A stretch of DNA of 49,778 nucleotides, taken from contig JAFVVQ010000023.1 of NCBI GenBank assembly GCA_017502085.1, positions 1-49,778 of the forward strand. Reading direction: 5' to 3'. The stretch is from Clostridia bacterium. Its GTDB lineage: Bacteria > Bacillota > Clostridia > Oscillospirales > Acutalibacteraceae. Position 1 is the stretch's first letter, and each line of letters opens with the position of its first letter. A program made the translations under genes and the position numbers. The notes under the pieces were generated by a model. It was not told where the DNA came from. It saw only the letters and a list, made by a program, of their open reading frames with translations, and did not search any database. Below are positions 1 to 49,778 of this stretch, in pieces.

Positions 1-85
1 CAAATTAACAAAACAAAAACATAATTATATCATTTTAAAAATCTTTGCAGGGTAAGATATATTCAAATCAATTCGGAGGATAAAA

Positions 86-463
86 ATGAACGAAAAAAAG
101 AAATATTCCTACTCTTATTCTGCTGCGGAAAACAAAGAAATTAAAAGAATAAGAGAAAAATACACTGAACCTGACGAAAGAGAAACAAAGCTTGAACAGC
201 TTCGCGGACTGGATGAGAGTGTCACCAAATCTGCAATGGCAGTTTCACTTACCGTTGGAATACTCGGTGCTCTGATTCTCGGTCTGGGAATGAGCTGTGT
301 TATGGTGTGGGCGGAAAAAATGTTTGTGCCAGGAATTATTATAGGAATTATCGGACTTATAGTAACTGTCCTGGCATACCCGATATATAAAATAAAAGTT
401 GAGAAAAAACGAAAAGAAATCGCACCGCTTATTATTAAACTTACAGATGAACTTATGAAATGA
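86..463 (+). CDS. Small two-helix membrane protein, unknown function
   Basis: 125 residues. A charged, probably cytoplasmic N-terminal half (residues 1-48, rich in Lys and Glu) is followed by two hydrophobic segments at about 53-74 and 81-100 and a basic C-terminus. The ATG is preceded by a good ribosome binding site (CGGAGGA). It is clearly paralogous to the convergent gene at 584-949: both carry IR..YTE, a GMS.VM motif after helix 1, a VPGI.IGI segment, YPIYK after helix 2, and end in DE.MK. No catalytic motif is visible, so no function is proposed. A hairpin terminator follows directly. Confidence 0.75.
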   Translation: MNEKKKYSYSYSAAENKEIKRIREKYTEPDERETKLEQLRGLDESVTKSAMAVSLTVGILGALILGLGMSCVMVWAEKMFVPGIIIGIIGLIVTVLAYPIYKIKVEKKRKEIAPLIIKLTDELMK

Positions 464-464
464 A

Positions 465-497
465 AAGAACCGACTCGATTGAGTCGGTTCTTTGCGT
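465..497 (+). terminator. Intrinsic terminator
   Basis: A perfect 12-bp inverted repeat (465-476 and 481-492) around a GATT loop starts just after the stop codon of the small membrane protein gene. The following T tract is interrupted (TTTGCGTTTATTTT). Confidence 0.75.
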
Positions 498-525
498 TTA
501 TTTTATTTATATTATGATAAAGCCA

Positions 526-560
526 AAGGATGCATCTCGGGCTTGTCGGGATACATCCTT
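526..560 (-). terminator. Intrinsic terminator of the minus-strand small membrane protein gene
   Basis: An 11-bp inverted repeat with one G-T type pair (526-536 with 550-560) lies downstream of the minus-strand gene that ends at 584. It is separate from the plus-strand terminator at 465, so each convergent gene has its own hairpin. Confidence 0.6.
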
Positions 561-583
561 GTTTCTTACGATTTCTTTAATTT

Positions 584-949
584 TCAGTTTTTCATTATTT
601 CATCACTCAAAGCGATGATTTCTTTTGAAAATTTTCTGCGGCGTGAAGTGAGAATTTTCTTGTAAATGGGATAATTGACAATCGCCATAAGCATACCGAC
701 AATACCGATAGCAATTCCGGGTACCATAGCCTGTGCAAAGCCGATTGTTTCGCCGATATCCGTCATAACAAGACTCATTCCGCTGCCCATAATTATTGCC
801 GAAAGGCTTCCGAAAACATAGGCAAAAACGTTTGCAGGTTTCTTCACTTTTTTATCAAGCTTTTTAAGGGCATCAAGCTGTGTGTGTTCTCTCTCTGTGT
901 ACTGAGTTCTGATTTTCTGCACGATAAATTCTTTGTCATTTCTGTTCAT
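584..949 (-). CDS. Small two-helix membrane protein, paralogue of the gene at 86
   Basis: 121 residues, with the same plan as its convergent neighbour: a charged N-terminal third (YTERE, LDALKKLDKKVKKP), two hydrophobic helices at about 40-61 and 75-93, YPIYK, then a basic tail ending in SDEIMKN. The start ATG has AAAGGAG upstream. The spacing between the helices is longer than in the paralogue (MTDIGETIGFAQAMVPG). I recall similar proteins in Clostridia annotated only as hypothetical or under a doubtful enzyme name; nothing here supports an enzyme. It probably arose by duplication and inversion with the gene at 86. Confidence 0.75.
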   Translation of the reverse strand: MNRNDKEFIVQKIRTQYTEREHTQLDALKKLDKKVKKPANVFAYVFGSLSAIIMGSGMSLVMTDIGETIGFAQAMVPGIAIGIVGMLMAIVNYPIYKKILTSRRRKFSKEIIALSDEIMKN

Positions 950-1078
950 TTTGGTTTGCTCCTTTCGTGTTTTGCAAGCCTATTATATATCCCCTGTGTT
1001 TGCAAAACTTTCAGGAATTATTTTGCTGTTATTTACGTTATGTTAATGTTTTGTTTAGAAAAGCCGACAACACCATAA

Positions 1079-1366
1079 CATATTCTGTTCCTATTTGAGA
1101 AGCTTAATATCAAAAAAGCGGAACACCGCAAAAGACTTATCAACATTTTTGTCAATGCGATTTATCTTTATGACGATAAACTCGTTATCACATTCAATTA
1201 TAAAGACGGAGCAAAAAACGTCAGTTTTGAAAAAATCAAGGAATCATCCTCATGTTCGGATAAAATAAATAACGGCGCGCCAAAGCATGATAATCCGAAC
1301 CTTTTCTTTTCACAGAATCGGTTCGGATTATTGCTTTTTTTCTACTTATATGATATTATTATTTAA
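1079..1366 (+). pseudogene. C-terminal remnant of a large serine recombinase
   Basis: The open frame running 1079-1366 encodes HRKRLINIFVNAIYLYD followed by DKLVITFNYKDG. This is the recognisable C-terminal stretch of large serine recombinases of the TnpX/integrase type common in Clostridia. There is no start codon or ribosome binding site, the frame is closed by TAA at 1076, and the catalytic resolvase domain is absent. Family-like sequence spans about 1094-1230; the rest of the frame runs through a terminator hairpin. It is best read as the leftover tail of a lost mobile element. Recognition rests on one short conserved stretch, but it is quite specific. Confidence 0.65.
1282..1341 (+). terminator. 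Strong intrinsic terminator after the recombinase remnant
   Basis: An 11-bp perfect stem (1291-1301 with 1320-1330), extended by AAAGCA/TGCTTT, is followed by a run of eight T. It probably terminated the ancestral recombinase gene. It separates the remnant from the gene at 1407. Confidence 0.75.
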
Positions 1367-1406
1367 AAGCTTTTTGCTTTGGATATTATGTTGATGAGGT
1401 GATACA

Positions 1407-1883
1407 GTGAGAATTTTCTTAAAAGGATTGCTTGGTTTTTTTGTTGGGTTATTTGTTATTGCGGTAATTCTTCTTGTTGCTCTCCATTCTTTTGGGGATA
1501 ACAGTCTTTCTAAAAGGGAGATTTTCAGGCTTGTTGAGAAGCATTCGGAAACAATCCTTGCAGACATTAATGCGAATGATTTTGCTGATATTCTCACAAT
1601 TGATGGCGTAACGGGTGTTGAATCGGGTGACGTAACAGCTGTTGAATGCGGCGGTGAAGGCCTTGCGTCCGCTACAAGTTATTACGGTTTCTACTATATC
1701 GAAGCCGATAAACCTGTTGTGCAATGGAATGGTATGTTTGACGAGGCAGATTCTGATGAAATGATTCAGGATGGAGACGGTTTTTCTTATACCGAAATGC
1801 ACGGTGACAACACTCCGAGCGATAATGTTTATTATACAGAAAGAATTTTGCCTGGATTTTATTATTATGAGTGGCATTTCTGA
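1407..1883 (+). CDS. Membrane-anchored hypothetical protein
   Basis: 158 residues from a GTG start placed by GAGGTG at 1396-1401. One hydrophobic N-terminal helix (about residues 4-27) is followed by a polar, acidic domain rich in Asp, Glu and aromatic residues (FYYIEAD, PGFYYYEWHF at the C-terminus). There is no lipobox cysteine, so it is either a membrane-anchored extracytoplasmic protein or secreted. I do not recognise the family. A hairpin follows at 1967. Its neighbours (recombinase remnant upstream, oxidoreductase downstream) give no functional clue. Confidence 0.65.
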   Translation: MRIFLKGLLGFFVGLFVIAVILLVALHSFGDNSLSKREIFRLVEKHSETILADINANDFADILTIDGVTGVESGDVTAVECGGEGLASATSYYGFYYIEADKPVVQWNGMFDEADSDEMIQDGDGFSYTEMHGDNTPSDNVYYTERILPGFYYYEWHF

Positions 1884-1966
1884 GAGTTGCAAGAGATTAA
1901 TGTTGTTTGCATCTCATTTTTTTACCTTATAATATTGTTTTTCATTGTCAGAAATCAAATGAACTT

Positions 1967-1996
1967 CCCGTACATTATTATGTGCGGGATTTTGTT
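1967..1996 (+). terminator. Intrinsic terminator
   Basis: An 8-bp stem (1967-1974 with 1981-1988, one G-T pair), a TTATTA loop and a T-rich tract (ATTTTGTTTT) lie downstream of the gene ending at 1883. Confidence 0.6.
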
Positions 1997-2017
1997 TTAT
2001 ATATCGCCGCTATATGA

Positions 2018-2046
2018 TTGACACTGACTGTTATTTGCGGTAAAAT
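2018..2046 (+). promoter_or_regulatory. Sigma-A promoter for the oxidoreductase/transporter pair
   Basis: TTGACA at 2018-2023, a 17-bp spacer and TAAAAT at 2041-2046, 33 bp upstream of the ATG at 2079. Confidence 0.75.
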
Positions 2047-2078
2047 AACAATATTGTACTTTTTACGGAGGATATGTT

Positions 2079-3086
2079 ATGAATCAAAAAATAGTTGTTG
2101 CCAATATCGGTATGAAATTCGGTATGTGTCACGTCGAGGGCGCTATGAGTTACGGCGCCGAGATTGCCGCTATCTGCGATAAAAATGAAGAAAACCTGCG
2201 TTTTGCGGGTGAGAGATATAATATTCCCGAGGAAAAGCGCTTTACGGATTATATGGATTTCATTAATGATCCCGATATTAATCTTGTAACTGTTGCTATT
2301 CCCGACCAGCAGCACGTCAAGGTTTCCTGCGATTTTCTTCGTGCCGGTAAAAACGTGCTTTGTGAAAAGCCTCTTGCACTTACACGTGAGGATCTCGAAG
2401 AAATGATCAGAGTATCCGAAGAATCGGGCGCAAAGTTTATGGTCGGTCAGATCTGCAGATTTACTCCCGCATTTGAAAAGGCGAAGGAACTGATCGAATC
2501 AGGTATCATCGGTGAACTTTATTACGTTGAATCCGAATATGCTCATGATTACATGAAACTCTGTGACGATTGGCGTGCAGACCCGAAACGTCACGGTGTT
2601 ATCGGTGGCGGCTGCCATGCAGTAGACCTTCTCAGATGGCTTGCCGGCGACCCGAAGGAAGTTTTTGCATACGGTACTCACAAGCTTCTTCCGATGGTTG
2701 ATTACGACGATGCAACGATTGCAATTATGAAATTTGATAACGGTGTTGCGGGCAAGGTTTTTGTTTCAACGGGTTGTAAGCGCGATTATACAATGCGTAC
2801 GGTTATTTACGGCACGAAGGGAACAATTATCTGCGATAACACTTCCCCGACGATGACTCTTTTCACGGTCGATGAAGAGGGCGTTACAAAAGAACCTCAG
2901 ACAATCGAGATTGAGGTCAATAATCATAATGCCGCAAGGGAATTCGAAATTTTTGCAGAAGCGATTCTCAACGATACACCCGTTGCAATGGATGCTCGTG
3001 AGGGTGCAAAAACGGTTGCTGCCTGCCTTGCCATTGTTGAAGCGGCAACAACGGGAAAAATCGTTAAACCCGATTATAATTTTTAA
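2079..3086 (+). CDS. Gfo/Idh/MocA family NAD(P)-dependent oxidoreductase
   Basis: 335 residues, normal length for the family. The N-terminal Rossmann half carries the family's EKP motif (E96-K97-P98, in LCEKPLALT). The C-terminal alpha/beta half has GGGCHAVDLLRW with His180 in the usual catalytic/substrate position. These cytosolic enzymes oxidise or reduce sugars, inositols and related polyols; the substrate cannot be read from sequence. The first beta strand has VANIGMKFGMCH in place of the textbook GxGxxG, a mild departure in nucleotide binding. RBS is ACGGAGG. It is followed after 27 nt by an NhaC-family transporter, probably co-transcribed, which hints at a sugar or acid substrate imported by the partner. 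Confidence 0.88.
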   Translation: MNQKIVVANIGMKFGMCHVEGAMSYGAEIAAICDKNEENLRFAGERYNIPEEKRFTDYMDFINDPDINLVTVAIPDQQHVKVSCDFLRAGKNVLCEKPLALTREDLEEMIRVSEESGAKFMVGQICRFTPAFEKAKELIESGIIGELYYVESEYAHDYMKLCDDWRADPKRHGVIGGGCHAVDLLRWLAGDPKEVFAYGTHKLLPMVDYDDATIAIMKFDNGVAGKVFVSTGCKRDYTMRTVIYGTKGTIICDNTSPTMTLFTVDEEGVTKEPQTIEIEVNNHNAAREFEIFAEAILNDTPVAMDAREGAKTVAACLAIVEAATTGKIVKPDYNF

Positions 3087-3113
3087 AAAAATTTTTATAA
3101 AGTGAGTTTTGTG

Positions 3114-4430
3114 ATGAAGAAATCAAATGCTTTGGCGCTGATACCGATAGGGGTATTCGTTGTCTTTTATCTTTCGCTCGGAATTATTTTTGAATACGTT
3201 ATGAAAATTCCGATGGGATTTTATAACGTTCCCGTTGTAGTTGCTTTTCTGGTCGCACTGTTTGTTGCGGTTATTCAGACAAAGGGAGTTTCCCTTGAAG
3301 AAAAATTCGGCATAATGGGTGAGGGTATCGGCGATAAGAACATTATAACGATGCTTGTTATCTTCCTTCTTGCGGGAATTTTTGTCGGTGTTGTCGGAAG
3401 AAGCTCTGCTGAAAGCGTTGCGTATTTTATGCTTTCCGTTACTCCGCCGAGGTTTGCGGTCGTTGTTTTGTTCGTTATCAGTTGCTTCGTTTCAACGGCA
3501 ATGGGTACGTCTGTCGGCACGATAACGCTTATCACTCCCATTGCGGTTGCGATTGCGGCGGGCTCGGGATTCTCGCTTCCTCTTTGCGTAGGAACGGTTG
3601 TCGGCGGTGCAATGTTCGGCGATAATCTTTCGTTCATTTCGGATACGACGATTGCCGCCTGCAACGGTCAGGGATGCAGAATGAAGGATAAGTTCCGCAC
3701 AAACTTTGCGATTGTTGTTCCGGCGGCTGTTGTGTCTCTTGCGATAATTTTCGTTTTATCGTTCAATTCGGATATAGCCGAGAACATCAATAAGGATTAC
3801 AGTCTGGTTCAGATTATACCTTACTTGCTGGTGCTTATCAGCGGTATTATCGGCATAAACGTTTTTCTGACGCTTCTTATCGGTATCATTTCGGGCAGCA
3901 TCATAATGCTTTTAACGGGCGGTATCGATTTCCCGACTCTGCTTTCGAATATGGGCTCCGGTGCATCGGGTATGTTTGAAACCTCGATGGTTGCCGTTCT
4001 TGTTGCAGCACTCTGCGGTCTCATCAAGCATAACGGCGGTTTTGATGCTCTGCTCAACGGAATACGACGTGTGTTCAAGGGCAACAAAGGCGGTCAGCTT
4101 GGTATCGGTCTGCTTGTCGGACTTATGGATGTTGCAACTGCAAACAATACGGTTGCTATCGTAATGGCAAATCCCATTGCATCTGAAATGGCAAGAGATT
4201 TTGATGTTTCTCCGAGAAAGACCGCATCAATTCTTGATACTTTTTCGTGCATAACCCAGGGCTTCCTGCCTTACGGCGCACAGATTCTCGTTGCTCTTTC
4301 AGCAGTCAGCACTCTCGGATATGAACTGACGGCATTCGATATTATCAGATATCTCTTCTATCCGATGATGCTTCTTTTAAGTTCGCTTGTGTTTATTTTT
4401 ATCATACCCGAAAAGAAGAAGGCTCATTAA
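3114..4430 (+). CDS. NhaC-family Na+/H+ antiporter-like membrane transporter
   Basis: 438 residues with about 11 hydrophobic helices. The signature segment GGAMFGDNLSFISDTTIAA (about residues 167-185) is typical of the NhaC antiporter family, which exchanges Na+ (or in some members an organic anion) for H+ at the cytoplasmic membrane. I place the start at ATG 3114 because AGTGAG lies just upstream; an in-frame GTG at 3102 would add four residues but has no RBS. It lies 27 nt after the oxidoreductase gene, so the pair is likely one operon. Ion or substrate specificity is unknown. Confidence 0.85.
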   Translation: MKKSNALALIPIGVFVVFYLSLGIIFEYVMKIPMGFYNVPVVVAFLVALFVAVIQTKGVSLEEKFGIMGEGIGDKNIITMLVIFLLAGIFVGVVGRSSAESVAYFMLSVTPPRFAVVVLFVISCFVSTAMGTSVGTITLITPIAVAIAAGSGFSLPLCVGTVVGGAMFGDNLSFISDTTIAACNGQGCRMKDKFRTNFAIVVPAAVVSLAIIFVLSFNSDIAENINKDYSLVQIIPYLLVLISGIIGINVFLTLLIGIISGSIIMLLTGGIDFPTLLSNMGSGASGMFETSMVAVLVAALCGLIKHNGGFDALLNGIRRVFKGNKGGQLGIGLLVGLMDVATANNTVAIVMANPIASEMARDFDVSPRKTASILDTFSCITQGFLPYGAQILVALSAVSTLGYELTAFDIIRYLFYPMMLLLSSLVFIFIIPEKKKAH

Positions 4431-4465
4431 CCGAGCTGTATTCAGAATAAAAAGAGGTGTGCGAA

Positions 4466-5314
4466 ATGAAAGTTGTATTCCGCATTTTTACTTCATCCGT
4501 TGTTTCGGTTATACTTTTTATATGCAATCTTCTTGATTTGCCATGCTATCCGATGGGTCAGAGGATTGAAATTGATAATTTCAGGGAGACTTTCTGCGAG
4601 GATTTCGATAAGGAAATCGATTGGAGTATCTGGTCGGGTCATTATCAGTACGGCAATACAACCGAGCCGAGAAAAGGAAGTTACTGGAACAAAAATCTGG
4701 CATATACCGAAAACGGAAACCTCATTATTCCCGTTGTTTATCTTGAAGACGGTATGGGAGGCAAGGGCGCGGGATGGTATACCGCAGGCATTGATACCGA
4801 TTCCGATGCTGAAAACGGGTTCAGCCAGAAATACGGTTATTTTGAATGCAGATGCATTCTCCCGAAGGGTGCGGATATATGGAGCGCATTCTGGCTTATG
4901 AACGACGGTGTTTATAATGAAGACGGTTCGGGAAGAGACGGAACGGAAATCGATATTTTTGAAAGCGACCGATACGGCGCCCGTTTCGGAAATACCGTCA
5001 CAAGCAATCTCCATTTTGACGGCTACGGCGACGCTCATCGGAAAATGGGTGCAAGAGCCTTCTTTACGGGGAATAACCCCTATGAGGAGTTCAACACCTA
5101 CGGTCTTGAGTGGAATGAAAACGAATATATTTTCTATATCAACGGCGTTGAAACCTTCCGCACGGATTTCGGCGGAGTCAGTCAGAATGAAGAATATCTC
5201 ATTCTTTCCGTTGAGATGAGGGGAGAAGACGGTGTTCCTTCGGAGAGAGAGAATGCTCCCGCAGACGGCGCACAGTTTGTGGTTGATTATGTGAAGGTGT
5301 ATCAGTATAAATAA
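4466..5314 (+). CDS. Glycoside hydrolase family 16 protein (beta-glucanase-like)
   Basis: 282 residues. The GH16 catalytic signature EIDIFE is at residues 161-166, with Glu161 as expected nucleophile and Glu166 as acid/base. WSAFWLM precedes it, and the terminal beta-strand block (TYGLEWNENEYIFYING, VVDYVKVYQ) is typical. An N-terminal hydrophobic segment (residues 4-23) is a likely signal or membrane anchor. Start ATG 4466 is fixed by AGAGGTG at 4453-4459; the in-frame GTG at 4457 lies inside that site. GH16 enzymes cleave beta-1,3/1,4-glucans, agars or related polymers; the target is not predictable here. A second GH16 gene faces it across a shared terminator. Confidence 0.88.
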   Translation: MKVVFRIFTSSVVSVILFICNLLDLPCYPMGQRIEIDNFRETFCEDFDKEIDWSIWSGHYQYGNTTEPRKGSYWNKNLAYTENGNLIIPVVYLEDGMGGKGAGWYTAGIDTDSDAENGFSQKYGYFECRCILPKGADIWSAFWLMNDGVYNEDGSGRDGTEIDIFESDRYGARFGNTVTSNLHFDGYGDAHRKMGARAFFTGNNPYEEFNTYGLEWNENEYIFYINGVETFRTDFGGVSQNEEYLILSVEMRGEDGVPSERENAPADGAQFVVDYVKVYQYK

Positions 5315-5320
5315 AAAATC

Positions 5321-5355
5321 AGCGGAGACGGTCATTGCGACTGTCTCCGCTTTTG
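5321..5355. terminator. Bidirectional terminator between the two GH16 genes
   Basis: A 9-bp perfect stem (5321-5329 with 5343-5351), flanked by an A-rich run on the left and TTTT on the right, can serve both convergent genes. Confidence 0.8.
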
Positions 5356-5361
5356 TGCTTC

Positions 5362-6273
5362 TTATTTCTGATAAATCTTAACGTAGTCCACGATGAATTC
5401 GGTTTTGTAATTTTCTTTGTCAAGAGTTCCGAGTTTTTCGGGATCGGGGATTTCAAGCGAAACTATAACGTCTTCTTCAACCTGAGAAACACCGTTGCCG
5501 AATGTTGAACGTACCGTTTCAACTCCGTTTACGTAGAAAATGTATTCTTCCTCGGTCCACTCAAGACCGTAGGTGTTGTATTCGTTTGTGATATCATTGC
5601 CGTAGAAACTGCCGAGCATATTGGATTGAAAGCCATCCTGAACACCGTCGACACCGGCGCAGTGAATTGCGTGGGTGATGCAGTATTTTTCTTTGTTTTC
5701 AAATTTTTTGGATTCAAAAATATCAAGTTCCGCACCGCCTACACCGCCTTTTGAAACGGATGCGGTGTAGGGAGAATCCGCCTGAATCCAGAAAGCGCTC
5801 CAATAACCCGCTCCTTCGTTGACCTTGCACTTGATTTCGAAATAGCCGTTCTTGTATCTTTTGCGGAGTTTGATTGCGGCAGTATACCAGCCTTCACCGT
5901 ATTCGCCGTCTGTGAGGTATTCTCCCGCAATAACGAGGTTGCCGTCTCTGACCTCAACCTGACTCGATGCGTTGAATCCGCCTCGTCTGGCGCCGTTTCC
6001 TCTGTACTCCCAGATGTCGGTGTTGAGAGTGTCACCTTCAAATTCATCGTAAACAACAACGTTGTAGCCTGTCAGGTCAAGTGCCTGACCTCTCGGGGTG
6101 AGAGGCAGACCAAAAATGAGCATCTGCAGAATTTCGATGATTGCCATTATTCCCGAGAAAAATCCTTTGAACGAAAATCCGGTGAATAGATTTCTTGCGT
6201 ACTCAAAAAGCTTTTCGACTGCCCAGATTTCTCTGTAACTGAGCTGAAGAAGTTCATAGATTTTGTCAAGCAT
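5362..6273 (-). CDS. Glycoside hydrolase family 16 protein, second copy
   Basis: 303 residues. Catalytic signature ELDIFE is at residues 182-187, preceded by YWSAFWIQAD and followed by NTYGLEWTEEEYIFYVNGVET and FIVDYVKIYQ, as in its convergent neighbour. The N-terminus differs: a charged leader of about 38 residues, then a hydrophobic stretch (about 39-58), so it is probably an unusual signal or anchor rather than a classic signal peptide. RBS GGAGGTG and a TTGACT-17-TATAAT promoter lie upstream. The two GH16 genes are related but diverged, which suggests old duplication and different substrates or localisation. Confidence 0.87.
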   Translation of the reverse strand: MLDKIYELLQLSYREIWAVEKLFEYARNLFTGFSFKGFFSGIMAIIEILQMLIFGLPLTPRGQALDLTGYNVVVYDEFEGDTLNTDIWEYRGNGARRGGFNASSQVEVRDGNLVIAGEYLTDGEYGEGWYTAAIKLRKRYKNGYFEIKCKVNEGAGYWSAFWIQADSPYTASVSKGGVGGAELDIFESKKFENKEKYCITHAIHCAGVDGVQDGFQSNMLGSFYGNDITNEYNTYGLEWTEEEYIFYVNGVETVRSTFGNGVSQVEEDVIVSLEIPDPEKLGTLDKENYKTEFIVDYVKIYQK

Positions 6274-6304
6274 AGCCGCACCTCCAATTTTAATTCTTTA
6301 TTAG

Positions 6305-6333
6305 ATTATAATATCGGAAAATTAATAAGTCAA
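6305..6333 (-). promoter_or_regulatory. Sigma-A promoter for the minus-strand GH16 gene
   Basis: Reading on the minus strand: TTGACT (6333-6328), 17-bp spacer, TATAAT (6310-6305), about 30 bp before the ATG at 6273. Confidence 0.75.
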
Positions 6334-6340
6334 TAGCCGA

Positions 6341-6369
6341 TTGACAACGTGGCTTTGATGAAATAAAAT
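6341..6369 (+). promoter_or_regulatory. Sigma-A promoter for the sialidase-like/GNAT operon
   Basis: TTGACA at 6341-6346, 17-bp spacer, TAAAAT at 6364-6369, 32 bp before ATG 6402. It is back-to-back with the GH16 promoter at 6305-6333, so the intergenic region holds two divergent promoters. Confidence 0.75.
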
Positions 6370-6401
6370 ATAAATATAATCAAGGTATCAGGAGAATATT
6401 T

Positions 6402-7832
6402 ATGAGAAAAATCGGCAGACAAGTTAATTTTATCGGCACGTCGGAAATAAATCCGAGAAACGGCGAAGGCTCGTTTATCAGGCGTTCTGACGGTTCGATT
6501 GTTTTTGCGTATACCGAATTTGTCGGAGACGATTGGGAGGATGACGCTGTTGCACGTATTTCCGCAACAGTCTCATATGATGAGGGCGAAAACTGGGGAG
6601 AAAAGCACGTGCTTTTCAATAAACCCGATGAAGCAAAAAACATTATGAGTTTCTCATTTCTGCGGATGAATAACGGTGATATCGGTGCGTTTTATATTAT
6701 CAAGAACGCCGATGAAACCGATCAGATTGTATTTTGCCGTTCGGCTGATGAAGGCAAAAGCTGGAGCAGTGCCAAAAACTGCCTTGACTGTCTGGATGAG
6801 CAGGATTATTACGTTATCAACAATGACAGAGTGATCAAGCTGCCCGGCGGAAGAATTCTTTTTGCCGCCGCAAGGCATACCGTTCTGACCGAGCACAAGG
6901 AGTTTATGCCGGGAGTTATCTGTTTCTTTGTTTCCGACGATGACGGAGAAACGTTCAGAAAGATTGAAACCGAATTTTCCTGCCCGTTCCCCAAAAACCC
7001 CGATGGCTATGAAGAGCCGGGTCTGTATGTTCTGCCTGACGGAAAAATATGGTGCTATATCAGAACAAGTCTCGGCTTTCAGTTTGAATCTTTTTCGACG
7101 GATAACGGTGAAAGCTGGAGTGTTCCCGAGCCGAATATTGCCATTTCATCCGCCTGCTCACCGATGCTTGTCAAGGATTGCGGTAAATATACGGTTGCAG
7201 TTTTCAATCCCGAGCCCGAGCATCTGATGAGAGACGAAAATGAGCCGTGGGGCAGAACTCCTTACGTTATTGCAATCAGCTCCGACAGAGGCAGAACATT
7301 TGAAAAGCATAACGTTTTTTATCTTGAAGATGACCGCAATAACGGATACTGTTACCCCGCAATCACTGAAACGAAAGACGGTTTCCTTGTTGCTTATTAT
7401 CACAGTAATTCAACGGGGATATGTCTTAACAGCACTAAAGTCATAAAGATAACTTTTGATGAACTTGAATATGCGATGCGCAAATCTCTTGTTGAGTCGT
7501 ATCAGGGTAAAACCGTCAGAATAGTTATGGACAGACCTCTGGGGTACGTTCACAAAAAGGAAAATTATACTCTCGTTTATCCGATAAATTACGGATGCAT
7601 TCCCGACGTTATCGGCGGTGACGGTGAGGAGCTTGATGTTTATCTTCTCGGAGTTGATGAGGCGGTGGATGAATATACCGCAAAAATAATCGGCATTGTT
7701 CACCGCAGAAATGATGTTGAAGATAAGCTTGTTGCCGCACCCGAGGGGATGAATTTCACGAAGGAAGAAATTGAAGCGGCTGTCCGTTTCCAGGAGCAGT
7801 ATTATGACAGTGAGGTTGAAGTTGCGGAATGA
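6402..7832 (+). CDS. Sialidase-like BNR protein fused to an inorganic pyrophosphatase-like domain
   Basis: 476 residues in one uninterrupted frame. Residues 1 to about 360 form a sialidase/BNR-type beta-propeller with five Asp-box-like motifs (starting near residues 58, 114, 178, 232 and 293, for example SYDEGENW and STDNGESW). From about residue 366 to the end it resembles the short family I inorganic pyrophosphatases of Firmicutes: RPLGYVHKKENY, YPINYGCIPD, DGEELDVY (Asp407, Asp412), HRRNDVEDKLV, PEGMNFTKEEI. No signal peptide is present, so it should act in the cytosol. There is no RBS before the internal Met codon near the junction (7473), so an ordinary fusion is the simplest reading. 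The stop overlaps the GNAT gene start by 4 nt. Catalytic activity of either half is unproven. Confidence 0.8.
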   Translation: MRKIGRQVNFIGTSEINPRNGEGSFIRRSDGSIVFAYTEFVGDDWEDDAVARISATVSYDEGENWGEKHVLFNKPDEAKNIMSFSFLRMNNGDIGAFYIIKNADETDQIVFCRSADEGKSWSSAKNCLDCLDEQDYYVINNDRVIKLPGGRILFAAARHTVLTEHKEFMPGVICFFVSDDDGETFRKIETEFSCPFPKNPDGYEEPGLYVLPDGKIWCYIRTSLGFQFESFSTDNGESWSVPEPNIAISSACSPMLVKDCGKYTVAVFNPEPEHLMRDENEPWGRTPYVIAISSDRGRTFEKHNVFYLEDDRNNGYCYPAITETKDGFLVAYYHSNSTGICLNSTKVIKITFDELEYAMRKSLVESYQGKTVRIVMDRPLGYVHKKENYTLVYPINYGCIPDVIGGDGEELDVYLLGVDEAVDEYTAKIIGIVHRRNDVEDKLVAAPEGMNFTKEEIEAAVRFQEQYYDSEVEVAE

Positions 7833-8284
7833 GAATCACGATTGAACCCCTGAAAGCGGAAGACTACGGCAAATGCTCAAATATATGGGATATGAAAAAG
7901 CAACCTCTTGCCGAAAAATGGCTTGAAGAAATTGTTGCGGGTATACGTACGGTTTACGTTTATAAAATTGACGGTGAATTCATCGGTGAGGGTGCACTTG
8001 TGACTGAAAACGGCGACCCCGATTATACCGTAGCGGGTCAGCGTGTCTACGTTTCACGGATGATAGTCAAAAAGGAATTCAGAGGCAGGGGAATCGGGAG
8101 CAGAATTCTTGAGTTTCTGATTGAAAAAGCGAAAGAATCGGGATTTTCCGAGATGTCACTCGGAGTTGATAAAGATAATGCCGCCGCTTTGCATCTTTAC
8201 AGAAAATTCGGATTTGATCAGGTGATATTTGAAGGTACAGATGAATTCGGAGAATATTACAAGCTTCTGAAAACGCTTGTATAA
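7829..8284 (+). CDS. GNAT family N-acetyltransferase
   Basis: 151 residues, a complete GNAT domain. The acetyl-CoA binding motif A is VKKEFRGRGIGSRILEFLIEKA (R/Q-x-x-G-x-G/A form, GRGIG), preceded by a YVSRMIV strand, followed by LGVDKDNAAALHLYRKFGF, the usual C-terminal motif B. It transfers an acetyl group from acetyl-CoA to an unidentified amine. The ATG overlaps the upstream stop (ATGA), so it is translationally coupled to the sialidase-pyrophosphatase fusion. I recall short pyrophosphatase-like domains and GNATs also being associated in other Clostridia, which fits this pairing. Confidence 0.88.
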   Translation: MRITIEPLKAEDYGKCSNIWDMKKQPLAEKWLEEIVAGIRTVYVYKIDGEFIGEGALVTENGDPDYTVAGQRVYVSRMIVKKEFRGRGIGSRILEFLIEKAKESGFSEMSLGVDKDNAAALHLYRKFGFDQVIFEGTDEFGEYYKLLKTLV

Positions 8285-8321
8285 ATATCGTTTTGGTATT
8301 ATAATATCTTCAATGACAAAT

Positions 8322-8366
8322 ACCGCTCTGCAAACGGAGAGATTCTTCGTCTGCGGGCGGTTTTTC
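8322..8366 (+). terminator. Probable intrinsic terminator after the GNAT gene
   Basis: A 7-bp stem (8322-8328 with 8355-8361, one G-T pair) with a long loop is followed by TTTTT. It directly abuts the stop codon of the convergent small gene. Confidence 0.55.
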
Positions 8367-8563
8367 TAGGTGTAAAACAAATCCTCAACGATATCGGCTA
8401 TATGTTCGGGCGCAACGTTGTTCCGATTCAGCAGATCTGCAAGTGTTTCGGCGGCACCCTTGCATTCCGTGAAAAAAATATAGTCTTTCGTGCCGTCGGC
8501 AATACCGAATTGCAGTGAAATTCTGCCTTCGGTTCTGATTTCTCTTCTTTTTACAAAATACAT
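8366..8563 (-). CDS. Small DUF6514-like protein
   Basis: 65 residues from ATG 8563; an in-frame TTG at 8593 would add ten residues but has no usable RBS. The sequence has the layout I associate with the Clostridial DUF6514 family: a basic N-terminal strand, a YGI-like strand (LQFGIADG), a short acidic turn, then a helix (AAETLADLLNRNNVAPEHIADIVEDLF) ending in VEDLF/VEDFL. Function is unknown for the family. It lies alone on the minus strand between two plus-strand operons and ends with TAG. Family assignment is from memory and tentative. Confidence 0.6.
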   Translation of the reverse strand: MYFVKRREIRTEGRISLQFGIADGTKDYIFFTECKGAAETLADLLNRNNVAPEHIADIVEDLFYT

Positions 8564-8670
8564 CCGAAACCTGCTTTCTGAAACTGTTTTCAACCTAAAA
8601 TATCATCGTTTGCCGACGAAGATTGTCGCAATATCTGTTCGCATGTTTCGGAGATAAATTTTTATGTTTC

Positions 8671-8699
8671 TTGACTGCACGCCGCGACGGTGGTATACT
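8671..8699 (+). promoter_or_regulatory. Sigma-A promoter of the nucleoside catabolism operon
   Basis: TTGACT at 8671-8676, 17-bp spacer, TATACT at 8694-8699, 35 bp before ATG 8735. No other promoter or terminator is evident up to the end of pdp, so this is the likely operon promoter. No clear DeoR/CytR-type operator was recognised. Confidence 0.75.
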
Positions 8700-8734
8700 T
8701 TGGTTATAATATTACTGAAAGAAAAGGAATCATT

Positions 8735-9547
8735 ATGGCAGTCAGATTGATAGCAACAGACCTTGACGGAACACTTATGGCACCCGACCATATGACCGTT
8801 ACCGAAAGAACAAAATCAGCGCTGTTTGCGGCTCACGAAAAAGGCATTAAAATTGCCGTTGCAACGGGCAGAACGCTCACGTTCACCGATTCCGTAACGG
8901 CGCAGATTCCGTTTGCGGATTACGTTGTCAGTTCAAACGGGGCGGCGGTTTATGACTGCAACGCAAAGAAATATGTTTATTCAACCCTCGTGCCCAATAA
9001 AGTTGTGCTTGAAGCGGTCGAAATGCTCAATTCTCTTCCCGTTCATTATCATATTTATCTCGGAGGCAGAATATATATTCAGAATTCAGCCATGAACTAT
9101 GCGGCGGATACGGGGTTACCTGAAGAATTCCTGAAGGATTTTATTTCGAGAGTCACCGTCTGTGACGACCTGAAAGAGGTTATCGGTGATTCTGACGTTG
9201 AGGTTATTGATATATTCTCAATGGGTGAAAATGAAACGGAAATAGTTGAGTTTATGAAAATGAATAATCTCGTTATGACTTCGGCAGTCAGAGGCGAACT
9301 TGCCGCAACCGCCCTCGGTGCGGATAAAGGTACGGCACTTGGCGGTCTTTGCGGTGTGCTTGGTATCACGTCTGATGAGGTTATGACCTTCGGTGATGCC
9401 GAAAACGATTGTCCGATGCTTGAGTTTGCGGGTCTTTCATTTGCAATGGAAAACGGCAGCGATGTCTGCAAGGCTTCGGCAAAAGCGGTTGCGCCGTCTA
9501 ACGCGGTTGACGGTGTGGCTCAGATGATTGAAAAATATGCTTTATAA
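8735..9547 (+). CDS. Cof-type HAD-IIB family phosphatase
   Basis: 270 residues. HAD motif I is DLDGTL (TDLDGTLMAPD near the N-terminus), motif II is the Thr in VATGRT, and motif III/IV is GDAENDCPMLEFAG near the C-terminus, with a Cof/IIB cap between. These cytosolic hydrolases dephosphorylate sugar phosphates, nucleotides or flavins. Start ATG 8735 is set by AAAAGGA; an upstream in-frame ATG would put the promoter -10 inside the gene. As first gene of a deoC-deoD-cdd-pdp operon it may act on a (deoxy)ribose phosphate or nucleotide, which is an inference from position. Confidence 0.87.
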   Translation: MAVRLIATDLDGTLMAPDHMTVTERTKSALFAAHEKGIKIAVATGRTLTFTDSVTAQIPFADYVVSSNGAAVYDCNAKKYVYSTLVPNKVVLEAVEMLNSLPVHYHIYLGGRIYIQNSAMNYAADTGLPEEFLKDFISRVTVCDDLKEVIGDSDVEVIDIFSMGENETEIVEFMKMNNLVMTSAVRGELAATALGADKGTALGGLCGVLGITSDEVMTFGDAENDCPMLEFAGLSFAMENGSDVCKASAKAVAPSNAVDGVAQMIEKYAL

Positions 9548-9577
9548 GAAATTGGAAGGAGTTGTAAAAAAATAATT

Positions 9578-10243
9578 ATGGATATCAATAATATTCTTTC
9601 TCATTGCGACCATACTCTTCTTGCGGTCGATGCCACATGGGAGCAGATAAGAGGCATATGTGATGACGGGATTAAATATTCAACCGCAAGTGTCTGCATT
9701 CCCGCATCCTATGTGAAACAGGCGAAGGAATACGTCGGAGATAAACTTGCAATATGCACTGTCATCGGTTTCCCCAACGGCTATTCAACTTCTGCCGCCA
9801 AGGCTTTTGAAGCGGCTGATGCGGTGAAAAACGGCGCGGATGAAATCGATATGGTCATCAACGTCGGTAATGTGAAAGACGGTAAATATGACGAAGTGCT
9901 TGAAGAAATCAAGGCGGTCAAAGCCGCCTGTGACGGCAGGATTCTCAAGGTTATCATCGAAACCTGCCTTCTGACAGACGAAGAAAAAATCCAGATGTGC
10001 AGGGTTGTTACGGAATCGGGTGCTGATTTCATCAAGACCTCAACGGGATTTTCCAAGGGCGGTGCAACAAGAGAGGATATCGCTCTTTTTGCCGCCAATA
10101 TCGGTGAGAATGTCAGAATGAAAGCGGCGGGCGGCATCAGATCGCTTGAAGATGCTCAGGATTTTCTCGATCTCGGATGCGAAAGACTCGGCACAAGCGC
10201 GATCGTGAAAATTGTCAAAAATCAGGTTGTTCAGGGATATTGA
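9578..10243 (+). CDS. deoC: Deoxyribose-phosphate aldolase
   Basis: 221 residues, full length. It splits 2-deoxyribose-5-phosphate into glyceraldehyde-3-phosphate and acetaldehyde. The Schiff-base lysine is Lys153 in FIKTSTGFS; Lys124 in the LKVIIE strand is the second conserved lysine. DHTLL near the N-terminus and [12 protein letters not shown] are also family hallmarks. RBS is GGAAGGAG. It sits between a HAD phosphatase and deoD, consistent with use of the deoxyribose released from nucleosides. Confidence 0.96.
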
Positions 10244-10258
10244 TAAGGAGTTGATATT

Positions 10259-10975
10259 ATGAGTTTGCCTACCCCTCATATTGCCGCAACCGAAAAGGAT
10301 GCGTTTGCAAAAACCGTTCTTATGCCCGGTGACCCACTGCGTGCAAAATATATTGCGGAGAAATATCTCGAAAATGCAGTCCTTGTAAATAACACAAGGG
10401 GAGTGCAGGGCTATACGGGATATTATAACGGAAAAAAGGTTTCGGTTATGGCTTCCGGTATGGGTATTCCGTCAATAGGAATCTATTCCTATGAATTGTT
10501 TAATTTTTATGATGTCGAGACGATTATAAGGGTCGGCTCTGCGGGTGCAATCAATCCCGATCTTCATCTGCGTGACGTGGTTATCGGTATGGGTGCCTGC
10601 ACCAACAGTAACTATGCGGCGCAGTATAATCTGCCGGGCACCTTTGCTCCGATTGCGGATTATCATACTCTCAAAAAAGCCGTTGATGTTGCCGAAAAAC
10701 TCGGCATCAATGCAAAAGTCGGCAACCTTTACTCATCGGATACCTTCTATGACGATGCTTCGGGTCTTGCATCCTGGCAGAAGATGGGTGTGCTTGCCGT
10801 TGAAATGGAATCAGCAGCGCTTTATATGAATGCCGCAAGAAGCGGCAAAAAGGCGCTGTGCATATGCACGATATCCGACTGTCCGCTTGCGGGAGGTGAA
10901 GAGTGCTCTGCACTTGAGCGTGAGCAGACCTTCAACAAGATGATTGAAATTGCCCTGGAGGTTGCTGATGAATAA
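10259..10975 (+). CDS. deoD: Purine-nucleoside phosphorylase, DeoD type
   Basis: 238 residues, the normal length of the hexameric (DeoD) class. It cleaves purine (deoxy)nucleosides with phosphate to the base and (deoxy)ribose-1-phosphate. Characteristic segments are LMPGDPLRAKYIAEKY (phosphate binding), SGMGIPSIGIYSYEL, RVGSAGA and the ribose-binding VEMESAALY. RBS AAGGAG precedes ATG. The 3' end overlaps the start of cdd by 8 nt, indicating tight coupling in the operon. Confidence 0.96.
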   Translation: MSLPTPHIAATEKDAFAKTVLMPGDPLRAKYIAEKYLENAVLVNNTRGVQGYTGYYNGKKVSVMASGMGIPSIGIYSYELFNFYDVETIIRVGSAGAINPDLHLRDVVIGMGACTNSNYAAQYNLPGTFAPIADYHTLKKAVDVAEKLGINAKVGNLYSSDTFYDDASGLASWQKMGVLAVEMESAALYMNAARSGKKALCICTISDCPLAGGEECSALEREQTFNKMIEIALEVADE

Positions 10976-11378
10976 CGGCGAACTGATAAAACTTGCCCTC
11001 GGAGCGAGAGAAAAGGCTTATTCGCCATATTCGGGATTCCGTGTCGGTGCAGCTTTGCTCTGCAAAAACGGAAAGGTTTTTACCGGATGCAATATCGAGA
11101 ATTCGGGTTTCTCGGCAACAAACTGTGCAGAGCGCACCGCAATCTTCAAAGCTGTTTCAGAGGGAGAAACGGAGTTTGAAAAAATTGCGGTGGTCGGCGG
11201 TAAGGCAGAGGATATAATACCGTCGGATTACTGTGCGCCCTGCGGAATCTGCAGACAGGTTATGCGTGAATTCTGCGACGGCGGATTTGAAATTATTATC
11301 GCCAAAAACGAAACGGAGTATAAATCCGTAACGTTGGGAGAACTGCTCCCGATGAGTTTTGATGTGCGAGAGTTCTGA
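10968..11378 (+). CDS. cdd: Cytidine deaminase
   Basis: 136 residues, tetrameric-type length. It deaminates (deoxy)cytidine to (deoxy)uridine. Zinc ligands are visible: Cys53 and the catalytic Glu55 in NCAERTA, and Cys92/Cys95 in PCGICRQ. YSPYSGFRVGAAL is the conserved N-terminus. Start ATG 10968 is chosen because GGAG lies before it at 10957-10960, inside the end of deoD; a longer frame starting at 10944 would add eight residues absent from the family. Its product feeds pdp. Confidence 0.95.
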   Translation: MNNGELIKLALGAREKAYSPYSGFRVGAALLCKNGKVFTGCNIENSGFSATNCAERTAIFKAVSEGETEFEKIAVVGGKAEDIIPSDYCAPCGICRQVMREFCDGGFEIIIAKNETEYKSVTLGELLPMSFDVREF

Positions 11379-11386
11379 GGTGAAAT

Positions 11387-12688
11387 ATGGATTTCAAAAC
11401 ATTGATTCAGAAAAAGCGTGACGGTTTTGCGCTTACAAAAGAAGAAATTGAATATTTTGCATTTTCAGCGGCAGATGAAACTGCAAAGGATTATCATCTT
11501 GCAGCAATGTTGATGGCGATATTCTTCAACAGCCTCAACGAGGATGAAACTCTCTGGCTGACCGATGCGATGGCCCGCTCGGGTGATATGGCGGATTTAT
11601 CGGGCGTTGAAGGTGTCAAAGGTGATAAGCATTCGACGGGCGGTGTCGGGGATAAAACAACTCTTATCGTTGCACCGGTTGTCGCATCCTGCGGGGTGAA
11701 AATGGCAAAGATGAGCGGCAGAGGTCTCGGCCATACGGGCGGTACTGTTGACAAACTCGAAGCCATTCCCGGTTTCAGAACGTCTCTTGAAACAAATGAA
11801 TTCACGGATATTGTCAATAAATGCGGACTCTGTGTTGCGGGTCAATCGGGTAAGCTTTGTCCTGCCGATAAAAAGCTTTACGGTCTGCGTGACGTTACCG
11901 CAACCGTTGATAATATGCCGCTTATCGCATCGAGTATTATGAGCAAAAAGCTTGCGGGCGGTGCGGATTGCATCGTGCTTGATGTCAAATGCGGCAGCGG
12001 AGCGTTTATGAAGGATAAGGAATCCGCAACAGAACTCGCCGCAAAGATGGTTGAAATCGGCAAGGGAGCGGGCAGAAAGATTGCGGCTCTCATCACCGAT
12101 ATGGATACCCCTCTCGGCAAGAATATCGGCAATTCCCTTGAGGTTGCCGAAGCGGTTGAAACGCTCAGAGGTAACGGTCCCGAGGACCTGACGGAAGTAT
12201 CTCTTCTTCTCTGTGCAAAGCTGCTTGAACTTGCGGGTAAGGGTACGTTCGATGAGTGCAGAGAACTTGCAAAATCGAAACTCGATGACGGTTCTGCGCT
12301 TAAGAAACTTGCTGAAATGGTCGGACTTCAGGGCGGTGACGCACAGTATATTTACGATACAGATCTTTTCCCGAAAGCGGAATTCAGCAGAAACGTTATA
12401 GCCGAAGAAACGGGATATATTTCTGCGATGAATACCGAAGGGGTCGGTTCTGTCTGTGTTGCTCTCGGTGCCGGCAGAAAGCGTAAGGAAGATTCAATCG
12501 ATCCGAGTGCAGGCATTATTCTTGAAAAGAAAACGGGAGATTATGTTGAAAAAGGAGAAATCCTTGCGGTTCTTTATTGTAACGATGAAGTTTTTTTGGA
12601 TGAGGCTGAAAAGCAATACCGTCAGTCATTGAGCTTCTCACAGACAAAGCCCGATACTGTTTCTCTTCTGCTCGGTATTGTTGAGTAA
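11387..12688 (+). CDS. pdp: Pyrimidine-nucleoside phosphorylase
   Basis: 433 residues, full length. It phosphorolyses uridine, deoxyuridine and thymidine to the free base plus (deoxy)ribose-1-phosphate. The family signature KMSGRGLGHTGGTVDKLE and the phosphate-binding DKHSTGGVGDKTTL are intact; the C-terminal domain (about 340-433) is the usual alpha/beta mixed domain. The Gram-positive setting and the presence of cdd favour Pdp over thymidine-specific DeoA, though sequence alone does not settle specificity. It is the last gene of the operon; no strong terminator was seen behind it. Confidence 0.94.
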   Translation: MDFKTLIQKKRDGFALTKEEIEYFAFSAADETAKDYHLAAMLMAIFFNSLNEDETLWLTDAMARSGDMADLSGVEGVKGDKHSTGGVGDKTTLIVAPVVASCGVKMAKMSGRGLGHTGGTVDKLEAIPGFRTSLETNEFTDIVNKCGLCVAGQSGKLCPADKKLYGLRDVTATVDNMPLIASSIMSKKLAGGADCIVLDVKCGSGAFMKDKESATELAAKMVEIGKGAGRKIAALITDMDTPLGKNIGNSLEVAEAVETLRGNGPEDLTEVSLLLCAKLLELAGKGTFDECRELAKSKLDDGSALKKLAEMVGLQGGDAQYIYDTDLFPKAEFSRNVIAEETGYISAMNTEGVGSVCVALGAGRKRKEDSIDPSAGIILEKKTGDYVEKGEILAVLYCNDEVFLDEAEKQYRQSLSFSQTKPDTVSLLLGIVE

Positions 12689-12719
12689 TAATGCACAAAA
12701 AAACAACCCTTTTTTTGAC

Positions 12720-12748
12720 TTGCCAATAAATATACATTATGTTATAAT
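12720..12748 (+). promoter_or_regulatory. Sigma-A promoter for the GtrA-like gene
   Basis: TTGCCA at 12720-12725, 17-bp spacer, TATAAT at 12743-12748, 32 bp before ATG 12781. A TTGACT at 12715-12720 overlaps the -35 but would need a 22-bp spacer. Confidence 0.75.
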
Positions 12749-12780
12749 TAATCGAATTTAAATGAAAAGGAGAATTTTTC

Positions 12781-13320
12781 ATGGGTAAATTAAATCAGAT
12801 CGATAAGGCTGCCGAAAACAAAGGTTCAGGCATAAATACTCTTTGGCAGTTTATCAAGTTCATTTTTGTAAGCCTTGGTGCTTGCATCGTCCAGGTTGTC
12901 AGCCTTGCAATTCTTTACAATATCCCTGCAATCAAAGAACTCAGCGACACTGCTTTCCATTGGTGGGTATTCGACTACCCCGTAATCGAGGGTGAGCGTT
13001 GCGGTCTCGCACTCTTCATTTCAGCAAACGTTGCCAATGTTCTTGCTCAGATTGTTGCTTTCTTTATTAATAAGGAAAAGACTTTCAATTCAAGCGCAAA
13101 CACAGCGATCACTCTTCCCATCTACATAGTTTTCACAATCGCACTTGTTTGCTTCTCTGCATGGCTTAATCCCGTTATCTTCCAGCTTTGCGTTAACAAG
13201 TTCAATCTTGGCAGCGGTCTCGCTCTTACAATTGCAACAGCTGTTTGCTCAGCACTTCAGTTCTTCCTCTATTTCCCCGTTGATAAGATTCTCTTCCACA
13301 AGAAAAAGGAAGATAAATAA
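12781..13320 (+). CDS. GtrA-like four-helix membrane protein
   Basis: 179 residues with four hydrophobic segments (about 25-47, 75-98, 108-131, 143-167). The GtrA/DPMS pattern is visible: a polar N-terminus, FIKFIFVSLGACIVQ in helix 1, and NVLAQIVAFFINKEKTF at the end of helix 2, the family's most conserved motif. Such proteins are thought to help translocate lipid-linked sugars for cell-surface glycosylation. No glycosyltransferase is adjacent, so the partner is unknown. RBS is AAAAGGAG. Single-gene unit with its own promoter and terminator. Confidence 0.82.
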   Translation: MGKLNQIDKAAENKGSGINTLWQFIKFIFVSLGACIVQVVSLAILYNIPAIKELSDTAFHWWVFDYPVIEGERCGLALFISANVANVLAQIVAFFINKEKTFNSSANTAITLPIYIVFTIALVCFSAWLNPVIFQLCVNKFNLGSGLALTIATAVCSALQFFLYFPVDKILFHKKKEDK

Positions 13321-13333
13321 TTTCAGATTTTCA

Positions 13334-13368
13334 AAGCGGAGTTTTCGGACTCCGCTTATTTTTTTTTC
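13334..13368 (+). terminator. Intrinsic terminator after the GtrA-like gene
   Basis: A 9-bp perfect stem (13334-13342 with 13349-13357), a 6-nt loop and a run of nine T interrupted only by the flanking A. Confidence 0.88.
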
Positions 13369-13424
13369 AAAAACTGTGAGTTTTTGCTTCTTGATCCGAC
13401 TATAGGGTGAAATGAGGTGATGTT

Positions 13425-13970
13425 GTGGATAAAGGTAACGAAAGCTATCAGAGATTTCTTGCGGGAGATAAAAAGGGTCTTGTTGAGATTATGGAGCTTT
13501 ACAGTGATTCGCTTGTGGCTTTCATCAACGGATTTGTGCGCGATGAGAGCACAGCCGAGGATCTGATGCAGGATACATATCTCGAGCTTATAATCAAAGA
13601 AACAACGTTTCGCGGAGAGTCGCAGTTCAGAACGTGGCTTTTCAGAATCGCCCGAAACAAGGCTGTCGATTATATCCGTAAGCACAGAAAAATGATTCCC
13701 GTTGACGGATCGTTGGTTTTTCTGCCGGATTCACAGTCGGTTGAGAAGAACGCGGAGGATTCGGAAAGAAATAAGGCGGTTTTATCTGCAATGTCATCGA
13801 TTAAACCGCTTTATGCTCAGGTGCTTTATCTGTCTTTTTATGAGGATATGACCAATGCCGAGATTGCTTCGGTCATCGGCAAAAGTAAAAGGCAGGTCGA
13901 AATGCTTGTTTACCGTGCGAAGGATTCATTGAAAAAAGCTTTGGAAAAGGAGGGCTTTGACTATGAATAA
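13425..13970 (+). CDS. ECF-type RNA polymerase sigma factor
   Basis: 181 residues. Region 2 spans about 22-93 (DLMQDTYLELI, then FRTWLFRIARNKAVDYIRKHRK, the canonical region 2.3/2.4 block); region 4 spans about 120-175 (YEDMTNAEIASVIGKSKRQVEMLVYRAKDSLKKAL, a helix-turn-helix). GTG start follows GAGGTGA. It redirects RNA polymerase to a small regulon. Its stop overlaps the start of the following membrane-anchored WG-repeat gene, the arrangement typical of a sigma factor and its membrane anti-sigma or sensor. No ECF-type autoregulated promoter was recognised upstream. Confidence 0.92.
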   Translation: MDKGNESYQRFLAGDKKGLVEIMELYSDSLVAFINGFVRDESTAEDLMQDTYLELIIKETTFRGESQFRTWLFRIARNKAVDYIRKHRKMIPVDGSLVFLPDSQSVEKNAEDSERNKAVLSAMSSIKPLYAQVLYLSFYEDMTNAEIASVIGKSKRQVEMLVYRAKDSLKKALEKEGFDYE

Positions 13971-15144
13971 GTACGAAATGAGAGCGGAAGCAGTATTGAA
14001 GAAAAAAGAAGATTACCTTAAAAAGCGTGAAAATAAAATGCGTACCGCAGTCACGTTTTTCGCGACGGTGGCGTGTATTGCGGCGATTGTCGGTGTTGCG
14101 GCGGTATTTAACAGTATCGTCAGACCGCCCGATACTCAGCAGGTTATTTATGTTTATGCCGAAGCAAAGAATTACGGGAATTTCAAAACTTTCTATGTGA
14201 ACGAAAAAAACGTAGAAAATGACTTTTCCGAATCAACAAAATTCGGTATTCTGGATGCTGATGGCGACGTTGTTTTGCCGCCCGTATACGATAACGCCAT
14301 AGCGGTGGATGATAACTGTTTTGTTGTTGAAAAGGTTACTTCGGGAGTCAGGAAAGCGGCTCTCGTCGATTCGGACGGAGAGGTGATTTTTGATTATTTC
14401 AAAGGAAATCTTCTTCCTGTTTTTCATGATGGAAAAGTCCGTGTGCTGATAGTTGATGAAAGCGACGGTACGGATTTCCTCATCAATACCGACGGTGAAG
14501 TTGTGCTTGATATCAGGTTTGAGGATCTTTTTTATGCTCACACAACGGGGTGGGCGGGTTATGAGTATACTGAAGCGGTTAAGGGTATAAGCAATAATAA
14601 ATATTACCTTATAGATTATACGGGAAAAGTCATCGGAATCTTCGGTGAGGAACCGAGCATCAAAAAATCCTACGGAAACGGGATCAACCTGACGGCGGCA
14701 TACCGTCCCTATTCGGGCAATTATAAAACCTTGCTTTTCGGTGCGTGTGATGACAGCGGCAGAGAAATTGTGCCTTGCGACTTTCCGACCCTGAATTTTA
14801 TCGGTGACAGGTTTATCGGCAGACGCGGTGATGAGCAGGGTCTTGACCCGCACGATGTTGTCGTGATATATGATACAAATGGCAACATTGTCTGTGAAAG
14901 CGGCAGATTCCACAATATCAGCTTTGATTACGGAGCGGAAACGGGTATCGGAGTTGTTATGGGTGAGTGGAATGATGAACTGATGATGAGCATCGGCGGA
15001 TGTTGGGTTATCGACAAAGACGGCAACAAGCTTTCCGAAGAGTATGACCTGATAGAAAAGAATTCCGACGGCACTTATACCGCATATTCCGACGGTCATA
15101 CGGTTATCAGTCAGCTCGATACGTGGGGTAACATTGTTGAGTAA
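13963..15144 (+). CDS. Membrane-anchored WG-repeat protein, putative sigma-factor partner
   Basis: 393 residues. A short charged N-terminal tail (about 1-27), one membrane helix (about 29-50), then a long extracytoplasmic region made of about seven WG-type beta repeats (KFGILDADGDVVLPP, YYLIDYTGKVIG, WVIDKDGNKLSEEYD and similar). Start ATG 13963 is set by AAGGAGG and lies inside the end of the sigma gene, so the two are translationally coupled. The cytoplasmic tail lacks the zinc-type HxxxCxxC anti-sigma motif and is short for an anti-sigma domain. Position suggests it binds or controls the sigma factor in response to something outside the cell; this is an inference. Confidence 0.8.
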   Translation: MNKYEMRAEAVLKKKEDYLKKRENKMRTAVTFFATVACIAAIVGVAAVFNSIVRPPDTQQVIYVYAEAKNYGNFKTFYVNEKNVENDFSESTKFGILDADGDVVLPPVYDNAIAVDDNCFVVEKVTSGVRKAALVDSDGEVIFDYFKGNLLPVFHDGKVRVLIVDESDGTDFLINTDGEVVLDIRFEDLFYAHTTGWAGYEYTEAVKGISNNKYYLIDYTGKVIGIFGEEPSIKKSYGNGINLTAAYRPYSGNYKTLLFGACDDSGREIVPCDFPTLNFIGDRFIGRRGDEQGLDPHDVVVIYDTNGNIVCESGRFHNISFDYGAETGIGVVMGEWNDELMMSIGGCWVIDKDGNKLSEEYDLIEKNSDGTYTAYSDGHTVISQLDTWGNIVE

Positions 15145-15165
15145 CACAAGTCCATCTTTTTTCGC

Positions 15166-15191
15166 AGCGGAGCTTCGGCTCCGCTTTTTTA
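15166..15191 (+). terminator. Intrinsic terminator after the sigma/WG-repeat pair
   Basis: A perfect 8-bp stem (15166-15173 with 15178-15185) closed by a TTCG tetraloop, followed by six T. Confidence 0.9.
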
Positions 15192-15228
15192 TGTTTGTAT
15201 TGAAAATCTGACCGTAAGAAAACATCAA

Positions 15229-15317
15229 CCGCAACATATAGTGTTTAAAAATTAAAAAAATTATTCAGAACACATAATTTTGTGGCTTTTGCCATAGATT
15301 AACACAACATATTGTGA
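15229..15317 (+). promoter_or_regulatory. Tandem NrdR-box-like sites upstream of nrdG
   Basis: Two sites matching the NrdR box pattern (acaCwAtATaTwGtgt type) are at 15270-15285 (ACACATAATTTTGTGG) and 15302-15317 (ACACAACATATTGTGA). Their centres are 32 bp apart, about three helical turns, as known for paired NrdR boxes. A weaker third match is at 15229-15244, centred 41 bp further upstream. A separate -10/-35 pair could not be assigned with certainty here. Confidence 0.72.
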
Positions 15318-15374
15318 TATTATTTCATCACCGACCGATATTTCGGTGTATTCTGACCGGGTGAGGTGATTTAA

Positions 15375-16067
15375 ATGAATATCCAGGGGCTTCAGAAGCT
15401 GACCTTGCTCGATTATCCGGGCAAAATGGCTTGTATCGTGTTCACGGGCGGTTGTAATCTGCGTTGTCCGTTCTGTCACAATGCATCAATAGTCCTCAAT
15501 CCTTCGGCTGAATCCGAGATCAGCGTCGACGACGTTCTCGCTTTCCTTAAAAAACGTCAGGGCATTCTCGAGGGTGTTGTCATAACGGGCGGCGAACCTC
15601 TGATGCAGAAGGATATTTCCGATTTCATCGAAAGGGTCAGGGCGCTCGGTTACAGCGTCAAGCTTGACACCAACGGCACTTATCCCGATAAACTTCGTGA
15701 CCTGATTGATAAAGGTCTTGTGGATTACGTTGCGATGGACGTCAAGGCATCACCGTCAGGTTATCCGCCTGCAGTCGGAATCGGCGGCTACGATATTTCA
15801 AGAATCACCCAAAGTATAAATCTTCTGCTTGAGGGCAGGGTAGATTATGAGTTCAGAACTACCGTTGTCAGGCAGTTTCACAGTGTCTTTGATATGAATG
15901 CGCTCGGCGAACTCATTAAAGGTGCCAGAAGACACTTTCTGCAAGGGTTCAAGGATTCGGGTGAGCTTATCGGCTTCGGACTCTCCGAGGTCCCTAAATC
16001 CGAGATGGAAGAAATGAGAAAAATTCTCCTGAATTACGTTGAGAGTTGTGAGCTTCGCGGAGTTTGA
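15375..16067 (+). CDS. nrdG: Anaerobic ribonucleotide reductase activating protein (radical SAM)
   Basis: 230 residues. The radical-SAM cluster motif CxxxCxxC appears as GGCNLRCPFCHN near residue 30, with the GGEP segment (VVITGGEPLM) for SAM binding. N-terminal NIQGLQKLTLLDYPGKMACIVFTGG is typical of the longer NrdG type (NrdG2, TIGR02495-like). It installs the glycyl radical on NrdD. RBS GAGGTGA. It is transcribed ahead of nrdD but separated from it by 216 nt with a second set of NrdR-like boxes, so both genes seem separately controlled by the same regulator. Confidence 0.92.
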   Translation: MNIQGLQKLTLLDYPGKMACIVFTGGCNLRCPFCHNASIVLNPSAESEISVDDVLAFLKKRQGILEGVVITGGEPLMQKDISDFIERVRALGYSVKLDTNGTYPDKLRDLIDKGLVDYVAMDVKASPSGYPPAVGIGGYDISRITQSINLLLEGRVDYEFRTTVVRQFHSVFDMNALGELIKGARRHFLQGFKDSGELIGFGLSEVPKSEMEEMRKILLNYVESCELRGV

Positions 16068-16138
16068 TAAAGCATATTTGTAAAAACACCCAAAATACGG
16101 AGCTCATATAGTGCAGTTTTAACAAAGTTGAAGTGTGA

Positions 16139-16190
16139 ACACAATATCTTGTAAAAACCCATTGACACAACCACAATAATTTGTTATCAT
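16139..16190 (+). promoter_or_regulatory. nrdD promoter overlapped by tandem NrdR-box-like sites
   Basis: Promoter: TTGACA at 16162-16167, 17-bp spacer, TATCAT at 16185-16190. NrdR-like boxes are at 16139-16154 (ACACAATATCTTGTAA) and 16171-16186 (CCACAATAATTTGTTA), centres 32 bp apart. The second box fills the spacer between -35 and -10, and the first lies just upstream, a layout expected for repression by NrdR when dATP is plentiful. The leader to the ATG at 16284 is about 85 nt. Confidence 0.8.
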
Positions 16191-16283
16191 TTACAAGCTG
16201 CCGTCAAGGGGAGTTTTGTCGGATAAGCTTATTTTAAGTCAAAAATAATATTGATATACATATTTTCAGAAAGGACGAGTTGC

Positions 16284-18668
16284 ATGTATCAGGTAATTAA
16301 AAGAGACGGCAAAATCGCTGATTTCAACATCAGCAAAATCGCAGAAGCTATCAAGCTTGCGTTTGAATCAAAAGAGAAGCAGTATCATCCCTCAACAATC
16401 GATTTCCTTGCTCTCAAGGTAACTGCAGATTTCGAACCCAAAATTGAAAAGGACCTTATCGCTGTTGAAGATATTCAGGACAGTGTTGAGCAGGTTCTTA
16501 TTCAGGCAGGTTATGCAGACGTTGCGAAGGCTTATATTCTTTACAGAAGACAGAGAGAAAAGCTCCGCAACCTCAAATCAACAATCCTTGACTATAAGGA
16601 TCTTGTTAACAGCTACGTTAACGTTACAGACTGGAGAGTTAAAGAAAACTCAACCGTTACCTATTCCGTAGGTGGCCTTATTCTCAGCAACTCAGGTGCA
16701 ATCACAGCTAACTACTGGCTTTCTGAAATCTATGATGATGAAATTGCCAATGCTCACAGAAACGCCGATCTTCACATTCACGACCTCTCAATGCTCACAG
16801 GTTACTGTGCCGGTTGGTCACTCAAGCAGCTTATTCAGGAAGGTCTCGGCGGCGTAACCGGTAAGATTACCTCTGCTCCCGCAAGCCATCTTGCAACGCT
16901 CTGCAATCAGATGGTCAATTTCCTCGGCATTATGCAGAATGAATGGGCGGGCGCTCAGGCATTCTCATCTTTCGACACTTATCTTGCTCCTTTCGTAAAG
17001 GTAGATAATCTCACATACGATCAGGTCAAAAAGTGCATTGAATCTTTCGTTTACGGTGTAAATACTCCCAGTCGTTGGGGTACTCAGGCTCCTTTCTCAA
17101 ACATCACCCTTGACTGGACAGTACCCGGTGACCTTGCAGAGCAGAATGCAATTGTCGGCGGCAAGGAGATGGATTTCAAATACAAGGATTGCAAAGCCGA
17201 AATGGATATGATCAACAAGGCGTTCATCGAGATTATGATCGAAGGTGACGCCAACGGCAGAGGCTTCCAGTATCCCATCCCCACATACTCAATTACAAGA
17301 GATTTCGACTGGTCAGAAACAGAGAATAACAAACTTCTCTTTGAAATGACCTCAAAATACGGCACACCCTATTTCTCAAACTATGTAAACAGCGATATGG
17401 AGCCCAGCGACGTTCGTTCAATGTGCTGCCGTCTCCGTCTTGACCTTCGTGAACTCCGCAAGAAGAGCGGTGGTTTCTTCGGCAGCGGTGAAAGCACAGG
17501 TTCAGTCGGAGTTGTAACAATCAACCTTCCCAGAATCGCATATCTCTCTGAAAACGAGGCAGAATTCTATAAGCGTCTTGATAAGATGATGGATATCGCA
17601 GCCCGTTCACTCAAGATCAAGAGAACAATCATTACAAAGCTTCTTAACGAAGGTCTGTACCCCTACACCAAGCGTTATCTCGGCACATTCGAGAATCACT
17701 TCTCAACCATCGGTCTTGTTGGTATGAACGAAGTCGGTCTCAATGCAAAGTGGCTCAGAGCAAATATGATCAACGAAAAGACCCGTCAGTTCGCAAAGGA
17801 TGTTCTCAATCATATGAGAGAGCGTCTCTCCGACTATCAGGAAGAATACGGCGATCTCTATAACCTTGAAGCAACACCCGCAGAGTCAACTTCATACCGT
17901 CTTGCAAAGCACGACGTAAAGAGATATCCCGGCATTATCACCGCTTCCGACGGAACTCCCTACTACACCAACAGCTCACACCTTCCCGTTGGTTACACAG
18001 AAGATGTTTTCGAAGCTCTCGATATGCAGGATGAACTCCATACTCTTTATACTTCGGGTACTGTATTCCACGCATTCCTCGGCGAAAAGCTTCCCGATTG
18101 GAAAACCGCAGCAAACCTTGTCAGAAAGATTGCTGAAAACTACAGACTTCCCTATTACTCAATTTCTCCCACATATTCCGTATGCAAGAATCACGGCTAT
18201 ATAGCAGGTGAACATTTCACTTGCCCCGAATGCGGTGAAAGTGCAGAGGTTTACAGCCGTATCACAGGTTATTACAGACCTGTTCAGAACTGGAACGACG
18301 GCAAGTCACAGGAATACAAGGAACGCAAGGTTTACAGCATTGCAAGCTCCGATATCACAAAGCACGGTACAGTCAAGAGAGCAGATGCTCCCGTTGCTGA
18401 AGCTGAAAACGCTTGTCCTCTTGCTGACGGTCTTTATATCTTCAAGACAGCAACCTGCCCCAACTGCAAGGTCGCTCTCGCTCAGCTTTCAAAGGCAGGT
18501 ATCGCCGTCAACGAGATTATGGTTTATGAGAATCAGGATCTCGCTGTCAAACTCGGCATCAAGCAGGCTCCCACACTTGTTGCAGTTTCGGGCGGTCAGG
18601 CTGAAAAGTTCTCAGGCGTAGCTGAAATCAAAAAATTCATCGATGCGGCAAACGGTGCTGCAATCTAA
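16284..18668 (+). CDS. nrdD: Anaerobic ribonucleoside-triphosphate reductase with C-terminal thioredoxin-like domain
   Basis: 794 residues. Order: ATP-cone allosteric domain (about 1-90), the glycyl-radical catalytic barrel with candidate active cysteines in TGYCAGWSL and MCCRLRLD, a zinc site (Cys634, His637, Cys647, Cys650), and the glycyl radical Gly662 in SRITGYYRP. After the usual end (about residue 690) there is an extra segment of about 75 residues with thioredoxin-fold features: Cys725-Pro-Asn-Cys728 and a cis-proline-like APT. This looks like a built-in redoxin. Start ATG 16284 is set by AAAGGA; the longer frame from 16251 lacks an RBS. The next gene, trxB, would be the logical reductase. 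Adjacent nrdG activates it. Confidence 0.94.
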   Translation: MYQVIKRDGKIADFNISKIAEAIKLAFESKEKQYHPSTIDFLALKVTADFEPKIEKDLIAVEDIQDSVEQVLIQAGYADVAKAYILYRRQREKLRNLKSTILDYKDLVNSYVNVTDWRVKENSTVTYSVGGLILSNSGAITANYWLSEIYDDEIANAHRNADLHIHDLSMLTGYCAGWSLKQLIQEGLGGVTGKITSAPASHLATLCNQMVNFLGIMQNEWAGAQAFSSFDTYLAPFVKVDNLTYDQVKKCIESFVYGVNTPSRWGTQAPFSNITLDWTVPGDLAEQNAIVGGKEMDFKYKDCKAEMDMINKAFIEIMIEGDANGRGFQYPIPTYSITRDFDWSETENNKLLFEMTSKYGTPYFSNYVNSDMEPSDVRSMCCRLRLDLRELRKKSGGFFGSGESTGSVGVVTINLPRIAYLSENEAEFYKRLDKMMDIAARSLKIKRTIITKLLNEGLYPYTKRYLGTFENHFSTIGLVGMNEVGLNAKWLRANMINEKTRQFAKDVLNHMRERLSDYQEEYGDLYNLEATPAESTSYRLAKHDVKRYPGIITASDGTPYYTNSSHLPVGYTEDVFEALDMQDELHTLYTSGTVFHAFLGEKLPDWKTAANLVRKIAENYRLPYYSISPTYSVCKNHGYIAGEHFTCPECGESAEVYSRITGYYRPVQNWNDGKSQEYKERKVYSIASSDITKHGTVKRADAPVAEAENACPLADGLYIFKTATCPNCKVALAQLSKAGIAVNEIMVYENQDLAVKLGIKQAPTLVAVSGGQAEKFSGVAEIKKFIDAANGAAI

Positions 18669-18682
18669 AGGAATCAGTCATT

Positions 18683-19591
18683 ATGTATGATATTATTATC
18701 GTGGGTGCGGGGCCCGCAGGTTTAACTGCGGCGCTCTATGCCCTCAGAGCAGATAAAACCGTTCTCGTGCTTGAAAAAAGCACCTTCGGCGGTCAGATAA
18801 CCTATTCACCGCAGATTGAGAATTATCCCGGATTTGCAACGATGAGCGGCAATGAATTTGCCGATAAGCTTGTTGATCAGGTTATCGGTCAGGGTGCTGA
18901 AATCGAGATGGAAACCGTAACGGGTATCCGTGATAACGGTGCAACAAAAACCGTTATTACCGAAGACGGTGAGCATGAAGCGAAAGCGGTTATTATTGCA
19001 ACGGGCGTCAAGCACAGACAGACGGGTCTCCCGAATGAAAACGAACTTGTCGGTGAGGGTGTTTCCTATTGTGCGGTATGTGACGGTGCATTCTTCAAGG
19101 GTCAGACCGTAGCGGTTCTCGGCGGCGGTAATTCCGCTTTGCAGGAAGCAGTTCTTCTCTCCGAGGGTTGCAGTAAGGTTTACGTTATCCAGAATCTTGA
19201 TTACTTTACGGGCGAAGCAAGGCTCGTTGAAAAACTTAAGGAAAAGGATAACGTTGAATTCATTATGGGCACGGTTATCACCGAACTCAAGGGCGAAACT
19301 TCACTTGAAGGTCTTAAACTTAAGAAGGAATCCGACGCAACGGAATCCGAACTTAAGGTTGACGGACTCTTCGTTGCAATCGGTCTTATTCCCAACAACA
19401 AAGCTTTTGCCGATATTGCAGGTCTTGACGATTGGGGATATATCGATTCCGATGAAAGCTGCGTTACAAAAACCGCAGGCGTCTTTGTTGCGGGTGACTG
19501 CCGCAAAAAGCAGATCAGACAGATTACCACTGCCGCTGCAGACGGCTCGGTTGCAGCTCTTGCGGCTTGCAGATATATCGATTCTCTTTAA
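18683..19591 (+). CDS. trxB: Thioredoxin-disulfide reductase
   Basis: 302 residues. FAD-binding GAGPAGLTAALYA at the N-terminus, redox-active Cys130-Ala-Val-Cys133 in SYCAVCDGAFF, NADPH-binding GGGNSALQEA, and the C-terminal FAD motif VFVAGDCRKKQIRQ are all present. It passes electrons from NADPH to a thioredoxin-type dithiol. It follows nrdD by 14 nt with no intervening promoter, so it is probably co-transcribed and under the same NrdR control. No free thioredoxin gene lies nearby; the CPNC domain at the end of NrdD is the obvious candidate substrate. Confidence 0.94.
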   Translation: MYDIIIVGAGPAGLTAALYALRADKTVLVLEKSTFGGQITYSPQIENYPGFATMSGNEFADKLVDQVIGQGAEIEMETVTGIRDNGATKTVITEDGEHEAKAVIIATGVKHRQTGLPNENELVGEGVSYCAVCDGAFFKGQTVAVLGGGNSALQEAVLLSEGCSKVYVIQNLDYFTGEARLVEKLKEKDNVEFIMGTVITELKGETSLEGLKLKKESDATESELKVDGLFVAIGLIPNNKAFADIAGLDDWGYIDSDESCVTKTAGVFVAGDCRKKQIRQITTAAADGSVAALAACRYIDSL

Positions 19592-19598
19592 AAAATCA

Positions 19599-19643
19599 AT
19601 CCGTAAAAGCGTTCCCTGACGGAATGTTTTTACGGATTTGTTA
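19599..19643 (+). terminator. Intrinsic terminator after trxB
   Basis: A long inverted repeat (about 19599-19614 with 19621-19638, with a mismatch or two), a CTGA loop and a T-containing tail. Confidence 0.7.
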
Positions 19644-19671
19644 TAAGATTATTTTATAAAGGAGTGAACGG

Positions 19672-20361
19672 ATGAAACGGATAATTGAATTTTTTGCAGC
19701 AAACAAAAAGCTGACCGCGATTCTGTTTGCTTTTATTATTGTCGGTGCATTCCTGTCGGGTGCATACTTCTGGTTTTCGGAAAACGGCGGTATGACTCTG
19801 ATGCCGCAGAAGGTGAGCGTGGTTATTGATGCGGGTCATGGCGGCAAAGACGTTGGTGCATCGTACGGCGGCAGAAACGAAAAAGACGATAATCTCCGCC
19901 TTGCACTTAAGGTTGTTGACTGCCTTGAGAAAAAGGGGATTGACGCAATTTCAACACGTACGCTTGACGTTTATTTGAGTCTTGAAAACAGATGCAGATT
20001 TGCGAATATCCGATCAGCCGATTTGTTCGTTTCGCTTCACAGAAACAGTGCGGCATCTGAAGCTAACGGAGTTGAAATATGGATTGGCAGTGAGAATTCT
20101 TCCGATGAGAGGAAACTTGCACAGAGCATTATCGACTCCCTTGATGAAGTCGGAATTTCTGCAAACCGAGGTGTCAAATCGGGATATGCCCGTGAGGGAA
20201 ACGACTATTATGTCAACAGTCACACAAAAATGACAAGTTGTCTGGTCGAACTCGGATTCATTACGAGCGAAGCGGATAACAAACTCTATGACGAAAAGAT
20301 TGACGAATATGCACAGGCGATTGCGGATGCAATTGAAATGCAGTTAAATAATAAGAGCTGA
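19672..20361 (+). CDS. N-acetylmuramoyl-L-alanine amidase (Amidase_3, CwlD-like)
   Basis: 229 residues. An N-terminal membrane anchor (about 13-34) precedes one Amidase_3 domain. Zinc ligands are His56 (DAGHGGKD), Glu70 (NEKDDN) and His123; catalytic Glu193 is in VELGF. It cleaves the amide bond between N-acetylmuramic acid and L-alanine in peptidoglycan outside the membrane. The zinc segment reads SLHRNSA rather than the common S-x-HxN-A, a small variation. Size and single domain resemble spore-cortex CwlD or small cell-separation amidases; the choice cannot be made here. RBS AAAGGAG. It converges with the RodA-type gene. Confidence 0.88.
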   Translation: MKRIIEFFAANKKLTAILFAFIIVGAFLSGAYFWFSENGGMTLMPQKVSVVIDAGHGGKDVGASYGGRNEKDDNLRLALKVVDCLEKKGIDAISTRTLDVYLSLENRCRFANIRSADLFVSLHRNSAASEANGVEIWIGSENSSDERKLAQSIIDSLDEVGISANRGVKSGYAREGNDYYVNSHTKMTSCLVELGFITSEADNKLYDEKIDEYAQAIADAIEMQLNNKS

Positions 20362-20397
20362 GGCGAAGGCGGACTTCACTTCAGCTCTTTTGTTTTT
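20353..20397 (+). terminator. Intrinsic terminator between the amidase and RodA-type genes
   Basis: A 9-bp stem (20353-20361 with 20381-20389) with further pairing (GCGAAG/CTTCAC) inside and a TTTTGTTTTT tail. It overlaps the amidase stop codon. It may also act on the convergent gene. Confidence 0.75.
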
Positions 20398-21607
20398 AAG
20401 TTTCAGAGAATGGGGTGCTGATTCCGACCAGCCTGAAATTGGTCGGCGGTCTGTCGCAGTTGAATCTGTAAACGCTCATCGCTATTCCTATGCCGAAATA
20501 AATGCAGAGATTCGAAGATCCGCCCGCACTCATAAACGGGAGCGTGATACCGATACTCGGCAGAAGCATGAGGCACATACCGATATTGATAATTGTCTGT
20601 GCGCCGATCATAAACACAACGCCGTAGCAGAGCAAGGCACCTGTCAGGTTCCTTGATTTTTTTGCAATATAGGCAATTCTGATGATGATAAGCGAGAGAA
20701 TCAGAAGTAATGCCATACATCCGACAAAGCCGAGCTCTTCGCCGACAACCGAAAGAACCATATCGCTTTCGTTAACGGGAACGCCTGTCGGTGACTGAGT
20801 GTATGAGCCTTTGAAAAGACCGTCGCCCCAGAATTGACCCGAGCCGATTGCATTAACGCAACGTTGCTGCTGGTAGATGATTTTTTTGTAGTCATATTCG
20901 CTCAGAGCCTCGGGATAATAGATCGCAAGGATTCTCTGTCGGTGGAATGCTGAAAGAAACTTTGTCCAAAGCAGAGGAATAAAGGCGATTCCCATACCGA
21001 TTGCAACGGCAAAATATCGGAGCTTAACACCTGCAACGAACATCATTCCCACAAAAATGAGAGCAAAAACGATTGCCGAACCGAGGTCATCGGTGATGAT
21101 AATCAGACCGATGGGAACGAGTGCATGAAGCGAAAGCAAAAGAACGTTTCTGATATTGTTGATGTTGTCCTTGACGGCTTCGATATGCGCGGTGAATGTG
21201 ATTATGAAACCGATTTTCGCAAGTTCCGACGGCTGGAAATTAACCTTTGTATCGCCGAGTGTGATGATCGGCAACCAGCATCTTGCGTTGGGTCTGTCGG
21301 AAGGTCCGTCACCGAAGGGGAACAAGAGCAGAATCAGCAGAAGACATATGCCGCCGATGAACGGCCACAGATGAACAACTGAATCATAGTCAAGAAAGGA
21401 TATGAGAATGCAAAAGGCAATGCCGACTCCCGATGCGAGTATCATTATCAGACAGTCTCGGCTGATAAAATCTCCGTCTGCGATTGCATCATTTCTTGTG
21501 GCGCTGTATACCATCAGTGCACCGAATGCCGAGGTCAGGATGCAGGTCAGATAGAGAAAGAAATCCGTTTCTTTGAGAACGGGTTTCAAAGAGCCTGTTT
21601 TGCTCAT
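20396..21607 (-). CDS. rodA: RodA/FtsW/SpoVE family peptidoglycan glycosyltransferase (RodA-like)
   Basis: 403 residues with about ten membrane helices. SEDS hallmarks are present: FQPSELAKIGF, a long extracytoplasmic loop with GSGQFWGDGLFKGSYTQ and VPVNESDMVLSVVGEELGFVG, and the C-terminal GITLPFMSAGGSSNL. SEDS proteins polymerise glycan strands from lipid II together with a class B PBP. The PNARCWLP segment and the overall pattern look more like RodA than FtsW, but the subfamily call is moderate. Start ATG 21607 follows GGAGGTG; an in-frame GTG at 21616 lies in that site. No PBP gene is adjacent in this window. Confidence 0.86.
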   Translation of the reverse strand: MSKTGSLKPVLKETDFFLYLTCILTSAFGALMVYSATRNDAIADGDFISRDCLIMILASGVGIAFCILISFLDYDSVVHLWPFIGGICLLLILLLFPFGDGPSDRPNARCWLPIITLGDTKVNFQPSELAKIGFIITFTAHIEAVKDNINNIRNVLLLSLHALVPIGLIIITDDLGSAIVFALIFVGMMFVAGVKLRYFAVAIGMGIAFIPLLWTKFLSAFHRQRILAIYYPEALSEYDYKKIIYQQQRCVNAIGSGQFWGDGLFKGSYTQSPTGVPVNESDMVLSVVGEELGFVGCMALLLILSLIIIRIAYIAKKSRNLTGALLCYGVVFMIGAQTIINIGMCLMLLPSIGITLPFMSAGGSSNLCIYFGIGIAMSVYRFNCDRPPTNFRLVGISTPFSET

Positions 21608-21632
21608 TTGCTTCACCTCCGTTTGCGGTTAA

Positions 21633-21664
21633 AAAATGCAGGGGCCGGCGTCTGTCGACCCCTG
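21633..21664 (-). terminator. Intrinsic terminator between the ceramidase-like gene and rodA
   Basis: On the minus strand a CAGGGG/CCCCTG stem (21664-21659 with 21644-21639) with a partly paired interior is followed by CATTTTTTAA. It separates the ceramidase-like gene from rodA. Confidence 0.65.
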
Positions 21665-21682
21665 TGAATTTTTGTTTTTTAA

Positions 21683-23293
21683 TCAGCGGACTTCGTCAAA
21701 AAGAAGAAGATATGCTTCTGCGATGTATGCGCCTGCCATGCGGCCTGTTGAAACGATTTCTTCATTCTCTGTGAGGTATGAATGCCATTCGTTTGAGGGG
21801 AGAAGATAACCGATCTGATCGTTTGTGATGCCGAAAACAAGGAGAGTCTTGTCGCCGGCAGCATCAGCGAAGGATGAATATGTCCATTCGTCGCCGTCCC
21901 AGGTTTCCTCAGCGGTATGTACGCCGCCGTATGCAATTTCGGGAGCAAGTTCGCCGGGGATGATTGATACTGCGATGTCGTTGCCGAATTCACAGTAACC
22001 TACTTCAGTAACAACTTCATATGTGCCGTTGTTCTTTACGATTTCGTTGGTAAGAAGACCGCCCTTTGCGGCAAGCTTGAGAATGCTGTTGTCAACGGGA
22101 ACGTAAACCTCAGAAAGTCTGATGTTGAAGATGGGAGCAACTCTCTTATCGTTGTTGATTGAGATTGCAAGTTTTGCAAGTTCTTCACCGAAAAGAGCGA
22201 GTCTTGCATAACCCTCGCCGTATTCCTTGTAAAGATCCGATTCGGTGTCAACCTTGGGGAGGTAATCGTATTCGGAAGTCATAGCGAGTTCGGCACCGAG
22301 AACGTAGAATACGTTAGCCTTTGCGGTTTCGTTGATGTATTTTTCCATATAGTAGGGATAGTCACCTGTGATGAGTGTACCTGCGGCGCCGTTGCCTACA
22401 CAGTGAATGGGAGCGTTGAGGAGCCATGTTTCCTCTGAACCGTCAGCGGGAACGAAGCGGAGTCTGTTGAGCTTTGTGTCATAAACCTTGGGTGAACGCT
22501 TGTCATAGATGAACTGAGTTGCATCGGCGTAACCGTAATAAAGTTCGCCTTCCTTCATATCATCGATAGCGTCAAGCATTGATTTGACGGTTACCTTGTA
22601 AAGGTTATCCATAAACTCTTTGTTCTGACCGTTGGGGAGCTCCATGCCGAGAAGATTCTTGATGGAAGCAGTGAAAAGTGCGGTTATGAGGTTGCCGTTG
22701 AGACCGAAGGTGTCAACGCAGCTATGCTGATGAAGAGCGGAAATGTTAATGGAATCGATATCAAGGTTTCTTGATGCGGCTTCCTTTTCAAAAGCGGCTC
22801 TGATACCTCTGACGTCAGATGATGACATACCGTAGGTGTCGATAGCGCAGAAAATCGAAATGCCTCTGCCGTCAGAAACTGCAATTGTTCTGACTTTCTG
22901 ATCGTCTCTGATTTCTGTTGCGAATTTGTCGCCGATTGCAAGGCTGCCGCCTACGTAGTGGCCGACTTCAAGCTCTTTGCCGGTTTGGATACTTGCATTT
23001 GCATATCCGATTGACCATTTTGCATCTGCGGCAGGAGTCTTGATGAATTCGTCTGCGGACATACCTTCGTAGAAGTTCTCGGAAACGTATTTGTCTTTTG
23101 TGACCCAGTCTTTGGGCTCGAAGATAAGAGCGGCAATGCCGTTTACGAGACCGTCGAGAAGCTTGTCAACAAAGCGATAGAAGCCTCTTTCAAACTGAGA
23201 GGTAACTTCTGTCGCGGCGGATGAGGGGATGCAGAAGGCTGCCGAGAATACGAGGGCAACCGAAAGGATGATTGCGGTTACTTTTTTTGCCAT
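21683..23293 (-). CDS. Secreted neutral/alkaline ceramidase-like hydrolase
   Basis: 536 residues with a clear signal peptide (MAKK, hydrophobic core to about residue 24, then SSAA). The body resembles the N-terminal domain of neutral/alkaline ceramidase-family proteins: a GxxxxxxD-type IGYANASIQTG start, a histidine motif ALHQHSCVD (compare THTHSGPD), IHCVGNG, and IIPGELAPEIAYGG (compare the family's PGEP-type strand). It would hydrolyse a lipid amide or a related substrate outside the cell. The key HTHS motif is changed to HQHS, and it is shorter than true ceramidases, so substrate may differ. RBS GGAGG. It is downstream of the PTS-like permease in the minus-strand cluster. Confidence 0.68.
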   Translation of the reverse strand: MAKKVTAIILSVALVFSAAFCIPSSAATEVTSQFERGFYRFVDKLLDGLVNGIAALIFEPKDWVTKDKYVSENFYEGMSADEFIKTPAADAKWSIGYANASIQTGKELEVGHYVGGSLAIGDKFATEIRDDQKVRTIAVSDGRGISIFCAIDTYGMSSSDVRGIRAAFEKEAASRNLDIDSINISALHQHSCVDTFGLNGNLITALFTASIKNLLGMELPNGQNKEFMDNLYKVTVKSMLDAIDDMKEGELYYGYADATQFIYDKRSPKVYDTKLNRLRFVPADGSEETWLLNAPIHCVGNGAAGTLITGDYPYYMEKYINETAKANVFYVLGAELAMTSEYDYLPKVDTESDLYKEYGEGYARLALFGEELAKLAISINNDKRVAPIFNIRLSEVYVPVDNSILKLAAKGGLLTNEIVKNNGTYEVVTEVGYCEFGNDIAVSIIPGELAPEIAYGGVHTAEETWDGDEWTYSSFADAAGDKTLLVFGITNDQIGYLLPSNEWHSYLTENEEIVSTGRMAGAYIAEAYLLLFDEVR

Positions 23294-23330
23294 TTTAAAA
23301 TCCTCCGTAACTTTTTTCGGTAGTTAACCG

Positions 23331-24389
23331 TTAATTCATATCTTTAAGCTCCATGTCACCGAAGCTTATAAGCTTTTTCTTTCTCATAAACTCAGATACA
23401 GCGAGAGTAATGAGAGCGGGGGCAATGAAATGCATAATGAAAATCTCAACGAGGATAACAACGGGCTCCGTGCCGCCGTCAGCCATTGAATTGTAGGTCA
23501 TAAACTGACCGACGAGACCTGACGTGCCCATACCTGAGCCTGATGCATAACAGGTCATTTTGAGAACAGCCGTTGAAATCGGGCCGAGGATTGCACTTGC
23601 GATTATAGGCGGAATCCATATCTGCGGATGCTTGACGATATTCGGCATCTGGAGCATGGAAGTACCGACACCCTGTGCGATAAGACCGCCGACCTTGTTT
23701 TCGCGGTAACTTGCAACTGCGAAGCCTATCATCTGTGCGCTGCAGCCGACAACTGCCGCACCGCCCGCAAGACCGTTGAGTCCGAGGATGATTCCGAGAG
23801 CGGCGGAGCTTATCGGCAACGTCAGGCAGATACCCATAATAACCGAAACAACGATGCCCATCAGAACGGGTTCTTTTTCAACACCCCAGTTTATAAGCTG
23901 ACCGATATAAGTCGTAACCTTTGAAACGGGAGGTCCTACGAAGATACCTGCGGCACTGCCGAGAATGATTGAAACTGCGGGTGTGAGGATGATATCAAGC
24001 TTTGTTTTGCCGCTGATAAGCAGACCTGCCTGAATCGCGACGAATGCCGCAATAAATGCACATAACGGGTCGCCGGGACCTGAAATACCGCCGAAATCAC
24101 CGGCAACAATATTCTTCGCAAAAGCACCGACAATACCCGCTACTGCGGCACAAGTGCCTGCGAGAGGGGAGCATTTGTATTTGAATGCCATTCCGACGCC
24201 GATGCCTGCGCCGGTTACCGATTTCGCAATGTTTGCAACGGCGATGAGGTATGTGCCGATAATATTCGGGATGAAATTACCGATCTGCTGAAGAATCGTG
24301 CCGATAATCAGAGTTCCGAACAAACCGAGTGCCATACCCGAAAGACCGTCAATAAACACATAATTGAGAATACTTTTTACCGATTTCAA
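23331..24389 (-). CDS. PTS EIIC-like membrane permease (PTS_EIIC_2 family)
   Basis: 352 residues with about nine or ten hydrophobic segments rich in Gly and Ala. Features such as GALVGA-like glycine-rich helices, GAGIGVGMAFKYKCSPL, GPPVSKVTTYIG and the C-terminal GTSGLVGQFMTYN with FIMHFIAPALI match the stand-alone EIIC family I recall as PTS_EIIC_2. No EIIA or EIIB gene is near, so phosphotransferase-driven sugar uptake is not established; these proteins may be regulators or uncoupled transporters. I take TTG 24389 as start because GGAAGGTG lies at ideal distance; GTG 24398 is inside that site. Confidence 0.75.
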   Translation of the reverse strand: MKSVKSILNYVFIDGLSGMALGLFGTLIIGTILQQIGNFIPNIIGTYLIAVANIAKSVTGAGIGVGMAFKYKCSPLAGTCAAVAGIVGAFAKNIVAGDFGGISGPGDPLCAFIAAFVAIQAGLLISGKTKLDIILTPAVSIILGSAAGIFVGPPVSKVTTYIGQLINWGVEKEPVLMGIVVSVIMGICLTLPISSAALGIILGLNGLAGGAAVVGCSAQMIGFAVASYRENKVGGLIAQGVGTSMLQMPNIVKHPQIWIPPIIASAILGPISTAVLKMTCYASGSGMGTSGLVGQFMTYNSMADGGTEPVVILVEIFIMHFIAPALITLAVSEFMRKKKLISFGDMELKDMN

Positions 24390-24431
24390 TTTTTTCACCT
24401 TCCTTAAGTATTCAATAGCCGTCAGATTGCT

Positions 24432-25043
24432 TTATTTCATTATTTTTGCGAATGCATCGGCATAGAGCCCCGCGATGAATTTTGCACCGTTTTCATTGGG
24501 GTGAACGCCGTCATCCGACCAGTGATACGCACCGTAGCCGATGCAAGCCTGAGCCATAAGTCCGTCAAGGGGGATGTAATAATCTGCAAATTCTCTTGCG
24601 AGCTTGCGTGTGATATCAATCTTACCGTTGAGGTCGGCTCTGAAAAACGCCTTATCTTCGACGGGAAGCAAAAACTGTTCGATAATCAGGATTTTTGCGT
24701 TTGTCTTTTCTTTGATTGCGCTGAGCACCTCTCTGTACTGTGCTTCGAAAACGTCGTTTCCGAGCCAGCAACGGTTTTCGGCTCTGTGCCAGGTGTCGTT
24801 GATGCCGATATGGATTGAAACCAGATCAGGCTGAATATCAACGAAGTCGCTCTGCAGACGGTCGACAAGGTCTTTTGTCTGATTGCCGCTGATGCCGAGA
24901 TTGATAAAATCAAAATCGGTATCGGGATAAGCCTTCTTCAGAAGCTCAGCCGTGTATTTGGGATAGCCGTTACCGAGGTTGCGGTAATCGGAACGGTCTC
25001 TGCCGCAATCAGTGATTGAATCGCCCTGAAAAAGAATTCTCAT
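24432..25043 (-). CDS. SGNH/GDSL-family hydrolase
   Basis: 203 residues. All four SGNH blocks are visible: GDSIT (catalytic Ser) at the N-terminus, Gly in NLGISGNQTKDL, GIND in HIGINDTWHR (Asn), and DGVHPNENG with the catalytic Asp/His near the C-terminus. No signal peptide, so cytosolic. Such enzymes remove acyl or acetyl groups from lipids, carbohydrates or peptides. Start ATG 25043 follows AGAGGTG; a GTG nine bases earlier is within that site. It sits between an aldo/keto reductase and the PTS-like permease in a tight minus-strand cluster, so a carbohydrate deacetylase role is possible. Confidence 0.88.
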   Translation of the reverse strand: MRILFQGDSITDCGRDRSDYRNLGNGYPKYTAELLKKAYPDTDFDFINLGISGNQTKDLVDRLQSDFVDIQPDLVSIHIGINDTWHRAENRCWLGNDVFEAQYREVLSAIKEKTNAKILIIEQFLLPVEDKAFFRADLNGKIDITRKLAREFADYYIPLDGLMAQACIGYGAYHWSDDGVHPNENGAKFIAGLYADAFAKIMK

Positions 25044-25055
25044 TGTTTTCACCTC

Positions 25056-26165
25056 TTAAAATTGGTTTACTACTTTTCTGAGTGTTTCGGGGATGTTGAT
25101 ATGCTGCGGACAAGCCTTGACACAGGCACCGCATTTTTCGCATCGACCCGCAACGTATTCGATATCGGGCATAATTTCTTTGACAAGTCTTCTGCCGCCC
25201 GTGGTGATGTTATTATATGCCGCAAACACCTTGGGAATCTCAACACCGAAGGGGCAGGGCATACAGTATTCACAGCCCGTGCAGTTGACGGCAGTCAGCT
25301 CGTCGAATGCCGATTTTGCCTTGCGGAGAATATCAAGTTCTTCGGCAGAGAGCATATCGGGAGCGGATTTGTCTGCATAACCGATATTTTCGGTTACCAT
25401 CTTTTCAGTACCCATACCGCTCAGAAGCATTCCGACTTCGGCTCTGTTCCAGACAAAATCGAGCGCCCATTCAACGGGAGTTCTGGAGTCACCGAGAACG
25501 GAAGTGATTTTTTCGTGGGGAGCGGCAAGTTTACCGCCGAGGAGGGGCTCCATAACTATAACGCCGAGACCCTTTGAAGCGGCATATTCGAGACCTTCAA
25601 TACCTGCCTGATAGTCTGTATCAATATAGTTGAACTGAATCTGGCAGAATTCAAATCCGTCATATGCATCAATAACCTTTTTGAAAACATCAAGATCATC
25701 GTGGAACGAAAATCCGAAATGTCGGATTTTGCCTTCCGCAATAAGCTTTTCGATTTTGGGGAGAACGTTGAATTTAACAACCTTGTTATCCCACGAATCA
25801 TTGTTGACTGCGTGAAGCAGATAAAAGTCAATATAATCAATGTCAAGCTTTTTGAGTTGTTCGGCAAAGATTCTTTCGACGTCTTCTTCGCATTTCACCT
25901 CGCCGAGGGGAAGCTTTGTGGCAACGTAAGTTTTTTCTCTGTAGCCGTCCTTGATTGCTTTGCCGACGAGTCTTTCGCTTTCGCCGTTGTGATAGAAGAA
26001 GGCGGTGTCAAGGTAATTCACGCCGTTGTCGATACCGAGACGGATAATACGGATAGCTTCCTGCTCATCGATTTTATCCGTGCCTTCAACCGTCGGCAGA
26101 CGCATACAGCCGAATCCGAGTGCGGAAACGTCAACGCCGGTTTTGCCGAGTGTTCTGTACTGCAT
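25056..26165 (-). CDS. Aldo/keto reductase with C-terminal 4Fe-4S ferredoxin-like domain
   Basis: 369 residues. The N-terminal barrel carries MQYRTLGKTGVDVSALGFGCMRLP, the catalytic Asp and Tyr in NYLDTAFFYHNGESE, a Lys in VATKLPLG and a His in FYLLHAV. The last 80 residues hold two cysteine clusters (CTGCEYCMPCP and CEKCGACVKACP), expected to bind 4Fe-4S. This architecture is common in anaerobes and may couple carbonyl reduction to ferredoxin-type electron flow. Start ATG 26165 follows GAAAGGAAAG. Only 12 nt separate it from the GDSL gene downstream, so they are co-transcribed. Confidence 0.92.
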   Translation of the reverse strand: MQYRTLGKTGVDVSALGFGCMRLPTVEGTDKIDEQEAIRIIRLGIDNGVNYLDTAFFYHNGESERLVGKAIKDGYREKTYVATKLPLGEVKCEEDVERIFAEQLKKLDIDYIDFYLLHAVNNDSWDNKVVKFNVLPKIEKLIAEGKIRHFGFSFHDDLDVFKKVIDAYDGFEFCQIQFNYIDTDYQAGIEGLEYAASKGLGVIVMEPLLGGKLAAPHEKITSVLGDSRTPVEWALDFVWNRAEVGMLLSGMGTEKMVTENIGYADKSAPDMLSAEELDILRKAKSAFDELTAVNCTGCEYCMPCPFGVEIPKVFAAYNNITTGGRRLVKEIMPDIEYVAGRCEKCGACVKACPQHINIPETLRKVVNQF

Positions 26166-26237
26166 ATTTCTCTTTCCTTTCAAATACTGCGAGATATTAT
26201 ATCATAATATTATTATAAAAACAAGCGGAGCAAAGAA

Positions 26238-26906
26238 TTATTCGGTGAATATTTTAAGGGAATACTTTCCTTCAAGCAAAGCTTTTGCCACGTCGGATGA
26301 ATCGTTGATTTCATCCTCGAAATAAACTCCGCCGGGTTCCATTGTGAGAACACCGTGGAAATCTGAGCCTGAAAGCTTTCTGAATCCGAATTTTTCAGCC
26401 CAGCGGTAAGCAATGTCATTTCGGGAATCGTGGTTGCCGTGGCCATTATAAACCTCAATGCCGTCAACGATACCCGGCGCTTTGATTACCATACCTGTGC
26501 GGAAAGGGTGTGCCTGGAATACGGCAAGATTGTTTGCCTTTGCAATCGGCATAAAATCCTCAAGAGTGGGGATGTGAGCAATGTCCATTGAAAAAAGGAA
26601 ATCCTCGTCAAAACCGTATACGAGATAATCGTTGTCGTTTTCGAGAAAACGCAGTTCCATGCCGAGAATAACTCTGAAGTTTTCATCGGAGAGGGCTTTT
26701 GCCGCATGATATCCTTTGAGGAAACACCTTACGTTTTCTTCGTAAGTGCCGCCAAAACGGTCAATGCAATGCTGCATATGGTCTGTTATAACAATACCGT
26801 CATAGCCGAGAGATTTATATCTTGCAACGATTTCAGCCGCCGTAACCTCACTGCAGCTGCTTGATTCTTTGGTGTGAATGTGTGTATCAAAAAGAAAGCC
26901 TTTCAT
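26238..26906 (-). CDS. PHP-domain metal-dependent phosphoesterase
   Basis: 222 residues. PHP motifs: DTHIHTKES at the N-terminus, ITDHMQH, AHPFRTG in the middle, and SGSDFHG near the C-terminus, giving the His/Asp set that binds two or three metal ions. It probably hydrolyses a phosphoester such as a nucleotide or sugar phosphate; small free-standing PHP proteins are diverse. RBS GAGGA precedes ATG 26906. A TTGATT-17-TATAAT promoter lies upstream. It heads the minus-strand cluster; a 72-nt gap to the next gene leaves operon membership open. Confidence 0.88.
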   Translation of the reverse strand: MKGFLFDTHIHTKESSSCSEVTAAEIVARYKSLGYDGIVITDHMQHCIDRFGGTYEENVRCFLKGYHAAKALSDENFRVILGMELRFLENDNDYLVYGFDEDFLFSMDIAHIPTLEDFMPIAKANNLAVFQAHPFRTGMVIKAPGIVDGIEVYNGHGNHDSRNDIAYRWAEKFGFRKLSGSDFHGVLTMEPGGVYFEDEINDSSDVAKALLEGKYSLKIFTE

Positions 26907-26948
26907 CAAAAATGTCCTCTTTCATATTCAGATAAATATTCTGAAATC

Positions 26949-26977
26949 ATTATATATCTGATTGTTCCGATAATCAA
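26949..26977 (-). promoter_or_regulatory. Sigma-A promoter of the PHP-domain gene
   Basis: Minus strand: TTGATT (26977-26972), 17-bp spacer, TATAAT (26954-26949), 42 bp before ATG 26906. Confidence 0.7.
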
Positions 26978-27005
26978 TAGAAAAGTTTGATTATGCACCC
27001 CGAAA

Positions 27006-27037
27006 CGACAAAAAATTTTTGTCGGCGGGGTTATAAT
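27006..27037 (+). promoter_or_regulatory. Candidate spoIIG promoter with a palindromic Spo0A-box-like site
   Basis: A perfect inverted repeat with 9-nt arms and one central base lies at 27006-27024 (CGACAAAAA, A, TTTTTGTCG). Each arm reads TTTGTCG outward, matching 7 of 9 positions of the Spo0A box TTTGTCRAA. TATAAT follows at 27032-27037, 35 bp before the spoIIGA start, and no good -35 is present. Known spoIIG promoters are activated by phosphorylated Spo0A at a poor -35 region, so this is a reasonable candidate. Confidence 0.45.
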
Positions 27038-27071
27038 CAGTTCGAAATGACGACGCAGGCGGGGGATTGCT

Positions 27072-27935
27072 TTGAGTACGGTTATCTATGCTGATATTCT
27101 TATTGCGGTAAATATGATAATGAATTATTTCCTGCTTCGGGCAAGTGCGGCGGTAACGGGATCGGATAGTAAAACGTTCAGGATTTTTCTTTCCGCATTT
27201 GCGGGAGGCGTTTTTTCTCTGATAATTTTCATTGAAGGCATACCTGCCGTTCTTGACGGAATAATCAGACTCGTCTTTCTTGCCGTGATGGTGATAATTG
27301 CGTTCGGCGCGGGGAATGTCAATACGTTTTTAAAAAACTGCGCCTCTTTTTTTATATCAAATTTTGTTTTTGCGGGCATAATGTTTGCTGTCTGCACCTT
27401 CGTTGCACCGGGAAAAGCGATGTATAAAAACGGAGTTGTTTATTTTGATATAAATATCGTAACACTTACCGTTTCTTCATTTGCGTGCTACGGAATACTG
27501 TCTCTCCTGACGAGACTTTCGAGAAAAAGAACACCCCATTGCAGCACGTATACTCTGACAGTTACATACAATGGCAAAACCGCTTCATGCAAGGCACTTT
27601 ACGATACGGGAAACACGCTTCGGGACAGTTTTTCGGGCAGACCCGTAATCGTTGTTTCGGAGAAATTTGCCAGTGAAATTACGGCACCGCAAACTGAAAT
27701 ATCATCGCAGAAAAGCTACCGGATGATACCGTATTCAACAATAGGAAAAGGCGGAGTTTTACCGGCATTTCTGTCGGAAAAAATAACACTTGAAAGTCCG
27801 TCTCAGCAGGTGTCGGCGAAAAATATTTATATTGCCGTTACCGAAAAAAAGCTGTTTTCCGACAGCTTCGGTGCGCTGATAGGCACACCTGTTTTTGAGG
27901 CGGCTGACAACGAAACCGTAACCGTAAGGAGTTGA
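27072..27935 (+). CDS. spoIIGA: Sigma-E processing peptidase SpoIIGA
   Basis: 287 residues. Five hydrophobic helices fill about residues 1-155, starting with [19 protein letters not shown], the typical SpoIIGA opening. The C-terminal cytosolic aspartic-protease-like domain has [19 protein letters not shown] with catalytic Asp178. SpoIIGA cleaves pro-sigma-E at the mother-cell side of the septum during sporulation. A TTG start at 27072 is chosen: GGGGGAT lies just before and the product then matches the family's length and N-terminus. It is followed after only 4 nt by sigE, the classical spoIIG operon. Confidence 0.92.
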
Positions 27936-27939
27936 TGAT

Positions 27940-28632
27940 ATGCTGGAAAAAATCAAAAGAATCATAGCATCGGTCAAGGCGAGAATTTTCGGTGTGGAGG
28001 TCGATTATATTAACGGCCCCGAAACCCTTCCGCCGCCGCTGACAAAGGAAGAGGAAAATATCTGCCTCGAGAAATTCGAGCAGGGAGATAAAGATGCAAG
28101 AGAAGAGCTTATAGTCAGAAATCTGCGGCTTGTCGTATATATTGCACGTAAGTTTGAAAATACGGGAATTCCCGTTGAAGACCTGATTTCAATCGGCACT
28201 CTCGGTCTGATAAAAGCGATCAATACTTTCAGAATTTCCAAAAACATAAAGCTCGCAACCTATGCTTCCCGATGCATTGAAAATGAGATTCTGATGTATC
28301 TGCGCAAAACAAATCCGATGAAAGCTGAAGTGTCATATTTCGAGCCGCTCAACGTTGATTGGGACGGCAACGAGCTTTTGCTTTCGGATATACTCGGCAG
28401 TGAGCCGGACGAGGTTTACCGTGATATGGAATCCGAGGATGAAAGAAGCCGTCTTTATAAAGCGGTTGAGTCTCTGAATAAGAGGGAAAGGCAGATTATG
28501 ACGATGCGGTTCGGCATCGGAGGAGGTCGGGAATTCACGCAGAAAGAGGTTGCCGATATGCTCGGTATATCACAAAGCTATATTTCCAGACTCGAAAAAA
28601 GAATAATTGAAAAAATCAAAAAAGAAATATGA
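27940..28632 (+). CDS. sigE: Sporulation sigma factor sigma-E
   Basis: 230 residues. A short basic, hydrophobic N-terminal pro-sequence is followed by the strongly conserved [10 protein letters not shown], region 2 ([33 protein letters not shown] and [17 protein letters not shown]) and region 4 ([10 protein letters not shown], then [23 protein letters not shown]). It is the early mother-cell sigma factor, made inactive and processed by SpoIIGA. ATG follows AAGGAG in the end of spoIIGA. The often-linked sigG is not downstream here; a different sigma-like fusion gene lies there instead. Confidence 0.96.
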
Positions 28633-28706
28633 AATCCGAAGTTGTTTTATCAGAATCAGCAAATATTCCGCTCCACCATATCTTGACATTTCGGGTATTT
28701 ATTGTC

Positions 28707-28735
28707 TTGACAGTTTACAAAATATAGTATATAAT
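28707..28735 (+). promoter_or_regulatory. Perfect-consensus sigma-A promoter for the sigma/WG/SH3 fusion gene
   Basis: TTGACA at 28707-28712, 17-bp spacer, TATAAT at 28730-28735. This is an exact consensus in both hexamers and spacer, so strong housekeeping transcription is expected, independent of the sporulation genes upstream. The rest of the 28633-28814 gap shows no other element. Confidence 0.88.
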
Positions 28736-28814
28736 TGATTACAATTGTAATAAATTTTGTCAAACGGCAATTTTTCGTACTTTTAATAATAACCGATTGG
28801 AGTGGAATATTAAA

Positions 28815-31370
28815 GTGAGCGAGAATTTGATACAGTACGTTATCGATGCGGGCAAAGGCGATACAGCTGCTATGGGTATGCTCTATGCCAAAACTCTCAA
28901 GGCATCATTTTTCCTTGCATCGAAGCTCAGCGGAAGCGAAACTCAGGCGGCCGAAATAATCAAGAAGGCTTATGCCCGTGCTTTTTGTTCAATCGAAAAA
29001 CTCAAGAAGCCCGAGGCATTCGAAATCTGGCTTAAGCAGATTATCGCATCTATCTATAAAGATGGTGCGAGATTCATTTTTGCCGATGCAGATGCCAATG
29101 CTCAGGAGCTTTCAGCTGATTTTCTGCCCGAATCCGTTCTTGCAAGTGAAGAACTTGTTGCCAAGGTTTCTCAGGCTGTTTCTCAGCTTTCACCCGAACG
29201 CAGAACGGCAGTAATTCTTTTCTACAATAACGGTATGCCCGTGAACGTTCTTTCAAGATTCCTCGGCGTATCGGACAGCACAGCAAATGCTATTCTCGGC
29301 AAAGCAAAGGCAGATATTCTTGCCAATGCCGGTGTTGAAGCTCCCGAGATTCCTGAGGTTGCAAGTCTTCCCGTACTTACAAGGGTTTTCAAAGAACTCA
29401 CAGATAAAACGGTTGTTGACGGTGCACTTGTAAGAGAAGTTTTCACTTTTGCCATAGAAGCATATGCTGCGGCAAAGCCCAAAGCAGAGGAGACAGCGGA
29501 TGAAACTGCAGAAGAGGTTGCCGAAGAAAAGGCGGAAGAAACTGTCGAAGAGACAACCGAAACCGCCGTTGAAAAAACCGAAGATGAAACGGCAGCCGAA
29601 GAAACTGCGGAAGAAGATCAGACGGAAACCGATGAATCCGAAGAAGCGGAAGAAGTTCCTGCAGAAGAAACTGTTGTTGAAACAGAAGAGGAAGAAGCTT
29701 CCGAAGAGGTTGTTGAAGAAGCAACCGAAGAAGTATCTGAAGAAGCAGAACCTGAAAAAGCCATTGAAGAAGTAATCGACGAAGAAAAAGCTGAGATGGA
29801 AGAAAGTATTCTTTCATTCCGAAATAAAATCAGCAGTATGCTTGGTACTGAGGCAGAGGAAAAGACCGCAGATGCCGAAACAGAGACTGATACATCCGAA
29901 GCGGAAGTTGAAGAAACTCCCGCATCCGAGGAAACTTCCGAGACGGCTGAAGAAGAAACGCCTGTCGCTGCAGACGAAGAAATTTCCGAAGAAACCAAAG
30001 TTGACGATTGGCATATTGAAATCAAAGACGATACCGTTGATGACGATGCGTTCGAGAGAATCAGACGCAGTGTTCCGGGTCTCGATGAAATCAAACAGTC
30101 GGTCGAAGAAGAGTATACGGTTGAAGAAACCCCCGAAGAGGAAACAGTTCCTGTACCCGTGACGGAGACTGTTCCCGTAACAGAAACCGAAGAAAAACCG
30201 AAGCTTACAAATAATCCTTCCATAAAGTTTAAGAAGAAACGCGAAAAGATAACCGCAAAGGTCAATATCAAGGTTATCATTGCGGCAATCGCAGTTCTTG
30301 CGGTTGTTATCGTTGCGGTTGTTCTTCTTGTCAGCGGCGGCAAAAAAGACGATAACACAACTACAACAACTCCCGTTGCAGATACCCTCAGAGTGCCCGT
30401 TGAATTCAACGTGATTCCCGCACTTGAAGATTATAAAGATATTGAGTTCCTCAACGAAAAGTTCAGCAGTTTCAAGGATCCCGATACCCGCAAATACGGT
30501 CTTATCGATTATCAGGGCAACGTCGTGCTTTCTCCCGAATATGACGGATTCAGACGTTGCAGTAGCGGCAGATATTACGGCGAAGGCAGTCTTGCCGATT
30601 CAGGCTATCATATTCTCGCAGTCAAAGGCGATGCAGAGTATGAAGTTGTTATGATGGGCGAAACGGCTATCGTATCCAATATTGCTCACGCTGACCACGC
30701 AACAAGCAACAACACAAGTATGAGCGGCGGCGATTACGATGAAAGAGACCGCTATTACGAAGGCTATGCGGCTGTCCGTAAGAACGGCAAATGGGGTTAT
30801 GTTGCCCAGAACAGCGGCAAACTTGTTGTTCCTTACGAATTTGAAGCAGTGAACGATGTTCCTGCCGATGATCCCTCTGCGGCATATGACTACTGCCGAG
30901 GCTCATCAAACGGATATATTGCCGTCAAAAAAGGCGGTAAGATGGGCGTCATCAAAATCGAAAAGGATGCCTATAAGATTGTTGTTGATTTTACCTATGA
31001 TATGATTTGTCAGGGTAACGGCGGAACGTTCCTTGCTTATAACGGCAAGGATTGGGGAAGCCTCGAAATCGGAACACTTTCCGAGGTGACAACAAGCGGT
31101 TCAACGGCTGAAACGACAACACTGCCTCCCGCTGTGACAACTCCCGCCGAGGTTTCAATCGGCACGTTCGTTGTCAACGATGACGAAAGCAATATCAGAA
31201 CTTCACCCGATACCGATAAGGATGATAACATTATCACCGCACTCAACAAGGGATATAAGATTACTGCCTATGAAAAGAAAGAGGGCAGCAACGGTTCCGA
31301 ATGGGTAAGATTTGAATATGAAGGCAAGGAAGCCTGGATTTCATCCAAGAAGCTGGATAAGGCTGAATGA
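28815..31370 (+). CDS. Fusion: ECF-sigma-like domain, acidic linker, membrane helix, WG repeats, SH3-like domain
   Basis: 851 residues. Residues 1-75 resemble sigma region 2 (ETQAAEIIKKAYARAFCSIEKL, EIWLKQIIASIY), but the usual ARN..D.IR DNA-contact block is degenerate; residues about 125-170 match sigma region 4 (LSPERRTAVILFYNNGMPVNVLSRFLGVSDSTANAILGKAK). Residues about 222-480 are a Glu/Thr/Ala-rich acidic linker. One membrane helix spans about 487-509. Outside follow three WG-type repeats (KYGLIDYQGNVVLSP, KWGYVAQNSGKLVVP, KMGVIKIEKDA), a Thr-rich spacer and an SH3-like domain with NIRTSPDTD (about 785-851). Start GTG 28815 follows GGAGTGG; the earlier TTG lies inside that site. Function is unknown; a membrane-tethered, sigma-derived sensor is the inference. 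Confidence 0.8.
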   Translation: MSENLIQYVIDAGKGDTAAMGMLYAKTLKASFFLASKLSGSETQAAEIIKKAYARAFCSIEKLKKPEAFEIWLKQIIASIYKDGARFIFADADANAQELSADFLPESVLASEELVAKVSQAVSQLSPERRTAVILFYNNGMPVNVLSRFLGVSDSTANAILGKAKADILANAGVEAPEIPEVASLPVLTRVFKELTDKTVVDGALVREVFTFAIEAYAAAKPKAEETADETAEEVAEEKAEETVEETTETAVEKTEDETAAEETAEEDQTETDESEEAEEVPAEETVVETEEEEASEEVVEEATEEVSEEAEPEKAIEEVIDEEKAEMEESILSFRNKISSMLGTEAEEKTADAETETDTSEAEVEETPASEETSETAEEETPVAADEEISEETKVDDWHIEIKDDTVDDDAFERIRRSVPGLDEIKQSVEEEYTVEETPEEETVPVPVTETVPVTETEEKPKLTNNPSIKFKKKREKITAKVNIKVIIAAIAVLAVVIVAVVLLVSGGKKDDNTTTTTPVADTLRVPVEFNVIPALEDYKDIEFLNEKFSSFKDPDTRKYGLIDYQGNVVLSPEYDGFRRCSSGRYYGEGSLADSGYHILAVKGDAEYEVVMMGETAIVSNIAHADHATSNNTSMSGGDYDERDRYYEGYAAVRKNGKWGYVAQNSGKLVVPYEFEAVNDVPADDPSAAYDYCRGSSNGYIAVKKGGKMGVIKIEKDAYKIVVDFTYDMICQGNGGTFLAYNGKDWGSLEIGTLSEVTTSGSTAETTTLPPAVTTPAEVSIGTFVVNDDESNIRTSPDTDKDDNIITALNKGYKITAYEKKEGSNGSEWVRFEYEGKEAWISSKKLDKAE

Positions 31371-31378
31371 TATATTGC

Positions 31379-31408
31379 TTGACAAACCGTAAGGTTTAGT
31401 AATATAAT
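31379..31408 (+). promoter_or_regulatory. Sigma-A promoter of alaS
   Basis: TTGACA at 31379-31384, 18-bp spacer, TATAAT at 31403-31408, placing the start of transcription just before the T-box leader. It begins only 9 nt after the upstream stop codon. Confidence 0.8.
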
Positions 31409-31419
31409 AAATCGAAATA

Positions 31420-31645
31420 AATAACGAAACTTTGACGAAGAAGAATTCCGTTACTGCTCCCAGAGAGACATCCGATTTGCTGAGACGGATGTTGAGTATC
31501 TGTGGCGGGAAGGCCGCTTCCGAGTTCCGCCGTGACGAACGGCGGCGTTACCCGCGTTAAAAGGAATGAGTGGTGCAGTTTGCGCAATTTGGGTGGTACC
31601 GCGGCATATGCCGTCCCATTGGGTTGTGAAACTGCACCTTTTTTC
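31420..31645 (+). promoter_or_regulatory. T-box leader of alaS
   Basis: The invariant T-box sequence GGGTGGTACCGCGG is at 31591-31604, inside an alternative antiterminator. The competing terminator pairs 31572-31581 with 31629-31638 (GGTGCAGTTT/AAACTGCACC) and ends in six T. Upstream, the AGAGAG motif (31461-31466) and a distal Stem I hairpin (ACATCCG...CGGATGT) are visible. Uncharged tRNA-Ala would stabilise the antiterminator and allow alaS expression. Candidate Ala codons (GCT, GCC) occur in Stem I, but I could not fix the specifier loop by eye. Confidence 0.93.
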
Positions 31646-31703
31646 TGCTTTTTATGCGGATTATCAATTAAAATGAGTGATTTATCACAGGAGGATAACA
31701 ATT

Positions 31704-34331
31704 ATGAAATGGACAGGCCTTAATGAACTGAGAGAAAAATATCTCGCATTTTTTGAATCCAAGGACCATCTGAGATTGCCCAGCTTCTCACTTGTTCCGC
31801 AGGGTGACAAGAGCATTCTGCTTATCAATGCAGGTATGACTCCCATGAAAAAGTATTTCACAGGCGAAGTGACTCCCCCCAGAAAGAGAGTAACTACCTG
31901 CCAGAAATGTATCCGTACACCCGATATCGAAAACGTTGGCAAAACCGCACGCCACGGCACCTATTTCGAGATGCTCGGCAACTTCTCGTTCGGTGATTAT
32001 TTCAAGCGCGAAGCTACCGCATGGGCTTGGGAATTCTTTACAAAAGTTCTTGAAATTCCCGAAGAACTTCTTTACGTCAGCGTATATCTTGAGGATGACG
32101 AGGCGTATGATATCTGGACCAAGGAAGTCGGCGTAGATCCCTCGCATATGGTACGCTTCGGCAAGGAAGACAATTTCTGGGAGCACGGTGCAGGTCCCTG
32201 CGGCCCCTGTTCAGAAATCTATTTCGACAGAGGACCCTCAAAGGGATGCGGCAGCCCCGACTGTAAGGTAGGTTGCGACTGTGACAGATTTATCGAAGTA
32301 TGGAACCTCGTTTTCACTCAGTTCGAAAACGACGGTAAGAATAACTATACACGTCTTGCAAATCCCAATATCGATACGGGTATGGGTCTTGAAAGACTTG
32401 CCTGTGTAATGCAGGATGTTGACAACCTTTTTGAGGTTGATACCGTTCGCAATATTATGAAGCACATTATGGAAATTGCGAAGCTCAATTACCACGATGA
32501 TGAGAAAAAGGATATCTCCCTCCGTGTTATCACCGACCACATCAGAAGCACAACCTTTATGGTCGGCGACGGAGTTCTTCCCTCAAACAGCGGCAGAGGC
32601 TACGTTCTCAGAAGACTCCTCAGAAGAGCTGCACGTCACGGCAGACTCATCGGCATTGACAGACCTTTCCTTGCAGAGGTTTGCGATACCGTTATTGCCG
32701 AAAATGCAAATGCATATCCCAATCTTGTTGAAAAGAGCGACTATATCAAGAAGGTTATTTCAACAGAAGAAGAAAGCTTCTATAAGACAATTGACTCCGG
32801 TCTCGGTCTCCTCAACGAAATGATGGAAAAGGCTGAAAACGGTGTTCTTTCGGGCGAAGATGCTTTCAAGCTTCAGGATACCTACGGATTCCCCATTGAC
32901 CTCACAAAGGAAATTGCAAACGAAAGAAACATTACCGTTGATGAAGAAAAATTCCGTCAGCTTGTCGAAGAAGCAAGACTCAGAGCAAAGAGTGCAAAGA
33001 GAAATGCTGCGGATTCAGACTGGAGAAACAGCGGCGTTTCATTCAAGGACGTTGCAAAGACCGAGTTTACGGGCTATACCGAAAACAATACAGAAGGCAC
33101 TGTTCTTGCGCTCGTTTCAGACGGCGAAAGAAAAGACTTCATCGACGACGGTGACAGTGCGGTTGTTGTGCTTGACAAGACTTCATTCTACGCTGAAAGC
33201 GGCGGTCAGGTCGGTGACGTCGGCGTAATCAGAATTGGCGAAAGTGTATTTGAAGTTACCAATACAACAAAAGACCCCGACGGCGCATATCTCCATCACG
33301 GCACACTTTCAGGTGACGGCATCAAGGTAGGTGACGTTGCGGTGACAATATATAACGAAGAAGTCAGAGCTGCAACAATGAGAAACCATACTGCCGCTCA
33401 TCTTCTTCAGGCAGCGCTCCGCGAAGCTCTCGGCACACACGTCGAGCAGGCAGGTCAGCTTGTCAATGCTGATGCAATGAGATTCGACTTCACACATTTC
33501 TCCGCACTCACCTCCGAAGAAATTGCAAAGGTTGAGAGCAGAGTCAATGAAATCGTTCTTTCAGCAATGCCCGTAACAAGCACCGAAATGCCTATTGAAG
33601 AAGCTAAGAAAGCGGGTGCAATGGCTCTCTTCGGTGAAAAATACGGTGACGTTGTACGTGTTGTCAAAGCAGGCGATTTCTCAACAGAGCTTTGCGGCGG
33701 TACTCACGCAGATAATACGGGCAAACTCGGTCTCTTCAAGATTGTTTCCGAGTCATCCGTTGCCGCAGGCGTCAGAAGAATCGAGGCAGTTACAGGCTAC
33801 GGCGTACTCGAATATATTGCAAAGAATAACGCTCTTATCACGTCGGCTGCAGTGAATATGAAACTTGCTAACGTTTCCGAGCTTGATAAGAAGGCGGCCT
33901 CCCTCGTTGCCGACCTCAAGGCAAAGGAAAAAGAAATCGAGCAGCTTCGTGCGGAACTTTCATCTCTCAAGACGGGCGACCTTATGAGCGGAGCGGTTGA
34001 CCTCGGCGGCGTAACTCTTGTTGCAACAACCGTTGAAGGTGTCAATCCCGGTGAGCTTCGTTCAATGTGTGACAAGGTCAAGGAAAACGAAAACGCAGTT
34101 GCCGTTATATGCGGCATCAACGGTGCAAGTGCAAACTTTGCCTGTGCGTGCGGTAAGGAAGCAATCGCAAAGGGTGCTCACGCAGGTAATATCGTCAGAG
34201 AAATTTCCAAGCTTGCAGGCGGTTCCGGCGGCGGCAGACCCGACAGCGCTATGGCGGGTACAAAGGACGTTTCAAACGTTGCAGGTGCAATGGCGGCGGC
34301 AGCAGACGTTGTCAAGGCAATGCTTAAATAA
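31704..34331 (+). CDS. alaS: Alanyl-tRNA synthetase
   Basis: 875 residues, full length. Order: class II catalytic domain with the usual LRLPSFSLVP and RTPDIENVGKTARHGTYFEMLGNFSFGDYF, tRNA recognition domain, the editing domain with HTAAH (His562, His566) and the zinc pair Cys664/His668 in CGGTH, then the C-terminal oligomerisation and C-Ala region (GGSGGGRPDSAMAGTK). It charges tRNA-Ala and clears mischarged Ser/Gly. Start ATG 31704 follows AGGAGG; the longer frame from 31677 overlaps the T-box region and lacks an RBS. Controlled by the T-box upstream. Confidence 0.97.
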   Translation: MKWTGLNELREKYLAFFESKDHLRLPSFSLVPQGDKSILLINAGMTPMKKYFTGEVTPPRKRVTTCQKCIRTPDIENVGKTARHGTYFEMLGNFSFGDYFKREATAWAWEFFTKVLEIPEELLYVSVYLEDDEAYDIWTKEVGVDPSHMVRFGKEDNFWEHGAGPCGPCSEIYFDRGPSKGCGSPDCKVGCDCDRFIEVWNLVFTQFENDGKNNYTRLANPNIDTGMGLERLACVMQDVDNLFEVDTVRNIMKHIMEIAKLNYHDDEKKDISLRVITDHIRSTTFMVGDGVLPSNSGRGYVLRRLLRRAARHGRLIGIDRPFLAEVCDTVIAENANAYPNLVEKSDYIKKVISTEEESFYKTIDSGLGLLNEMMEKAENGVLSGEDAFKLQDTYGFPIDLTKEIANERNITVDEEKFRQLVEEARLRAKSAKRNAADSDWRNSGVSFKDVAKTEFTGYTENNTEGTVLALVSDGERKDFIDDGDSAVVVLDKTSFYAESGGQVGDVGVIRIGESVFEVTNTTKDPDGAYLHHGTLSGDGIKVGDVAVTIYNEEVRAATMRNHTAAHLLQAALREALGTHVEQAGQLVNADAMRFDFTHFSALTSEEIAKVESRVNEIVLSAMPVTSTEMPIEEAKKAGAMALFGEKYGDVVRVVKAGDFSTELCGGTHADNTGKLGLFKIVSESSVAAGVRRIEAVTGYGVLEYIAKNNALITSAAVNMKLANVSELDKKAASLVADLKAKEKEIEQLRAELSSLKTGDLMSGAVDLGGVTLVATTVEGVNPGELRSMCDKVKENENAVAVICGINGASANFACACGKEAIAKGAHAGNIVREISKLAGGSGGGRPDSAMAGTKDVSNVAGAMAAAADVVKAMLK

Positions 34332-34352
34332 TTAACGAAAGGAAATTGGATT

Positions 34353-34691
34353 ATGGATTGCATTTTTTGTAAAATCATAAGCGGAGAAATCCCTTCAAAT
34401 AAGGCTTATGAGGATGATAAGGTACTTGCTTTTTATGACCTTGAGCCTCAGGCACCCGTTCATATTCTGATTGTTCCAAAGGAGCACATCGCTTGTGCAG
34501 CGGATATCACTGCTGAAAACAGTGCGGTTATTGCCCATATTTTTGAAGTTGCGGCAATTATTGCCAAAGAAAAAGGTCTTGATGACGGCTTCAGAATTGT
34601 CAACAACTGCGGTGACAGTGCGGGTCAGACCGTCAAGCACATCCATTTCCACCTTATGGGCGGCAGAGATTTCGGATGGCCGGCAGGCTGA
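34353..34691 (+). CDS. HIT-family nucleotide-binding hydrolase (HinT-like)
   Basis: 112 residues, one HIT domain. The histidine triad HIHFH is at residues 96, 98 and 100 (KHIHFHLMGG), preceded by CIFCKIISGEIPS at the N-terminus with a CxxC and by GFRIVNNCGDSAGQTV. HinT-type proteins hydrolyse nucleoside phosphoramidates and aminoacyl-adenylates. Position directly behind alaS is interesting because aminoacyl-AMP is a side product of tRNA synthetases, but that link is only positional. The ATG follows GAAAGGAAA. Confidence 0.93.
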   Translation: MDCIFCKIISGEIPSNKAYEDDKVLAFYDLEPQAPVHILIVPKEHIACAADITAENSAVIAHIFEVAAIIAKEKGLDDGFRIVNNCGDSAGQTVKHIHFHLMGGRDFGWPAG

Positions 34692-34717
34692 TTATAAGGC
34701 GATCGGAGGATAAAGAT

Positions 34718-35254
34718 ATGCAGTATTACACAGTTGATATAGCAGGTCTCAAGAGAGATCTTATGCGTTGTCCCATCAGCGATAAGCTTGACATTGCCGC
34801 ATTCATTCTTTTCGGCGACGTTGAGGTTACCGTTCATTCGGCAACGGAACTCATCAAGAGACTTCCTGAGTTCGATTTTATCGTTACTCCAGAAGCTAAG
34901 AGCATCCCTCTTGCTTACGAAATGGCAAGACAAAGCGGAAAAAAATATTTCGTGGTTCGCAAGAAGGCGAAGCTTTATATGAAAGACCCTGTTTCCGTCA
35001 CTGTCCGCTCAATCACAACCGATGCGGAGCAGACTCTTATTCTTGACGGTATTGAGGGTGAACAGATCAGAGGCAAGAGAGTCGTTATTCTTGATGACGT
35101 TATCAGTACGGGTGAATCGCTCAAAGCTGTTGAAACACTTTGTGCAAAGTTTGATGCAAATATCGTAGCAAAAGCTGCCGTACTTGCGGAAGGCGATGCC
35201 GCAGAGAGAGACGATATCGTTTTTCTCGGCGTAATTCCGCTTATCGAAAAATAA
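34718..35254 (+). CDS. Phosphoribosyltransferase-family protein
   Basis: 178 residues. The type I PRTase PRPP-binding motif is VVILDDVISTGES (about 129-141), and FDFIVTPEAKSIPLAYEMA is the substrate-binding region of APRT-like members. It most resembles adenine phosphoribosyltransferase-like regulators or enzymes, which make AMP from adenine and PRPP, but the specificity loop is not diagnostic and I leave the symbol blank. Start ATG 34718 follows CGGAGGA; the longer frame from 34676 runs into the HIT gene. Spacing suggests cotranscription with the HIT gene. Confidence 0.85.
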   Translation: MQYYTVDIAGLKRDLMRCPISDKLDIAAFILFGDVEVTVHSATELIKRLPEFDFIVTPEAKSIPLAYEMARQSGKKYFVVRKKAKLYMKDPVSVTVRSITTDAEQTLILDGIEGEQIRGKRVVILDDVISTGESLKAVETLCAKFDANIVAKAAVLAEGDAAERDDIVFLGVIPLIEK

Positions 35255-35278
35255 AAGTTTTCCGGTAGGTGAATTCCG

Positions 35279-37492
35279 ATGAAACGTCCGTTTGCCGTTA
35301 TCGGCTTCACGGTGTTTTTGACTGTTGCATTTTTGTTTGATAAGAAAACCGGAGTAACGGCGGTCGCTTTGGCGGCGTTCACCGTTGCTCTGGTTATTGC
35401 GCTTTTACTGAAAAAGCTCCGCTATGCGAAAACCATTCCGATATGTATGGCATCGGGCATGGTTGCCTGTGTTATTGTTCTGGCTTCAAACGGTCTGTTT
35501 GCGGCGCCGGTTTCTTCTTTTGCGGGTAAGATTCTTCCGCTTAAAGCGAGAATTGTAAGCGAAGCGGAACTCCAATACGGCAATTATTATTACGAAGCGG
35601 AAACGGTCTCAATAGACGGCAAGGAAATTGAAACGGATATAAGGCTTGTTTTCAGTGTTCAGCCTGATGTTGAGCCGTATGATTACGTTGACGGTGAATT
35701 TGTCTTTTATCAGCCGGGTTCGGGCAGTGAAGCTCTTCTTGACTCGAACAGAGCAAACGGTCTGATTTTAGGTGCATATCCTTTTAACGGTGATATTAAA
35801 ATTGTTAAGACTCCTTCTTCCGAAAAACCTTTCGGAATGAAAATCATTCAGCTGAGAAACAGCATCAGACGTGCGGTTTTCAGGACGTTTCCCGATGAAA
35901 ACGGAGCTCTTGCAATCGCAATGCTTCTCGGTGACAAACACTATATTCCCGACGAAATTTATAACGATATGCGGCTTGCGGGCATAGTTCATATCATCTG
36001 CGTCTCGGGTCTGCATCTGTCTTTGTGGGCGTCGGTTATAATCGGTTTTTTACGAAAACTTCGTATCAATAAAACCGTGACCTGTATTGTTGCGGCAATC
36101 GGGGTTATCGGTTTTATGGTCATAACGGGGTTGAGTTATTCCGTCGTGCGTGCGGGAGTTATGGCTCTGGCGTATCTTTTTGCCGATCTGATAACAAGGA
36201 AATCGGATTCAATCAATTCTCTCGGTTTTTCTCTTCTCGTTCTGACGGTGTTTATGCCGTATTCACACGCATCGGCGGCACTCCAGCTTTCTGTGCTTTC
36301 GACCCTCGGAATTCTTTTGTATAACGAATACGTGTATCCGCGGATATACGGTTTCTTTCGGAAACGGGGAAACAATTTCTTTTTCAATTCTGTCAGAGCG
36401 GTGCTTAATGCATTGCTTGTGACCGTCAGCGCAATCCTGATGGCAGAGCCTGTAATGGCAAGAATATCAGACGGATTCAGCTATGCGGCCATTATTTCAA
36501 ATCTGATAATTACACCTTTTGCGGGTGCGGCAATGGCGACTTCTGCTGCGGCATCGGTCGTTTCTGCCGTTCTGCCCGTAAGGTTTAACATATTTTATTA
36601 TCCCGCGAAACTGTTTTTGCAGTATATAATCGGAAGTTCATCGCTTGTAGCGGAAATGGATTTTCTCTGCGTCGGGATAGGCGAGACGGAATCTTATGCT
36701 TTGCTCGGCGTTGTATTTCTGTTTGTTGCCGTTGCAATTATCTGTTCACTTGTTTATTCGCCGAAGTGTGTCACCGCTTATTTTCTTGCGTGTGCGGTAT
36801 TCTTTTCGGGACTTGTATCCGCATCCGTGATGAAAGGAAACGAGACCGAAATCCGTGTATTTGATACGGGTAACGGATTGTCTGTTCTTTTTGAATATAA
36901 CAGGAAATCGTTGCTTGTAGGTTGCGGAGGCACAACTTTTTTCGGTGGTGTGAATATCTGCAATGTGCTGAAAGATACCGCTGTACCCGAGGCGATGATA
37001 ATACCGTCGTCTCACGAGATGAAGGCGGCGTATCTGCTCAGTGTTATAAATAACAAAAGACCTGAAACTGTTTTTGCAGACTCATTGCCTTATGAGGCGG
37101 GGTTGCTTCTGGACAGAAGCAAAATTAACGGTCTGACTGGAAACTTTGAAAGTGATACTTTCAGAGTTGATTTTCATAACGTAAACGGCAAATGCTTTTT
37201 GTTAGTTGAAACGGATGACGTTTCAGCTCTTGTTTGCAGTTTTCCCGGGGAAACTCTTGCGGATTTACCTGAAAAATTCAGGTACGCCGATATAGTTATC
37301 TCGAGAAGCGATTATCCTGCAGATATTACGGATTATCCCGTGAAGCTATCGGTGGTTTGTGCCGATAACAGAAGGGGAATGCTTGTTTGTAATGAGCTTG
37401 AGTCAAAGGGTTTATTCTGCGCTTCAACGGCGGGGTGCGGAGATCTGATGATTACTGCGGAAAACGGTGCTGTAAGCATCCGCAGAGATTAG
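35279..37492 (+). CDS. comEC: ComEC/Rec2-type competence membrane protein
   Basis: 737 residues. A Competence domain lies at about 215-470 with ICVSGLHLSLWASVI as its diagnostic motif, preceded by N-terminal helices and an OB-like region (about 80-170). ComEC forms the channel for single-stranded DNA in transformation. The C-terminal third should be a metallo-beta-lactamase-like domain; its opening IRVFDTGNGLSVLFEY is recognisable, but the HxHxDH-type metal motif is reduced to SSHEMKAAY and other ligands are missing. So the nuclease-like part looks inactive while the channel domain looks intact. RBS is AGGTGA. Ends with TAG, 12 nt before holA. Confidence 0.86.
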   Translation: MKRPFAVIGFTVFLTVAFLFDKKTGVTAVALAAFTVALVIALLLKKLRYAKTIPICMASGMVACVIVLASNGLFAAPVSSFAGKILPLKARIVSEAELQYGNYYYEAETVSIDGKEIETDIRLVFSVQPDVEPYDYVDGEFVFYQPGSGSEALLDSNRANGLILGAYPFNGDIKIVKTPSSEKPFGMKIIQLRNSIRRAVFRTFPDENGALAIAMLLGDKHYIPDEIYNDMRLAGIVHIICVSGLHLSLWASVIIGFLRKLRINKTVTCIVAAIGVIGFMVITGLSYSVVRAGVMALAYLFADLITRKSDSINSLGFSLLVLTVFMPYSHASAALQLSVLSTLGILLYNEYVYPRIYGFFRKRGNNFFFNSVRAVLNALLVTVSAILMAEPVMARISDGFSYAAIISNLIITPFAGAAMATSAAASVVSAVLPVRFNIFYYPAKLFLQYIIGSSSLVAEMDFLCVGIGETESYALLGVVFLFVAVAIICSLVYSPKCVTAYFLACAVFFSGLVSASVMKGNETEIRVFDTGNGLSVLFEYNRKSLLVGCGGTTFFGGVNICNVLKDTAVPEAMIIPSSHEMKAAYLLSVINNKRPETVFADSLPYEAGLLLDRSKINGLTGNFESDTFRVDFHNVNGKCFLLVETDDVSALVCSFPGETLADLPEKFRYADIVISRSDYPADITDYPVKLSVVCADNRRGMLVCNELESKGLFCASTAGCGDLMITAENGAVSIRRD

Positions 37493-37504
37493 GAGGGAAT
37501 TATT

Positions 37505-38530
37505 ATGCCGACTTTAAACGAAGCTGCATTGAAGGAAAAACTGAGGGATAATCCCATCGGTGTATATCTCGTTTACGGTGAAGAAAATTACCTTAAAAAA
37601 GTTTATATTGATAAAATAGTTGCAAAAACCGTTGATGAATCCTTTGCCGATTTCAATTTTCATACTTTTGACGGTAAGGAATCAACGCTTTCCGATATTT
37701 ATGAAAGCGCACAGGCGGTACCGATGATGGCGGAGACAAAATGTGTGCTTGTGAAAGATTTTCCGCTTGATACGCTTGACGATGACGGCGTTGAGCAGCT
37801 CCGCACGGTTATTGAAGATAATCCCGAAGACTGTGCACTGATTTTTTCGTTTGTGGCATATGAGCCTAAGGGCGCAAAATGGACAAAAATCATCAAGCTT
37901 TTCGATAAACTTGCTTTTGCGGTGAAGCTTGAAAAGAAAACGGCAAACGACCTTGCAAAAATGCTTGAAAGCGGGGCAAAAAAACGCGGTAAAACATTTG
38001 AAAAAGGTGTTGCATCATATCTGATTACCTGTGTCGGTGCCGACCTCAATACCTTGCTCAACGAAACGGAAAAGGTGTGTGCATATGCTCAGGGTGACAT
38101 CACAAAAAGCGACGTTGATGCGGTGTGTATCAAAAGTCTTGATGCGAGGGTGTTTGATATGATAAAAGACCTGACCGCCCGCAGATTCGACTCTGCATTC
38201 AGAAAACTCGAACAGCTTTTTGAACAGCGTGAAGATGAATTCCAGATTCTCGGTGCGCTGATTGCCTCTTATTCCGATATTTACAGAGCAAAATCTGCCG
38301 TCAAATCGGGCGGCAGAGCTGAATCGGTTGCGGGTTATTATAACTATTCGGGCAAGGAATTCAGGCTCACGAATGCGGCAAGAAACAGTTCGACGCTTAC
38401 CTTTGCCGATATAGCCGAATGCGTTGATATTCTTGTGGAAGCGGATACTGCAATGAAGAGCACTTCGACAGATAAAAGGCTGATTCTCGAAAAGGCAATC
38501 GTCAAGCTTGCGAGAGTCGGCGGGAGATAA
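37505..38530 (+). CDS. holA: DNA polymerase III subunit delta
   Basis: 341 residues, normal length. The opening NPIGVYLVYGEENYLKKVYIDKI is the family's usual N-terminal block, followed by the AAA+-like domain with FSFVAYEPKGAKWTKI and a C-terminal helical domain (FDMIKDLTARRFDSAFRKLEQL, KSTSTDKRLILEKAIVKLA). Delta opens the sliding clamp during clamp loading. RBS AGGAGG precedes ATG. Only 2 nt separate it from the next gene, so holA, the TOPRIM gene and ispF are probably one transcript. The comEC-holA order recurs in Firmicutes. Confidence 0.93.
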   Translation: MPTLNEAALKEKLRDNPIGVYLVYGEENYLKKVYIDKIVAKTVDESFADFNFHTFDGKESTLSDIYESAQAVPMMAETKCVLVKDFPLDTLDDDGVEQLRTVIEDNPEDCALIFSFVAYEPKGAKWTKIIKLFDKLAFAVKLEKKTANDLAKMLESGAKKRGKTFEKGVASYLITCVGADLNTLLNETEKVCAYAQGDITKSDVDAVCIKSLDARVFDMIKDLTARRFDSAFRKLEQLFEQREDEFQILGALIASYSDIYRAKSAVKSGGRAESVAGYYNYSGKEFRLTNAARNSSTLTFADIAECVDILVEADTAMKSTSTDKRLILEKAIVKLARVGGR

Positions 38531-38532
38531 AT

Positions 38533-39141
38533 ATGATTAAAATCAATCAGGCGGTCATCGTTGAGGGAAAGTATGATAAAATCAAGCTTTCCGGTATCAT
38601 CGATGCGCCTATAATCCAGACAGACGGTTTCGGGATTTTCAAGGATAAAGAACTTCAGCGTCTTATAAGAATGCTTGCTGAAAAAAGAGGGATTCTCGTG
38701 CTTACGGACAGTGATTCCGCAGGTTTCAAAATCCGTTCTTTTATCGGCTCGACCGTTGATAAAAAATACATAAAAAATGCTTATATTCCCGATATTTTCG
38801 GCAAAGAAAAGCGTAAAACGGAGCCTTCGAAAGAGGGCAAGCTGGGTGTTGAAGGCGTTTCGGAAGAAGTTATTATGCAGGCACTTGCAAACGCAGGAGT
38901 GCTCTATGAAAATTCATCCGAGCCCGAAAGACCGATAACAAAGCTTGACTTGTATGAATTCGGATTCACGGGCGGCGAAAACAGCTCCGTAAAACGCGCC
39001 GCATTGCTGAAATATTATGCATTGTCGTCAAGACTGACGGCAAACGCACTTGTGACGGTGCTTAACTGTATCACAACCTATGACAGGTTTGTTCTTGATA
39101 TTGCTGAAATGGAAAAGGAGGTGGTCAAATGCTCAGAATAG
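38533..39141 (+). CDS. TOPRIM-domain protein, RNase M5-like (DUF4093)
   Basis: 202 residues. The N-terminal TOPRIM domain shows the catalytic Glu in [13 protein letters not shown] and the DxD in [12 protein letters not shown], as in RNase M5, with the TDGFGIF strand between. The C-terminal 80 residues correspond to the region I recall as DUF4093 in Clostridial relatives ([21 protein letters not shown]). RNase M5 matures 5S rRNA; whether this member does so is not shown. It starts 2 nt after holA and its end overlaps ispF by 13 nt, so coupling is tight. Confidence 0.8.
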
Positions 39142-39602
39142 GTCACGGATACGACGTGCATAAGCTTGTTGAAAACAGAAAACTGATTGTCGGCGGTGTC
39201 GAAATACCGTATGAAAAAGGTCTGCTCGGTCATTCTGATGCGGACGTGCTTCTTCACGCAATCAGCGATGCTGTTCTCGGTGCGGCTGCAATGGGAGATA
39301 TCGGCTGCCTTTTTCCCGATAATGATGAGAAATATAAGGATGCAGACAGTCTCGTGCTGCTTTCCGAGGTCGTGAAAGCCGTTGCGGAAAAAGGCTATTC
39401 CGTTGTCAATATCGACGCAACAATTATCGCACAGAGACCCAAAATGCGTATGTATATTGATAAAATGCGCGAGAATATAGCTTCCGTCTGCGGTGTGAAT
39501 GCCGACTGTGTCAACGTCAAGGCAACAACGGAGGAGGGTCTCGGATTCACGGGTCTCGGTGAAGGTATTTCGTCTCACGCAGTCTGTCTGATTGAAAAAT
39601 AA
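39129..39602 (+). CDS. ispF: 2-C-methyl-D-erythritol 2,4-cyclodiphosphate synthase
   Basis: 157 residues, full length. Zinc ligands Asp9 and His11 are in GYDVHKL; the His in SDADVLLHA is the third ligand. [14 protein letters not shown] and [17 protein letters not shown] are family signatures. It makes the cyclic diphosphate in the MEP pathway to isoprenoids. RBS is AAGGAGG inside the preceding gene, with a 13-nt overlap. Other MEP genes are not in the window. Confidence 0.97.
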
Positions 39603-39629
39603 ACTTTTTGTAAATTCAAAGTGTTTTTG

Positions 39630-39659
39630 TTTACAATACAATCTGCTATATGTTATGAT
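39630..39659 (+). promoter_or_regulatory. Sigma-A promoter of the cdaA-cdaR operon
   Basis: TTTACA at 39630-39635, 18-bp spacer, TATGAT at 39654-39659, 35 bp before ATG 39695. Confidence 0.65.
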
Positions 39660-39694
39660 TATATTGCACTTTACGAAAGGAAGGGTTACGGCTT

Positions 39695-40573
39695 ATGTCC
39701 CTTTTTGACAATATAACCGATTTCTTCTCGAAGCTGCCTTCCCTCAAATTCGGGGTGGCGGATTTCCTTGATATTTGCCTCGTTGCGTTTATTATATATC
39801 AGGGAATCAAGCTTATCCGCGAAACGAGAGCCATGCAGCTTGTCAAGGGTCTGCTTTTACTTGCGGTGGCATATTTTGTTGTTTATCAGCTTGAAATGCA
39901 GTCCAGCGTATATATTTTCAGACTCGTTTTTCAGAACATATTCATCGTTCTTATCATCCTTTTCCAGCAGGAAATCCGTCAGGTTATCGAAAGGGTCGGT
40001 AAGAGCAAGTTTTCGACACTCAGTGCCCTTATCAAAGGCACCGATGAGGATATGAATACTGTCATCAACGAAGCCGTTATCGAGGTCGCAAAGGGTGCGC
40101 AGAGAATGAGCGGCAAAAAGACGGGCTCAATCATTGTTTTTGAAAGGGATACCCCTCTCGGCGAGTTTATCAAAGTGGGCACAGAAGTTGATGCAAAGGT
40201 AACTCACGAGCTTGTCGGCAACATATTTTTCCCGAATTCGCCGCTTCATGACGGAGCTGCAATTATCAGAGACGGCAGACTTCTTTGTGCGGGCTGCGTG
40301 CTTCCTCTTTCGAAGAATGAGGATATTTCCAAGGAGCTGGGAACAAGACACAGAGCCGCTATCGGAATCACAGAAGTAACAGATGCGATTGTTGTTGTGA
40401 CGAGTGAAGAAACGGGTATTATTTCATACGCATTTAAAGGTAAACTTACCCGTGACGTTACCGAAGCGGAACTGCGTGAGGTGCTTCTCAATAACCTTAT
40501 CGAAACCGTACCTGAAAAGCTGACGGCTGATAAGGATATGTTCAAAAAACTTTTTAAGGGTTGGAAGAAATGA
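39695..40573 (+). CDS. cdaA: Diadenylate cyclase CdaA
   Basis: 292 residues. Three N-terminal membrane helices (about 22-90) are followed by the DAC catalytic domain, with DGA at residues 186-188 (SPLHDGAAI) and RHR at 218-220 (GTRHRAAIGI). It joins two ATP to form cyclic di-AMP, a second messenger for potassium and cell-wall homeostasis. RBS GGAAGG. The last codon overlaps the start of cdaR (ATGA), the usual CdaA-CdaR pairing. The glmM gene that often follows is not in this window. Confidence 0.96.
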   Translation: MSLFDNITDFFSKLPSLKFGVADFLDICLVAFIIYQGIKLIRETRAMQLVKGLLLLAVAYFVVYQLEMQSSVYIFRLVFQNIFIVLIILFQQEIRQVIERVGKSKFSTLSALIKGTDEDMNTVINEAVIEVAKGAQRMSGKKTGSIIVFERDTPLGEFIKVGTEVDAKVTHELVGNIFFPNSPLHDGAAIIRDGRLLCAGCVLPLSKNEDISKELGTRHRAAIGITEVTDAIVVVTSEETGIISYAFKGKLTRDVTEAELREVLLNNLIETVPEKLTADKDMFKKLFKGWKK

Positions 40574-41898
40574 GTAAAAGCAACAGAAAGGTTACTGATA
40601 TTTTCTATAACAACCGCGCACTGCTGATTTTTTCGGTAGTGGCGGCAGTGATTATCTGGGTAGTCGTGGCGGTCGAATTCAGCCCCGAAACACAGATAAC
40701 AATCAGAAATGTCCCTGTCAGGGTTGCGTCGACAAGCCTGACGGATTCGATGCAGCTTGAGCCCTTCGGCGCAGAGAATCTGACCGTTGATATAACCGTT
40801 GTGGGCAAAAGATATATCGTTGAGGACGACAGCCTCGTCAAGGATATTGATGCCGTTGCGAATACGGGTTCGGTATCCAAAGCCGGTACTCACAGACTGA
40901 ATGTTGAGGTTGGAAGCGTCAGCACCAGACCGCAGTATGAGATTGTTTCGTATTCGGTCAGTGAGGTTGAGGTGCTTTTTGACTATTACGTTGAAAGGCA
41001 GGTCCCTGTCGTTCCCGTAGTCAGCATTGAAAACGGCGAATTTGCCGCTGAAGGCTATTTTGCCGAGAATTTTGTTCCCGAGGCTGAAAAGGTAACGGTT
41101 TACGGCCCGAAATCCGAGGTTGAATCGGTTATGCAGGTTGAGGCTTTTGCTACTGTTGAGGGCAACATGAAAGAAAACGACGGATTCACCGCAAGTATGA
41201 GACTTGTCAAGAAAAACGGTGATACTCCCAGATTTGTCGGCATCAAGTCATCGAATAACGGTGTATCCTCGGGCAATATTTTCATTAATACGGTTATTTA
41301 CAAGGAGTCTTCGGCACTTTCTACGGTGACTTTTACGAATCTTCCCGCAGGTCTTGAAAACGCAGATAATCTTGTTGAATATCATATTGAGCCTGCACAG
41401 GCTGTTTTCGGCTTTTCCGATGAGGTTACGGAAACGGTTTCTGTCGGTACAATCAATTTCAATGAACTTGATTTCAAAAAGGGCGGCAAACAGGAGTTTG
41501 AGTTTGAATATACAGGTAAAGAGGGCATCGTCGTCAAGGCTGACGAAGCTGATGAACCGGGTTCAAAAACCTTCACCGTAACCGTCACTCTCAAGGCGCT
41601 TGAATATTCAAGCATACCGTTGCCGGTTGCCGATGAGGGCTACGTTATCAAAGACGTCAGCAACAAGCATCATCTCAGATATGAAATCGTCAGCTACGGT
41701 GACAAAGAGAACGTCAGTGTGTGTGGCTTCGGTGATAAGGTTTATTCGGTAACCCGTGATAATCTCCGTCTTGATTTCAGTGCAGTGAATGCAGATGCTT
41801 CGGGCGAAATTGAAGTGCCGATTGTGCTTGTAGAGGACTATTGCTGGATTGACAGTGCCCCTGAAGATTATACGGCAAAAATCAGAATAATCAGATAA
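40570..41898 (+). CDS. cdaR: CdaR, YbbR-domain regulator of CdaA
   Basis: 442 residues. One N-terminal membrane helix (about 18-38, FSVVAAVIIWVVVAVEF) and a long extracytoplasmic region of about four YbbR-like beta domains (for example VYGPKSEVESV and the preceding VPVVPV). CdaR binds and tunes CdaA. Start ATG 40570 overlaps the cdaA stop by 4 nt (ATGA); a TTG nine bases before is not preferred. A strong terminator follows. Confidence 0.9.
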   Translation: MSKSNRKVTDIFYNNRALLIFSVVAAVIIWVVVAVEFSPETQITIRNVPVRVASTSLTDSMQLEPFGAENLTVDITVVGKRYIVEDDSLVKDIDAVANTGSVSKAGTHRLNVEVGSVSTRPQYEIVSYSVSEVEVLFDYYVERQVPVVPVVSIENGEFAAEGYFAENFVPEAEKVTVYGPKSEVESVMQVEAFATVEGNMKENDGFTASMRLVKKNGDTPRFVGIKSSNNGVSSGNIFINTVIYKESSALSTVTFTNLPAGLENADNLVEYHIEPAQAVFGFSDEVTETVSVGTINFNELDFKKGGKQEFEFEYTGKEGIVVKADEADEPGSKTFTVTVTLKALEYSSIPLPVADEGYVIKDVSNKHHLRYEIVSYGDKENVSVCGFGDKVYSVTRDNLRLDFSAVNADASGEIEVPIVLVEDYCWIDSAPEDYTAKIRIIR

Positions 41899-41906
41899 GA
41901 AACATA

Positions 41907-41936
41907 AACAGTCGCCGTCGGCGGCTGTTTTTCTTT
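41907..41936 (+). terminator. Intrinsic terminator after cdaA-cdaR
   Basis: A 10-bp stem (41907-41916 with 41920-41929, one mismatch-type G-T pair) with a 3-nt loop and a TTTTTCTTT tail. Confidence 0.85.
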
Positions 41937-41977
41937 ATAAAATATTCTATAATTAATAATTTATTTATAATTAATTA

Positions 41978-42007
41978 TTGATTTATATATTAGCTTTATG
42001 ATATAAT
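41978..42007 (+). promoter_or_regulatory. Sigma-A promoter of the lipoprotein/two-component operon
   Basis: TTGATT at 41978-41983, 18-bp spacer, TATAAT at 42002-42007, 44 bp before ATG 42052, within a strongly AT-rich stretch (41938-42010). Confidence 0.6.
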
Positions 42008-42051
42008 ATCTTGAAAATGTGTAAGTGTATCTTTTCGGAAGGGGGAGCGAT

Positions 42052-43407
42052 ATGAAAAGAACTGTTGCAATGCTTGCGGCGGCGGTGATGCTTATGCTTT
42101 CGCTGACGGCGTGTACGGGCAGTAAAATCTTCAAATCTGCCGACTCGCTTCTTGTTCCTCCTCTTTTCTATGAAGAGTATGAAGGTCTTGTTGAGCTTTT
42201 CCGTTCTCAGATTGGCGACGGTGCTTCGCTTTGTTCACCTTATGACGGTGATTACCGCTCGGCAATTATTGTTGAAGATTTTGACGGCGACAGTCTGGAT
42301 GAGGCAATCATCTTCTATCGGGATTCATCGGGTGACTCTGCAAAGGCGAGGTGCTATGAATCTGACGGCGGTGAATGGGTTTCATCTGCCGATTTCAACG
42401 GTCATGGCAATCAGGTTGAAAGCGTTTCCGTCAGGGATATGAACGGTGACGGAATTTCCGAGATAATCGTTTCGTGGAGTATTTCGGGCGTCAGTACGGG
42501 TAAAACCCTTTCAATATACCATTCAGCTGAAGCAAGTGCACCTTTCAAAGAAATTTCCAACGAGGTATGTTCGGTCTCGATGATTATCGATGTTGACGGA
42601 GACTCGCTCGACGATATTTTCCTTATCACTTCGGGAAGCACGGCTTCTCCCAATTCAAGGGCGGCGGCACCGCAAAGATTTGCGAGACTCATCAGCGTAT
42701 CGAACGGTGCAGCGGTGCTTAAAGGCGAGGCGAGAGTCGATGCCAATATCAGCAGTTACGCTTCTGTCAAAACCGAGAAAACGTCTGATGAGGATACGCT
42801 CAGAATTTATATCGATGCGATGAAGGGCGAACACCAGATGATAACTGAGCTTATCTACTGGGATTCCGAAAATTCTGAACTTGTTGCACCGCTGTTTGAT
42901 GAATCTACGATGTCCAACGCAAGAACGCTTCGAAACGAGCCGATTGTAAGTGCCGATATCAACGGTGACGGTAAGATTGATGTTCCTTCACAGATTGAGA
43001 TTTTCTCAAGCGATTCCAACGAAATGACTATTGATCCGCAGTATATGTACGTTACCAGCTGGCTTAATTTCCATAACGGCGGGTTCGGCGTTCTTTATGA
43101 TACGCTCGTCAATTATGCGGACGGTTATATGCTGGTAATCAATAACCGAGAGAGAACGTCGCTTGTTGTTGAGGAGTATCCAGAGCTTAACTGCTGGATA
43201 GTCAAGGAAAAGTCTGCAGACGGTACGGAAACCGAACTTTATTCGATTCTCCGTATCCCCAATGATAAAACGGATACCGACCTTGAAATGCACGTACCTC
43301 TGATTGAAAAGGATGAATATACGGTTTATGCGTATATCAACCGCAACGGTACGGAGAGAGGCATAACGGGTTCCGAACTTAAAACAAAAATTCTTCCACT
43401 TTTTTAA
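42052..43407 (+). CDS. Lipoprotein with FG-GAP/VCBS-like repeats
   Basis: 451 residues. A lipoprotein signal peptide ends in LSLTAC, giving a lipidated Cys near residue 21. The body holds Asp-rich calcium-loop-type motifs: DFDGDSLDE, DMNGDGISE, DVDGDSLDD and DINGDGKIDV, typical of FG-GAP beta-propeller repeats. It should sit on the outer face of the membrane. Start ATG 42052 follows GGGGGAG; the longer frame from 42025 has no RBS. It lies 24 nt before a response regulator gene, with no terminator between, so it may be an accessory sensor or a target of that two-component system. Confidence 0.8.
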   Translation: MKRTVAMLAAAVMLMLSLTACTGSKIFKSADSLLVPPLFYEEYEGLVELFRSQIGDGASLCSPYDGDYRSAIIVEDFDGDSLDEAIIFYRDSSGDSAKARCYESDGGEWVSSADFNGHGNQVESVSVRDMNGDGISEIIVSWSISGVSTGKTLSIYHSAEASAPFKEISNEVCSVSMIIDVDGDSLDDIFLITSGSTASPNSRAAAPQRFARLISVSNGAAVLKGEARVDANISSYASVKTEKTSDEDTLRIYIDAMKGEHQMITELIYWDSENSELVAPLFDESTMSNARTLRNEPIVSADINGDGKIDVPSQIEIFSSDSNEMTIDPQYMYVTSWLNFHNGGFGVLYDTLVNYADGYMLVINNRERTSLVVEEYPELNCWIVKEKSADGTETELYSILRIPNDKTDTDLEMHVPLIEKDEYTVYAYINRNGTERGITGSELKTKILPLF

Positions 43408-43431
43408 TTGAAAACCGAAGGAAGTGTAAAA

Positions 43432-44130
43432 ATGAAACGAGTTTTGATTGCCGAGGATGAAGCCGCAATCAGAGAGTTTGTGGTCATCAACCTCCGAAGA
43501 GGCGGATATGAAGTCCTTGAGGCTTGTGACGGCGTTCAGGCGCTTGAGCTTTATGATTCCTGTGCTGGTGACGTCGACGTTGCGGTCCTTGATGTTATGA
43601 TGCCGAATATGGACGGTCTTGAGGTTTGCAGACAGCTTCGCAACAGAAGCAATAACATCGGCATTATAATGCTTACCGCCAAGACTCAGGAGATGGATAA
43701 AATAACAGGTCTTATGACGGGTGCGGACGATTACGTGACAAAACCGTTTTCACCCACCGAGCTTGTGGCTAGGGTTGATGCGATTTATCGCAGAGTTGCG
43801 ATGAATAACAAACCCGTTTCAACCGCATCGGATATCATCGAACTCGGTGAATTCAAATTGAATCTCCGAAACAGAACTCTTATGAAGAGCGGAACTTTTA
43901 TCGAACTCACTCAGGTTGAGTTTCAGATGATGGAATATTTTTTTACGAATCCCGGTGCGGCTCTGAGCAGAACGGATATTCTCACAAGAGTCTGGGGTAA
44001 CGAATATTTCGGTGAAGAAAAAATCGTAGACGTCAATATCAGACGGCTTCGCATGAAGATTGAGAAGGAGCCTTCTCAACCGAGATACCTCACAACAATC
44101 TGGGGTGTCGGCTATAAATGGGTTGTGTGA
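43432..44130 (+). CDS. OmpR/PhoB-family response regulator
   Basis: 232 residues. The receiver domain (1-118) has the acidic pair EDE at the N-terminus, phospho-acceptor Asp54 in VLDVMMPNMDG, Thr in LTAK and Lys in TKPFSPTEL. The C-terminal winged helix (about 135-230) carries LTQVEFQMMEYFFTNPGAALSR and DVNIRRLRMKIE. It is phosphorylated by a histidine kinase, almost certainly the next gene, and binds DNA. ATG 43432 follows GAAGGAAG. Targets are not known from sequence. Confidence 0.94.
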   Translation: MKRVLIAEDEAAIREFVVINLRRGGYEVLEACDGVQALELYDSCAGDVDVAVLDVMMPNMDGLEVCRQLRNRSNNIGIIMLTAKTQEMDKITGLMTGADDYVTKPFSPTELVARVDAIYRRVAMNNKPVSTASDIIELGEFKLNLRNRTLMKSGTFIELTQVEFQMMEYFFTNPGAALSRTDILTRVWGNEYFGEEKIVDVNIRRLRMKIEKEPSQPRYLTTIWGVGYKWVV

Positions 44131-44170
44131 TAAGATAACCCGATTGAATTGTCGGAAAGGAGAGAGCGGT

Positions 44171-45655
44171 TTGAGATTTGTCGGCATAACAAAACGATGG
44201 TTTCTGAACGTTGCGTCGGTTGTTGTTCTGATTCTTGTGTTTGTTTCGATTGCTCTTCTCATTTCTTTCAGAAGTTATTATTACGGAGTTGCCGAAATGG
44301 CGCTTGACACTTATTCCGCAGAGGATATCTCGGAATCGTTCAGACTTTACGGTGATGCGACGAATGACGGGTTCAGAAATGCGAGCCGTCACTTTGTTGA
44401 AAACTTCCGTGATAAGGACAGTATGGCGGTCTGGATTATTGATGAGTCGGGAAACGTTGTTCTTTCATCAAGCGGATTTGAAATCAAGGGCAAGGTTACG
44501 ATGCCTGACTATGAAACCGCACTCGGCGGTACAAACAACGCCAAATGGGAAGGGAGTCTCCCTTCGGGTGAAAGAATCATAGCTAAAACCTGTGTTTATA
44601 ATTATCCCGACGGCACCCATGCGGGGGCGGTCAGACTGATGATTTCGCTTGAACAAATCGAGCAGCAGCTTGTCAGAATTTCGCTGACGGTTGCGGCGGT
44701 CGGTCTCGGACTGTTTTTGCTCCTTATGATTTCAGGCAGCATTTTCATCCGTTCAATTGTCAGTCCCGTCAAGGCGGTCGGCGAAACCGCAAAAAAGATT
44801 GCGGGCGGTGACCTTGAAGCACGTATTGACCATTATCCCTATAAAGACGAAATCGGTGAGCTTTGTGCAACGATAAACGATATGGCGACCAAGCTTTCCG
44901 TTACGGACAGGCTCAAGAACGATTTCATTTCAACCGTTTCTCACGAACTGAGAACACCCCTCACCGCAATCAAGGGTTGGGGTGAAACTCTTCTGCAGCT
45001 CGGTGATACCGACCCTGCAATGTCGCAGAGAGGTATGAGTGTTATTATCAGTGAGGCATCAAGACTCAACGAAATGGTTGAAGAACTGCTCGACTTCTCG
45101 AGAATGAGCAGTGGCAGACTCAAGCTGAATTTTGAAAAAACCGACCTTCTTGCCGAACTTGACGAGGTAGTTTTCGCCTTCAGAGAAAGAACGGTCAGAG
45201 AAGGAATCGAAATTATATATAATGTGCCCCACCTTCCCGCACCCGCGACTGCGGATGCATCGAGGATGAGGCAGGTGTTTATCAATATTCTTGATAATGC
45301 ACTCAAATATTCGAAGCAAGGCGGCAAGATAATCGTTATAGCCGATATGCCGAATCCCGCAACGCTCGTTGTGACTTTCAGCGACACGGGTATCGGTATT
45401 TCTCCCGAGGATCTTCCCCATGTTAAAGAAAAGTTCTATAAAGTTGATTCAACGGTAAGAGGCTCGGGTATCGGTCTTGCGGTTGTTGATGAAATCATCA
45501 GACTGCATAAAGGCGAAATCGATATCACAAGCACCTACGGAGAAGGTACAACAGTAAAAATCACTCTGCCGCTTGAACCTGTTGCGTTTGCGACGGAATC
45601 AGCGGCTGAATCGGAAGGAGCAACGTCATCAGATGAGCAATCAGAAGAAGAATGA
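44171..45655 (+). CDS. Sensor histidine kinase
   Basis: 494 residues from TTG 44171, set by AAAGGAGAG; an open frame continues upstream into the response regulator but without an RBS. Membrane helix 1 (about 13-36), an extracytoplasmic sensor domain (about 37-168), helix 2 (about 172-195), HAMP (about 196-248), HisKA with phospho-acceptor His258 (STVSHELRTPL), and HATPase (N-box NILDNALKYS, G1 DTGIGISPEDL, G2 GSGIGLAVV). Partner of the response regulator at 43432. Acidic C-terminal tail; its end overlaps the DUF1385 gene by 23 nt. The signal is unknown. Confidence 0.93.
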   Translation: MRFVGITKRWFLNVASVVVLILVFVSIALLISFRSYYYGVAEMALDTYSAEDISESFRLYGDATNDGFRNASRHFVENFRDKDSMAVWIIDESGNVVLSSSGFEIKGKVTMPDYETALGGTNNAKWEGSLPSGERIIAKTCVYNYPDGTHAGAVRLMISLEQIEQQLVRISLTVAAVGLGLFLLLMISGSIFIRSIVSPVKAVGETAKKIAGGDLEARIDHYPYKDEIGELCATINDMATKLSVTDRLKNDFISTVSHELRTPLTAIKGWGETLLQLGDTDPAMSQRGMSVIISEASRLNEMVEELLDFSRMSSGRLKLNFEKTDLLAELDEVVFAFRERTVREGIEIIYNVPHLPAPATADASRMRQVFINILDNALKYSKQGGKIIVIADMPNPATLVVTFSDTGIGISPEDLPHVKEKFYKVDSTVRGSGIGLAVVDEIIRLHKGEIDITSTYGEGTTVKITLPLEPVAFATESAAESEGATSSDEQSEEE

Positions 45656-46652
45656 ATATGTCGCCGTCGGCGGTCAGGCGCTGATGGAAGGCATTATGAT
45701 GAGAGGACCGAAAGGTATGGCGGTTTCTCTGCGTTTGCCTGACGGCACGATTGAAACACAGATGAAGGATTTCGTTTCAATCAGAAAGAAATATAAGTTT
45801 TTCAACATCCCGATTCTTCGTGGAATCGTTTCCTTTGTCGAATCGATGATAAGCGGATATAAGCTGCTTATGGAATCCGCAGAGAAAACCGCAATGGATG
45901 ATATGCAGGCGGAAAACGAGTCGAAGCTTGATAAATGGATCAGCGACCATTTCGGTCCGAAGATGATGGCGGTCATCGGATTCATTTCGGCGGTACTCGG
46001 TATCGGAATTTCGTTCCTTCTGTTTATGTATCTTCCTTCATTGCTTTTCGACCTGACGAACAAATATCTTGCACACGGTGCAATCGAAATGTGGCGTGCG
46101 GTGTTTGAGGGAGTTGTCAGAGTTATCATTTTCATCACGTATATGGCACTCGTAGCAAGAATGAAAGATATCCGCAGAGTCTATATGTATCACGGTGCGG
46201 AGCACAAAACGATTTTCTGCTTTGAACACGGCAAGGAGCTTACCGTCGATAATATCAGAGAAGAAAAACGTTTCCACCCAAGATGCGGAACAAGCTTCAT
46301 CTTTGTAACGATTATTCTCAGCATCCTTATTTCGTCGGTTGTTTCGATTGCTTTCCCCGCGCTGACCGCAAACCGACTTGTCTGGATGGCAACAAAAATT
46401 CTTATGCTTCCCGTGATTATGGGTGTAGGCTTCGAATTCATCCAGCTTGCGGGTAAGTATCCCAACAAATTCACAAGACTTCTTTCGGCACCCGGTCTGC
46501 TTATGCAGAGAATAACAACCGTTGAGCCGACTGACGATATCATTGAGGTAGCTATTGAAGCTATGAAGGGTGCGCTCACGGGCGAAGTTCCCGCAAAGGA
46601 AAACAAGCCTGAAGAGACAGAAACACCTGATGTACCCGCTTCGGAGGAATAA
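45633..46652 (+). CDS. DUF1385 (YqhQ-like) membrane protein
   Basis: 339 residues. The opening VAVGGQALMEGIMMRGP is diagnostic for DUF1385; YHGAEHKTIFCFEHGKELT and HPRCGTSFIF are the other conserved blocks, with potential metal ligands (His, Cys). About four membrane helices are at 115-280. Function is unknown. Start ATG 45633 follows AAGGAGC and overlaps the kinase gene. The gene pairs with prmC directly downstream (3 nt), a recurrent arrangement in Clostridia as I recall it, sometimes with rpmE and prfA nearby, which are not in this window. Confidence 0.9.
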   Translation: MSNQKKNEYVAVGGQALMEGIMMRGPKGMAVSLRLPDGTIETQMKDFVSIRKKYKFFNIPILRGIVSFVESMISGYKLLMESAEKTAMDDMQAENESKLDKWISDHFGPKMMAVIGFISAVLGIGISFLLFMYLPSLLFDLTNKYLAHGAIEMWRAVFEGVVRVIIFITYMALVARMKDIRRVYMYHGAEHKTIFCFEHGKELTVDNIREEKRFHPRCGTSFIFVTIILSILISSVVSIAFPALTANRLVWMATKILMLPVIMGVGFEFIQLAGKYPNKFTRLLSAPGLLMQRITTVEPTDDIIEVAIEAMKGALTGEVPAKENKPEETETPDVPASEE

Positions 46653-46655
46653 CCG

Positions 46656-47501
46656 ATGAAAGTCAGGGAGCTGCTCATTCAGGCAGAAAAAAGACTTGCC
46701 GTGGCGGAAATTCCGAATGCACGGAATGAAGCGCGGTGGATTTTCGAAGCGGCTTTTGAATGCGGCAGAGAGTATACCGTTTTTCACGCTGAAGAAGAAT
46801 CGGATTCCGCAAAAGCGAAGTTATTTTGCGATATGATTGAGAGACGTGCAGAGGGTACGCCTGTTCAGTACGTTATCGGTGAATGGGATTTTTACGGTGA
46901 AACGTTCAAGGTAGGCGATGGCGTACTTATCCCGAGACCCGAAACCGAAATGCTCGTTGATTTTGCGCTTGATTATCTGCGTGAAAAAAACAACCCCGTT
47001 GTGTTTGATTTGTGTGCGGGGAGCGGATGTATCGGTCTCACCGTTGCAAAAAAAAGACCCGATGCAAAGGTTTTCCTGCTTGAAAAATCCGATCAGGCTT
47101 TCGGGTATCTGAAAAAAAACAGAGAACTTCTCGGCTGTGAAAATGCAAAGATAATAAACGGTGATCTGTTTGCTGGCTTCAGGTCATTCGGCATTCCCGA
47201 GCCCGACCTGATTCTGTCTAATCCTCCGTATATCGAATCCGATGAAATTCCGCTTCTTCAGAAAGAAGTCCTCAGAGAGCCTTCAATGGCGCTTGACGGC
47301 GGTAAAGACGGCTATGATTTTTACAGAGCGCTTGCTCTTGACTGGCTTCCCTTCTGCAAGGGCGCGATAGCGGTTGAGTGCGGTGAAAATCAGACGGAGA
47401 CAATCGAAAAATTATTTTCCTCAGAATGCAGCCGCGTATATTCCGAAAACGATTTCAACGGTATCGGAAGAATGGTAGTCGGCGCAGAAAGGTTTAACTG
47501 A
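46656..47501 (+). CDS. prmC: Release factor N5-glutamine methyltransferase
   Basis: 281 residues, normal length. N-terminal helical domain, then the SAM-binding domain with VFDLCAGSGCIGL and the catalytic NPPYI motif (ILSNPPYIESDEI). Also PVQYVIGEWDFYG and VLIPRPETEMLVD, typical for PrmC. It methylates the glutamine of the GGQ motif in release factors 1 and 2. It starts 3 nt after the DUF1385 gene and is 1 nt before the M50 protease gene. Confidence 0.95.
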   Translation: MKVRELLIQAEKRLAVAEIPNARNEARWIFEAAFECGREYTVFHAEEESDSAKAKLFCDMIERRAEGTPVQYVIGEWDFYGETFKVGDGVLIPRPETEMLVDFALDYLREKNNPVVFDLCAGSGCIGLTVAKKRPDAKVFLLEKSDQAFGYLKKNRELLGCENAKIINGDLFAGFRSFGIPEPDLILSNPPYIESDEIPLLQKEVLREPSMALDGGKDGYDFYRALALDWLPFCKGAIAVECGENQTETIEKLFSSECSRVYSENDFNGIGRMVVGAERFN

Positions 47502-47502
47502 T

Positions 47503-48180
47503 ATGCTTTTTGATTTATTGACAAGTAAAGGTAATATGACCGACGTTCTGATCGGTCTGATGGCAAGTGTGTTCGTAGTATTCTGCACCTTGCCGATTCA
47601 CGAATTCGCTCACGCATTCGTTGCCACAAAGCTCGGCGACGATACGGCAAGGCTCAAGGGCAGACTCACGCTCAACCCCCTTGCTCATATTGACCCTATC
47701 GGTGCGGCAATGATTATCCTTGTCGGCTTCGGCTATGCAAAGGCTGTGCCGTTCAATGCCCGACGTTTTAAGAATCCCAAGGTCGGCACCGTGCTGGTAG
47801 CCCTTGCGGGTCCTTCGGCAAATATTCTTATGGCGTTGTTCTTTATGCTTCTTTCAAACGGAGCGGTAATGCTCTATTCAATTAATCAGGCACTCGTGTG
47901 GTATGTTTCGTATATGTTCTTCTACTATGCGGCAACCATCAACGTCAGCCTTGCGGTGTTCAATCTTCTTCCCGTACCGCCGCTTGACGGCTCGAAGATT
48001 CTCGCAATTCTTGTTCCGTCGAAGTATTATTTCAAGTATCTGCAGTATGAGAGATACGTCATCCTCGGCGTATTCCTTCTGATTATTCTCGGAGTGCTTG
48101 ACGTTCCTCTTTCCTTCCTCACGGGAATTGTTATGAGGGGCATCGAAGCGATTTCAAAGCTTCCGTTTATGTTGTTTTAA
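47503..48180 (+). CDS. Site-2 protease family (M50) membrane metalloprotease
   Basis: 225 residues with about six membrane helices. Zinc motif HEFAH at residues 33-37 (His33, Glu34, His37) and the third ligand Asp162 in NLLPVPPLDGSKI. KGRLTLNPLAHIDPIG is typical of the short M50B class (YwhC-like). Such proteases cut within membranes; substrates are unknown. No PDZ or CBS domain. It begins 1 nt after prmC. In Firmicutes this gene often precedes scpA-scpB, as here, so the order is ordinary. Confidence 0.92.
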   Translation: MLFDLLTSKGNMTDVLIGLMASVFVVFCTLPIHEFAHAFVATKLGDDTARLKGRLTLNPLAHIDPIGAAMIILVGFGYAKAVPFNARRFKNPKVGTVLVALAGPSANILMALFFMLLSNGAVMLYSINQALVWYVSYMFFYYAATINVSLAVFNLLPVPPLDGSKILAILVPSKYYFKYLQYERYVILGVFLLIILGVLDVPLSFLTGIVMRGIEAISKLPFMLF

Positions 48181-48213
48181 TTAATCTAATCCCACCGAAG
48201 GGAGTAAACTTCT

Positions 48214-48945
48214 TTGGAAAAATTTCAGTATAAGCTTGAAGTTTTTGAAGGACCTATGGACCTTCTGCTTCAGCTGATCGGTAAAAAGAAATTAAGTATC
48301 AACGACGTTCCGATTATGGAAATCATTGAGCAGTATCTTGCGTATGTCCGTCAGATGCAGGAGGACAACCTTGATGTTTCGAGTGAATTCCTTGAAATGG
48401 CGGCAAGACTTCTCTATATCAAAACAGTATCGCTTCTGCCCGTTCACGAGGAGGCAGAGAAGCTTGTCGAGGAGCTCCGCGGCGAACTGACGGAGTATCA
48501 GGACTGCAAGCTTGTTGCGGGTAAACTTCAGCAACAGGCAAAAGGATTTGAATTCTATGGCAGAGAGCCTGAAGAATTTGAACCTGATATGACCTACACA
48601 AGAACTCACGAACCCGTTGAAATTTATAAAGCCTATCTTGCGGCAGTCGGTAAGGGTATGCGCCGTTTACCGCCGCCGATTGAGGCGTTCAAGGGCATCG
48701 TAGCCCATAAAATCGTTTCGGTTGCATCAAGAATCAGCGTTATCATTGACCGCTTCAGGAATAACGGCAAACAGAAATTCGCATCATTCTTTGAAGGCTC
48801 CGAATCCCGCTCAGAGATGGTCGCAACCTTCCTTGCGCTTCTTGCAATGGCAAAGGCAAAGCGAATCAGGTTTGACGGCAGCGGTGACGATATTGACGTA
48901 AGCTTGCTTCAGGGCAGAGGGGAGAGTATTGAAATTGACGAATGA
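48214..48945 (+). CDS. scpA: Segregation and condensation protein A
   Basis: 243 residues. The start TTG follows GAAGGGAG. FEGPMDLLLQLIGKKKLSINDVPI is the diagnostic N-terminal SMC-binding block, then the helical middle and C-terminal winged helix (VATFLALLAMAKAKRIRF). ScpA is the kleisin that bridges SMC dimers in chromosome segregation. Its stop overlaps the start of scpB by 17 nt. Confidence 0.95.
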   Translation: MEKFQYKLEVFEGPMDLLLQLIGKKKLSINDVPIMEIIEQYLAYVRQMQEDNLDVSSEFLEMAARLLYIKTVSLLPVHEEAEKLVEELRGELTEYQDCKLVAGKLQQQAKGFEFYGREPEEFEPDMTYTRTHEPVEIYKAYLAAVGKGMRRLPPPIEAFKGIVAHKIVSVASRISVIIDRFRNNGKQKFASFFEGSESRSEMVATFLALLAMAKAKRIRFDGSGDDIDVSLLQGRGESIEIDE

Positions 48946-49531
48946 ACAGATTCGTGCGGCGTGCGAAGCGATTCTTTTTGCATCGGGCGAGCCGCTTGAA
49001 TGTGCAAGAATTGCAGAAGCGCTTGAACTTGATATGGATACCGTATCGGGTGCTCTGTGGGAACTTGCACGCATACTCGATGAGCGTCAGAGCGGAATCT
49101 GTCTGCTCCGTCTTGGCAGCAAATATCAGCTTTGTTCGAGAGTTGAATATGCCCAGCAGGTCAGAAGCGTTCTCGATATCAAGAAGAACGCACCGCTTTC
49201 ACCTGCGGCTTTTGAAGTGCTTGCTGTTGTGGCTTATAATCAGCCCGTTACCAAGGCATACGTTGAGCAGATAAGAGGCGTTGACTGCTCGGGTGTTATT
49301 TCAACACTCTGTCAGAAAGGTCTGCTTGAAGAAAAGGGCAGACTTGACCTTCCCGGCAGACCGCTTCTCTACGGCACAACGCCCGATTTCCTCCGTTGTT
49401 TCTGCATCTCTTCTCTTTCGGAGCTTCCCGAATTGCCCGAAAGACCCGAGGTTGAGGATATGCACGATGATGAAATCAACAACGAGCAGGGCGAACAGAT
49501 AAGAAACTTTTTCCAGACAGAAGAAGAATAA
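48929..49531 (+). CDS. scpB: Segregation and condensation protein B
   Basis: 200 residues, two winged-helix domains. AILFASGEPLECARIAEAL opens the first; LSPAAFEVLAVVAYNQPVTKAYVEQIRGVDCSGVI, the conserved block, lies in the second, followed by GRPLLYGTTPDFLRCFCI. ScpB dimers bind the ScpA linker in the SMC complex. The TTG start is preceded by GGGGAG and lies inside scpA. The acidic C-terminal tail is common. Confidence 0.94.
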   Translation: MKLTNEQIRAACEAILFASGEPLECARIAEALELDMDTVSGALWELARILDERQSGICLLRLGSKYQLCSRVEYAQQVRSVLDIKKNAPLSPAAFEVLAVVAYNQPVTKAYVEQIRGVDCSGVISTLCQKGLLEEKGRLDLPGRPLLYGTTPDFLRCFCISSLSELPELPERPEVEDMHDDEINNEQGEQIRNFFQTEEE

Positions 49532-49559
49532 CAGGATTTTATGAAAAGGAGGCGGTGAA

Positions 49560-49748
49560 GTGACAGCGTTATACATAATTCTCGGAATTATAGCGTTTTT
49601 CGTGATTCTTCTTTCGATCAAGATTGCGGTTACCGTTCATTATGAGGATGACGTTGCCGTCAGCGTAAAGTGGCTTTTCATCAAAATCAATATTCTTCCC
49701 AAGGAAGAAAAAGCGGAGAAAAAGGAAAAGCCCAAAAAAGAAAAATAG
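49560..49748 (+). CDS. Start of a membrane protein, DUF2953-like, interrupted by TAG near the window edge
   Basis: GTG 49560 follows AAAGGAGG. 62 residues: a membrane helix (about 3-24), an IKIAVTVHYEDDVAVSVKWLFIKINILP segment and a Lys/Glu-rich run. This resembles the N-terminus of DUF2953 proteins, which are often next to scpAB/ytfJ in Firmicutes, but the assignment is tentative. TAG at 49746-49748 ends the frame, yet the same frame keeps reading as Lys/Glu-rich sequence (KKEEKPKEES) to the window end. So it may be a longer gene with a nonsense mutation or sequence error, and the gene is cut by the window. Confidence 0.55.
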   Translation: MTALYIILGIIAFFVILLSIKIAVTVHYEDDVAVSVKWLFIKINILPKEEKAEKKEKPKKEK

Positions 49749-49778
49749 AAAAAAGAAGAAAAACCCAAGGAAGAGAGC

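Follow-up and report, generated by a model that had tools for sequence, protein, structure and literature searches.

The window, by which we mean the whole 49,778-nucleotide stretch of Clostridia DNA that was analysed, carries a real gene at 28815–31370 of the forward strand, running from a GTG start to its stop and encoding 851 amino acids. The enclosing open reading frame covers 28797–31370 and offers a TTG at 28797 as an alternative start; we consider the GTG at 28815 the best start because an upstream GGAG and the start itself are largely conserved across the orthologues. Ahead of the gene, on the same strand, a sigma-A-type promoter-like site at 28707–28735 (TTGACA, a spacer of 17, TATAAT) agrees with the consensus at 12 of 12 positions, exactly as an earlier note on this DNA had claimed, and in 31 of 37 orthologue upstream regions the best site matches at 11 or 12 of 12 (L092, L093, and L095 were excluded from this count). 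This promoter-like site is conserved, and the gene in the window is probably expressed steadily. Upstream of the gene lie spoIIGA and a gene for a SigE-like sigma factor; downstream come a T-box leader (31423–31621) and then alaS. The downstream neighbour recurs in 33 of the 40 named family loci, the contig ending first in the other seven (in L074 within the leader upstream of alaS). The upstream pair, spoIIGA and sigE, precedes the gene in just nine of the 40 (some loci have little upstream DNA), for which reason an operon with sigE was rejected.

The N-terminus of the protein, residues 1–172, is ECF-sigma-like and divides into a sigma2-like domain (residues ~1–84, 28815–29066) and a sigma4-like domain (residues ~112–172, 29148–29330), behind which a conserved two-helix hairpin is fused (residues 187–220, 29373–29474). 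A variable linker (residues 223–485, 29481–30269) leads to a single membrane helix (core ~486–507, 30270–30335), and beyond it are a putative sensor region of WG repeats, all-beta by prediction (residues 541–755, 30435–31079), and an SH3_3 domain (residues 783–851, 31161–31367); all of these are on the forward strand. The helix is the one hydrophobic region of the window protein, placed between the sigma-like and the WG/SH3 halves, and at the same threshold it is the sole such region in 20 of the 24 sequences of alignment A1, which holds 23 of the 29 loci L007–L035 plus the window (L008, L009, L011, L022, L030, and L035, being split, partial, near-duplicate or not parsed, were left out). Its N-terminal side is rich in lysine and arginine, from which we infer an N-in/C-out topology.

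Matches to Pfam and NCBIfam bear out this domain map, the outline of which the earlier note had already drawn. WG_beta_rep (PF14903) matches three stretches (7.7e-13, 48.7 bits, over the cut-off), and SH3_3 (PF08239) passes with 31.7 bits against a cut-off of 27 (1.8e-7). The NCBIfam ECF models cover residues 6–168, at best with 9.7e-17 for TIGR02954, whose 61 bits compare with a cut-off of 188.5. The general ECF model TIGR02937 scores 45.5 on residues 1–222, passing its cut-off of 42.9, and 41.0 on the whole protein, just below it. Scanned alone, residues 1–222 take Sigma70_r4_2 over its cut-off (2.4e-6, 27.5 bits) and leave Sigma70_r2 below (0.0037, 17.5 bits, cut-off 24), whereas Sigma70_r2 passes in 28 of 28 scans of fused ECF proteins (27 from outside the genus and L003; these are 27 genes, L124 and L161 being one). 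In the window protein Pfam finds no receiver domain and, at E up to 10, no zinc-finger domain.

The family is present in 42 of the 45 genomes of the genus, one of uncultured Clostridia: in 23 a single match spans the entire protein, in 16 the two halves share an open reading frame, and in the remaining three the protein is split over two frames (G032) or two contigs (G006) or cut at a contig end (G005). The genomes without it (G017, G023, and G035) are 79, 63, and 86% complete, while all 15 genomes of at least 90% completeness are among the 42. Close relatives thus share the fusion, as the earlier note required of it. A chance reading frame is ruled out by this spread over the genus, and an assembly fusion by the single frame found in 39 of the 42. 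A scan of named genomes returned 42 loci, of which 40 are family members, all uncultured; where the title names a host (24 loci), it is a ruminant in 22 and a horse in two. Separate, mostly shorter reading frames with WG–SH3-type matches occur in 40 of the 45 genus genomes, L002 being an example of such a paralogue without a sigma part.

The linker of the window protein is 263 residues long, with 38% Asp and Glu and a net charge of −77, and here the acidic stretch of some 260 residues described earlier is real; it is not, however, conserved in the orthologues. L007 has a linker of 228 residues, and the other 22 aligned orthologues have 73–148 residues with net charges from +1 to −36; a conserved acidic linker was ruled out, lengths ranging from 73 to 263 residues. 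A short motif like ILSFRNKI (residues 332–339) is present in 12 of 24 orthologues. The vicinity of residues 480–515, which had been put forward as the place to look for conserved cleavage sites, shows none by eye in the orthologue alignment.

An AlphaFold2 model of residues 1–222, built on a 25-row alignment (A2), reaches a pLDDT of 91.6 and a pTM of 0.88 and places sigma2 helices at 3–84, sigma4 helices at 112–172 and a confident hairpin of helices at 187–198 and 203–220. In this model the N-terminus keeps the sigma fold, with sigma2 and sigma4 and no sigma3 within residues 1–222, the arrangement of ECF sigma factors. The best matches in a Foldseek comparison with the PDB are ECF sigma factors; with the TIGR02937 and Sigma70_r4_2 matches, this agrees with the earlier reading of residues 1–175 as sigma-like in profile and fold. 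By target-normalised TM-score (TMt), the best fits are SigW/RsiW (0.71–0.73), CnrH/CnrY (0.65), and RpoE/NepR (0.64), and polymerase-bound ECF factors fit worse (0.28–0.39). These scores suggest that the sigma-like part may resemble the closed form, although the fold score gives no clean separation of bound from free because RseA- and MucA-bound sigmas likewise score low (0.40–0.45). The PhyR structure 2lfw is also among the fold matches (TMt 0.58). For the WG/SH3 half, the PDB fold search gave weak matches alone (TMq ~0.2, AztD, BtuK1, and hemopexin among them), and therefore no ligand can be deduced; a sequence search of the PDB matched the SH3 end alone (five chains).

We compared the 41 sequences of the family (40 named loci and the window) with a canonical set of 37 long-ORF ECF domains, mostly from the same genus and order and chosen by phmmer with L099, a selection that biases the set to intact motifs. 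L112, itself degenerate, was removed from this set, and in 35 of its 37 members a membrane segment is followed by at least 100 residues (by a hydropathy threshold). Position 50 is Gln in 36/37 canonical domains and in 1/41 family members, 36 of which have Lys instead; an acidic residue stands at position 51 in 36/37 against 0/41, with Lys in 31 of the family. Asn79 (34/37), Lys158 (36/37), and Arg160 (37/37) are found in none of the 41. Ile76 falls from 30/37 to 5/41, the window species being among the five, and Trp72 is kept in 34 family members. Other residues are fixed in the family and not so in the canonical set: K64, F57, P186, V187, and F210 in 41/41 and C58 in 40/41. A wider control of 42 rows, in which non-ECF sigmas are included among the own-genome rows, contains the window gene itself (as L039, displacing the SigE row of the same locus) and no rows from L036 or L037. 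It has Arg at position 79 in 8 of the 22 rows from other genomes and R160 in 9 of the 20 own-genome rows, so that the combined loss is diagnostic and no single one is; only the window gene has positions 50, 51, 79, 158, and 160 all off the canonical types.

The degradation of region 2 proposed in the earlier note is upheld both by the Sigma70_r2 score and by the loss of Q50, the acidic residue at 51 and N79. Its view that region 4 is better kept is right for the profile score, which is the higher of the two, but not for the recognition helix, which has lost K158 and R160 too; since both are absent from 41/41 family members, the suggestion that region 4 may bind promoter DNA now appears improbable. 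We take position 50 to be the equivalent of Q406 of Escherichia coli sigma-70, a core-binding residue, and positions 50–51 presumably belong to the surface that touches the beta-prime coiled coil of polymerase; among the matches listed, the open-licence literature gave no mention of Q406. Judging from the model, positions 158 and 160 probably lie on the DNA-recognition helix. By spacing, positions 72, 76, and 79 would match the −10 pocket residues W81, I85, and N88 of Mycobacterium tuberculosis sigma-H, for which the accessible part of one report describes severely lowered transcription on alanine substitution at W81 or I85 and impairment at N88 also, and describes the sigma residues contacting the beta-prime coiled coil as conserved among sigma factors (PMC6411747).

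In all eight of the orthologue pairs chosen, the sigma part has a Ka/Ks of 0.04–0.14, several Ks values being above 1. The WG part of the same pairs gives similar values (0.02–0.11), and the linker, in the seven pairs where the ratio is defined, lies above the sigma part of the same pair (0.13–0.29). On these ratios the sigma-like part is under purifying selection, and the low Ka/Ks together with the family-fixed residues indicates that the domain is constrained for some function.

The earlier note regarded a sigma-like domain fused to a membrane sensor as unusual, and in this it was mistaken. Twenty same-genus regions picked for long reading frames yielded 21 sigma frames, of which 20 (the degenerate L112 is one) continue for at least 100 residues past a membrane segment; at the order level, a hydrophobic segment with at least 100 residues beyond it is found in 14 of the 18 strong rows (hydropathy threshold). 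ECF fusions are not rare: many whose sigma domains are intact occur within the genus, the order, and the class. The order (295 genomes) and class (391 genomes) searches scored up to three and two candidates per genome, respectively, and their listings cover part of the matches, so that absence is not provable from them. We made 27 Pfam scans of long sigma frames from outside the genus (L099, from the named-genome scan, L122, and 25 more from the order and class searches); WG repeats accompany the sigma domain in L099, L122, and L162, and SH3_3 does so in L165. Among these 27 there is no second case of sigma, WG, and SH3 in one protein, and Pfam matches no SH3_3 in the three WG carriers. The idea that L099 is the sole fusion of sigma with WG repeats outside the genus was dropped, as L122 and L162 carry the repeats too.

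These three Clostridia proteins resemble the window protein in joining an ECF sigma to WG repeats in one reading frame, L099 and L122 also showing a hydrophobic segment, and differ from it in that regions 2 and 4 are both over the cut-off, unlike its region 2; L099 and L122 also belong to the canonical residue set, unlike the window family. L099, a Clostridiaceae MAG protein of 735 residues with a membrane segment and WG repeats, retains Q50, D51, N79, K158, and R160, and its mean identity to the family is 47% in the WG region and 35% in the sigma part. A quick tree with 51 rows, of which 13 are from the family, gathers the family in a single group (SH-aLRT 99) with a long branch, and L099 is among the first rows on the other side from it, the root not being established. 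A larger set (L003, most of L101–L120 and L123–L134, and L165) shares with the window protein the order of sigma2–sigma4 and exodomain, most of the set apart from L165 also having the membrane segment and L165 the SH3_3 domain. Their exteriors are different (BspA-type repeats, Big_2, lipocalin-like, and others), and their sigma residues are mostly intact, unlike those of the window family. The simplest origin story would be that an active fused ECF factor became a pseudo-sigma.

Membrane-fused ECF-like proteins are already known, and fusion as such has precedents. IutY of Pseudomonas putida (ECF243) is described as combining, like the window protein, an ECF domain and a membrane-spanning regulatory part in one polypeptide; its sigma is active after cleavage by Prc and RseP, whereas the window protein is without the hallmark residues and has a WG/SH3 exterior (PMC5411451, accessible part). 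ECF52, with SCO4117 of Streptomyces coelicolor, likewise has an ECF domain, a membrane segment and a sensor-like exodomain, and differs in its zinc finger and carbohydrate-binding module. In the portion of the source available, ECF52 is described as exclusive to Actinobacteria and its sigma domain is taken to be functional, release by regulated proteolysis being proposed for SCO4117 (PMC5826349). A review, as excerpted, also names ECF48 and ECF53 as fused ECFs (PMC8999054). A published precedent for a sigma mimic is PhyR of alphaproteobacteria, described in the accessible text of PMC4598750 as having an ECF-like domain that plays this part and binds an anti-sigma factor. PhyR has a receiver domain, in place of which the window protein has a membrane helix and WG/SH3. 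The same text has sigma2 and sigma4 of CnrH held closed by two CnrY helices, which are separate from CnrH, whereas the window protein carries a two-helix hairpin in the same chain (PMC4598750); CnrH/CnrY and RpoE/NepR both match the window model in fold (TMt 0.64–0.65). In the open-licence literature we found no description of a protein with a WG/SH3 exterior whose sigma half is degenerate yet conserved, and no paper on ECF fusions in Clostridia; a phrase search there for sigma factors bound, tethered or anchored to the membrane matched one paper, which concerns methanobactins, and its WG-repeat papers said nothing on the window family among the matches listed.

The computations give us the domain order, the predicted fold, the conservation, the residue losses, the purifying selection, the promoter-like site and the fused relatives. 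We suggest, with about even confidence, that the window protein is a transmembrane pseudo-sigma that works as a sensor-gated sigma mimic. Its cytoplasmic half would keep the ECF sigma2–sigma4 fold with the presumed polymerase, −10, and −35 contact residues lost and others fixed instead, and may function as a protein-binding module that offers a sigma-like surface to a partner. Hypothetically, the partner is most plausibly an anti-sigma factor belonging to a genuine ECF sigma of the same cell. The availability of the surface would be set by the protein's own hairpin (187–220), which could be a built-in version of the two CnrY helices, and the WG/SH3 part outside would sense the cell envelope, conceivably through a wall or envelope ligand, and gate the sigma part through the single membrane helix. 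The joint loss of residues presumed to contact polymerase, −10, and −35 favours mimicry over a working sigma on a tether, and sigma activity has probably been lost from the window protein. A more elaborate version, a one-protein relay, we put forward as rather doubtful: the envelope sensor would gate a degenerate sigma clamped shut by the protein's own two helices, and upon a signal an anti-sigma factor, perhaps one common to the cell's many fused ECF sigmas, would be captured and the real sigmas freed, the protein having originated as a membrane-fused ECF turned decoy.

We think it unlikely that the protein is instead a working membrane-tethered ECF sigma of altered promoter specificity, freed by regulated proteolysis on a signal to WG/SH3. 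The fold and order of sigma2–sigma4, membrane helix and sensor are those of known tethered ECFs, and many canonical fused cousins exist, three of them with WG repeats. Residues 1–222 still pass TIGR02937 and Sigma70_r4_2, and W72 is kept in 34/41 and I76 in 5/41 (the window species included); these observations count against a pseudo-sigma. For a tethered sigma, however, Q50, the acidic residue at 51, N79, K158, and R160 would have been lost together, there is no Pfam match to a zinc-finger domain, no conserved cleavage site is seen by eye, and the sigma-A-like promoter is conserved. A membrane-bound regulator associated with polymerase or DNA, whose sigma4 or basic face at 50–64 weakly touches either and so would hold transcription near the envelope or compete with other sigmas, seems to us improbable. 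The Sigma70_r4_2 match (27.5 bits) and the basic residues K50 (36/41), K51 (31/41), and K64 (41/41) would suit it; the loss of K158 and R160 does not, nor does the change at 50–51, where basic residues replace polar and acidic ones in a domain whose usual contact with the beta-prime coiled coil is electrostatic. Least probable is a relic, in which the WG/SH3 exterior alone acts, anchored by a sigma part in decay, much like the sigma-less WG–SH3 paralogue. The separate WG–SH3-type matches in 40/45 genus genomes would suit it, but the sigma part has a Ka/Ks of 0.04–0.14 in 8/8 pairs, many invariant residues and a confident fold.

If the reading as a pseudo-sigma is true, this lineage turned a membrane-fused sigma into a membrane-bound look-alike and has kept it in nearly every species, and sigma mimicry would reach a single-protein transmembrane sensor in Clostridia, beyond PhyR, the only example that we met. 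The relatives that combine an intact sigma with WG repeats (L099, L122, and L162) allow a direct comparison of active and crippled forms. More generally, membrane-fused ECF sigmas would seem to be a common and little-described type of signalling in Clostridia.

Upstream of the proposed pseudo-sigma gene, spoIIGA and a SigE-like sigma gene adjoin one another (window 27072-28632), a pair that is found upstream in only 9 of the 40 ortholog loci. On the downstream side, window 31379-31621 holds a second promoter-like site, with exact hexamers and a spacer of 18, ahead of the alaS T-box leader. In one family ortholog locus (L074:6860-7075), the terminator portion of the T-box appears, as read from the sequence, to be repeated at the contig end, ahead of alaS.

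A relative without any sigma part is encoded at L002:802-2163, where a short N-terminus is followed by a hydrophobic segment, WG repeats, and SH3_3; matches of this type occur in 40 of the 45 genus genomes.

A second fused sigma-like protein with changed hallmarks, distinct from the first, is the 932-residue ORF L112 (G011:C5, minus strand). When aligned to window-protein numbering, its hallmark positions are likewise altered (I50, G51, K79, N158, and H160), and we suggest that it is perhaps an independent pseudo-sigma.

Fusions of ECF sigma factors are numerous (loci L101-L120, L122-L134, L161-L173, and L003) and their exteriors diverse, with BspA-type repeats (L129 and L167), Big_2 (L130), DUF5640 plus a lipocalin-like domain (L164), SH3_3 (L165), and WG (L122 and L162). 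We note that at L100:3230-6285 an ORF with a large exterior-like part is overlapped by a free ECF-like sigma gene, so that parts similar to those of the fusion proteins are encoded as separate genes. A further long ECF class (L152, L153, and L154; 844-1010 residues) has a long C-terminus and, at our hydropathy threshold, lacks a hydrophobic segment. For Clostridia, ECF sigma fusions with varied exteriors seem to be little described.
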